DNA of 35,213 nt from Pseudonocardia sp. KRD291. Lineage in GTDB: Bacteria > Actinomycetota > Actinomycetes > Mycobacteriales > Pseudonocardiaceae. The translations under genes and the position numbers were made by a program. Of the stretch, positions 1-35,213 are shown piece by piece. Position 1 is the stretch's first letter. Each line of letters starts with the position of its first letter. The notes under the pieces were generated by a model that was given only the letters and a program-made list of their open reading frames with translations, did not search any database and was not told the origin of the DNA. The DNA lies in NCBI RefSeq assembly GCF_019263595.1, contig NZ_JADQDD010000023.1:1-35213 (forward strand), written 5' to 3'.

Positions 1-1490
1 TCCCAGAACTCGACCTGCTTCGGGGCCTTCACGCTGCCGATGCGTTCCTTCACGAACGCGGTCAGCTCGTGGGCGCCTACGGTGGCGCCGGGCTGTCGCT
101 GCACGACCGCGGTGACGCGCTCGCCCCACTTGTCGTCCGGCAGCCCGACCACGGCGCAGTCGCGCACCGCGTCGTGGGCCATCAGCGCCTGCTCCACCTC
201 GGCGGAGTAGACGTTGAACCCGCCGGTGATCACCATGTCCTTGGCGCGGTCGACGATGAACAGGAAGTTCTCCGCGTCCAGGTAGCCGATGTCGCCGGTG
301 TGGTGCCAGCCGTGCGCGGAGACCTCCGCCGTCGCGTCCGGGTTCCGGTAGTAGCCGGCCATCACCAGCGACCCGCGGATCACGATCTCCCCGCGCTCGC
401 CGGTCGGGAGCAGGTTCCCGTCGTCGTCCATGATCGCGACCGAGACCAGCGGCGACGGACGTCCTGCCGAGGACAGTCGCTCCACCGCCGCTGAGCCGTC
501 GGCGCGCCGGTGCTGCGCCGGCGACATCGTCGAGACCATCATCGGTGCCTCGGACTGCCCGAACAGCTGCGCCATCGGCCCGATCCGCTCCAGCGCCTCC
601 TCCAGCCGGACCGCCGACATCGGCGCCGCGCCGTACCAGAAGCACTGCAGCGCGGACAGGTCCGTGGAGTCCAGCGACTCGTGCCCGAGCACCATGTAGA
701 TCAGCGTCGGGGGCAGGAACGTGTGCGTCACGCGATGGCGCTGCGCGAGCGCCAGGAACGCCCCGACGTCCGGCTTCGCCATCACCACGACCTCGCCGCC
801 GAGCGCGGTCACCGGGAAGCACAGCACCCCGGCCGCGTGCGTCAGCGGCGCCAGCGCCAGGTAGACCGGCCGCCCGTCGAACGGGTAGCTCATCAACGTG
901 ATCGCCGACATCGCCTCGAGGTTGCGGTCGGTGAGCATGACCCCCTTGGGACGCCCGGTCGTCCCGCCGGTGCCGACCAGCGCCACGACGTCGTCCGGCG
1001 GCGCCGCCTCGGCCGGCCCGTCGTCCGCCGCCGCGGCGAGCCACGACCCGAACTCGACCGACCCCGACGGCGCGTCGTCGGATCCCGGCCCGGCCGGCCC
1101 GGGGCCGAGCCGCACCAGCGTGCGCAGCTCCGGCAACGACGGCGCGATCTCGGCCACCAGGCCGTCGAAGGCGGGCTGGAAGATCAGCGCGGCGCAGTCG
1201 AAGAGCTCCAGGAGCTCCCGGTTCTCCGCCGCGCCGTTGCGCGGGTTGATCGGGCACCACACCGCCCCGGCCCGGGCGATCCCGAACACGCAGGAGAACG
1301 CCGTCGGGTCGTTCGCGGACAGGATGCCGACCTTGTCGCCGGGCCGGACGCCCGAGCGCCGCAGCGCCCGGGCGACCGAGTGGCTCAGGTCGACGACGTC
1401 GCCGTAGGACAGCGACACCCCGTCGAGGGTCAGGCAGGGGGCGTCGCGCCCGAGCGAGGCACCCTTGTCCAGGTAGTACGTCAGTGACAT
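1..1490 (-). CDS. Acyl-CoA synthetase, AMP-binding (ANL) family; C-terminus beyond the window
   Basis: Reading leftward from the ATG at 1488-1490 gives an open frame of about 496 residues that runs off the left edge. It activates a carboxylic acid as acyl-adenylate and then acyl-CoA. Seen motifs: phosphate-binding loop TGGTTGRPKG with Lys182, the YGAAPMS and GQSEA adenine-side motifs, HTGDIGYLD, and the hinge region DRAKDMVITGGFNVYSAEVE. The visible end, around KAPKQVEF, lies just before the usual catalytic lysine (A10 motif), so only some 15-30 residues should be missing. The Shine-Dalgarno is weak (TTCTCCC precedes the ATG), and the gene lies 43 nt downstream of the SDR gene on the same strand, so translation within an operon is likely. 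The acid substrate cannot be named; the SDR and amidohydrolase neighbours suggest catabolism of a cyclic or branched acid. Family confidence is high. Confidence 0.95.
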   Translation of the reverse strand, partial: MSLTYYLDKGASLGRDAPCLTLDGVSLSYGDVVDLSHSVARALRRSGVRPGDKVGILSANDPTAFSCVFGIARAGAVWCPINPRNGAAENRELLELFDCAALIFQPAFDGLVAEIAPSLPELRTLVRLGPGPAGPGSDDAPSGSVEFGSWLAAAADDGPAEAAPPDDVVALVGTGGTTGRPKGVMLTDRNLEAMSAITLMSYPFDGRPVYLALAPLTHAAGVLCFPVTALGGEVVVMAKPDVGAFLALAQRHRVTHTFLPPTLIYMVLGHESLDSTDLSALQCFWYGAAPMSAVRLEEALERIGPMAQLFGQSEAPMMVSTMSPAQHRRADGSAAVERLSSAGRPSPLVSVAIMDDDGNLLPTGERGEIVIRGSLVMAGYYRNPDATAEVSAHGWHHTGDIGYLDAENFLFIVDRAKDMVITGGFNVYSAEVEQALMAHDAVRDCAVVGLPDDKWGERVTAVVQRQPGATVGAHELTAFVKERIGSVKAPKQVEFW

Positions 1491-1533
1491 GGGAGAACCG
1501 GCCTCGTCTCGTCCGCTCGACCCGCCGGAGGTG

Positions 1534-2340
1534 TCACATACCCATTCCGCCGTCGACCGGCAGGCCGACGCCGTTGACGAACCGCGAGGCGTCGGAGGCC
1601 AGGAAGACCGCCGCGTCCGCGATGTCGGCGACCTCGCCGAGGCGACCGGACGGCGTCAGCTCGACGACCGCCCCGACCGCGGCCTCCGGGCTCTCGAACA
1701 GCCCCAGGCCGGACGTCTCGACGGCGAGCTTCACCCCCATGTCGGTGGCCACCAGGCCGGGGTAGATGCAGTTCACCCGCACCCCGTAGCCGAGCTTGCC
1801 GGACTCCATCGCCGCCACCCGGGTCAGCCGGTCGACGGCGGACTTGGTGCCGGAGTACCCGGAGATGGCCGGGAACGCGATGGTCGCGGCGACCGACGAC
1901 ATGTTGATCACCGAGCCGCCGTTGCCCGCCGCGCCGCCCGGGCGCATCGCGCGGAACGCGTGCTTGATGCCGAGCATCGTGCCCAGCACGTTGACCTCGA
2001 GCATCTTCCGGATCTCGTCCGGGTTCGTGTCGACCAGCAGCTCGGTGACCTCGATGCCGGCGTTGTTGACGACCACGTCCAGGCCGCCGAGCTCGGCGAC
2101 GGTGTGCGCGACGGCGGACTCCCACTGCGCGTCGTCGGTGACGTCGAGGGCGACGAACCCGGCGCGGCCGCCGCCGTTCCCGGTGATCGTCGCGGCGGTC
2201 TGCTCACCCACGTCCTTCGACACGTCGGCCAGCATCACCTCCGCGCCCGCCGCGGCCATCGCCGTCGCCATTCCGGCCCCCAGGCCGCGTGCGCCGCCGG
2301 TGACGAGCACCTTCCGCCCGGTGAGTTCGAACGAGCTCAT
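1534..2340 (-). CDS. SDR family NAD(P)-dependent oxidoreductase
   Basis: A 268-residue classical short-chain dehydrogenase. Seen: cofactor motif TGGARGLG at residues 14-21, Asp39 at the end of beta-2 (favours NAD(H) over NADP(H)), NNAG at 92-95, and the catalytic set Asn117, Ser149, Tyr162 and Lys166, with the Ser-to-Tyr spacing of 13 usual for the family. The C-terminal PVDGGMGM tail is typical. The ATG at 2338-2340 was chosen because GGAAGGA lies just upstream; longer in-frame extensions into the operator region have no ribosome binding site. It is the first gene of the leftward arm, followed 43 nt later by the acyl-CoA synthetase, and it reads away from the TetR gene across a perfect inverted repeat. 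It probably oxidises a hydroxy intermediate of the same pathway; the substrate is unknown. Confidence 0.95.
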   Translation of the reverse strand: MSSFELTGRKVLVTGGARGLGAGMATAMAAAGAEVMLADVSKDVGEQTAATITGNGGGRAGFVALDVTDDAQWESAVAHTVAELGGLDVVVNNAGIEVTELLVDTNPDEIRKMLEVNVLGTMLGIKHAFRAMRPGGAAGNGGSVINMSSVAATIAFPAISGYSGTKSAVDRLTRVAAMESGKLGYGVRVNCIYPGLVATDMGVKLAVETSGLGLFESPEAAVGAVVELTPSGRLGEVADIADAAVFLASDASRFVNGVGLPVDGGMGM

Positions 2341-2417
2341 GAACTGTCCTTCCGTGACACGTCGATGTGGCCTCAGGAACCCTCGGCGAGTGAGGCGGAG
2401 CACAACCTGCCACGATC

Positions 2418-2457
2418 TCTGGACAGTCGTCAAGACAATCCTGGACGACTGTCCAGA
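2418..2457. promoter_or_regulatory. Perfect 14-bp inverted repeat, candidate TetR operator
   Basis: TCTGGACAGTCGTC at 2418-2431 is matched exactly by its reverse complement at 2444-2457, with a 12-nt spacer. Each arm contains an imperfect dyad of the form TGGACAGTCGTCC, so two repressor dimers could bind side by side, as many TetR proteins do. It lies between the SDR start (2340) and the TetR start (2511), where it could control both directions. Assignment to the adjacent TetR is inference from position. Confidence 0.75.
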
Positions 2458-2510
2458 AACAGCCGTCAGGGTCTATCGTCGTGGCCGACCCCGAGGACGA
2501 AGGGCCCACC

Positions 2511-3134
2511 GTGACCAGCACGACCGACCGGACCGACCGGATCTCGCGCCGGCAGGTCGACAAGTTCGAGGAACGCCGGCGCCAGCTCGCCGACGCCGCG
2601 CTGCAGACCCTGTCCGAGCTCGGCTACGCCCGGACCAGCCTGCGCGAGATCGCCCAGAACTCCGACTTCTCGCACGGGGTGCTGCACTACTACTTCCGGG
2701 ACAAGGTCGAGCTGATCACCTACTGCGTCCGGCAGTACAAGGCGACCTGCGTGCTGCGCTACGACTCGATCGCGGCGACCGCCGCCGAGCCCGGGGCGCT
2801 GGCGGCCGCGTTCGGCGACGGGCTGGCCGCGACGCTCGTCTCCGACGCCCTGATGCACCGGCTCTGGTACGACCTGCGCTCGCAGTCGCTGTTCGAGGAG
2901 TCGTTCCGGGCCGACGTCGCCGAGATCGACTCCAGCCTCGAACGGATGATCTGGCGGATCGTCACGGCCTACTCCGGCCTGGTCGGCGCGCCGCCGTCGT
3001 GCACGTCCGCGTTCGCCTACGCCGCGTTCGACGGGCTGTTCCAGCAGGCCCTGCTGCGTCACCTCTCGGGCTCGGAGGACGCGCTCGACGACCTGCGCGC
3101 CGGGGCCCGGTCGCTGCTCCCGCGCCTGGTCTGA
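2511..3134 (+). CDS. TetR/AcrR family transcriptional regulator
   Basis: A 207-residue TetR-type repressor. The N-terminal HTH is clear: RRRQLADAALQTLSELGY, then TSLREIAQNSDFSHGVLHYY and FRDKVELI, the standard helix 1-4 layout. The remaining 150 residues form the helical ligand domain, with RLWYDLRSQSLFEESFRADV resembling the BetI-like TetR_C subgroup. I chose the GTG at 2511 because GAAGGG lies about 7 nt upstream; the in-frame GTG at 2481 has no ribosome binding site and would sit almost on the operator. It is divergent from the SDR/acyl-CoA synthetase arm and separated from it by the 2418-2457 inverted repeat, so it is probably an autoregulated local repressor that responds to a pathway intermediate, perhaps an acyl-CoA. 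The ligand is unknown. Confidence 0.93.
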   Translation: MTSTTDRTDRISRRQVDKFEERRRQLADAALQTLSELGYARTSLREIAQNSDFSHGVLHYYFRDKVELITYCVRQYKATCVLRYDSIAATAAEPGALAAAFGDGLAATLVSDALMHRLWYDLRSQSLFEESFRADVAEIDSSLERMIWRIVTAYSGLVGAPPSCTSAFAYAAFDGLFQQALLRHLSGSEDALDDLRAGARSLLPRLV

Positions 3135-3189
3135 GCACCCGGGATCGCCTAGCGTCGAGGGTCCGCGCACGACGACGTCCGGAGGCCCG

Positions 3190-4194
3190 ATGGCCGCGCA
3201 CGACCCGACCGACCTGCCGGACGGCTTGATCGACGTGCACACGCACGGGATCGACCCCGACCTGCCGGACCTGTCCGCGCACCCCGGCCGCTGGCCGTCG
3301 GTGCGCCGCACGGGCGAGGGCACCGCGCAGATCCTGTTCGACGGCCGGGTCTACCGGGAGATCGACGACCGGTGCTGGGCGCCGCAGCGGCGGCTGCGCG
3401 ACATGGACGACGAGGGCGTCGCCGCGCAGCTCGTCTCGCCGATCCCGGTGACCCTGTGCCACGACCAGCCGGCCGCGGGCGCCGCCGTGCTGGCCGCCGC
3501 GCAGAACGAGTTCCTCGCCGGCCTCACCGCGGCCGCACCGGGACGTCTGTACGGGCTCGGCGCCGTCCCGTTGCAGGACGTCGACGCGTCGGTGCGCGAG
3601 CTGCGCCGCTGCGTGGAGGATCTCGGCTTCCTCGGCGTCGAGATCGGCACCCGCGCCGGCGAGGTCGAGCTGGCCGACGAGCGCCTGGACCCGTTCTTCG
3701 ACGCCGCCGCCGAGCTCGGTGCGTTCGTGCTCGTGCACCCGGTGGACCTGACGCTCGACCCGCGCCTGGCCGCGCTCGGCGTCGGGTTCGGGCTGGGCAT
3801 GCCGTCGGAGACCGCGGTGGCCGCAGCCGGTCTGATCACCGGGCGCCCGCGGCGTCCGGGTGTGCGCCTGTGCCTGGCGCACGGCGGCGGGGCCCTGCCC
3901 GGGATCCTGCCGCGTCTCGACCGCGGTGCCGTGCTGGCCGGGCGGACCGGGCCGAGCCCGGGGGAGCGGGCCCGGGAGCTGTGGTGCGACTCGCTGACCT
4001 ACGACTCCGCGAGCCTGGAGCTGGCCGTCACCCGCTTCGGCGCCGGGCACGTCCTGGCCGGTACCGACTACCCGTTCGCGGCCCGCGAGTCCCCGGCCGG
4101 GGCCGTGCTCGCCGACCTCGACCCGGCACTGGCGGCGGCGATCGGGCGGGAGAACGCCGCGTCGCTGCTCGGCGGAACCGTCCGCGGGGCGTGA
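3190..4194 (+). CDS. Amidohydrolase family 2 (ACMSD/decarboxylase-like) metal-dependent hydrolase
   Basis: A 334-residue TIM-barrel amidohydrolase of the PF04909 type. The metal ligands are all visible: His17 and His19 in DVHTH, His183 in VLVHPVD, His231 in LAHGGG and Asp293 in AGTDYPF. This pattern is shared by 2-amino-3-carboxymuconate semialdehyde decarboxylase and the gamma-resorcylate or 5-carboxyvanillate decarboxylases, so decarboxylation is as likely as hydrolysis. GGAGG at 3181-3185 fits the ATG at 3190. A TAGCGT hexamer at 3150-3155 could be its own -10 element, about 35 nt ahead of the start; otherwise it is cotranscribed with the TetR gene 55 nt upstream. The neighbouring acyl-CoA synthetase and SDR suggest a degradation pathway in which this enzyme acts on a carboxylated ring or its cleavage product. 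The specific substrate is not deducible. Confidence 0.9.
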   Translation: MAAHDPTDLPDGLIDVHTHGIDPDLPDLSAHPGRWPSVRRTGEGTAQILFDGRVYREIDDRCWAPQRRLRDMDDEGVAAQLVSPIPVTLCHDQPAAGAAVLAAAQNEFLAGLTAAAPGRLYGLGAVPLQDVDASVRELRRCVEDLGFLGVEIGTRAGEVELADERLDPFFDAAAELGAFVLVHPVDLTLDPRLAALGVGFGLGMPSETAVAAAGLITGRPRRPGVRLCLAHGGGALPGILPRLDRGAVLAGRTGPSPGERARELWCDSLTYDSASLELAVTRFGAGHVLAGTDYPFAARESPAGAVLADLDPALAAAIGRENAASLLGGTVRGA

Positions 4195-4219
4195 CCGCCC
4201 GGACGGCGACACGCCGATA

Positions 4220-4250
4220 GCGGTGGGGCGGACCGTGTCCGCCCCACCGC
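4220..4250 (+). terminator. GC-rich terminator hairpin after the amidohydrolase
   Basis: GCGGTGGGGCGGAC at 4220-4233 pairs perfectly with 4237-4250 around a 3-nt loop. There is no U-tract, which is common in GC-rich actinobacteria. It starts 25 nt after the amidohydrolase stop and also follows the convergent lysine-rich ORF ending at 4272, so it may serve both directions. Confidence 0.75.
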
Positions 4251-4271
4251 GTCATCCGTGCCGCACGGACG

Positions 4272-4319
4272 TCACTTCTTCTTCTTCTTGCCCTTCTTGT
4301 CCTTCTTCTTCTTGCCCAT
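4272..4319 (-). CDS. Lysine-rich 15-residue micropeptide ORF
   Basis: On the minus strand, ATG at 4317-4319 opens a 15-codon frame ending in TGA at 4272-4274: M-G-K4-D-K2-G-K5, 11 lysines of 15 residues, all encoded AAG. It is preceded by a near-ideal Shine-Dalgarno, GGGGAGGTGA, ending about 4 nt before the ATG, and by a good sigma-A-like promoter (TTGACA at 4405-4400, 16-nt spacer, TATGTT at 4383-4378). The combination of start, strong ribosome site, promoter and stop argues for real translation. The product would be a very basic, probably unstructured peptide that could bind RNA, ribosomes or anionic membrane. It is divergent from the HTH gene at 4420, with three palindromes between them. 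An alternative is that the run of AAG codons is a translational or transcriptional regulatory leader. I recognise no characterised family. Confidence 0.6.
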   Translation of the reverse strand: MGKKKKDKKGKKKKK

Positions 4320-4377
4320 GCCGTCACCTCCCCGATACCGTTCCGTGAACATCGTCAACCAGGTATTGACTGAAGTC

Positions 4378-4405
4378 AACATATCATTGACGGACACGGT
4401 GTCAA
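4378..4405 (-). promoter_or_regulatory. Sigma-A-like promoter for the lysine-rich ORF
   Basis: Reading the minus strand, a consensus TTGACA occupies 4405-4400 and TATGTT occupies 4383-4378, with a 16-nt spacer. The predicted start near 4371 leaves a 5' leader of about 50 nt holding the strong Shine-Dalgarno. The -35 overlaps operator copy 3 and the -10 overlaps operator copy 2. Confidence 0.55.
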
Positions 4406-4413
4406 GCTAGGAT
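4387..4413 (+). promoter_or_regulatory. Candidate promoter for the HTH gene, leaderless transcript
   Basis: TAGGAT at 4408-4413 lies 6 nt before the ATG at 4420, the spacing expected when transcription starts at the A of the start codon. A TTGACG at 4387-4392 could be the -35 element, although the 15-nt spacer is short. No Shine-Dalgarno precedes the ATG, consistent with a leaderless mRNA. Both hexamers are covered by operator copies 2 and 3, so autoregulation is plausible. Confidence 0.5.
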
Positions 4414-4419
4414 TGACGG

Positions 4420-4683
4420 ATGGCGGCACGGGGTTCGGTCGAGCGGGTGGCGCATGCGGTCGCCGAGGTCGAGGCGGCGACGAAGCCCACGGCCGTGCTG
4501 GAGGCCGCCCGACGCCTGCGCGAGGCGGCCGAGGACCTCGAGTTCACCGCCGTCGAGGAAGCGCGCCAGACCGGCACGACCTGGACCCGGATCGGCGAGC
4601 TCTACGGCACCAGCAAGCAGGGTGTGCAGCAGCGTTTCGGCGGGGTGGCGCGGCGCAGGCGGTTCGCGGAGCCGGCCGACTGA
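4420..4683 (+). CDS. Small helix-turn-helix DNA-binding protein
   Basis: An 87-residue protein. Residues 1-45 are helical and acidic/alanine-rich (VERVAHAVAEVEAATKP, then LEAARRLREAAEDLEFTAVE). The C-terminal part, TWTRIGELYGTSKQGVQQRF, is a typical HTH with the G-T-S-K-Q turn and the recognition helix, similar in shape to sigma region 4 and to small actinobacterial HTH proteins with a TWxxIGxxxGxSRQxxxQRF pattern. A basic tail follows (RRRRF). There is no Shine-Dalgarno; a TAGGAT 6 nt upstream suggests a leaderless message. It is divergent from the lysine-rich micro-ORF, and the three GTCAA-N7-TTGAC palindromes overlap both promoters, so I infer an autorepressor that also controls the peptide. 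An alternative role is a nucleoid-associated or housekeeping HTH factor. Confidence 0.85.
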   Translation: MAARGSVERVAHAVAEVEAATKPTAVLEAARRLREAAEDLEFTAVEEARQTGTTWTRIGELYGTSKQGVQQRFGGVARRRRFAEPAD

Positions 4684-4959
4684 GCAGTGTCGCGGATCCC
4701 GTGGGAGACGCGCCGGGGCATGCCGCTCACAGCGCCGTCACCACCTGCGGTGATGCCGTCCACCGACCCGGCCCCACATCGGACGCCAGGATGTGGTTGG
4801 CTGATCGTGGTCGTTCGGTTTCGGTGTTCGTGTTTTGCACGCGCGGGGACAGCTCGGTGGTGTAGTGGACGAGGGCACAGAGTGCTCGTCCGCCCCGCCG
4901 GGTTCGGCCGGCAACCCGCACAGTGCGGGGCGCCACCACCTGCGAGGAGCAGAGAAGAC
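4684..4959 (+). promoter_or_regulatory. Intergenic region with probable long 5' leader of the cold-shock gene
   Basis: 276 nt without a convincing gene. It is less GC-rich than its surroundings between about 4790 and 4870. TTGCAC at 4835-4840 is a possible -35, with weak -10 candidates near 4858-4866, which would leave a leader of roughly 90 nt, in line with the long structured leaders usual for cold-shock mRNAs. GAGGAG at about 4944-4949 is the ribosome binding site, 10 nt from the ATG. The promoter assignment is weak. Confidence 0.4.
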
Positions 4960-5163
4960 ATGACTCAGGGCACTGTGAAGTGGTTCAACGGCGAGAAGGG
5001 CTTCGGCTTCATCGCTCCCGACGACGGCTCCGCGGACGTCTTCGTCCACTACTCGGAGATCGACGCGTCGGGCTTCCGTAGCCTGGACGAGGGCCAGAAG
5101 GTCGAGTTCGAGGTGGGTCAGGGCCAGAAGGGCCCGCAGGCCCAGGGCGTTCGCGTCATCTGA
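4960..5163 (+). CDS. cspA: Cold-shock protein, CspA family
   Basis: A 67-residue single cold-shock domain protein, the normal family length. The RNA-binding motifs are intact: RNP1 as KGFGFI and RNP2 as VFVHY, after the invariant GTVKWFN start. It binds single-stranded RNA and DNA and acts as an RNA chaperone that melts secondary structure; many actinobacterial copies are constitutive. The ATG at 4960-4962 follows GAGGAG with a rather long 10-nt spacing. It appears monocistronic: a long leader lies upstream and a strong hairpin terminator (5177-5216) begins 13 nt after the stop. The numbering of paralogues (A, B and so on) cannot be settled from one copy. Confidence 0.97.
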
Positions 5164-5176
5164 GCTGACTGAAGCT

Positions 5177-5216
5177 CACAGAGCCCGTCTCCCCTCCGGG
5201 GGAGGCGGGCTCTGTG
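5177..5216 (+). terminator. Strong rho-independent-like terminator after the cold-shock gene
   Basis: An 18-bp stem, 5177-5194 with 5199-5216, contains one G-U wobble and a TCCG tetraloop. There is no long U-tract. It isolates the cold-shock gene from the LLM oxidoreductase downstream. Confidence 0.85.
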
Positions 5217-5274
5217 CTGTTCCGGGGTCCCGTGCCCGGGCGACACGTGGGTCCTTCTGTGCAACTCTGGCCCG

Positions 5275-6333
5275 GTGACCCGCCCCGTGATGCGCACCGC
5301 GACCACGATCGAGGCCTCCGGCGGGGACTGGCGGGAGACCGTCGAGTTCGTCCGGGAGGCGGAGGGGCTGGGCCTCGACGTCTGCTGGGTCGCCGAGGCG
5401 TGGGGGTCGGACGCCCCGTCCGCGCTGGGCTACCTGGCCGCGCGGACCGAGCGGATCCTGCTCGGGTCCGGGGTCATCCAGGTCGGCACCCGCAGCCCGG
5501 TCGCGATCGCGCAGGCCGCGCTGACGCTGGCCGACATGTCGCAGGGCCGGTTCCTGCTCGGCCTCGGCCCGTCCGGGCCGCAGGTGATCGAGGGGCTGCA
5601 CGGGGTGGCGTTCGCGAAGCCGCTGACCCGCACCCGCGAGACGGTCGAGGTGATCCGGGCGGCGATGGCCGGGGAGAAGGTCTCCTACTCCGGCGAGACC
5701 GTCGCGATCCCGCGCCCCGGCGGCGAGGGCCGTCCGATGCGGCTGTCGTCCGCGCCGAACCCGGACATCCCGATCTACCTGGCCACGATGTCGCCGCGGA
5801 TGTTGGCCCTGACCGGCCGGGTCGCCGACGGCTGGCTGGGCACCAGCTTCGTCCCGGAGGGCGCCGAGGCCTACTTCTCGCACCTCGACCGCGGCCTGGC
5901 CGAGGCCGGGCGCGCCCGCGCGGACCTCGACGTCTGCCAGGGCGCGGAGGTCGCGTTCGCCGCCGACGCCGGTGAGCTCGCCGCGATGGTCGCCGAACGC
6001 AGGAAGGGGCTCGCGTTCAGCCTCGGCGGGATGGGCACGGCGGGCACGAACTTCTACCACGACGCCTACAGCCGCCAGGGCTGGTCGGAGCGGGCCGAGG
6101 CGGTCCGGGAGCGCTGGCAGGGCGGCGACCGCGACGGCGCCGCGGCACTGGTCACCGACGAGATGGTGTTGGGCACGACGCTGATCGGCACCGAGGAGAT
6201 GGTCGCCGCACGGCTGCGCGTGTGGCGCGACGCCGGCGTCGACACCGTCCGCCTCTACCCGGCGGGCGACACCCTCGACGCGCGCCTGCAGACCCTCGCG
6301 CGCGCGGTCGCCCTCGTGCACGCGCTGTCCTGA
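5275..6333 (+). CDS. LLM class (luciferase-like) oxidoreductase, probably F420-dependent
   Basis: A 352-residue TIM-barrel protein of the bacterial luciferase family, PF00296. Seen: TATTIEASGGDWRETVEF at the N-terminus, WVAEAWGSDAPSALGYLA, the ILLGSGVIQVGTRSP strand, RFLLGLGPSGPQVIEG, and PIYLATMSPRMLALTGRVADGWLGT, all typical of the F420-dependent methylene-H4MPT reductase-like subgroup. Such enzymes transfer hydride between F420H2 (or FMNH2) and diverse substrates; the substrate here is unknown. The GTG at 5275 is used because the frame opens there; an internal ATG five codons later (residue 6) is possible, and neither has a clear Shine-Dalgarno. It stands alone between the cold-shock terminator and dps. 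The PPOX protein at 15469 is a second candidate F420 user in the window. Confidence 0.9.
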   Translation: MTRPVMRTATTIEASGGDWRETVEFVREAEGLGLDVCWVAEAWGSDAPSALGYLAARTERILLGSGVIQVGTRSPVAIAQAALTLADMSQGRFLLGLGPSGPQVIEGLHGVAFAKPLTRTRETVEVIRAAMAGEKVSYSGETVAIPRPGGEGRPMRLSSAPNPDIPIYLATMSPRMLALTGRVADGWLGTSFVPEGAEAYFSHLDRGLAEAGRARADLDVCQGAEVAFAADAGELAAMVAERRKGLAFSLGGMGTAGTNFYHDAYSRQGWSERAEAVRERWQGGDRDGAAALVTDEMVLGTTLIGTEEMVAARLRVWRDAGVDTVRLYPAGDTLDARLQTLARAVALVHALS

Positions 6334-6431
6334 GCGGTCCGGGGGCAGACACACCCAGGTCAGGCACGCCTTCACGGGTGCGTGACGGGTCACTTCCGGG
6401 TGTGCGGCGGGCCCGAACGGGAATCCCGGAG

Positions 6432-6451
6432 GGGTACCGGACGCTGTACCC
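6432..6451. promoter_or_regulatory. Inverted repeat GGGTAC-N8-GTACCC upstream of dps
   Basis: GGGTAC at 6432-6437 is mirrored by GTACCC at 6446-6451, about 60 nt before the dps start. It is a possible regulator site or leader stem. No promoter consensus or named regulator can be assigned. Confidence 0.3.
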
Positions 6452-6510
6452 GGTGTGCCGCGCCGCAGATCCGGTGCGCGCCGAACGACGCACGGAAGGA
6501 GCCACTCACC

Positions 6511-7002
6511 ATGGCTGCACCCATCACGAGCCCGCTCGACGACGGCGCCCGCGACATCACCGGTCGCGCGCTGCAGGACACCGTCGTGGACCTGGTCGAC
6601 CTGTCGCTGGTCGCCAAGCAGGCGCACTGGAACCTGGTCGGCCGCCAGTTCCGCGACGTGCACCTGCACCTCGACGAGCTGGTCGACACCGCCCGGACCC
6701 ACACCGACAACGCCGCCGAGCGTGCGGCCGCGATCGGTGTCTCCCCGGACGGACGGTCCACCACGGTCGCGAAGACCACCGGCATCCCGGAGTTCCCGGA
6801 GGGCTGGGTCTCCGACCGCGACACCGTCGTCACCATCTTCGAGGCCGTCGACGCGGCGGTGCGCCGCCTGCGCCCGCGGATCGAGGAGACCGACAAGACC
6901 GATCCGGTCACCCAGGACCTGTTCATCGAGATCGCCCGCGCGCTCGAGGAGGCCCGCTGGATGTGGCAGGCGCAGGCCGCCGGCTACACCCAGGACGCCT
7001 GA
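6511..7002 (+). CDS. dps: Dps family DNA-binding ferritin
   Basis: A 163-residue Dps/bacterioferritin-like protein, normal length. The inter-subunit ferroxidase ligands are all present: His39 in KQAHWNLVG, His51 and Asp55 in FRDVHLHLDEL, then Asp66 and Glu70, with the same spacing as E. coli His51, His63, Asp67, Asp78 and Glu82. It assembles as a 12-mer that oxidises ferrous iron with peroxide, stores it and protects DNA. The ATG at 6511 has GGAAGGAG 10 nt upstream; the frame is open further 5' but without another ribosome binding site. A strong terminator follows at 7034-7070, so it is probably a single-gene unit. Oxidative or stationary-phase control is typical, but no recognised operator is visible. 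Confidence 0.96.
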   Translation: MAAPITSPLDDGARDITGRALQDTVVDLVDLSLVAKQAHWNLVGRQFRDVHLHLDELVDTARTHTDNAAERAAAIGVSPDGRSTTVAKTTGIPEFPEGWVSDRDTVVTIFEAVDAAVRRLRPRIEETDKTDPVTQDLFIEIARALEEARWMWQAQAAGYTQDA

Positions 7003-7033
7003 CCAGGTTCCCCACCGTCTGATCGGCGGACCC

Positions 7034-7070
7034 GAACGGCCCCGGACCACGACCTGGTCCGGGGCCGTTC
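7034..7070 (+). terminator. Terminator hairpin after dps
   Basis: A perfect 16-bp stem, 7034-7049 with 7055-7070, around a CGACC loop, starts 31 nt after the dps stop. No U-tract follows. Confidence 0.85.
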
Positions 7071-7180
7071 CGCGTCGGTGTGGTGTCGCCGCACTCGGAC
7101 AGGGTGAACAGGGGAGCGCGGCGTTCGAACCTCGTGATCGTTCGCAGCATCACATCCACCTGGGCGACCCATCGCCTAGT

Positions 7181-7196
7181 CTATCGATATCGATAG
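7181..7196. promoter_or_regulatory. 16-nt perfect palindrome CTATCGATATCGATAG upstream of the ABC operon
   Basis: The 16 bases are exactly self-complementary and sit 45 nt before the start of the binding lipoprotein. The sequence is markedly AT-richer than its surroundings and offers TATCGA-type -10 matches, so a bound protein would compete with RNA polymerase. It does not resemble IdeR/DtxR or Zur boxes. No regulator gene is adjacent. Confidence 0.65.
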
Positions 7197-7202
7197 TCAT
7201 TT

Positions 7203-7224
7203 GCGTCGTGGTGGTCCACGACGC
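7203..7224 (+). promoter_or_regulatory. Leader hairpin next to the Shine-Dalgarno of the ABC operon
   Basis: GCGTCGTGG at 7203-7211 pairs perfectly with CCACGACGC at 7216-7224 around a TGGT loop. The stem ends exactly where the ribosome site GGAAAGGTGAG (7225-7235) begins. It could shield the ribosome site, or set mRNA stability, or be a DNA-level site. There is no match to a riboswitch class I know. Confidence 0.45.
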
Positions 7225-7240
7225 GGAAAGGTGAGCCGTG

Positions 7241-8290
7241 ATGGCTGTGACCGGGCAACCGTCCCGCGGATCCGAGCGCGACCGGGGGCGGGTGCTCCTG
7301 CGCCGGGCGAGAGGGGCAGCGTGTGCCGCGGTGGGACTCGCCGTGCTCGCGGGGTGCGCCTCGGCGGACACTCAAGCGCCCGGCGCAGGGACGCGTGCGT
7401 CGACGGTGGAGTCCTGTGGCCGCCCCCTGGAGATTTCGAGCCCGCCGCAGCGCGCGGTCACACTGGAGCAGAACGCCACCGAGATACTGCTCGCGCTGGG
7501 GCTGGCCGACCGGATGGTGGGCACGAGCTACCAGACCGACCCGGTTCTCCCGGAGTACGCACCGGCCTACGAGCGGGTCCCGGTACTCGCGTCGCTCTAC
7601 CCCTCACGGGAGGCGGTACTGGACGCGGCCCCGGACTTCACCTACTCGACGCTGTCCTCGGCCTACGCCCCGGACGCGGCCGGTAGCCGGGCCGATCTCG
7701 CCGCACTCGGCGTTCCCGCCTACCTGTCCCGGCACGACTGTGACGACACCTCTCGTCCGTCCGAGCCCCCCGACTTCGACTCCATCGCCGAAGAGATCAC
7801 CGAGCTCGGACGGGTCTTCGACGTCCCGGACCGGGCCGCCGCACTCGTCGCCACCCAACGCGCACGGGTGCAGGCCGCGACCGAGGCTGCCGCGAGCACC
7901 GACGACGGTCGCACGGTGATGTGGTTCTACTCCGGCACCACGACCCCCGCCCTGGCCGGTGGTGCCGGGCTGCCGCAGAGCATGAGCTCGATGCTCGGTC
8001 TGCGGAACGTCTTCGACGACTCCGCCCGGAGCTGGGTCGAGGGCAACTGGGAGGAGGTCGCCGCCCGGGACCCCGACGTCATCGTCCTGGCCGACCTGAC
8101 TCGCGGCGGTGACGGCGACAGCGCCGCCGCCAAGGCCGACTTCCTGCGGTCGGACCCCGTCACATCGCAACTGTCCGCGGTCCGGTCCGGTGCGATCGTC
8201 ACCGTCCCCGGATCGGCCATGGACCCATCCATCCGCAGCGTCTCGGCCCTCGAGGCGCTCGCCACCGGCCTCAGGGAGCCCACCTCGTGA
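7241..8290 (+). CDS. ABC transporter substrate-binding lipoprotein (BtuF/FepB/TroA-like)
   Basis: A 349-residue lipoprotein: basic N-terminus, hydrophobic stretch and lipobox LAGC with acylation at Cys39. The mature part is the two-lobed helical-backbone fold of class III binding proteins (PF01497): RAVTLEQNATEILLALGLAD, then PSREAVLDAAPDFTY, LAALGVPAYLS and DPDVIVLADL. These bind siderophores, heme, cobalamin or related cofactors outside the membrane. The ATG at 7241 is favoured over the overlapping GTG at 7238 because of spacing from AAGGTGAG. The stop overlaps the methyltransferase start in GTGA. The cassette resembles the actinobacterial transporters automatically labelled as proposed F420-0 transporters, as well as iron-siderophore importers; I cannot decide between them. 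It is preceded by a palindrome and a leader hairpin. Confidence 0.92.
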   Translation: MAVTGQPSRGSERDRGRVLLRRARGAACAAVGLAVLAGCASADTQAPGAGTRASTVESCGRPLEISSPPQRAVTLEQNATEILLALGLADRMVGTSYQTDPVLPEYAPAYERVPVLASLYPSREAVLDAAPDFTYSTLSSAYAPDAAGSRADLAALGVPAYLSRHDCDDTSRPSEPPDFDSIAEEITELGRVFDVPDRAAALVATQRARVQAATEAAASTDDGRTVMWFYSGTTTPALAGGAGLPQSMSSMLGLRNVFDDSARSWVEGNWEEVAARDPDVIVLADLTRGGDGDSAAAKADFLRSDPVTSQLSAVRSGAIVTVPGSAMDPSIRSVSALEALATGLREPTS

Positions 8291-9042
8291 ACACCGTCCT
8301 CACCGATCCGTACCGGGACCTGCTGGCGCGCTGGGAGGCGCAGCAGACCGCCTACGTCGCCCACCGGGAGGCGCGGTTCGACGCGATGCTCGACGTGCTC
8401 GAGCTGCGCGGTCACACTGCACCGACCGTGCTCGATCTCGCCTGCGGGCCCGGCTCGATCACAGACCGGGTGCTGACCCGGTTCCCCGGGGCCTCGGTGG
8501 TCGCGGTCGACTTCGACCCCGTCCTGCTATGCCTCGCCGCCCGGGTGTTCGGTGACCGGGCAACCGTTCTGGACGTGGACCTCGCCCGGCCGGGGTGGTC
8601 GCGCACCCTCGCCGGCCACACCTTCGACGCCGTCCTCAGCTCGACCGCGCTGCACTGGCTCGCGCCGGCGCAGCTGTTGGGCGCCTACACGGAACTGGCT
8701 CAGCTGCTGGAGCCGGAGGCGGTACTGCTCAACGCCGACCACCTGCGCTACGACGACCGTGATCCGATGCTGCGCTCGCTGTCGGCCGAGCACGACCGCC
8801 GCTGGCAGCGCACCCATTTCGCTGCCGGGGCGCAGAGCTGGGACCAATGGTGGGCCGACGCCGAGCAGCTCCCCGACCTGGCCGAGCGGATGGCCGACCG
8901 CCGGGACAGGTTCGCCGACCGGCCACCACAGCCGGACGCCCCACTGCACTTCCACCTGTCCGCGCTACGCACGGCGGGCTTCGCCGAGGCCGCAACAGTG
9001 TGGCAGTACCTCGACGACTATGTCGTCCTCGCGCGTCGTTGA
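8287..9042 (+). CDS. Class I SAM-dependent methyltransferase inside the ABC importer operon
   Basis: A 251-residue Rossmann methyltransferase. Seen: motif I VLDLACGPGSITDRVL at about 48-63, the acidic end of beta-2 in VVAVDFDPVLL, motif post-I DRATVLDVDL, and the FDAVLSSTALHWL strand typical of Methyltransf_11/25 types such as trans-aconitate methyltransferase. The GTG at 8287 overlaps the preceding stop by four bases, and the gene itself overlaps the permease start by 23 nt, so it is translationally coupled on both sides. A cytosolic methyltransferase placed between binding protein and permease suggests that it modifies the imported ligand or a precursor; this is inference. The WDQWW/DLAERMADRRDRF insert in the C-terminal half may form the substrate lid. 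Confidence 0.9.
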   Translation: MNTVLTDPYRDLLARWEAQQTAYVAHREARFDAMLDVLELRGHTAPTVLDLACGPGSITDRVLTRFPGASVVAVDFDPVLLCLAARVFGDRATVLDVDLARPGWSRTLAGHTFDAVLSSTALHWLAPAQLLGAYTELAQLLEPEAVLLNADHLRYDDRDPMLRSLSAEHDRRWQRTHFAAGAQSWDQWWADAEQLPDLAERMADRRDRFADRPPQPDAPLHFHLSALRTAGFAEAATVWQYLDDYVVLARR

Positions 9043-10099
9043 GCTGCGCGGGGAGCGCGCCGCCACCGTTGGTCGCTCCTCCTGTCAGCACGGACACCGC
9101 CGGGTGGCGCTGGTGTTCACCGGTGTCACCGTCCTGCTCGCGGCGAGCGCGGCCGTTGCCGTCACCCTCGGCTCCGCCGACCTGTCCGTAGCCGACGTCG
9201 CCCGCTCGGTCGGTTTCCACCTCGGACTCCCGGTCCAGGGACTGCCCCCGCTGCAGGACGGCATCATCACCCGACTCCGGATGCCGCGGGTCCTGCTCGC
9301 CGTTCTCGTCGGCGCCGGACTCGCGGTGTGCGGCGTGGTGTTGCAGGCTCTCACCGGGAACCCGTTGGCCGACCCGTACCTGCTCGGGATCTCCTCCGGC
9401 GCCTCGACCGGCGCGGTCGCGGTGGTGGTACTCGGGTTGGGTGGCACCGCGCTCGCTCTCCCCGGTGGCGCCTTCGTCGGTGGTCTCGTCGCGTTCGGGC
9501 TGGTGCTGGCACTCGTGGGGCCGAACCTGAACTCGTCGACCCAGGTGGTGTTGGCCGGGGTCGCGGCCTCCCAGCTGTTCTCCGCGCTCACCAGCCTGGT
9601 CGTCGTGGCCGCGGCCGACGCCGACACGACCCGCAGCCTCACCTTCTGGCTGCTGGGCTCACTCGCGGCCGCGAACTGGGCCGCGGTGTACACCGGCGCG
9701 CTGGTGGCGCTCGCCGTGGTGATCCTCTGCCTGGCCGCAGCCCCGACCCTGGACGCGTTCGCCTTCGGCAGCGAGTCCGCAGCCACCCTGGGGGTCCGGC
9801 CGGGCCGGGCGAGGCTCGTGCTGTTCACCGCGACCGCGCTCATCGCGGCCGTACTCGTCGCGGCCAGCGGGGCCATCGGCTTCGTCGGGCTCGTCGTGCC
9901 GCACCTCGCCCGCCATCTGATCGGCAGCGGGCACCGCAGACTGCTGCCACTGTCCGCGCTGCTCGGCGCGGTGTTCCTGGTATGGGCCGACACCGGCGCA
10001 CGCACCCTGTTCGCCCCGACCGACGTCCCGGTCGGCGTCATCACGGCCCTGGTCGGCGTACCGGTGTTCGCCGTCGTCCTGCGCCGGTTGAGGAGCTGA
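9020..10099 (+). CDS. FecCD-family ABC transporter permease
   Basis: A 359-residue polytopic permease of the BtuC/FecCD type (PF01032). Hydrophobic segments are spread along the whole length, consistent with about ten helices. Family landmarks: RMPRVLLAVLVGAGLAVCGV, LTGNPLADPYLLGISSGAS, the VLAGVAASQLFSAL region, LGVRPGRAR and the coupling region GFVGLVVPHLARHL, then DVPVGVITALVGVPVF at the C-terminus. The ATG at 9020 starts inside the methyltransferase gene (23-nt overlap); there is no strong Shine-Dalgarno, as expected for a coupled start. It works as a homodimer with the ATPase that begins 2 nt after its stop. Confidence 0.95.
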   Translation: MSSSRVVELRGERAATVGRSSCQHGHRRVALVFTGVTVLLAASAAVAVTLGSADLSVADVARSVGFHLGLPVQGLPPLQDGIITRLRMPRVLLAVLVGAGLAVCGVVLQALTGNPLADPYLLGISSGASTGAVAVVVLGLGGTALALPGGAFVGGLVAFGLVLALVGPNLNSSTQVVLAGVAASQLFSALTSLVVVAAADADTTRSLTFWLLGSLAAANWAAVYTGALVALAVVILCLAAAPTLDAFAFGSESAATLGVRPGRARLVLFTATALIAAVLVAASGAIGFVGLVVPHLARHLIGSGHRRLLPLSALLGAVFLVWADTGARTLFAPTDVPVGVITALVGVPVFAVVLRRLRS

Positions 10100-10101
10100 G
10101 C

Positions 10102-10881
10102 GTGAGCCTGCGCATCCGCGACATCCGCTGCAGCCACCAGGGCCACGTGGTGCTCGACGGTATCGATCTCGACGTCGCCGACAGCGGCTTCCTGGGTCTG
10201 CTCGGCCCCAACGGGTCCGGCAAGTCGACACTGCTGCGGGTCCTCGCGGGCCTACACCGCCCGGACCGGGGCGAGGTCCTGCTCGACGGCGCCCCACTGA
10301 CCGCGTCCGCACGCCAGGACGTGGCTCGCCGGGTCGCACTGCTGGCCCAGGACAACGTCGCAGGCGTCGACATGACGGTGCTCGACGTGGTGTTGCTCGC
10401 ACGGATCCCGCACCGCGACCGTTGGGGCCGCAGCGGCGCCGACGACGTCCGGCACGCCGAGACCGCCCTCGCCGACCTGGACGTCGCGCATCTGCGGGGT
10501 CGTCGCTGGTCGACGCTCTCGGGAGGGGAACGCCAACGGGTCTCCATCGCCCGCACGCTCGCCCAGGACGCCCCGCACCTGCTGCTGGACGAACCCACCA
10601 ACCATCTCGACATCGGACAGCAGCTGCACGTGCTGCAGTTGCTCGCCGCGTCACCGGGCACCGTGGTCGCCGCCCTGCACGACATCAACCTCGCCGTCCG
10701 CTACTGCGACACCGTCGCCCTCCTGCACGGGGGGTCCCTGCGAGCGGTCGGTTCCCCGGCCGAGGTCCTCACTGCCGCTGCGTTGCGAGAGGTGTACGGG
10801 GTGGAGGCCGATGTGGTCGAAGGGCCCCGGGGGACGTTGCGCCTCGACCTCCACCCGTCCGCGGCCGTCGCACACCGGTGA
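10102..10881 (+). CDS. ABC transporter ATP-binding protein (FecE/BtuD type)
   Basis: A 259-residue nucleotide-binding subunit. Walker A GPNGSGKS at 35-42, Q-loop Gln83, signature LSGGERQ at 139-145, Walker B LLLDEPT with Asp163/Glu164, D-loop NHLD and switch His193 in LHDIN are all intact, so it should be an active ATPase. The GTG at 10102 follows GAGGAG with 7-8 nt spacing and lies 2 nt after the permease stop. It is the last gene of the operon; there is no clear terminator before the esterase gene 103 nt downstream, which has its own strong ribosome site. The TNHLDIGQQLHVLQLL segment is typical of iron-siderophore and B12 importers. Confidence 0.96.
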   Translation: MSLRIRDIRCSHQGHVVLDGIDLDVADSGFLGLLGPNGSGKSTLLRVLAGLHRPDRGEVLLDGAPLTASARQDVARRVALLAQDNVAGVDMTVLDVVLLARIPHRDRWGRSGADDVRHAETALADLDVAHLRGRRWSTLSGGERQRVSIARTLAQDAPHLLLDEPTNHLDIGQQLHVLQLLAASPGTVVAALHDINLAVRYCDTVALLHGGSLRAVGSPAEVLTAAALREVYGVEADVVEGPRGTLRLDLHPSAAVAHR

Positions 10882-10984
10882 TTCGCCGGAGGGGCTGCCC
10901 AGCGCCTGCCCGGCAGGTGCTCCTCCGCTGCCGTCCGCTGGTGCATGATCGGCACGGGAGCCCCGATCCGGAAGGAGGTCCGAG

Positions 10985-11923
10985 GTGCCGCTGCACCCGC
11001 AGGCCGAAGCGCTGTTGAGACAGATGGCCGAGCAGGGCATGCCCTCTCCGGAGAGCATGACCGTCGCGCAGAACCGGGCGATGATGGGCGACCTGGGTGA
11101 GCTCGCCGGCCCTCCCGAGCAGGTCGCGCGGGTCGAGGACGCCACCGCGCCCGGCCCCGGCGGGGACATCCCGGTCCGGGTCTACGTGCCGTCGGTCCCC
11201 GGGTCGACCGGGCCCCTCCCGACGCTCGTGTACTTCCACGGCGGCGGATGGGTGATCGGCGACCTGGACACCCACGACGGCGTCTGCCGCTCGCTGGCCA
11301 ACCGCGCCGGCGCCGTCGTCGCCGCCGTGGGCTACCGGCTCGCTCCCGAGCACCGGTTCCCGGCCGCCGTCGACGACGCCTACGCCGCGGTCGTCTGGGC
11401 CTCGACCGCGATCGCCGGGTACGGCGGCGACCCCGCGCGCCTGGCCGTCGGCGGGGACAGCGCGGGCGGCAACCTGGCCGCCGTCGTCTCGCAGACCGCC
11501 CGGGACTCCGGCGGGCCCGCGATCGGGTTCCAGCTGCTGCTCTACCCGGTCACCGACCGCCACGACGACAGCCCGTCGATGAAGCAGAACGCCAGGGGGC
11601 CGATGCTCTCCCGGGCCTGGATGGAGTGGTTCACCGGCTTCTACCAGTCCGGCCCGGACGACGGCATGGACCCGCGGATGTCCCCGGCCCGTGCCGCGGA
11701 CCTGTCCGGCCTGCCGCCGGCGCTCGTCGTCACCGCGGAGCTCGACCCGCTGCGCGACCAGGGCGTGGCGTACGCGGCGAAGCTGGCCGGGGCCGGGGTG
11801 GCCACCGAGCACCTGCCGGTCGACGGTGTGTTCCACGGCTTCATCCAGATGGCCGGTGTGCTCGACCCCGCCCGGGAGGTGCTCGAGCACGCCGGAAGAG
11901 CCCTGCGGGCCGCGCTGGCCTGA
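10985..11923 (+). CDS. Alpha/beta hydrolase, hormone-sensitive-lipase (HSL) esterase family
   Basis: A 312-residue esterase of bacterial family IV. Seen: oxyanion motif HGGGW at 85-89, nucleophile Ser159 in GDSAGG, acid Asp254 in ELDPLRDQG and His284 in VFHGF, completing the triad; YRLAPEHRFPA is the HSL signature. It probably hydrolyses short or medium acyl esters. The N-terminal cap (HPQAEALLRQMAEQG) is complete. The GTG at 10985 is preceded by GGAAGGAGGT at optimal spacing. No signal peptide is present, so it acts in the cytoplasm. It ends directly before the decayed tetR remnant, which may once have regulated it. Confidence 0.95.
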   Translation: MPLHPQAEALLRQMAEQGMPSPESMTVAQNRAMMGDLGELAGPPEQVARVEDATAPGPGGDIPVRVYVPSVPGSTGPLPTLVYFHGGGWVIGDLDTHDGVCRSLANRAGAVVAAVGYRLAPEHRFPAAVDDAYAAVVWASTAIAGYGGDPARLAVGGDSAGGNLAAVVSQTARDSGGPAIGFQLLLYPVTDRHDDSPSMKQNARGPMLSRAWMEWFTGFYQSGPDDGMDPRMSPARAADLSGLPPALVVTAELDPLRDQGVAYAAKLAGAGVATEHLPVDGVFHGFIQMAGVLDPAREVLEHAGRALRAALA

Positions 11924-11941
11924 GCGCCCGGGTCACGGCGC

Positions 11942-12028
11942 GGCCGGGATCGTCGGCGACTCCGCCGGGGCCCTGCGCCAGCAGCTCGCCGACGGCGCGA
12001 TGCACCGACGCGCGGACCCGATCGACCG
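11942..12028 (-). pseudogene. Frameshifted remnant of a tetR N-terminus
   Basis: About 87 nt are close to 90% identical by eye to the N-terminal coding part of the intact tetR gene (13216-13302), in the same orientation. On the minus strand it still reads RVRASVHRAVGELLAQ, exactly matching the intact protein, and then an extra C in the GGGCCC run near 11969-11973 shifts the frame, after which the sequence corresponding to ESLTIPAVATR is out of frame. No start codon with a ribosome site precedes it, and the rest of the gene is absent. It abuts the esterase stop. It is therefore a relic of a duplicated or recombined regulator gene. Confidence 0.8.
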
Positions 12029-12124
12029 AAAGGACGAGTACCCGGCCGGGGAATGGGACCTGTGGTCGAGGTGGGCGACGCCGTGCCGGTGCGATCGTCA
12101 CCGTATGAGGACGGGACGAACGTG

Positions 12125-12697
12125 ATGAGCACCGGTAGCGGAGACCGAGCCCCGACGGCTGAACTCTCGACCGCTGACATCTCGACCGCGGCGACCGAGG
12201 TGGGTTCCGGCGGGGCCTGGAGCGAGGTCCGGGTGGCCGACCGGGACCGGGCCAATGCCGAGCGCCTGCTGGGGGAGCACACGACGGCCGGCCGGCTGCT
12301 CGCCCCGGAGTACGCCGAGCGGGCGACGCAGGCGATGTCGGCCCGCACCCGCGGTGAGATCGTGATGCTGTTCTCCGACCTGCCCTGCCCACATCCGCGG
12401 TTCGACGGATCGCGGCCCGCCGAGCCGGGCGCCGTGCCCGAGCGGGACGAGTTCCGGGCCGGCGACCCCGCCCGGCACGCCTCCGCGGGCCGCCCTACGC
12501 TCTCGCCCGGACAGCGGCGGCACCTGCGCTACGGGGCCATCGCCGTGGTCGGGTCCTGCGCGGTGGTCGGGGCCGGGGCCGGCCTGGTGCTGAGCATCCA
12601 GGCCCCGGGCGTGCTCGTGCTCGCCCTCGCCGTCGTCGCGGCCGTGTACGGAGTCCTGGTGCTGGCCGGCGTGGCCTCTCGGGGCGGCGGCGAGTAG
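12125..12697 (+). CDS. DUF1707 domain membrane protein
   Basis: A 190-residue protein. Residues about 35-87 form a DUF1707 domain: VRVADRDRANAERLL, AGRLLAPEYAERATQAMSAR and TRGEIVMLFSDLP fit the family pattern of a short helical module found near the N-terminus of many actinobacterial membrane proteins. Two hydrophobic segments lie at about 136-158 and 161-184. The DUF1707 part should face the cytoplasm; its role is not established. The ATG at 12125 is used; an in-frame GTG lies immediately before it at 12122, and the ribosome site is weak (GAGG at about 12107). The gene is separated from the convergent tetR by a hairpin at 12708-12732. The divergent tetR remnant upstream offers no functional link. 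Confidence 0.85.
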   Translation: MSTGSGDRAPTAELSTADISTAATEVGSGGAWSEVRVADRDRANAERLLGEHTTAGRLLAPEYAERATQAMSARTRGEIVMLFSDLPCPHPRFDGSRPAEPGAVPERDEFRAGDPARHASAGRPTLSPGQRRHLRYGAIAVVGSCAVVGAGAGLVLSIQAPGVLVLALAVVAAVYGVLVLAGVASRGGGE

Positions 12698-12707
12698 GTC
12701 GGGCAAT

Positions 12708-12732
12708 CCCGGCCGGTTCGGACCGGGCCGGG
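12708..12732. terminator. Bidirectional terminator-like hairpin between convergent genes
   Basis: CCCGGCCGGT (12708-12717) and ACCGGGCCGGG (12722-12732) can pair around TCGG with one bulged G. It lies exactly between the DUF1707 stop and the tetR stop, which is the expected place for a shared terminator. Confidence 0.6.
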
Positions 12733-13365
12733 TCAGCCGCGTCCGGCGAGCAGGCGACCCACCAGGCCGCGGGCCCAGCCGGGCTCGCCGGGGCGCGCGG
12801 TGAACACCGCCCGGTAGTAGAGCGGGCCGAGCAGCGCGTCGGCAGCCTCGTCGGTGCTCGGCACGGTCGCGGGGTCGCCTCCGGGTCCACGGTCGGATCC
12901 GTCGTCGGGGCCGCCGCGGGCGCGCTCGCGTTCCAGCATCGCGGTGAGCTGCTCGTGTCGGTCGGCGACGCAGGCGTCCCCACCGTCCGGCCCGGCGGCG
13001 CCGACGGCCGCGCGCATCAGCGCCAGCACGTCCGGGTCGGCCAGGTCGATGGCGACGTCGGTGGCCCAGCGCTCCAGGTCCCCGCGCAGGGACCCGGTGT
13101 CCGGCACGACGATGTCGCCGCTGAACCGGCTGGCCGCGACGTCGGCGAGCAGCTCGGCGAGCGTGGGCCAGCGGCGGTAGACCGTCGTCGGGTGCACGCC
13201 GGCTCGGGTCGCGACGGCCGGGATGGTCAGCGACTCCGCCGGGGCCTGCGCCAGCAGCTCGCCCACGGCGCGGTGCACCGACGCTCGGACCCTGGCCGAC
13301 CGTCCGCCCGGCCGCGGCCGCGGCGTCGCGCCGGCCTCCCGCGTGCTGTGTTGCGACGTCGTCAT
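12733..13365 (-). CDS. TetR/AcrR family regulator, divergent from an MFS exporter
   Basis: A 210-residue TetR protein: RVRASVHRAVGELLAQ, then AESLTIPAVATRAGVHPTTVYRRWPTL as helices 2-4 of the DNA-binding domain, ending in the helical ligand domain (TetR_C_16/C_11-like, with RGDLERWATDVAIDL). The ATG at 13363-13365 follows GAGAGGAG on the minus strand. It is divergent from the MFS gene at 13474; the 108-nt gap holds repeated TAACGCA elements that are the likely operators. The gene probably represses the exporter and itself until a transported compound binds. Its N-terminal DNA is duplicated as a dead fragment at 11942-12028. Confidence 0.93.
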   Translation of the reverse strand: MTTSQHSTREAGATPRPRPGGRSARVRASVHRAVGELLAQAPAESLTIPAVATRAGVHPTTVYRRWPTLAELLADVAASRFSGDIVVPDTGSLRGDLERWATDVAIDLADPDVLALMRAAVGAAGPDGGDACVADRHEQLTAMLERERARGGPDDGSDRGPGGDPATVPSTDEAADALLGPLYYRAVFTARPGEPGWARGLVGRLLAGRG

Positions 13366-13401
13366 GTCGCGCTCCTCTCGCCGGGGCGGGAATAGCTCCG
13401 C

Positions 13402-13456
13402 TAACGCAGTGATTGTTGCGATCAGGGTGCTACCGTGCCCTTAACGCAACGATACC
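13402..13456. promoter_or_regulatory. Repeated TAACGCA elements between tetR and the MFS gene
   Basis: TAACGCA occurs at 13402-13408 and again at 13442-13448, 40 nt apart (about four helical turns), each followed after two bases by GAT. An inverted half-site TTGCGAT lies at about 13416-13422. Together they resemble paired TetR-type half-sites spanning the divergent promoters. The exact operator boundaries are not certain. Confidence 0.5.
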
Positions 13457-13473
13457 TGCACCAAGGAGCTTCG

Positions 13474-14727
13474 ATGTCCGCCCCAGCACTCCGGGTCCGG
13501 CTCTCCCGGCCGGTCGCGTTCGCCGCGGTGGCGACGATCTTCGTCTGGTTCCTGGCCGCGTCCAGCGCGCCGTCCCCGCTCTACGTCGTCTACCAGCAGC
13601 GGTTCACCTTCACCGAGTTCACACTGACGCTGGTCTTCGCGGTGTACGTGCTCGCGCTGATCGCCGCGCTACTGGTGGTCGGCGCGCTGTCGGACCACCT
13701 CGGGCGCCGTCCGGTGATCGTCGGAGCGATCGTGCTGGAGGCCGTGTCGCTGGTGCTGTTCCTGACCGCCGACGGCGTCGGGGCGCTGCTGGTGGCCCGG
13801 ATCGTGCAGGGCGTCGCGACCGGCGCGGCGACGACGACGCTGCCCGCCACGCTCGTCGACCTCGACCCGCCGCACGCCCGCGGGCGGGCCGGTCTGATCA
13901 ACGGCGTCGCGCCGCTGGCCGGGCTCGGGCTCGGCGCGCTGGGCTGCGGGGCGCTCGTCGAGTTCGGCCCGGCCCCGACCCGGCTGGTCTGGGTGATCCT
14001 GCTGGCCGGCATGGTCCTGGCCGCCCTGGCCGCCGCGTTCATGCCGGAGACGATCACGCGCCGGCCGGGCGCGCTCGCGTCGCTGCGGCCGCGGGTCGGG
14101 GTGCCGGCGCGGATCCGCGGCGAGTTCGCCGCGATCGTGCCGGTGCTGCTGGCCAGCTGGGCGCTCGGCGGGCTCTACCTCTCGCTCGGGCCGTCGGTGG
14201 CCGCGAACCTGTTCGAGCTGCGCAACCACCTCATCGGCGGTCTGGTCGTGACGATGCTGTGCGGCACCGGCGCGCTGACCGCGTTCCTGCTGCGCGGGCG
14301 CGAGCCCGGCCGGGTCCTCCCGGGCGCAGCGACCGGGCTCGCGCTCGGCACGGTGGTCACGCTGGTCGGGGTCGCGCTCACCGGGCCGGGCGCCGGCGCC
14401 GGACCGGCGGTCCTGGCCGGGGTCGGGACACTCGTCGCCGGGGTCGGGTTCGGGGCGGCCGCGTACGGCACGTTCGGCACCCTGGCCCGGATCGCCGCGC
14501 CGCACGAGCGCGGCGAGCTGTTCGCGACCACCTACACGCTGGCCTACCTCGCGTTCAGCGTGCCGGCCGTCGTCGCGGGGGTCTCCGCGACGGTCGCCGG
14601 GCTGAGGGTCACCGCCGAGGTCTACGGCCTGGTGGTGGTGCTGCTCGCACTGTCCGCGCTGGTGGCCGGGCGGACGGTGGCCCGGCGGCGTCCGGTCGCG
14701 GAGGCGGGCGTCGGTTCGCCGACCTGA
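13474..14727 (+). CDS. MFS transporter, probable drug/metabolite exporter
   Basis: A 417-residue major facilitator with about 12 hydrophobic segments. Motif A is clear between helices 2 and 3 (GALSDHLGRRPVIVGA), and the helix 4-5 region GVATGAATTTLPATLVDLDPP is typical of DHA1-type drug:H+ antiporters. The ATG at 13474 follows AAGGAG at good spacing, with an earlier in-frame ATG at 13435 lacking one. It is controlled in all probability by the divergent TetR at 12733-13365 through the TAACGCA repeats. The substrate is unknown. The downstream 309 nt contain only a weak hairpin before the rpf-like gene. Confidence 0.93.
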   Translation: MSAPALRVRLSRPVAFAAVATIFVWFLAASSAPSPLYVVYQQRFTFTEFTLTLVFAVYVLALIAALLVVGALSDHLGRRPVIVGAIVLEAVSLVLFLTADGVGALLVARIVQGVATGAATTTLPATLVDLDPPHARGRAGLINGVAPLAGLGLGALGCGALVEFGPAPTRLVWVILLAGMVLAALAAAFMPETITRRPGALASLRPRVGVPARIRGEFAAIVPVLLASWALGGLYLSLGPSVAANLFELRNHLIGGLVVTMLCGTGALTAFLLRGREPGRVLPGAATGLALGTVVTLVGVALTGPGAGAGPAVLAGVGTLVAGVGFGAAAYGTFGTLARIAAPHERGELFATTYTLAYLAFSVPAVVAGVSATVAGLRVTAEVYGLVVVLLALSALVAGRTVARRRPVAEAGVGSPT

Positions 14728-15036
14728 GTCGAGGGGTACCGGCGCCGTCGCCGCCGGGCGAATGCCGGGCCGATATGCCCGGTGACGTGTGCGCGCGGCG
14801 GGCGGTCACCCGGAACGGTGACGACGGCGCCACGACCGTTCGGACGAGTACGCAGCGATAAGCGTTAGCCCGTTCGCCGTTGATCGCGAGCGGTTGACCA
14901 TTCGGCGCGACGCTGCGTCACGAGGGCAACTCGACTTGTCACCGACTATCTCGGAATGGTTACGGTGCCTCGCGTCGATCCGCTCCCCCTCGGGTTCGGC
15001 GAGAACTGCTCCCCTGACAGGTTCGGAGATCTCCTC
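14728..15036 (+). promoter_or_regulatory. 309-nt intergenic region with probable rpf-like gene promoter and leader
   Basis: No credible gene is seen here. A short CCGGGC/GCCCGG hairpin at 14765-14782 may end the MFS transcript. GAACGGT and ACCGTTC around 14812-14840 could form a second stem. TTGTCA at 14936-14941 with TTACGG at 14960-14965 (18-nt spacer) is a possible promoter, leaving a leader of about 65 nt. The ribosome site GGAG lies inside a perfect 10-nt palindrome, GGAGATCTCC, at 15025-15034. I looked for the c-di-AMP (ydaO) riboswitch often found before rpf genes and did not find its conserved blocks. Confidence 0.4.
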
Positions 15037-15435
15037 ATGGCTGGACGGCACCGCAAGCCCACGAACACCGGCCGACGCGTCGCCCGCGCCGGTGCGATGA
15101 CCGCGATGGCGGCAGCCCCGCTGGGCATCGCCGGGACCGCGATGGCCGCGCCGGCACCGGACGCGGCCTCGGCCCCGTCCGCCGAGAAGTCCGCGACCTG
15201 GGACAAGCTCGCGCACTGCGAGAGCACCGGGAACTGGGACGCCGACACCGGCAACGGCTTCAAGGGCGGCCTGCAGTTCACGCCGTCGACCTGGAAGCGC
15301 TTCGGAGGCACCGAGCACGCGCCGACGGCCGACCAGGCCACCCGCGAGCAGCAGATCGAGGTGGCCAAGGAGGTCAAGGAGGAGCAGGGCTGGAAGGCGT
15401 GGCCGGCCTGCACGAAGAAGCTCGGCTGGCGCTGA
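15037..15435 (+). CDS. Secreted resuscitation-promoting-factor-like transglycosylase
   Basis: A 132-residue secreted protein: N-terminal signal region with basic residues ([17 protein letters not shown]) and cleavage likely after AMA at about residue 38. The mature part is a single Rpf/transglycosylase-like domain (PF06737): [17 protein letters not shown] with catalytic Glu62, [25 protein letters not shown] and [14 protein letters not shown]. Cys61 and Cys125 should form the conserved disulfide. It cleaves peptidoglycan glycan strands and supports regrowth from dormancy. No LysM domain follows, so this is a minimal short form. The ATG at 15037 follows GGAG; upstream in-frame starts would precede the signal peptide without a ribosome site. 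Confidence 0.95.
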
Positions 15436-15468
15436 GCCGTTCGTCCTCCACGGGTGCACACTCGGCAC

Positions 15469-15912
15469 GTGAGCCCTGATCTCGAACCGGTCCGCCGCAT
15501 CGTCACCGCAGAGCACGGCCTGTGCTCGGTGAGCGTGGTGCGGGCCGACGGCGCCCCGCACTCCTCGCTGGTCAACGCCGGTGTGCTGGACCATCCGATC
15601 ACCGGCGAGCCGGTCGTCGGGTACGTGACCTACGGGCCGGTCAAGCTGCGCACGCTGCGGGCGCGGCCGGCCACCTCGATCCTCTGGCGCGCCGGGTGGC
15701 GCTGGGCCGCCGTCGACGGCACCAGCGAGCTGATCGGCCCGGACGACCCCGCCGACGGGGTCGACGCCGAGGGCCTGCGCCTTCTGCTGCGCGCGGTGTT
15801 CGTCTCCGCGGGTGGCACCCACGACGACTGGGACGCCTACGACGCCGCGATGCGTTCCGAGGGCCGCGTCGCCGTCCTGGTCCGCCCGGCAAAGGTCTAC
15901 GGCAACCACTAG
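15469..15912 (+). CDS. PPOX-class (split-barrel flavin/F420) enzyme
   Basis: A 147-residue protein with the pyridoxamine 5'-phosphate oxidase-like split barrel: VSVVRADGAPHSSLVNAGVL, then VVGYVTYGPVKLRTLRARP and WRWAAVDGTSELIG. These match the small actinobacterial PPOX class usually assigned to F420 (or FMN) dependent reductases; the VKLRTLRARP basic patch would hold the cofactor phosphate. The substrate is unknown. I use the GTG at 15469; an in-frame GTG at 15454 would add five residues and neither has a clear Shine-Dalgarno. It lies 33 nt after the rpf-like gene in the same direction but probably has its own promoter. An LLM oxidoreductase at 5275 is another possible F420 user. Confidence 0.8.
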   Translation: MSPDLEPVRRIVTAEHGLCSVSVVRADGAPHSSLVNAGVLDHPITGEPVVGYVTYGPVKLRTLRARPATSILWRAGWRWAAVDGTSELIGPDDPADGVDAEGLRLLLRAVFVSAGGTHDDWDAYDAAMRSEGRVAVLVRPAKVYGNH

Positions 15913-16006
15913 ATCCGGTTCGCCGGGTTCGTCCCGCCGCTCGGCGCGCGGACCGCCCCGTGTGAGCTGTTGCACGGCGTAACGGTCTGTTGTTCTCCTC
16001 CGACGC

Positions 16007-16032
16007 TTGATTAGCATCAATCAACTAATCGA
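16007..16032. promoter_or_regulatory. Inverted repeat TTGATTAG-N10-CTAATCGA before the MFS fusion gene
   Basis: TTGATTAG at 16007-16014 and CTAATCGA at 16025-16032 are inverted with one mismatch; a nested TTGAT-N4-ATCAA lies inside. The site is AT-rich, ends at the ribosome binding sequence, and resembles MarR-type operators in size and base content. No regulator gene adjoins it. Confidence 0.5.
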
Positions 16033-16042
16033 GGGGAGAACC

Positions 16043-18706
16043 GTGGCCGTCATCGACCGTGTCTCCGTCCCGGACGCGCCGGCACCGCGCTCCGGCCCGG
16101 GGCCGAACTACAAGTGGATCGCGCTGTCGAACACCACGCTCGGCATGCTCATGGCCACGATCAACTCCTCGATCGTGCTGATCGCGCTGCCGGACATCTT
16201 CCGCGGCATCGGCATCAACCCCCTCGAGCCCGGCAACACCAGCTACCTGCTGTGGATGATCATGGGGTTCCTGGTCGTCACCGCGGTGCTGGTGGTCGGG
16301 TTCGGACGGCTCGGCGACATGTACGGCCGGGTCCGGATGTACAACCTCGGGTTCGCCGTGTTCACCGTGGCCTCGGTCTTCCTGTGGCTCACCTGGCAGC
16401 AGGGCGACGCGGCCGCGCTGTGGCTGATCGGCTGGCGGATCGTGCAGGGCGTCGGCGGCGCGTTCCTGATGGCGAACTCCTCGGCGATCCTCACCGACGC
16501 GTTCCCGGTCCGGCAGCGCGGCCTCGCGCTGGGGATCAACGGCGTCGCCGCGATCGCGGGCTCGTTCTTCGGGTTGGTCATCGGCGGACTGCTCGGACCG
16601 ATCGACTGGAAGCTGGTCTTCCTGGTCTCGGTGCCGTTCGGCCTGTTCGGCACGGTGTGGGCCTACCTCAAGCTGCGCGACACCGGCGAGCGACGCCCGG
16701 CGAAGATGGACTGGTGGGGCAACATCACCTTCGCGGTGGGCCTGATCGCGGTGCTGGTCGGTATCACCTACGGCATCCAGCCCTACGGCACGTCGGTGAT
16801 GGGCTGGGGGAGCCCGACCGTGCTGATCTGCCTGATCGGCGGTGTGATCGTGCTGGGCGCGTTCGTGCTGATCGAGCGCAAGGTGTCGAACCCGCTGTTC
16901 ACGCTGTCGCTGTTCGCCAACCGCCGGTTCACCCTCGGCAACATCGCCAACCTGCTCGCCTCGCTCGGCCGCGGCGGGCTGCAGTTCGTCCTGATCATCT
17001 GGCTGCAGGGGATCTGGCTGCCCCAGCACGGTTACTCCTTCGAGGAGACCCCGCTCTGGGCCGGCATCTACATGCTGCCGCTGACGGTCGGCTTCCTGAT
17101 CGCCGCGCCGGTCTCCGGCGTGCTGTGCGACCGCTACGGCGCCCGCTGGCTCGCCACCGGCGGCATGCTGGTCTCCGCGGTCAGCTTCCTGCTGCTGGAG
17201 ATCCTGCCGATCAACTTCGGCTACCTCCCGTTCGCTGCGATCCTGCTGGTCAACGGCCTGGGCATGGGCCTGTTCTCCTCGCCGAACCGCGCCGACATCA
17301 TGAACAGCCTCCCGGACGACGCCCGCGGTGCCGGCGCCGGCATGACGGCCACGTTCCAGAACGCGGCCATGGTCCTGTCGATCGGCTTCTTCTTCAGCCT
17401 GATGATCGCCGGGCTGTCGCAGAACCTGCCGTCGGTGATGGAGCAGGGGCTGCTCGCGCACGCCGTCCCGGCCGCCGACGCGTCCCGGATCGCGGACCTG
17501 CCCCCGGTGGGCGTGCTGTTCGCGGCGTTCCTGGGCTACAACCCGATCCAGGAGCTGCTCGGGTCGACCGTGGGCACGCTGCCGCCGGACCAGGCCGCGA
17601 TCCTGACCGGGCACAGCTTCTTCCCGCAGCTGATCTCCGGGCCGTTCGCCGACGGCCTTTCCGCCGCGTTCTGGTTCGCCGTCATCGCGTGCGTGGTCGC
17701 CGCGGTCGGGTCCTGGTTCGCGGGCGGCAAGCAGGAGCCGACCGGGGAGCACGAGTCGGTGGGCGGTGAGCTCGCCGCCGTCGCGGGCGGGGCCGGCGCC
17801 GGTCCGTCCGAGCTGGTCACGGACGACGCGGTGCCCGACCGCCGTCCGGCCGGTCTCGCGCACGCCGCCGCGTCCAACGGTGCGGCGCAGCCCGCGTCGC
17901 ACCGCACGGTCGACGAGCGGCGCCACGCCGAGCCCGGGGAGCTGATCGGGCGGCTGTCGGCCGGGTCCGGCGCCGCGGGCGTCGACGGGGTCGTGACGGT
18001 GACCGACCGCGACGGACGCCAGATCGCCCGGACCTCGGCCAGCGGCGGCGAGTACTCGCTGCGGGGCCTGCCGCCCGGCACCTACACCGCCGTGGCCAGC
18101 GCGCCCGGCTTCCGCCCGGCCGTCACCGCGGTGACGCTGAACGGCGTCGGCGTCGTCCGCGACTTCGCCCTCGACGGCAACGGCCTGGTCACCGGCACCG
18201 TCACCGCCGCCGACGGAGGCGCCCCGGTCCCCGGGGCGCTGGTGATCGCGACCGATGCGCGGGGGCAGGTCGTCGGACGGGTGTACGCGGGCCCCGACGG
18301 GACGTTCCAGATGGTCGGTATGCCCTCGGGCTCGACCACCGTCGCCGCGAGCGCCACGGACCACGAGCCCTCCGCCGTCACCCTGGCGGTGGAGCCGGGC
18401 ACCACGTCGGTCGCCGAGCTGGTGCTCTCCTCGACCTCGGGCATGCTCTCCGGGATGGTGACCGGCCCGGACGGGACCGGCCTGTCCGGGGCGACGGTGA
18501 CCGCGGTGAGCCTGCAGGGCGAGGTCGTCGGCACGGTGGTCGCCGACGGGGCGGGCGAGTATGCCTTCCTCGGGATGCCTGCGGGGGAGTACACGATCGT
18601 GGCCAGCACGTTCGCGCCGGTGACCACGTCGGTGGAGGTTCCGGCGGGGGAGGCCACGCGCGTGGATCTGCAGATGGGACGGTCCGAGGACCCCGCGTCG
18701 CGCTGA
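16043..18706 (+). CDS. DHA2-type MFS transporter fused to three C-terminal beta-sandwich repeats
   Basis: An 887-residue protein. Residues about 20-558 form a 14-helix EmrB/QacA-like facilitator: NTTLGMLMATINSSIVLIAL, motif A VGFGRLGDMYGRVRMYN, and the helix-5 region VQGVGGAFLMANSSAILTDA. A polar linker (about 560-632) follows. Then come three carboxypeptidase-regulatory/CnaB-like repeats at about 633-711, 712-796 and 797-880, each with the G-x-V-T-x-x-D-G, A-x-V-x-A-x-D, G-x-F/Y-x-x-x-G-M/L-P-x-G-x-Y-T pattern. The GTG at 16043 follows GAGGGGAG. With 14 helices both ends lie in the cytoplasm, so the beta repeats would be intracellular, unusual for this fold. It probably exports a drug or metabolite under control of the 16007-16032 repeat. 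Confidence 0.93.
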   Translation: MAVIDRVSVPDAPAPRSGPGPNYKWIALSNTTLGMLMATINSSIVLIALPDIFRGIGINPLEPGNTSYLLWMIMGFLVVTAVLVVGFGRLGDMYGRVRMYNLGFAVFTVASVFLWLTWQQGDAAALWLIGWRIVQGVGGAFLMANSSAILTDAFPVRQRGLALGINGVAAIAGSFFGLVIGGLLGPIDWKLVFLVSVPFGLFGTVWAYLKLRDTGERRPAKMDWWGNITFAVGLIAVLVGITYGIQPYGTSVMGWGSPTVLICLIGGVIVLGAFVLIERKVSNPLFTLSLFANRRFTLGNIANLLASLGRGGLQFVLIIWLQGIWLPQHGYSFEETPLWAGIYMLPLTVGFLIAAPVSGVLCDRYGARWLATGGMLVSAVSFLLLEILPINFGYLPFAAILLVNGLGMGLFSSPNRADIMNSLPDDARGAGAGMTATFQNAAMVLSIGFFFSLMIAGLSQNLPSVMEQGLLAHAVPAADASRIADLPPVGVLFAAFLGYNPIQELLGSTVGTLPPDQAAILTGHSFFPQLISGPFADGLSAAFWFAVIACVVAAVGSWFAGGKQEPTGEHESVGGELAAVAGGAGAGPSELVTDDAVPDRRPAGLAHAAASNGAAQPASHRTVDERRHAEPGELIGRLSAGSGAAGVDGVVTVTDRDGRQIARTSASGGEYSLRGLPPGTYTAVASAPGFRPAVTAVTLNGVGVVRDFALDGNGLVTGTVTAADGGAPVPGALVIATDARGQVVGRVYAGPDGTFQMVGMPSGSTTVAASATDHEPSAVTLAVEPGTTSVAELVLSSTSGMLSGMVTGPDGTGLSGATVTAVSLQGEVVGTVVADGAGEYAFLGMPAGEYTIVASTFAPVTTSVEVPAGEATRVDLQMGRSEDPASR

Positions 18707-18727
18707 GTGTTCCCGGGGCTCGGGCCT

Positions 18728-19291
18728 CTACCGACGGATGGTGGTCATGACCGCCTCGGCGAGCTCCTGGGCCCGAGCGCACACGGCGGGACGTTCGGCA
18801 TCGGGATCGGCTCTCTCGCCGGGGCCGAGGCTCGCGTGAACCCGGACTGCAGCACCTGAGGTGGTGTCGATCGTTTCGAGGCAGATCGGCGGGGTGGCTG
18901 AGCCGGGCGTGGCCACCCAGGTCTGCACGGCTCCATATCCGGCCACGGTCGTGGGGACGGCAGTCGGATCGGTGAGAGCGGTCTCCGCCCCGATCGGGAA
19001 CGTCTGCGCGATGTAGTTCCACCGGTCTTCAGCGCGCCACCCGCAGCCGTTCGTCGTAGCTCCGTTGACCGTGTTCCGGGTGGGGAAGCCCCGGACGATG
19101 GCGAACCGGGCCTGCTGATCGCGGTCGAGCATGCTGCAGGGGTCGATCGCCAGGACGTCCAGCTCGGCCGGACGTGGCGGAAGAGTGGAGGTAGGCGCTG
19201 CGGTGTCGGTCGGACCGGCCGCGCAGCCGCTCAGCAGCGCGGCGGCGACTGCAGCGAGCGCGGTCGACTCCAGCCAGATCGGGCGGCTCAT
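18728..19291 (-). CDS. DUF3558-type lipoprotein
   Basis: A 187-residue lipoprotein: signal peptide with lipobox LSGC and acylation at Cys23, a Thr/Pro-rich spacer, then LDVLAIDPCSMLDRDQQARF, the DPCSLL-like opening of the DUF3558 family, and NGCGWRAED. Conserved cysteines (in DPCSM, NGCGW, PICLE, AVCAR) may form two disulfides. The family is common in Pseudonocardiaceae and mycobacteria as surface lipoproteins of unknown role. The ATG overlaps the stop of the preceding PE-like gene in ATGA, so the two are translationally coupled. It converges with the MFS fusion gene, 21 nt away. Confidence 0.85.
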   Translation of the reverse strand: MSRPIWLESTALAAVAAALLSGCAAGPTDTAAPTSTLPPRPAELDVLAIDPCSMLDRDQQARFAIVRGFPTRNTVNGATTNGCGWRAEDRWNYIAQTFPIGAETALTDPTAVPTTVAGYGAVQTWVATPGSATPPICLETIDTTSGAAVRVHASLGPGERADPDAERPAVCARAQELAEAVMTTIRR

Positions 19292-19644
19292 CCGCGCCGG
19301 TCCTGTGCGGCCAGGGCATGGGCGATGTCGTCGTCGGTGTGGCCGTAGTGCAGGGCGGTCAGCCGGAGCAGGGCCGCTGCCTCATCGACCTCCATCTGAT
19401 GCCGCCAATGCAGGTCGAGTACGTCGGTGAGCTTCGAGTTGAACGCGACCTGGGCATCGGCAGAGATGGGGTCGCCGCCGCACCGGCCGATCTGAAGTGA
19501 GGTCTGCGCGTTGATCAGACCGACGTACATGTCATCGGCCTGCCGTCGGAGTGCGGCATGCACGGCCAGGACGTTGTCCGGGTCGACCTGCGTGAGGAGG
19601 CCGTCGAACTTCGGATCGTGTTCCGGGAGCCCGGCAACGGTCAT
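19288..19644 (-). CDS. PE-like / ESX-associated small helical protein
   Basis: A 118-residue, mainly helical protein. VDPDNVLAVHAALRRQADDM, then IGRCGGDPISADAQVAFNSK, and HYGHTDDDIAHAL near the end follow the layout of PE-like proteins of Pseudonocardiaceae, in which a helical hairpin precedes a terminal YG-T-DEI motif. Such proteins are often placed beside DUF3558 lipoproteins, as here (4-nt overlap). Export by a type VII system is possible but there is no WXG motif or ESX gene in the window. The ATG at 19642-19644 has no Shine-Dalgarno; TTTACC about 10 nt upstream suggests a short-leader or leaderless message. The family assignment is from recall of patterns and is moderate. Confidence 0.65.
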   Translation of the reverse strand: MTVAGLPEHDPKFDGLLTQVDPDNVLAVHAALRRQADDMYVGLINAQTSLQIGRCGGDPISADAQVAFNSKLTDVLDLHWRHQMEVDEAAALLRLTALHYGHTDDDIAHALAAQDRRG

Positions 19645-19740
19645 GAACGGGAGGGTAAACCGGCGCGGCCGCTGACCGGAGGTGTTCCGACCACGAGTCT
19701 CGGCGAGGACGCTGCAACGAACTGTCGCCGAAGGGCTTCT

Positions 19741-19756
19741 GTTCACCCCCGTGAAC
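19741..19756. promoter_or_regulatory. Palindrome GTTCAC-N4-GTGAAC, copy 1
   Basis: GTTCAC at 19741-19746 and GTGAAC at 19751-19756 flank CCCC. The site lies in the 186-nt gap between the leftward PE-like gene and the rightward unknown gene, about 57 nt before the possible GTG at 19813. The same arms and spacing recur at 28216-28231. It is the reverse arrangement of the actinobacterial LexA box (GAAC-N4-GTTC), so it is not an SOS box. Confidence 0.55.
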
Positions 19757-19830
19757 GCCGACCGCGGCCGACGGCGCCGAACCGGCCCGTTCCGCTGCCG
19801 GGGCGTCGCCGGGTGAGCACCCTCGCGCAC

Positions 19831-20871
19831 ATGACCACCTACGCCCACCACCCGTCCGCCTCGACGATCGTCGCCACCTGGCCCACCGGCGCCGGATCCG
19901 TCGCCGACCGCGTCACGCGCATCCCGGCGACCTGCGAAGGAGCCGGAGCCCGCCATCTCGCCCAGGCTCTGGACCGGCTCTCCGAGCACCTCTGGATCGC
20001 CTACACCACGCCCGGTACCGACGGTACCGACGAGCCCGACGCCGTACGGCTCGCCGCGATCCTGCGGCGGCCGAACATGCCGGTCGGGGATCTGTTGCGG
20101 ATCGCCGAGGACCGCCGGGACGAGGCCGCGCACACCGTCGGACGGCTGCTCGCCGAGATCGACGACCGCGGATGCCGGGAGGCCGTGGTGCGCGAGGTCG
20201 AGGCCGAATGTCACGCGATCCGGTCCGCGATGGCGGGCGACCTGACCGGTCGCGCGCAACAGGCGGTCACCCGGATTCGCCGCGACGTACTCACCTGCCA
20301 GTTCACCGCGGCGCATGCCCTCCTACACGACGTACCGATGGGCAGCGAGTTCCTGTTCACCGAGGTCGAACCGGTGGCGGCGTCCGTCGCCGCGCTGGAG
20401 TGGCTCGGCGCTGCGGTCCTGGTGACCGCGCGGCTCGACGGGAGCACCTCGGCCGTCCAGCTCCTGGCGCACGCCCAGCTGGTGAGCGAGCGGGACCTGC
20501 GGATCGCCATCGCCGTGCTCGACCACCACGTGACGAACGCCGAGGGGGTTGTCCGAGACCTGTTGCAGGAGGCCTTGTTCGCCGCGGCCGGGTACTTCGT
20601 GGGCAGCGCGGACGAGAACCTCGACGAGGATCCGCAGCTCCACGGAGGCCGCGCCGGGTCGACCGTCCTCGACCCGGCAGAGCCGGGCCGGTCATTGCTC
20701 GAAGGGATCATCCAGGGGATCCAGAGCTGCTTCGAGGTCTATCTCGACGAGACCACCGCACGCGAATGCCCGGACCCGGACCCGCGGCTCACCGGACCAC
20801 ACTGGGCCCAGCAGGTGCGGCAGCGATTCGACGCCGAACTGCGCGAGGTCGTTCAGAAAGCTCGGCTGTAG
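19831..20871 (+). CDS. Hypothetical helical protein, 346 residues
   Basis: I do not recognise the family. The protein is soluble, strongly helical and acidic, with no signal peptide or membrane segment. Features: ARHLAQALDRLSEHLWIAY near the start, RRPNMPVGDLLRIAEDRRDEA, a central stretch DVPMGSEFLFTEVEPVAASV, a helix-rich LLAHAQLVSERDLRIAIAVL, and a C-terminal HWAQQVRQRFDAELREV. The ATG at 19831 is chosen; an in-frame GTG at 19813 would add six residues, and neither has a ribosome site. It is divergent from the PE-like/DUF3558 pair, with palindrome GTTCAC-N4-GTGAAC between them, so the three genes may be coregulated. Confidence 0.75.
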   Translation: MTTYAHHPSASTIVATWPTGAGSVADRVTRIPATCEGAGARHLAQALDRLSEHLWIAYTTPGTDGTDEPDAVRLAAILRRPNMPVGDLLRIAEDRRDEAAHTVGRLLAEIDDRGCREAVVREVEAECHAIRSAMAGDLTGRAQQAVTRIRRDVLTCQFTAAHALLHDVPMGSEFLFTEVEPVAASVAALEWLGAAVLVTARLDGSTSAVQLLAHAQLVSERDLRIAIAVLDHHVTNAEGVVRDLLQEALFAAAGYFVGSADENLDEDPQLHGGRAGSTVLDPAEPGRSLLEGIIQGIQSCFEVYLDETTARECPDPDPRLTGPHWAQQVRQRFDAELREVVQKARL

Positions 20872-20901
20872 ACCGTTGTCCGATCGGATACCTTCTGTCG
20901 C

Positions 20902-21078
20902 GTGGCTGAACCGGAGAGCGTCGATGCGGTGGCGGAACCGCTCGGGCCCGCGGCCCGCGTTCAGGGGTCCCTCCGAGGCCGGATCTTGATCGCGGCGGAC
21001 GCCGACGAGACCGACGAGGAGCTCGCTGAACTGATGGAATCGGGTCCGGTCTTCCCGGACGAGCAGGGTTCCCGCTGA
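20902..21078 (+). CDS. 58-residue ORF resembling the C-terminus of a Phd/VapB-type antitoxin
   Basis: GTG at 20902 opens a 58-codon frame ending in TGA at 21076-21078. A TACCTT at 20889-20894 sits 7 nt before the start, fitting a leaderless promoter. The product is acidic; its part QGSLRGRILIAADADE then ELAELMESG recalls the tail of Phd-family antitoxins, where LRGRIxIAxDFD...FE wraps the PIN toxin. The N-terminal DNA-binding part of such antitoxins is missing, and no PIN toxin gene is adjacent. It may be an orphan remnant or an unrelated small protein. It starts 30 nt after the 346-residue gene. Confidence 0.45.
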   Translation: MAEPESVDAVAEPLGPAARVQGSLRGRILIAADADETDEELAELMESGPVFPDEQGSR

Positions 21079-21169
21079 GGGCCCTGATCGACGGCCACGT
21101 CCTGCACTGCGCGTCGACGGAGACGAAGGGCCGCTCGCTTCCCTGAACGGCTCGCGAAGGGATGCGAGG

Positions 21170-22123
21170 TCAGGAGTGCTCGGTGCGCTTCTTCCGCTTC
21201 GGGACGAGGTGCAGTACGGCCACGATCAGAGCGCCCACGATCAGCCCGACGATCGCCGATCCGATGGTGTTGGTGAGCCACCCCAGAAATCCGCCGAGAG
21301 CCCCGGTGGCGTCGGCGACGAGCACCTCCAGGTGGTGCACGAGGGCGTAGGGCGGATGGAAGCCCAGCTCGTCGACACCGACGAGCAGGATGTGCCCGCC
21401 GACCCACACCATCGCCGCGATCCCGACGGTCGAGAGTACCGAGAGCACGATCGGCATCGCCCGCACGAGCCCGCGCCCGAACGCGCTCACCGCGCTCGTG
21501 CCCCGCTTCGCCAGGGCCAGGCCAGCGTCGTCCATCTTGACGATCAGCGCGACCACGCCGTAGACGAGCGCGGTGATCGCGACCGCGACCACGGCCAGGA
21601 TGACGGCGCGGGAGACTAAGCCCTCGGCCGCGACCTCGTTCAGAGCGATGACCATGATCTCGGCGGAGAGGATGAAGTCGGTCCGGACGGCGCCGGAGAC
21701 CACCGTCTTCTCGTGCTCGGCGGGATCGGCGGCGGCCGCCTCGTCGCGCTCGGCCGGGTCGGGTTCGTGTCCGGCGAGGGACTCCCAGATCTTCTCGGCG
21801 CCCTCGTAGCAGAGGTACGCCCCGCCCACCATCAGGATCGGTGTCAGCAGCCACGGCGCGAACTGGCTCAGCAGCAGGGCCACCGGCAGGATGATCAGGA
21901 GCTTGTTGCGCAGCGAGCCCGTCGCGATCCGCCGGATGATCGACAGCTCGCGCTCGGGCTTGAGGCCCTGCACGTAGCGCGGGGTGACCGCCGCGTCGTC
22001 GACGACGACCCCGGCCGCCTTCGCCCCGGCCCGGCCGGCGGCGCCCGCGATGTCGTCGAGGGACGCCGTGGTCAGGCGCACCAGCGCCGCGACGTCGTCG
22101 AGCAACGCGAAGAGTCCACTCAC
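21170..22123 (-). CDS. DUF808 (YedI-like) inner membrane protein
   Basis: A 317-residue protein of the DUF808 family. Seen: MSGLFALLDDVAALVRLTTA at the N-terminus, PRYVQGLKPERELSIIRRIA, then GAYLCYEGAEKIWE and RTDFILSAEIMVIAL, all family landmarks. Five to seven hydrophobic segments follow (LLIILPVALLLSQFAPWLL; AVILAVVAVAITALVYGVVA; VLSVLSTVGIAAMVWVGG; AIVGLIVGALIVAVLHLV). The function of the family is not established. The GTG at 22121-22123 is used; upstream sequence offers only a weak GGTGA. The basic tail KRKKR would be cytoplasmic. It is divergent from the helicase gene, with a tandem GC-rich repeat between them. Confidence 0.92.
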   Translation of the reverse strand: MSGLFALLDDVAALVRLTTASLDDIAGAAGRAGAKAAGVVVDDAAVTPRYVQGLKPERELSIIRRIATGSLRNKLLIILPVALLLSQFAPWLLTPILMVGGAYLCYEGAEKIWESLAGHEPDPAERDEAAAADPAEHEKTVVSGAVRTDFILSAEIMVIALNEVAAEGLVSRAVILAVVAVAITALVYGVVALIVKMDDAGLALAKRGTSAVSAFGRGLVRAMPIVLSVLSTVGIAAMVWVGGHILLVGVDELGFHPPYALVHHLEVLVADATGALGGFLGWLTNTIGSAIVGLIVGALIVAVLHLVPKRKKRTEHS

Positions 22124-22227
22124 CGGGTCACCGTCCGCCGCAGGGCCGAGTCCGTCCGCACGGGCGGGAGCCTACGGCGTGGGTGTTTCGGGCGGCGACG
22201 GTCCGTTCATCCGGATCCGTCGACTTT

Positions 22228-22275
22228 TCGACACGCCGGCTCGCCGGCGGTCTCGACACGCCGGCTCGCCGGCGG
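22228..22275. repeat. Two tandem 23-nt repeats with internal dyad
   Basis: The 23 nt at 22228-22250 (TCGACACGCC...GGCGG) are repeated exactly at 22253-22275, a period of 25. Each copy has an internal hairpin GCCGGC-TC-GCCGGC. They resemble the dispersed extragenic repeats with CGACACGCCGGCTCGCCGG found in several actinobacterial genomes, by memory only. They lie in the gap between DUF808 and helicase genes. Confidence 0.8.
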
Positions 22276-22354
22276 CGATGCGGCGGCGACCGTGAACTGT
22301 CGGTGCGGCGCGGCATGCTTCACCCGTCCGAGTTGGCCGTCCGAACGGGGTCCC

Positions 22355-25300
22355 GTGTCCGAACCGCTGCGCGCAGGTGCCCACGAGAGCCTGCGCACCA
22401 CCGGGCTCGACGCCGCGCTCGCCCGTGTCGCCGCCGATCTGACCCCTCGCTGGGACGGCGTCGCCGACGCGACGCAGCCGCGGGTGCTGGCCCGCCACGT
22501 CGCCGCGGTCGTCGAGCGCGCGCTCGCCGAGCAGGACCCGCAGGAGCGGGTCGAGCTGGTCAACCGTCTGATCGGTGTCGTCGCCGACGCCGGGGACGAG
22601 CGCTTGCACGACGAGCTGCAGCAGCTCGTCGCGCTCACCCGCCAGATCGCGCCGGGCGTGCACGAGGTGCACCGGCCGCTCACCCCGCTCTCCGACGCCG
22701 CGCTGCTCACCAACACCCGCGGCGAGCCGACGCTGCACGCGGAGCTGCGCTCCGAGCTCACCTCCGCCGACCGCGTCGACCTGCTGTGCGCGTTCATCCG
22801 CTGGCACGGCATCCGCCTGCTGGAGGCGGAGCTGGACGTGCTGCACGAGCGTCAGGTCCCGTTCCGGGTGATCACCACGACTTACATGGGGGCCACCGAG
22901 CAGCGCGCGGTCGACGAGCTGGTGCGCCGCCACGGCGCCGAGATGAAGATCAGCTACGCGAGCGCGACGACCCGGCTGCACGCCAAGGCGTGGCTGTTCC
23001 GGCGCGAGACCGGGTTCGACACCGCGTTCGTCGGCAGCTCCAACCTGTCGAGATCCGCGCTGGTCGACGGCCTGGAGTGGAACGTGCGGCTGTCCTCGGT
23101 CGCGACCCCGGACCTGATCCGCAAGTTCACCTCGACGTTCGACACCTACTGGTCCGCGCCCGAGTTCACCCCCTACGACCCGGACACCCCCGCCGACTCC
23201 GAGCGGCTCGCCGAGGCGCTCGGCGCGAACCGGGCGGACCGGGCCACCAGCACGCTGACCGGCCTGGAGGTCCGCCCGTACGCGCACCAGTCCCAGATCC
23301 TGGAGGCCCTCGACGCCGAGCGGTTCGTGCACGACCGGCACCGCAACCTCGTCGTCGCCGCGACCGGTACCGGCAAGACGGTGGTCGCGGCCCTGGACTA
23401 CGCGCGGCTGCGCGCCGTCCTGCCCCGCGCCCGGCTGCTGTTCGTCGCGCACCGCAAGGAGATCCTGGAGCAGTCCCGGCGCACCTACCGGGCCGTGCTC
23501 GCCGACGGCGCGTTCGGCGAGACCTACGTGGCCGGCGAGCGGCCCCAGCGCTGGAACCACGTGTTCGCCAGCGTCCAGTCGCTGGCCGCGTACGGGATCG
23601 ACAACATCCCGGCGGACCACTTCGACGTGGTCGTCGTCGACGAGTTCCACCACGCCGAGGCGGCGACCTACCAGCGGCTGCTCGCCCACCTGCGTCCGGT
23701 CGAGCTGCTCGGGCTCACCGCCACCCCGGAACGCGCCGACGGCGCCGACGTACGCGACCGGTTCGGCGGCCGCAGCGCGTTCGAGCTGCGGCTCTGGGAC
23801 GCGCTCTCGGCGGACCTGCTCGTGCCGTTCCACTACTTCGGCATCGCCGACGACGTGGATCTGCGAGGCGTCGAGTGGAAGGCCGGCCGCTACGACGAGG
23901 CGGCCCTGGACGGGCTCTACACCGGTAACGACGCCCGCGCTGCGAAGATCGTCCGCGAGACCCGGGACAAGGTCACCGACGTGACGCGGATGCGGGCACT
24001 GGGCTTCTGCGTCTCGGTCGCGCACGCCGAGTACATGGCCGGGGTGTTCACCCGCGCCGGGATCCCGAGCGCAGCGGTGTCCGGCCGGACCCGGCAGGTC
24101 GACCGCGACGAGGCCCTGCGGCGGCTGCGCGACGGTGAGCTGAACGCCCTGTTCGCCGTCGACGTGTTCAACGAGGGTCTCGACGTGCCGCAGGTCGACA
24201 CGGTGCTGATGCTGCGCCCGACGCAGAGCGCGACGGTGTTCCTGCAGCAGCTCGGCCGTGGTCTGCGCCGCGCGCCGGGCAAGGCCGTTCTGACAGCCCT
24301 GGACTTCATCGGCCAGCACCGCCGGGAGTTCCGGTTCGACGTCCGCTACCGGGCGCTGACCGGCAGCACCCGCAAGGGGCTCGAGCGCGACGTGGAGCAG
24401 GGGTTCCCGTTCCTGCCGTCCGGCTCGGCGATGGTGCTCGACCCGGTCGCCCAGCGGACCGTGCTCGACGGCGTCCGGTCCCAGCTGCGCTTCACGCGCC
24501 GCGACCTCGTCGCCGACGTCCGGTCGCACGGGGACCTGCCGCTGGCCGGGTACCTGCGCGAGTCCGGCACCGAGATCGCCGACCTCTACCGGGGCAAGGG
24601 TTCGTGGACGGGCCTGCGCCGCGACGCCGGCCTGCCGACGGCCGCGGTCGGCCCGGACGAGGTGGACCTGCTCAAGCGGGTCGTCTCGTTCGCCCACGTC
24701 GACGACCCGGAGCGGGCCGCGCTCTACGCGCGCATCGCCGACCCGGCCGGCCCGGACTACGGCGACCTGACCGAACGCGACCGGCGCCTGGCCCGGATGC
24801 TGTTCTTCACGCTCTGGCCCGACCGCGGCGGCTTCGACTCCTACGACGACGGGCTCCGCCACCTGCGCCGGCACCCGGGCGTCTGCGCCGAGATCGTTGA
24901 GCTCACCGCGTACGCGCTCGACCAGGCACGGCACCTGCCCAAGCCGCTAGGGGAGGGGATGCAGCACATCCCGCTGCGCAGCCACGCTCACTACAAGCGC
25001 GAGGAGATCCTCGCCGCGCTGGACTACGGATCGCTGGACCGGGGCGTCCGTACCCACGTGCAAGGTGTGCAGTGGTCGCCCGAGCATCGCACCGACGCGC
25101 TGCTGGTCAACCTGCGCAAGACCGAGCGGGACTTCTCGCCGACCACGATGTACCGCGACTTCGCGTTGCGCCCGGACCTGTTCCACTGGGAGTCGCAGAA
25201 CGCGACGTCGGTCGCGTCGGAGACGGGTCGGCGCTACCTCGGACACCGGGACCGGGGCACCCACGTCGCGTTGTTCGTCCGTGAGTCGCCGACGAACGAT

Positions 25301-25444
25301 TTCGGCGAGGGTGCGCCGTTCCTCTGCCTCGGGTTGTGCGAGTACGTCTCGCACCAGGGCGAACGACCGATCGCGATCACCTGGAGGCTGCGCCGCGAGA
25401 TGCCGGGGGAGACGTTCCGGGCGGCGAGCGTCGTCGCGTCCTGA
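22355..25444 (+). CDS. HKD nuclease-superfamily II helicase with DUF3427
   Basis: A 1029-residue multidomain protein. An N-terminal region of about 120 residues is followed by a phospholipase-D-like (HKD) domain, with His209 and Lys211 in HAKAWLF and the GSSNLSRSAL motif. Then comes a DEAD/DEAH helicase: Walker A ATGTGKT with Lys341, motif II DEFHH at 429-433, LTATPER motif III and a C-terminal RecA domain with VDVFNEGLDVPQVD and QQLGRGLRR. The last about 450 residues match the DUF3427 type. Only one HKD motif is visible, so activity would need dimerisation. This architecture is widespread and is linked in other genomes to DNA repair or phage defence; its role is not proven. The GTG at 22355 lacks a strong Shine-Dalgarno. 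Confidence 0.93.
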   Translation: MSEPLRAGAHESLRTTGLDAALARVAADLTPRWDGVADATQPRVLARHVAAVVERALAEQDPQERVELVNRLIGVVADAGDERLHDELQQLVALTRQIAPGVHEVHRPLTPLSDAALLTNTRGEPTLHAELRSELTSADRVDLLCAFIRWHGIRLLEAELDVLHERQVPFRVITTTYMGATEQRAVDELVRRHGAEMKISYASATTRLHAKAWLFRRETGFDTAFVGSSNLSRSALVDGLEWNVRLSSVATPDLIRKFTSTFDTYWSAPEFTPYDPDTPADSERLAEALGANRADRATSTLTGLEVRPYAHQSQILEALDAERFVHDRHRNLVVAATGTGKTVVAALDYARLRAVLPRARLLFVAHRKEILEQSRRTYRAVLADGAFGETYVAGERPQRWNHVFASVQSLAAYGIDNIPADHFDVVVVDEFHHAEAATYQRLLAHLRPVELLGLTATPERADGADVRDRFGGRSAFELRLWDALSADLLVPFHYFGIADDVDLRGVEWKAGRYDEAALDGLYTGNDARAAKIVRETRDKVTDVTRMRALGFCVSVAHAEYMAGVFTRAGIPSAAVSGRTRQVDRDEALRRLRDGELNALFAVDVFNEGLDVPQVDTVLMLRPTQSATVFLQQLGRGLRRAPGKAVLTALDFIGQHRREFRFDVRYRALTGSTRKGLERDVEQGFPFLPSGSAMVLDPVAQRTVLDGVRSQLRFTRRDLVADVRSHGDLPLAGYLRESGTEIADLYRGKGSWTGLRRDAGLPTAAVGPDEVDLLKRVVSFAHVDDPERAALYARIADPAGPDYGDLTERDRRLARMLFFTLWPDRGGFDSYDDGLRHLRRHPGVCAEIVELTAYALDQARHLPKPLGEGMQHIPLRSHAHYKREEILAALDYGSLDRGVRTHVQGVQWSPEHRTDALLVNLRKTERDFSPTTMYRDFALRPDLFHWESQNATSVASETGRRYLGHRDRGTHVALFVRESPTNDFGEGAPFLCLGLCEYVSHQGERPIAITWRLRREMPGETFRAASVVAS

Positions 25445-25469
25445 CCGCGCCCCGGCCCCGGGCGTCTGC

Positions 25470-26828
25470 TCAGACGGCCGGGTCCCGCCGACCGGTCAGC
25501 AACAGGACGAAGCCCGCGACCGGCAGCACGAGCAACACGAGCAGCGCGGCGGCGATGCCGTACACCGTCGCCAGTCCGCCGATCACCGCCGCGCCGATCC
25601 CGGCCCCGGTCAGGAACGCCAGGGTCGCGACCCCGATCGCTCCGCTGCGCTGCTCCGGGGCCACCGCGCCGCCCACGGCGGCGATCATGGCCGGTTGACC
25701 GGTCGCAAACGCGACCGTGACGAGCATGACGGCCACCGCCAGCACCCAGGCCGAGCCCCACGCGATCCCGGCCGCCGCGACCAGCAGCCCGGTCGTCGTC
25801 GTCACGGACGCGACCAGCAACGTGCGGCGCGCACCGATCCGGGCCAGCAGGACCGAGGCCAGCCGCGGCGAGACCAGCCCGAGCGCGGCCGCGGGCACCA
25901 GCACCAGGCCGGTCGTCAGCGGCGTCCAGCCGCGCTCGGCCAGTGCCAGTGGGATCCCCAGCAACAGTGCGAACCAGCTGGCCGGGATCGCCGCGGCGCC
26001 CAGGGAGCTGCGCACGACGGTGCTGTTGCCGACGATCGAGCGCGGCAGGAAGCGGTCGGGCCGCGCCCGGACCCACAGCGTCACCGCCGGCACCCCGACC
26101 GCGATCAGGACCGCGCCGGTGACCGCGGCCGCCACCCCGGTGGCGGAGGACTGGATGGCGAGTACCAGACCGGACGCGGCGACCGCGACGAGCAGCGCGC
26201 CGGTGACGTCGAGTCGGTCACCGTCGCCGGGGACGACCGAGCGCTTCCACAGGTAGGGCACCGCGAGCAGCCCGATCGCGGGGAGCGCGACCGCGGCCCG
26301 CCAGCCGCCGAGGGCCTCCAGCGCGCCACCGATCAGCGGCCCGAGCGCCGAGAGCACCGCCGACATCCCGGCCAGCCGGCCCAGCGCCGCACCACGGCCC
26401 GGCCCGCTGAACCGGCTGCTCAGCAACGCCGCGGCCAGCACCGGGACCGCGGCCGCACCGAGACCCTGGGCGACGCGGGCGACCAGGAGCGTCGGCAGGT
26501 TCGGTGCCGCGGCCGAGGCGAGCGCGCCCAGCGCCAGCAGGACCACCCCGGCGCAGAGCGGCGCCCGGATTCCCACGGCGTCGCCGAGCCGGCCGTGCAG
26601 CGGCGTCGCGACGGCGAGTGCGACCGCGTAGGCACTGATCACCCAGGTCGCCGACGCCGTCGAGATCTCCAGCTCGCCGGCCAGCTGCGGCAGCGCGACC
26701 GTGACCCCGGACGTGCTGGTGCCGGCGAGGCCGAACAGCAGACCCAGGACCACGGCGAGCAGCCCGGGACGGGGCGGGGTCGGACCGGTCGTGGAGGACG
26801 GGCCGGTCGACGTGCCCTGTTGCGTCAC
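25470..26828 (-). CDS. MFS transporter, DHA2-like exporter
   Basis: A 452-residue major facilitator. GLAGTSTSGVTVALPQLAGEL, WVISAYAVALAVATPLHGRL with motif A GRLGDAVGIRAPL, and VARVAQGLGAAAVPVLAAAL match the DHA2 drug exporter family; LDVTGALLVAVAAS is the start of the central helices. Fourteen helices are plausible. The GTG at 26826-26828 has no Shine-Dalgarno, but TAATGA at 26841-26836 lies 7 nt upstream on the minus strand, fitting a leaderless transcript. It is divergent from the GNAT gene (123 nt apart) and converges on the helicase gene, with a small CGTCTG/CAGACG stem at its 3' end (25464-25477). The substrate is unknown. Confidence 0.93.
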   Translation of the reverse strand: MTQQGTSTGPSSTTGPTPPRPGLLAVVLGLLFGLAGTSTSGVTVALPQLAGELEISTASATWVISAYAVALAVATPLHGRLGDAVGIRAPLCAGVVLLALGALASAAAPNLPTLLVARVAQGLGAAAVPVLAAALLSSRFSGPGRGAALGRLAGMSAVLSALGPLIGGALEALGGWRAAVALPAIGLLAVPYLWKRSVVPGDGDRLDVTGALLVAVAASGLVLAIQSSATGVAAAVTGAVLIAVGVPAVTLWVRARPDRFLPRSIVGNSTVVRSSLGAAAIPASWFALLLGIPLALAERGWTPLTTGLVLVPAAALGLVSPRLASVLLARIGARRTLLVASVTTTTGLLVAAAGIAWGSAWVLAVAVMLVTVAFATGQPAMIAAVGGAVAPEQRSGAIGVATLAFLTGAGIGAAVIGGLATVYGIAAALLVLLVLPVAGFVLLLTGRRDPAV

Positions 26829-26951
26829 GAACCGATCATTACCGACGAAACGGCTCCGGTCACGGGAGAAGCGGTCGGGCTCACCGCCCGGATCGGCGTG
26901 GGCACGGTCGGGTCGGGTCGGGTCGGGGTGGGGGCGGCGTACCGTCGCCGC

Positions 26952-27497
26952 GTGCTGATCCGGCAGGCGAGCCGTGACGACGGGCCGGCGTGCGCGGCGC
27001 TCTATGCGCCCTACGTCACCGACACCGTGATCACGTTCGAGAGCGAACCACCGACGGCGGTCGAGATGGCCGACCGGATCGAGGCGGCGAACCTCCGTCA
27101 CGCCTGGCTGGTCGCCGAGGACGACGACGGCGTCCTGGGCTACGCCTACGGCGGCGAGTGGAAGCCGCGCGCGGCCTACCGGTGGACCTGCGAGGTGGCG
27201 GCCTACCGGTGGACCTGCGAGGTGAGCGTCTACCTGCGGTCCGGCGTGCGCCGGACCGGCGCCGGAAGGGCGCTCTACGAGGCGCTGTTCGCGCGGCTCG
27301 TCGAGCGCGGTCACCTGGTCGCGGTGGCCGGCATGACGCTGCCGAACGACGCCAGCAGGGGCCTGCACCGCGCGCTGGGCTTCGAACCGGTCGGGACGCA
27401 CCGGCGGGTCGGCTGGAAGCACGGTGCCTGGCACGACGTCGCCTGGGTGCAGAAGACGCTCGCCCACGGGACCGTGCCGCCGGCCGAGCCTGCGTAG
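26952..27497 (+). CDS. GNAT acetyltransferase (phosphinothricin-acetyltransferase-like) with a tandem duplication
   Basis: A 181-residue GNAT protein of the PAT type: LIRQASRDDGPACAALYAPY, TVITFESEPPTAVEMADRI, GVLGYAYGGEWKPRAAYRW, the acetyl-CoA loop RRTGAGRALYEAL, and AGMTLPNDASRGLHRALGFEPVGTHRRVGWKHG with WHDVAWVQK at the end. Relatives acetylate phosphinothricin, methionine sulfoximine or related amines. The segment AAYRWTCEV occurs twice in a row because 27 bp (27171-27197) are repeated exactly at 27198-27224. The duplication adds nine residues in the strand just before the CoA loop, which may distort the active site. The GTG at 26952 follows TACCGT at 26940-26945 by six bases, so the message is probably leaderless. 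Confidence 0.92.
   Translation: MLIRQASRDDGPACAALYAPYVTDTVITFESEPPTAVEMADRIEAANLRHAWLVAEDDDGVLGYAYGGEWKPRAAYRWTCEVAAYRWTCEVSVYLRSGVRRTGAGRALYEALFARLVERGHLVAVAGMTLPNDASRGLHRALGFEPVGTHRRVGWKHGAWHDVAWVQKTLAHGTVPPAEPA
27171..27224 (+). repeat. Perfect 27-bp in-frame tandem duplication in the GNAT gene
   Basis: Two identical adjacent copies, 27171-27197 and 27198-27224, each nine codons (AAYRWTCEV). The lack of any mismatch implies recent origin, probably by replication slippage or unequal recombination, and it would be reversible by the same route. Confidence 0.97.
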
Positions 27498-27583
27498 TAG
27501 CGCGGATCCCGCTTCCGGGCCCGGGCCGCCAGTATCGTCGTGACGTCCCGGACGAGCCGGGGTCGGCGGCGGGAGCAGCGGCG

Positions 27584-27970
27584 ATGTCGGTCTACTACAG
27601 GACTGCCGGGGCGTTCGCCCTGCTGCACGGGCTCGGCTGCGTCCTGGGCGCACTGGGTTTCGGCATGACGGCGGACCACGCCGAGCCGATGAGCACCGAC
27701 GAGGCCTCCACCGTGTCGCTGCTGATCTTCGTGGTCGGCGTCGTCACGATCGTCGGCGCGTCGATGCCGCTGGGCGGTACGCGCCCGGTGACACTTCTCG
27801 TCGGAGTGTTCGCCTCGCTGGCCGTGTCCGGGTACGTGGCCGTGCGGTGGATCGGGAGGGTCGACGGCTTCGGCTACCAGGTCCCGCTGTCCTACGCCGT
27901 GATCCCGGTGCTGGTGATCGGCCTGGTGTTCGCCGGCTCCCGGCGCGCGCCGATCACCGCCGCCGGATAG
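27584..27970 (+). CDS. Small membrane protein with four predicted helices
   Basis: A 128-residue hydrophobic protein with four membrane segments at about 7-27, 46-64, 70-92 and 103-121. I do not recognise a family; the size and layout are like small DoxX- or DUF4267-type membrane proteins, but no motif supports either. The ATG at 27584 follows GGGAG at about 8 nt spacing. It lies 86 nt after the GNAT gene on the same strand and converges with the HVA1 gene, the stops being only 1 nt apart. Confidence 0.7.
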   Translation: MSVYYRTAGAFALLHGLGCVLGALGFGMTADHAEPMSTDEASTVSLLIFVVGVVTIVGASMPLGGTRPVTLLVGVFASLAVSGYVAVRWIGRVDGFGYQVPLSYAVIPVLVIGLVFAGSRRAPITAAG

Positions 27971-27971
27971 G

Positions 27972-28190
27972 TCAGGCCTTCTCCAGCTCGCTGTGCAGCT
28001 TGAGCACCGTCTGCCCGTCGGACTGCTCCAGCACGTAGGCGGGGTTGTCCTCGGTGCCGTTGCGGCTCTGCTTCGTGCCCTTGATCGTGCGCTCGATGCG
28101 GTCGGTGGAGTGGTCGACGACCTTCGCCTCGGGACGGCCGTTGCCCCAGTTCCACGCCACCCGGCTGCCTTTCGCGAACTTCTGCACCAT
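27972..28190 (-). CDS. HVA1/DUF2945 small TUDOR-like protein
   Basis: A 72-residue protein: KFAKGSRVAWNWGNGRPEAKVV, then HSTDRIERTIKGT and RNGTEDNPAYVLEQSDGQTVLKLHSELEKA. This is the complete hypervirulence-associated (HVA1, PF11160) domain, a small beta-barrel common in bacteria and fungi and often encoded near stress or repair genes; its role is uncertain. The ATG at 28188-28190 has no clear ribosome site. It is divergent from the DUF2695 gene, with a GTTCAC-N4-GTGAAC palindrome in the 70-nt gap. Confidence 0.9.
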   Translation of the reverse strand: MVQKFAKGSRVAWNWGNGRPEAKVVDHSTDRIERTIKGTKQSRNGTEDNPAYVLEQSDGQTVLKLHSELEKA

Positions 28191-28215
28191 GCCGACGGGT
28201 ACCCGGCGCCCGGCC

Positions 28216-28231
28216 GTTCACACCAGTGAAC
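28216..28231. promoter_or_regulatory. Palindrome GTTCAC-N4-GTGAAC, copy 2
   Basis: GTTCAC at 28216-28221 and GTGAAC at 28226-28231 flank ACCA, between the HVA1 and DUF2695 genes, 29 nt before the DUF2695 ATG. Arms and spacing are identical to copy 1 at 19741-19756. Confidence 0.55.
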
Positions 28232-28260
28232 TGTCAGGGGTGCCGGTCATCGTGTCGTCC

Positions 28261-28761
28261 ATGAGCATCGACGACATCCGCCGCCCCACCCCGTTCTCGG
28301 TCGACCACTGGCGTGCGGTCATGCACGACGCGATGGACCAGGTGCTGGACGAGATCCTGGACGCGGCCGAGAACGACTGGTCCGACCGGCTCGACGAGGA
28401 CCTGCGCGACGAGGACCTGTTCGGCGACGACCTGTTCGGGGACCGGAACGAGGTGGGGGACGACGAGCCGCCGGGGGACCCGCCCTCCGCTGCGGAGATC
28501 GAGGCGCTCGGCACGCAGCTGCGCGAGGGCCTGACCGCGGCGATCCTGCACGGGACCCGGTTCTGGGGCTGCGACGGGACCCTGCGGTGTTCGGGGGAGT
28601 TCCTCGAACGGTCCCGGATGCCGGTGGACCGTGTCCTCGGCGAGTACCGCCGCAGCGGTGTCGCCTGCGACTGCGCGGTCCTGGACACGGTGCTCGGGCG
28701 CGGCGACGTCGTGCTCCGCTGCCCGCTCCGTGACCCGGGACCACCGCCGGCCCGGCCGTGA
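28261..28761 (+). CDS. DUF2695 domain protein
   Basis: A 166-residue acidic protein. The C-terminal part fits DUF2695: GCDGTLRCSGEFLERSRMPV, then VLGEYRRSGVACDCAVLDTV, with the paired CD motifs (Cys-Asp at GCDGT and CDCAV) that characterise the family. The N-terminal half is unusually acidic (DEDLRDEDLFGDDLFGD) and may be disordered. The function is unknown. The ATG at 28261 has no strong ribosome site. It converges with the M13 peptidase gene, 35 nt away, and is divergent from HVA1. Confidence 0.8.
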   Translation: MSIDDIRRPTPFSVDHWRAVMHDAMDQVLDEILDAAENDWSDRLDEDLRDEDLFGDDLFGDRNEVGDDEPPGDPPSAAEIEALGTQLREGLTAAILHGTRFWGCDGTLRCSGEFLERSRMPVDRVLGEYRRSGVACDCAVLDTVLGRGDVVLRCPLRDPGPPPARP

Positions 28762-28796
28762 ACCGCGTCCGCGCGGTGCCGGCCGGGCCCGCGGTG

Positions 28797-30803
28797 TCAC
28801 CAGATGCGCACGCGCCTGCCCGGCTCGGTGAACAGGGCGTCGGTCTGCTCGACGTCGAACGCCTCGTGGAACGCGTCGAGGTTCGTCACCACGGCGTTGC
28901 AGCGCAGGTCCGGCGGCGAGTGCGGGTCGGTCGTGAGCCGCCGGATCGCCTCGGCGTCGCGGGTCGTCGCCCGCCAGACCTGGGCCCAGCCGAACAGCAC
29001 GCGCTGCAGCCCGGTCAGCCCGTCGATCACCGGGGGCTCGGTGTCGCCACAGGCGATCCGGTAGGCGCGCAGGGCGATCGTCAGCCCGCCCAGGTCGCCG
29101 ATGTTCTCGCCGACGGTCAGGTCGCCGTTCACCTTGTGGTCCGGCAGCCCGGACGGGGACAGCGCGCTGTACTGGTCGATCAACGCCTGGGCGCGGGTCT
29201 CGAACTCCGCGCGGTCTCCCGGCTCCCACCAGTCGGTGAGGTTGCCGTCGCCGTCGTAGCGCGAGCCCTGGTCGTCGAAGCCGTGCCCGATCTCGTGCCC
29301 GATCACGGCGCCGATCCCGCCGTAGTTCGCGGCGTCGTCGGCCTCGGCGTCGAAGAACGGCGGCTGCAGGATCGCCGCCGGGAACACGATCTCGTTCATC
29401 CGGGGGTGGTAGTAGGCGTTGACCGTCTGCGGGGTCATCAGCCACTCGTCGTGGTCGACCGGGCCGCCGAGCTTCGCGTACTCGAAGTCGTTGCGCCAGA
29501 TGCCGGCGCGGGCGACGTTGCCGAGCAGGTCGTCGGCGGCGATCGTCAGGTCGGAGTAGTCCTTCCACTTGTCCGGGTAGCCGATCTTCGGTGTGAACTT
29601 GCCCAGCTTCTCCAGCGCCCGGTCCCGGGTGGCCGGACTCATCCAGTCCAGCGTGGTGATCGACCGGCGGTAGGCCTCGACCAGGTTCGCGACGAGCTCG
29701 ACCATCCGCTCCTTGGCCGAGGCCGGGAAGTGCCGCTCCACGTAGAGCTTGCCGACCGAGTCGCCGAGGAAGCCCTCGACCAGGGAGACCCCGCGCTTCC
29801 AGCGCTCGCGCAGGGTCGGGGTGCCGGACAGGGTGCGCCCGTAGAAGGCGAAGTCCTGCTCGACGACCTCGCCGCTGAGGTAGTCCGCGCAAGCGAAGGT
29901 GACGTGGATCGCCAGCCACGCCTGCCACTGCTCCAGCGGGCGCTGCGCCCACAACCGGGCCGCGGCGGCGACGAAGCTCGGCTGCCGGACCACGACCTCG
30001 TCGAACGAGCCGGCCGGGACCGCGAGCGCGTCGAGCCAGGCGTCCCAGTCGAACTCGGGGGCGTGGGCGCGCAGCTCGGCGCCGGTCATCAGGGTGTAGG
30101 TCTTCTCCGCGTCGCGGTTGACGACCCGGTCCCAGGACTCGGCGGCCAGCGCCGTCTCCAGCTCCATGACCTGCTCGGCGACCCGGACCGGCTCGGCCAG
30201 CCCGACCAGCTCGGCCATCGTCTGCAGGTGCTCGACGTAGGCGGCGCGGATCTGCGCCGAGTCCTCGTCGCGGTAGTAGGACTCGTCGGGCAGCCCGAGG
30301 CCGGACTGGTTGAGGTGCACCACGTAGCGAGTGGAGTCCTTGGCGTCGGTGGAGATGAAGTCCCCGAACAGCGACGCCCGGCCCTCGCGCTGGCGGCGGC
30401 CGAGCACCGCGGCCAGCGCGGCGCGGTCGGTCGTCGCGTAGACCTCGTCGAGCAGCGGGCGCAGCGGCGCGGTGCCGAGCTCCTCGGCCCGCGTGGTGTC
30501 CATGAACGAGGCGTAGAGGTCGCCGATCTTCTGGGCGTCGGACCCGGGCTCGGCCGACGAGCGCGCCGACTCCTCGCTGCCGATGCTCGTTCCGCCTGCG
30601 CTGCTCTCGATGATCTCCCGGACGTGGTCCTCGGAACGGTCGCGCAGGACCCGGAACGCGCCGTCCTGCGAGCGGTCCTCGGGTATCTCGTGAGTGCTCA
30701 GCCACCGGCCGTTGACGTGGGCGAACAGGTCGTCCTGGGGACGGACGTCCGGGTCGACCCAGTTGAGGTCCAGGCCGGAGGGTTTCGGCTCGGTGGTCGT
30801 CAT
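28797..30803 (-). CDS. M13 family zinc metallopeptidase (neprilysin/PepO/Zmp1-like)
   Basis: A 668-residue peptidase of the M13 family, full length for bacterial members. Seen: NWVDPDVRPQDDLFAHVNGRW at the start; the substrate-binding VNAYYHPRMNEIVFPAAIL; zinc site HEIGH with His503, Glu504 and His507; third ligand Glu566 with Asp570 in ENIGDLGG; and the C-terminal LRCNAVVTNLDAFHEAFDV. No signal peptide or membrane anchor is present, as in mycobacterial Zmp1, whose export route is unusual. It cleaves peptides, not folded proteins. The ATG at 30801-30803 is preceded by GGGGGA directly. It is a single gene, convergent with DUF2695 and divergent from the 30910 gene. Confidence 0.96.
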   Translation of the reverse strand: MTTTEPKPSGLDLNWVDPDVRPQDDLFAHVNGRWLSTHEIPEDRSQDGAFRVLRDRSEDHVREIIESSAGGTSIGSEESARSSAEPGSDAQKIGDLYASFMDTTRAEELGTAPLRPLLDEVYATTDRAALAAVLGRRQREGRASLFGDFISTDAKDSTRYVVHLNQSGLGLPDESYYRDEDSAQIRAAYVEHLQTMAELVGLAEPVRVAEQVMELETALAAESWDRVVNRDAEKTYTLMTGAELRAHAPEFDWDAWLDALAVPAGSFDEVVVRQPSFVAAAARLWAQRPLEQWQAWLAIHVTFACADYLSGEVVEQDFAFYGRTLSGTPTLRERWKRGVSLVEGFLGDSVGKLYVERHFPASAKERMVELVANLVEAYRRSITTLDWMSPATRDRALEKLGKFTPKIGYPDKWKDYSDLTIAADDLLGNVARAGIWRNDFEYAKLGGPVDHDEWLMTPQTVNAYYHPRMNEIVFPAAILQPPFFDAEADDAANYGGIGAVIGHEIGHGFDDQGSRYDGDGNLTDWWEPGDRAEFETRAQALIDQYSALSPSGLPDHKVNGDLTVGENIGDLGGLTIALRAYRIACGDTEPPVIDGLTGLQRVLFGWAQVWRATTRDAEAIRRLTTDPHSPPDLRCNAVVTNLDAFHEAFDVEQTDALFTEPGRRVRIW

Positions 30804-30909
30804 TCCCCCATCCTGGCACCGGATCCGGCGTCACGGCACGGCGATGCGTGTGACACCGGCGCCTGCGGTAGAACGGGGCGCCGACCCGTCCATCACCGAG
30901 GAGCCCCCG

Positions 30910-31545
30910 ATGACCGACCCCTGGGCCGACGCGCTCGACGGTCCCGACCCGGACGAGGAGTTCGGCGATCTCGTCGAGGTCGTCCGCTCGGTGTTCGACC
31001 TGCACCGGGACGGTTCCGAGGTCGAGTGGGCCGCGTGGGCCTGGCGGGTGCTCGCCGGGTCCCGGCTGACGGTGGCCGGGACCGAGATCGAGCGTGGCGT
31101 GACCGTGCTGCGGCTGCTCGCGCTGAACGCGTTCTACCGCGAGTTCTGCGCGCGGGCGTTCGAGGAGGGAGAGCCGGGGGAGTGGGCGGCCGACCCGGAC
31201 CGGGTCGTCGGCGACTATCCGCGCCTGCACCCGGTGCTGCTCGGTGTGCTGGCCGAGCGCCGGGGTGTCGACCTCGACGAGACCCTGGGCCTGGACTTCG
31301 ACCACGCCGTGACGGCGGCGGCGGTGGACGGGCTCGTCCGGACCGAGTACCGGACGGTGGTCGGGGCGCTGCGCGCCGACGCGGGCGGTCCGGCGGGGTT
31401 GTTCGCCTCGCTCGTGGCCACCCGCGAACCGGACGTGCGCTACCCGCTCGACGACGCGGCGGCGGCCGCGGTGCTGGGCGGCGAGCTCACGTTCGGGATG
31501 AACGCGGCGTGGCAGTGGCTGGGCAAGGGCGCTCCACTGGTGTGA
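30910..31545 (+). CDS. Hypothetical protein, 211 residues
   Basis: I do not recognise the family. The protein is acidic and helical, without signal peptide or membrane segment. Features: DPDEEFGDLVEVVRSVFDLH, AWAWRVLAGSRLTVAGTEIE, LLALNAFYREFCARAFEEGE and a C-terminal LGGELTFGMNAAWQWLGKG. The start is well supported: GAGGAG at 30898-30903 lies 6 nt before the ATG at 30910. It is divergent from the M13 peptidase (106 nt) and followed after 77 nt by the dioxygenase gene. Confidence 0.8.
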   Translation: MTDPWADALDGPDPDEEFGDLVEVVRSVFDLHRDGSEVEWAAWAWRVLAGSRLTVAGTEIERGVTVLRLLALNAFYREFCARAFEEGEPGEWAADPDRVVGDYPRLHPVLLGVLAERRGVDLDETLGLDFDHAVTAAAVDGLVRTEYRTVVGALRADAGGPAGLFASLVATREPDVRYPLDDAAAAAVLGGELTFGMNAAWQWLGKGAPLV

Positions 31546-31622
31546 GGCGTGCGGACGTCGCCGGGTGATGCCGGTGACCGGCGCACTTGCCACGGCGTCG
31601 GTGATCTTCCAGTATCGGCGTC

Positions 31623-32588
31623 GTGACGACACACCTCGACGACGACCTGTCCGTCGGTGGGGTCGGCACGGAACCGTCCCCCACCCGGCCCCGTGCGACT
31701 CCCGCCATCGATCTGCTCGAGGGGCGGCGCCTGCTGCGCCGCCTGCCGGGCGACGGGCCGGACCGACCGTTCGAGGCGTTCACGCTCACCCCGGTCGGTG
31801 CGACGATCGGGGCCGAGATCACCGGCGTCGACCTGTCCGCGACGCTCACGCCCGCGGTCCGCGAGGAGATCCACCGCGCCCTGCTGGAGTGGAAGGTGCT
31901 GTTCTTCCCGGACCAGGACATGACCAGTGCCGCGCAGCGGTCGTTCGGGCTGCTGTGGGGCGAGCTCGAGACGAACCCGATGCTCGAGCAGGGCGACGAC
32001 GCGAGCATCGTCCGGTTCGCCAAGGGCGGCGACGCCCCGCAGACCTTCGAGAACATCTGGCACGTCGACACCTCGTTCCGGCCCGAGCCGGCGATGGGGG
32101 CGGTGCTCCGGATGATCACGACTCCGCCGTCGGGCGGGGACACGCTGTGGGCCGACATGGCCGCCGCCTACGACAACCTCTCCGACGAGGTGCGGGCCCG
32201 GATCGACGGCGCGCATGCGGTGCACGACATGGTGCCCGGCTTCGCCCGCTTCCTGGACCCGGACCGGCTCGACCGGCTGCAGGACCGGTTCCCGCCGGTC
32301 ACCCACCCCGTCGTGCGGACCCACCCGGAGACCGGGCGGCGCACGTTGTTCGTGAACTCCTCGTTCACCACGCGCATCGTCGGGATGGAGCGCACGGAGT
32401 CCGACGCGCTGCTGCGGCACCTGTACGCGCAGGCCCACGTGCCCGAGTACCAGGTCCGGCACCGGTGGGTCGAGGGCACCGTCGCGTTCTGGGACAACCG
32501 GGCGACCCAGCACTACGCGGTCGGCGACTACCACCCGCACCCGCGGGTCGCCGAGCGCGTGGCGATCGCGGGCGACCGCCCGTTCTGA
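31623..32588 (+). CDS. TauD/TfdA-family Fe(II)/2-oxoglutarate dioxygenase
   Basis: A 321-residue dioxygenase. The iron triad is His147 and Asp149 in IWHVDTSF and His297 in RATQHYAVGD; Arg308 lies 11 residues after the distal His, as in E. coli TauD (His255, Arg266), to bind 2-oxoglutarate, and Arg312 matches TauD Arg270, which binds the sulfonate. The N-terminal FEAFTLTPVGATIGAEITGVDL is the TauD opening, preceded by an extra 45 residues. Likely activity is oxidative release of sulfite from an alkyl sulfonate or a related reaction; no transporter is adjacent. The GTG at 31623 has no Shine-Dalgarno; TATCGG at 31613-31618 suggests a short leader. Confidence 0.93.
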   Translation: MTTHLDDDLSVGGVGTEPSPTRPRATPAIDLLEGRRLLRRLPGDGPDRPFEAFTLTPVGATIGAEITGVDLSATLTPAVREEIHRALLEWKVLFFPDQDMTSAAQRSFGLLWGELETNPMLEQGDDASIVRFAKGGDAPQTFENIWHVDTSFRPEPAMGAVLRMITTPPSGGDTLWADMAAAYDNLSDEVRARIDGAHAVHDMVPGFARFLDPDRLDRLQDRFPPVTHPVVRTHPETGRRTLFVNSSFTTRIVGMERTESDALLRHLYAQAHVPEYQVRHRWVEGTVAFWDNRATQHYAVGDYHPHPRVAERVAIAGDRPF

Positions 32589-32598
32589 CCGTCCGGCA

Positions 32599-32637
32599 CG
32601 GTGGTGGTCGGGATCCGCGCGATCCCGACCACCACCG
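32599..32637. terminator. Bidirectional terminator hairpin after the dioxygenase
   Basis: A perfect 17-bp stem, 32599-32615 with 32621-32637, loop CGCGC, lies exactly between convergent stops at 32588 and 32649 and should serve both. Confidence 0.88.
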
Positions 32638-32648
32638 GCGGCGGACGT

Positions 32649-33128
32649 TCAGGACGCGGGGCGCCGCCACCGCCGTCGCGGGGTCTCGGGTTCCTGCTCC
32701 TCCAGCGGCGCCGCGACGGCGAGCTGCGTGGCCTGCCGGCCGAGGACCTCGAGGTGCGCGCGGACGTCGTTGTGCGTCGGATCCAGCGCGACCTGCTCGG
32801 CGATCTCAGCGGCCTGGCTCACCGCGTCGGTGAACGCCGCCTTGGCGGCGTCGAGGCGGTCGGCGATCCGCTTGGCCGGCCCTTGCCGGACGCGGAACCG
32901 GGCCGGCTCGATCGAGTCCCCGACGGTCGCCAGGCGGCGCACGGCCTCCAGCTCGGCGTCGAGACGCTTGCCGATCTCACCCAGCCAGGTCCGCACCTGG
33001 CCGGTCGGCAGCGCTGCGGTGATCCGGTGGAACCGGGTCACCGTGGACGCGCACTCGCCCACGTAGCCGTTCCAGTACCGCGACAGCGGCGCGGCGGGCG
33101 GGTCGGCGGCGGGACGCAGGCGGGGCAT
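32649..33128 (-). CDS. Hypothetical helical protein, 159 residues
   Basis: I do not recognise the family. After a Pro/Ala-rich start it is mostly helical: YWNGYVGECASTVTRFHRIT, then RTWLGEIGKRLDAELEAVRRL and a long helix around KRIADRLDAAKAAFTDAVSQ, with a Pro/Arg-rich tail. It may form a coiled coil. The ATG at 33126-33128 is chosen because coding character starts there; the frame remains open upstream but is rich in unlikely Arg/Pro/Ser sequence. Ribosome site is weak. It is divergent from the TPM gene and convergent on the dioxygenase. Confidence 0.7.
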   Translation of the reverse strand: MPRLRPAADPPAAPLSRYWNGYVGECASTVTRFHRITAALPTGQVRTWLGEIGKRLDAELEAVRRLATVGDSIEPARFRVRQGPAKRIADRLDAAKAAFTDAVSQAAEIAEQVALDPTHNDVRAHLEVLGRQATQLAVAAPLEEQEPETPRRRWRRPAS

Positions 33129-33345
33129 GACCCCAGGGTGCCGGATCGGCCGCGCGATCGGACCAACGGGTCGCGGACGGAGCAGCGCGCGGCCGGACTC
33201 GGCGGAGACGCACGGCCCGCCTCGCCCGCACCCATGGTGCGAACGTGTCGCCGCGCCGAACGAAAGCTCCATGAGTGCGGCCTCCGGCGCGGGTGCGGGG
33301 CCGGGGCGACATGATGGGCACCTCACCATCTCGTCGGAGGTCGTC

Positions 33346-35213
33346 GTGCGCAGACTGTCCACACTCGTCGCGGCGGCGGTGGTCCTGCTGCTGTCCGGTG
33401 CGGGCGTCGCGGTGGCCGAGCCCCCGCCGCGCCTGGCCGACCGGGTCACCGACCGTGCCGGCGTCCTCTACCCGTCCGGGCGGGCGGCCGTGACCGCCGC
33501 GATCGACGACCTGCGCACATCCGAGGGCATCGACCTGTTCGTGGTCTACGTCCGGTCGTTCGACGACCTCGACGGGCCGACCTGGGCGGACCGGGCGGCG
33601 CAGCGCTCGCAGCTCGGCGACGCCGACGCGCTGCTGGCCGTGGCCACCGAGGACCGCGCCTACGGCACCTCGTTCTCGCAGAGCTTCACGGTCCCGGAGT
33701 CGGCGACCGACTCGATCGAGAGCGACGACGTCGAGCCCCGGCTCTCGGCGAACGACTGGGCCGGCGCCGCCGTCGCCATGGCGAACGGGCTGCGTGACGG
33801 CGGCAGCAGCAGTGGGGGCGGTGCCGGCGGTGGCCTGGCCACCGGCGCGGCCGTGGTCGGCGGGCTCGTGGTCGTCGGCGGCGGGGCGTACCTGGTCAGC
33901 CGGCGTCGCCGGGACCGTGCGGCGGCGCCCTCGGCTCCGGCGCCCGCCGGGCCCGGCCCGGACGACGAGTTCGCCGGCGTCACGACCGAGGACCTGGGAT
34001 TTCGCGGCAGCCAGGCGCTGCTCGAGATCGACGACGCGGTGCGCACCTCGGAGCAGGAGCTCGCCGCGGCCCGCGCGCACTTCGGCGACGAGGCGGTGGC
34101 CGGGTTCGCCGCGGCGCTGGAGCTCTCCCGGGCCGACATGCTGCGCGGCTTCACCCTGCAGCAGCAGCTCGACGACGAGGTCCCGGAGGACGAGCCGACC
34201 CGGCGATCGATGCTCGCCGAGATCGTCCATGCCTGCCGGGATGCCGACGAGCGCCTCGACGCCCAGGTCGCGGAGTTCGACGCCCTGCGCAGCCTGGAAG
34301 CGGGTGCGCCCGAGTACCTGGCCGGTCTCGGTACGAGCCTGGCCGCCGTGGACGCCCGCGTCGCGCAGGTGGACGCGACCCTGGCCTCGCTGCGCACCCG
34401 CTACGCCGCGGCTGCGCTGGCACCGGTGGCGGACAACGTCGGCCGGTCCCGCGAGCTGCTCGCCGCGGCCGCGCAGGAGCTCGTCGCCGCCCGCGGTGAG
34501 CTGGCCCGCACGGACCCGGGCCAGGAGCCGGACCCGGGCACCGCCGGATCCGGTGCCCGATCTGCGACGCCGACGGGGGCGGCTACGGCGGACGCGGCCC
34601 CGACCGGGCCGGCGACCGGTCGCAGCGCCGCGGTCGTGTCCGGGCGGGCCGCGGAGGAGGCGATCACCCAGGCCGGGACGCTGCTCGACGGCGTCGGGCG
34701 GCTGGAGGCCGACCTCGCCGGGGCCGGGGAGAAGATCGCCGCGGCCCGCGCCGAGACCGAGCAGGACCTCGCCGAGGCCCGCGCGATCCTGGCCACCGGG
34801 GACCCGGGAGGTCTCGCGGCCCTCGTCGCCCGCGCGGAGGCGGCGCTCGCCTCCGCCGACGAGGGCCTGCGCGCGACCCCGCCCGACCCGCTGGCCGCGC
34901 TGCGCCTGGTCGACGATGCCGACGCCGCGCTCGACGAGGGCCTCGCGCAGGCCAAGGATGCCCAGGAGCGGACCCGGCGGATCACCGCGACGCTGGCGCA
35001 GACGCTGCTCACCGCGCGGTCGGCCGTCGGCGCGGCGGACGACTTCATCACGACCCGACGCGGTGCCGTCGGCACCGACGCCCGCACCCGTCTCGCCGAG
35101 GCACGGCGGCACCTGCAGCAGGCTGAGGCCGGAGGCGACCCGTCCGCGGCACTGACCGAGGCGCAGGCCGCCGACGCGATGGCCCGCGCGGCGCTGCAGC
35201 TGGCGCAGTCCGA
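33346..35213 (+). CDS. TPM-domain membrane protein, 3' end beyond the window
   Basis: Open to the right edge, at least 622 residues. A signal peptide (about 1-25, ending AVA) leads into a TPM domain (PF04536-like) at about 30-150: RVTDRAGVLYPSGRAAVTAA, GIDLFVVYVRSFDDLDG and ADALLAVATEDRAYG. A glycine/serine-rich linker and one membrane segment (about 163-183) followed by RRRRDR put the rest in the cytoplasm, where long Ala/Glu/Arg-rich helices with heptad-like spacing suggest coiled coils, broken by a Pro/Thr/Ala-rich stretch near 395-425. TPM domains in plants and bacteria act in photosystem repair or as phosphatases; in actinobacteria the role is unknown. The GTG at 33346 follows GGAGGT at optimal spacing. 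Confidence 0.9.
   Translation, partial: MRRLSTLVAAAVVLLLSGAGVAVAEPPPRLADRVTDRAGVLYPSGRAAVTAAIDDLRTSEGIDLFVVYVRSFDDLDGPTWADRAAQRSQLGDADALLAVATEDRAYGTSFSQSFTVPESATDSIESDDVEPRLSANDWAGAAVAMANGLRDGGSSSGGGAGGGLATGAAVVGGLVVVGGGAYLVSRRRRDRAAAPSAPAPAGPGPDDEFAGVTTEDLGFRGSQALLEIDDAVRTSEQELAAARAHFGDEAVAGFAAALELSRADMLRGFTLQQQLDDEVPEDEPTRRSMLAEIVHACRDADERLDAQVAEFDALRSLEAGAPEYLAGLGTSLAAVDARVAQVDATLASLRTRYAAAALAPVADNVGRSRELLAAAAQELVAARGELARTDPGQEPDPGTAGSGARSATPTGAATADAAPTGPATGRSAAVVSGRAAEEAITQAGTLLDGVGRLEADLAGAGEKIAAARAETEQDLAEARAILATGDPGGLAALVARAEAALASADEGLRATPPDPLAALRLVDDADAALDEGLAQAKDAQERTRRITATLAQTLLTARSAVGAADDFITTRRGAVGTDARTRLAEARRHLQQAEAGGDPSAALTEAQAADAMARAALQLAQS

What the first reader, a model, noticed from the sequence alone, without database searches (positions are those of the whole stretch)
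4354..4417. Three identical operator palindromes between a small HTH gene and a lysine-rich micropeptide
GTCAA-N7-TTGAC occurs three times in 64 bp (4354, 4375, 4401), always with 7-nt spacing and with A before TTGAC. The copies cover the -10 of the rightward HTH gene and the -35/-10 of the leftward peptide promoter. The geometry suggests a compact autoregulated switch: an 87-residue HTH protein controlling itself and a 15-residue peptide ORF. I know no described module of this composition.
Basis: partly seen in the sequence, partly recalled or inferred. Interest (0 to 1): 0.75.

Follow-up and report, generated by a model that had tools for sequence, protein, structure and literature searches.

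The report
Self-repressing gene switch controlling lysine-rich micropeptide
A small bacterial DNA-binding protein sits behind three identical DNA switches that it very probably uses to shut off both itself and a tiny, almost pure-lysine peptide, and the same pairing recurs in related bacteria although the peptide's job is unknown.

Summary
In detail: GTCAA-N7-TTGAC occurs three times (4354, 4375, 4401) and nowhere else in the window, even with one mismatch. The arrangement is conserved: 21 of 62 Pseudonocardia genomes (own included) carry a close relative of the 87-aa HTH protein, and 21 of 21 have at least two exact palindromes in front. In 14 of 21 the divergent gene is a 13-19-aa lysine micropeptide; in 7 of 21 an unrelated 93-106-aa helical protein. 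Ten of 12 loci examined outside the genus also have the micropeptide. Three genomes with the replacement protein carry the micropeptide elsewhere behind its own double operator, so it looks like a regulon member in its own right.

The operator core is published: mycobacterial ClpC2 represses itself through CGTCAAC-n5-GTTGACG (Taylor 2023). The protein is a stand-alone version of the ClpC2/RelI HTH domain, without the ClpC-like drug-binding domain and without a RelS toxin. Best reading: a dimeric autorepressor shutting interleaved divergent promoters. It suggests that this HTH, rather than the C-terminal domain proposed for ClpC2, reads the operator. Binding and peptide function are untested. 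New variant of a known kind.

The parts
4420..4683 (+). 87-aa stand-alone HTH protein (ClpC2/RelI-type HTH, no Clp_N domain), predicted leaderless
4354..4370 (.). operator palindrome 1, GTCAACCAGGTATTGAC
4375..4391 (.). operator palindrome 2, GTCAACATATCATTGAC; overlaps the HTH -35 and the peptide -10
4401..4417 (.). operator palindrome 3, GTCAAGCTAGGATTGAC; overlaps the HTH -10 and the peptide -35
4387..4392 (+). putative -35 TTGACG of the HTH gene (15-base spacer)
4408..4413 (+). putative -10 TAGGAT of the HTH gene, 6 bases before its ATG
4400..4405 (-). putative -35 TTGACA of the micropeptide gene
4378..4383 (-). putative extended -10 (TGa)TATGTT of the micropeptide gene
4324..4333 (-). Shine-Dalgarno GGGGAGGTGA of the micropeptide
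4272..4319 (-). lysine-rich micropeptide MGKKKKDKKGKKKKK (11 Lys of 15, all AAG)
4220..4250 (.). 14-bp perfect hairpin after the micropeptide, terminator-like but without a T run
   Evidence: read; folding of the downstream 60 nt (z -5.2); no T-tailed terminator found

Best explanation
The locus is a compact autorepressed regulon. The 87-aa protein is a dimeric helix-turn-helix repressor, homologous to the N-terminal domain of ClpC2 but lacking the ClpC1-like sensor domain. Dimers bind the GTCAA-N7-TTGAC palindromes. In the window two of these carry two interleaved divergent promoters: palindromes 2 and 3 each overlap the -35 of one gene and the -10 of the other. Occupancy therefore silences the repressor's own leaderless gene and the lysine-rich micropeptide together; when active repressor falls, both come on. 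The micropeptide, apparently a separate monocistronic mRNA, is the output: a polycationic effector that presumably acts on an anionic target (nucleic acid, ribosome, polyphosphate, membrane or an acidic protein). Shown by sequence and comparison: palindromes, promoter matches, homology, conservation, unlinked operator-bearing micropeptide genes. Inferred: dimer binding, repression, translation of the peptide. Guessed: signal and peptide target.
For: Close HTH relatives in 21 of 62 Pseudonocardia genomes (E <= 1.7e-26, next best 5.4e-13); 21 of 21 have two to four exact palindromes in front. Micropeptide in 14 of 21, replacement protein in the other 7. Outside the genus 12 of 12 loci have at least one exact palindrome, 10 of 12 the micropeptide. 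Control: 0 of 53 other loci fetched on weaker matches have a lysine peptide within 900 bases (some are duplicates). The same operator core is bound by ClpC2, a predicted leaderless autorepressor, with published gel shifts (PMC10030653). Profile matches to RelI 9sdc (E 1.2e-10) and ClpC2 8ada (E 8e-5). ClpC2's dimer salt bridge D46-R57 is kept as acidic position 38 (28 of 31) and R49 (31 of 31). Unlinked micropeptide genes with their own double operators in three genomes (L144, L145, L164). 26 micropeptides share a start codon, a Shine-Dalgarno-like stretch and nearly only AAG lysine codons while using all three stop codons.
Against: No binding, transcript or peptide data. The half-site TTGAC is also the -35 consensus. 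The HTH promoter spacer is short (15), and no promoter pair was recognised in 13 of 33 loci. The sites mostly lack ClpC2's extra bases (inner C/G pair in 16 of 73, against 45 of 49 in ClpC2-type). The three other palindromes of the genome have neither HTH nor lysine peptide beside them. Not every array lies at such genes: of 38 array loci read, 28 have a family HTH frame, 3 a lysine micropeptide only, 3 a DUF4037-type gene, 1 an HTH-like gene, 3 nothing recognised. L116 and L119 keep HTH and palindrome but no micropeptide was found; 7 of 21 have another partner, and for four of those seven genomes no unlinked micropeptide was seen beside the exact sites that I read. For ClpC2, mutating two arginines of the C-terminal domain lowered DNA binding, which my HTH-reads-the-operator view must explain as a secondary contact.
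Confidence: 0.8

Rival explanations
1. Toxin-antitoxin module: the HTH is an antitoxin of the RelI line that represses and neutralises a toxic partner, here the polycationic peptide or, by partner exchange, the four-helix protein. (Compatible with the autorepressor part of the best explanation; it differs on the peptide.)
For: RelI (85 aa) is an experimentally shown antitoxin of the same HTH family (PMC13284704 section 22). Two unrelated partners alternate opposite the HTH, on two separate branches of the tree. Patchy distribution (21 of 62 in the genus; besides the own genome 8 of 397 and 1 of 396 sampled genomes at E <= 1.5e-23; 2 of 296 at E <= 3.9e-22).
Against: The partner is divergent, not in an operon. 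In three genomes the peptide gene is unlinked from the HTH. In the tree RelI falls in a weakly supported group with the DUF3887 protein L019 and others, not with this group, though its branch is long. The HTH was not found on plasmids or phages (tblastn of the window protein).
Confidence: 0.2
2. The palindromes are not operators but overlapping -35 boxes of divergent promoters; the HTH protein acts elsewhere.
For: TTGAC is the -35 consensus, and sites 2 and 3 do carry both -35 elements.
Against: Fixed N7 and two to four copies, including site 1, which serves no promoter found; 47 of 62 genomes against 0 of 62 for the reversed pattern. Position 6 is never A and position 12 never T in 73 sites, so both half-sites obey one rule. 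The same core is bound by ClpC2 in published gel shifts.
Confidence: 0.08
3. The module belongs to the ClpC2 regulon: ClpC2 of the same cell, released by ClpC1-targeting peptides or unfolded proteins, switches it, and the small HTH only modulates.
For: The genome has a Clp_N-HTH gene with two one-mismatch sites (L160); same operator core. Release of ClpC2 by cyclomarin or protein unfolding is described in PMC10030653 and PMC12913811 (passages).
Against: ClpC2-type sites favour C-GTCAAC-n5-GTTGAC-G (inner pair 45 of 49, outer pair 38 of 49, from 26 loci); the module's sites mostly lack both (16 and 13 of 73), which points to separate specificity.
Confidence: 0.15
4. The lysine ORF is not a peptide gene: the transcript is a small RNA, or the AAG run is chance low complexity.
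For: Very short, low complexity; strong hairpin behind it in 16 of 26 (z <= -2.5 against mononucleotide shuffles).
Against: 26 loci keep a start codon, a Shine-Dalgarno-like stretch and the lysine reading frame, lengths 13-24 aa with TGA, TAG or TAA stops; 0 of 53 control loci have one.
Confidence: 0.07

Closest known systems
ClpC2 (Rv2667) autorepressor and its operator (Taylor et al. 2023, PMC10030653; passages and section 11 read)
   Same: Homologous HTH/dimer domain; GTCAA-N7-TTGAC core, often in two or more copies over -35/-10; predicted leaderless gene; autorepression (shown for ClpC2, inferred here)
   Different: No ClpC1-NTD-like drug/unfolded-protein domain; sites mostly lack the extra C/G bases; window spacings 21 and 26 (21-27, or 48, in relatives) against mostly 28-29 in ClpC2-type loci (23 in L087, L088); a divergent micropeptide seems controlled too
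RelI antitoxin of RelS-RelI (PMC13284704; section 22 and passages read)
   Same: Same HTH family, nearly same size (85 aa)
   Different: No RelS-type neighbour noticed (no RelS profile run); clear palindromes here, whereas the paper reports no inverted repeats upstream of relSI; groups apart in the tree
HTH-DUF3887 fusion proteins of actinomycetes (described in PMC13284704; L019 here)
   Same: Same HTH, an exact palindrome in front of L019
   Different: Fused DUF3887; no micropeptide found beside L019

Membership tests
ClpC2 autorepressor | HTH/dimerisation N-terminal domain | tested here: met
   8ada match E 8e-5; salt-bridge positions kept
ClpC2 autorepressor | GTCAA-N7-TTGAC operator core in own promoter | tested here: met
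ClpC2 autorepressor | extended operator C-GTCAAC-n5-GTTGAC-G | tested here: not met
   none of the three window sites has the inner C/G pair; 16 of 73 in the group, 45 of 49 in ClpC2-type
ClpC2 autorepressor | C-terminal ClpC1-NTD-like (Clp_N) domain | tested here: not met
   87 aa, no Clp_N match; the three ClpC2-type relatives scanned do match
ClpC2 autorepressor | leaderless transcript | tested here: inconclusive
   TANNNT 6 bases before ATG in the window, and 6-7 bases before a start codon in 27 of 33 loci; no transcript data
RelS-RelI toxin-antitoxin | RelI-type HTH | tested here: met
   9sdc match E 1.2e-10
RelS-RelI toxin-antitoxin | adjacent RelS-type toxin gene in one operon | tested here: inconclusive
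   neighbours are the micropeptide, an amidohydrolase-like ORF and a cold-shock-like ORF (last two names from recalled motifs); no RelS profile was run
RelS-RelI toxin-antitoxin | partner toxic, neutralised by the HTH protein | not testable with these tools
   needs expression assays

The most novel reading that the evidence does not exclude
Actinobacteria own a family of operator-controlled polylysine micropeptides, effectors of a regulon run by stand-alone ClpC2-type HTH repressors, in which partner genes are exchanged and the peptide gene can sit at another locus while keeping its operator. The HTH, not the ClpC-like domain, is the operator reader throughout the ClpC2 family, so the published model of ClpC2 DNA binding by its C-terminal domain would need revision.
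Probability: 0.45. Interest if true: 0.75.

Novelty: new variant of a known kind. Interest (0 to 1): 0.62.

Why it matters
It links an orphan class of 13-24-aa lysine peptides to a regulator whose relatives govern defence against a ClpC1-targeting antibiotic (ClpC2) and a ribosomal-RNA-cutting toxin (RelI). It also makes a published question testable: ClpC2's crystal fragment 4-72 stops before the stretch that aligns with the second HTH helix, and DNA binding was assigned to the C-terminal domain; proteins that lack that domain yet keep the same operator core argue that the HTH reads it.

Tried and rejected
Chance: rejected. Shared genomic neighbourhood: none evident; a cold-shock-like motif near the module occurs only in the window and its near relative L059 among the loci scanned; other clusters of frames shared by 3-10 loci were printed but not examined one by one. 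Mobile element: no match of the window HTH on plasmids or phages; one weak partial hit in viral contigs, not followed. Fold search of the HTH model (pLDDT 88.9) and of the replacement-protein model (pLDDT 88.8, four helices): no PDB match with E <= 0.001, not even to RelI or ClpC2. Pfam and PDB sequence searches of the replacement protein: nothing significant. Further micropeptides beside single palindromes in six genomes: none in the three extra loci inspected, L174, L175, L183; two single sites of G078 were not read. Leader-peptide attenuation: considered unlikely because in the window the gene beyond the micropeptide is convergent. Literature (open-licence PMC only): the listings showed no description of a lysine-micropeptide/HTH module. 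An early regular expression for the HTH was wrong and its empty output was discarded; a looser one was needed for L068 and L083.

Full report
Observation. The three palindromes are exact, at the stated coordinates, and are the only ones in the window even with one mismatch. The genome holds three further single copies, with neither HTH nor lysine peptide recognised in the 3 kb around them. Copies taken singly are near background: in six other genomes the counts are 2-7, against 1-5 for the reversed pattern. The signal is the array: palindrome, 2-14 bases, palindrome is found in 47 of 62 Pseudonocardia genomes (own included), the reversed control in 0 of 62.

Anatomy. The HTH gene (4420-4683) has TAGGAT six bases before its ATG, inside palindrome 3, which predicts a leaderless transcript; such a TANNNT 6-7 bases before a start codon is found in 27 of 33 module loci. 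Its -35 TTGACG lies at palindrome 2 with a 15-base spacer. The micropeptide promoter runs the other way: TTGACA at palindrome 3, 16 bases, extended -10 TATGTT in palindrome 2. The two promoters are thus interleaved on the same two palindromes, so one repressor, or one RNA polymerase, should block both. This double arrangement was recognised in 8 of 33 module loci (L056, which is the window, L058, L059, L010, L061, L062, L063, L065), the partner-ward promoter alone in 6, the HTH-ward one alone in 6, neither in 13. It is one layout among several.

Conservation. A profile of 13 HTH proteins (A1) finds 21 of 62 Pseudonocardia genomes at E <= 1.7e-26; the next match is 5.4e-13. All 21 have at least two exact palindromes. 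In 14 the divergent gene is a 13-19-aa peptide such as MAKKKKGKKGKKKK. In 7 it is a 93-106-aa protein with a predicted four-helix fold and no significant family match; L062 was taken to carry it as the twin of L061. Outside the genus I examined 12 loci: two from 296 genomes of the class, eight from 397 of the order, one from 396 of the phylum, and Kribbia, which came in through the operator pattern. These samples overlap, and three of the 12 loci (L044, L112, L113) have members in the profile. All 12 have at least one exact palindrome; 10 of 12 have the micropeptide, L116 and L119 do not. As a control, 0 of 53 other loci fetched on weaker matches (some of them duplicates) have a lysine peptide within 900 bases.

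Micropeptide. Over 26 loci (24 beside an HTH, two unlinked) the ORF keeps a start codon, a Shine-Dalgarno-like stretch and a lysine frame of 13-24 codons written almost only as AAG. It ends in TGA, TAG or TAA, and is followed by a strong hairpin in 16 of 26. Most telling, in G025, G065 and G066, whose HTH locus carries the replacement protein, a lysine micropeptide lies at another locus behind its own two palindromes and without a recognised HTH gene beside it (L144, L145, L164). G025 and G065 look like near-duplicates. So the micropeptide follows the operator, not merely the neighbour. For the other four replacement-protein genomes (G029, G031, G075, G078) no unlinked copy was seen next to the exact sites that I read; two single sites of G078 were not read.

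What the arrays accompany. Of 38 array loci read (some overlap; arrays without a locus were not read there), 28 have a family HTH frame, 3 the lysine micropeptide alone, 3 a DUF4037-type gene (Pfam run on one), 1 an HTH-like gene (L162), and 3 nothing that I recognised (L132, L163, L166).

Relation to known systems. Taylor et al. 2023 (PMC10030653; passages and section 11 read) showed that mycobacterial ClpC2 represses itself by binding CGTCAAC-n5-GTTGACG, often in two copies, over a predicted leaderless promoter. RelI, an experimentally shown antitoxin, carries the same HTH (PMC13284704; section 22 and passages); those authors found no inverted repeats upstream of relSI. The A1 profile matches both structures in the PDB by sequence, though the Foldseek search of the predicted model found neither. 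Clp_N-HTH (ClpC2-type) genes in the fetched loci mostly carry palindrome pairs 28-29 bases apart, 23 in L087 and L088; the window's own genome has such a gene with one mismatch in each of two copies (L160). ClpC2-type sites have the inner C/G pair in 45 of 49 and the outer pair in 38 of 49 (26 loci), the module's sites in 16 and 13 of 73 (32 loci): same core, different flanks, hence probably insulated regulons. In the 73 module sites position 6 is never A and position 12 never T, which is what a dimer reading both half-sites alike would leave.

Which domain reads DNA. Taylor et al. assigned DNA binding to the C-terminal domain, where a double arginine mutant bound less well and derepressed 2.0-fold; their dimerisation mutant R57A derepressed 4.6-fold. 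Three results here argue for the HTH. First, the module proteins lack that domain but keep the operator core. Second, the ClpC2 dimer salt bridge is kept (acidic at position 38 in 28 of 31, R49 in 31 of 31). Third, the end of the second HTH helix tracks the operator: in 70 domain sequences with at least one upstream site (one mismatch allowed) position 72 is R in 69, whereas in the 22 without sites it is K in 21. The last point compares clades rather than independent events. In the tree (53 columns, weakly resolved) the short proteins form nearly one group (2 changes where 1 would be perfect), most ClpC2-type another, and RelI falls with the DUF3887 protein L019 and others on a long branch. 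The crystal fragment 8ADA ends at residue 72, before the part that aligns with the second HTH helix of my model (66-82 in the window protein).

Mechanism and uncertainty. I commit to an autorepressed regulon with the micropeptide as output. Repression by this HTH is inferred from homology and conserved sites, not measured. What lowers repressor activity is unknown, since the sensor domain of ClpC2 is absent; proteolysis or a binding partner are guesses. The peptide's extreme charge suggests an anionic target. A toxin-antitoxin reading is possible because partners alternate, on two branches of the tree, but unlinked peptide genes fit a plain regulon better. The distribution is patchy; the window protein has no match on plasmids or phages. 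The confidences given for rivals are not exclusive of one another.

Verdict. Observation confirmed; interpretation supported in outline and improved: the repressor-operator pair belongs to the ClpC2/RelI line, while its coupling to lysine micropeptides and to a second exchangeable partner is, as far as the listings show, undescribed.

Noticed in passing
L144 (G025), L145 (G065), L164 (G066): Unlinked lysine micropeptide genes, each behind two exact palindromes and without a recognised HTH gene beside them, in genomes whose HTH locus carries the replacement protein.
   Followed up: yes
L167, L141, L149: Palindrome pairs 28 bases apart stand in front of a DUF4037 gene (Pfam match made on L167 only), with a further exact palindrome beyond it: perhaps another member of a ClpC2-type regulon.
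   Followed up: partly
L038:4777-5477: Rhodothalassium (alphaproteobacterium) has three palindromes in front of a 189-codon frame with the same kind of HTH: operator and HTH occur together outside the actinobacteria too.
   Followed up: partly
L162:1465-2312: 130-aa gene with an HTH-like stretch and no Pfam match, close behind two palindromes; a further pair (one exact, one with a mismatch) lies about 800 bases on.
   Followed up: partly
L010, L061, L062, L063, L065, L070, L072: Unnamed family of 93-106-aa four-helix proteins takes the micropeptide's place opposite the HTH, on two separate branches of the tree.
   Followed up: partly
window 27171-27224 and 22228-22275: Perfect tandem duplications with periods of 27 and 25 bases.
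   Followed up: no
window 4960-5163: Cold-shock-like gene (named from its recalled VKWFN motif) next to the module; among the loci scanned the motif recurs only in the near relative L059.
   Followed up: partly
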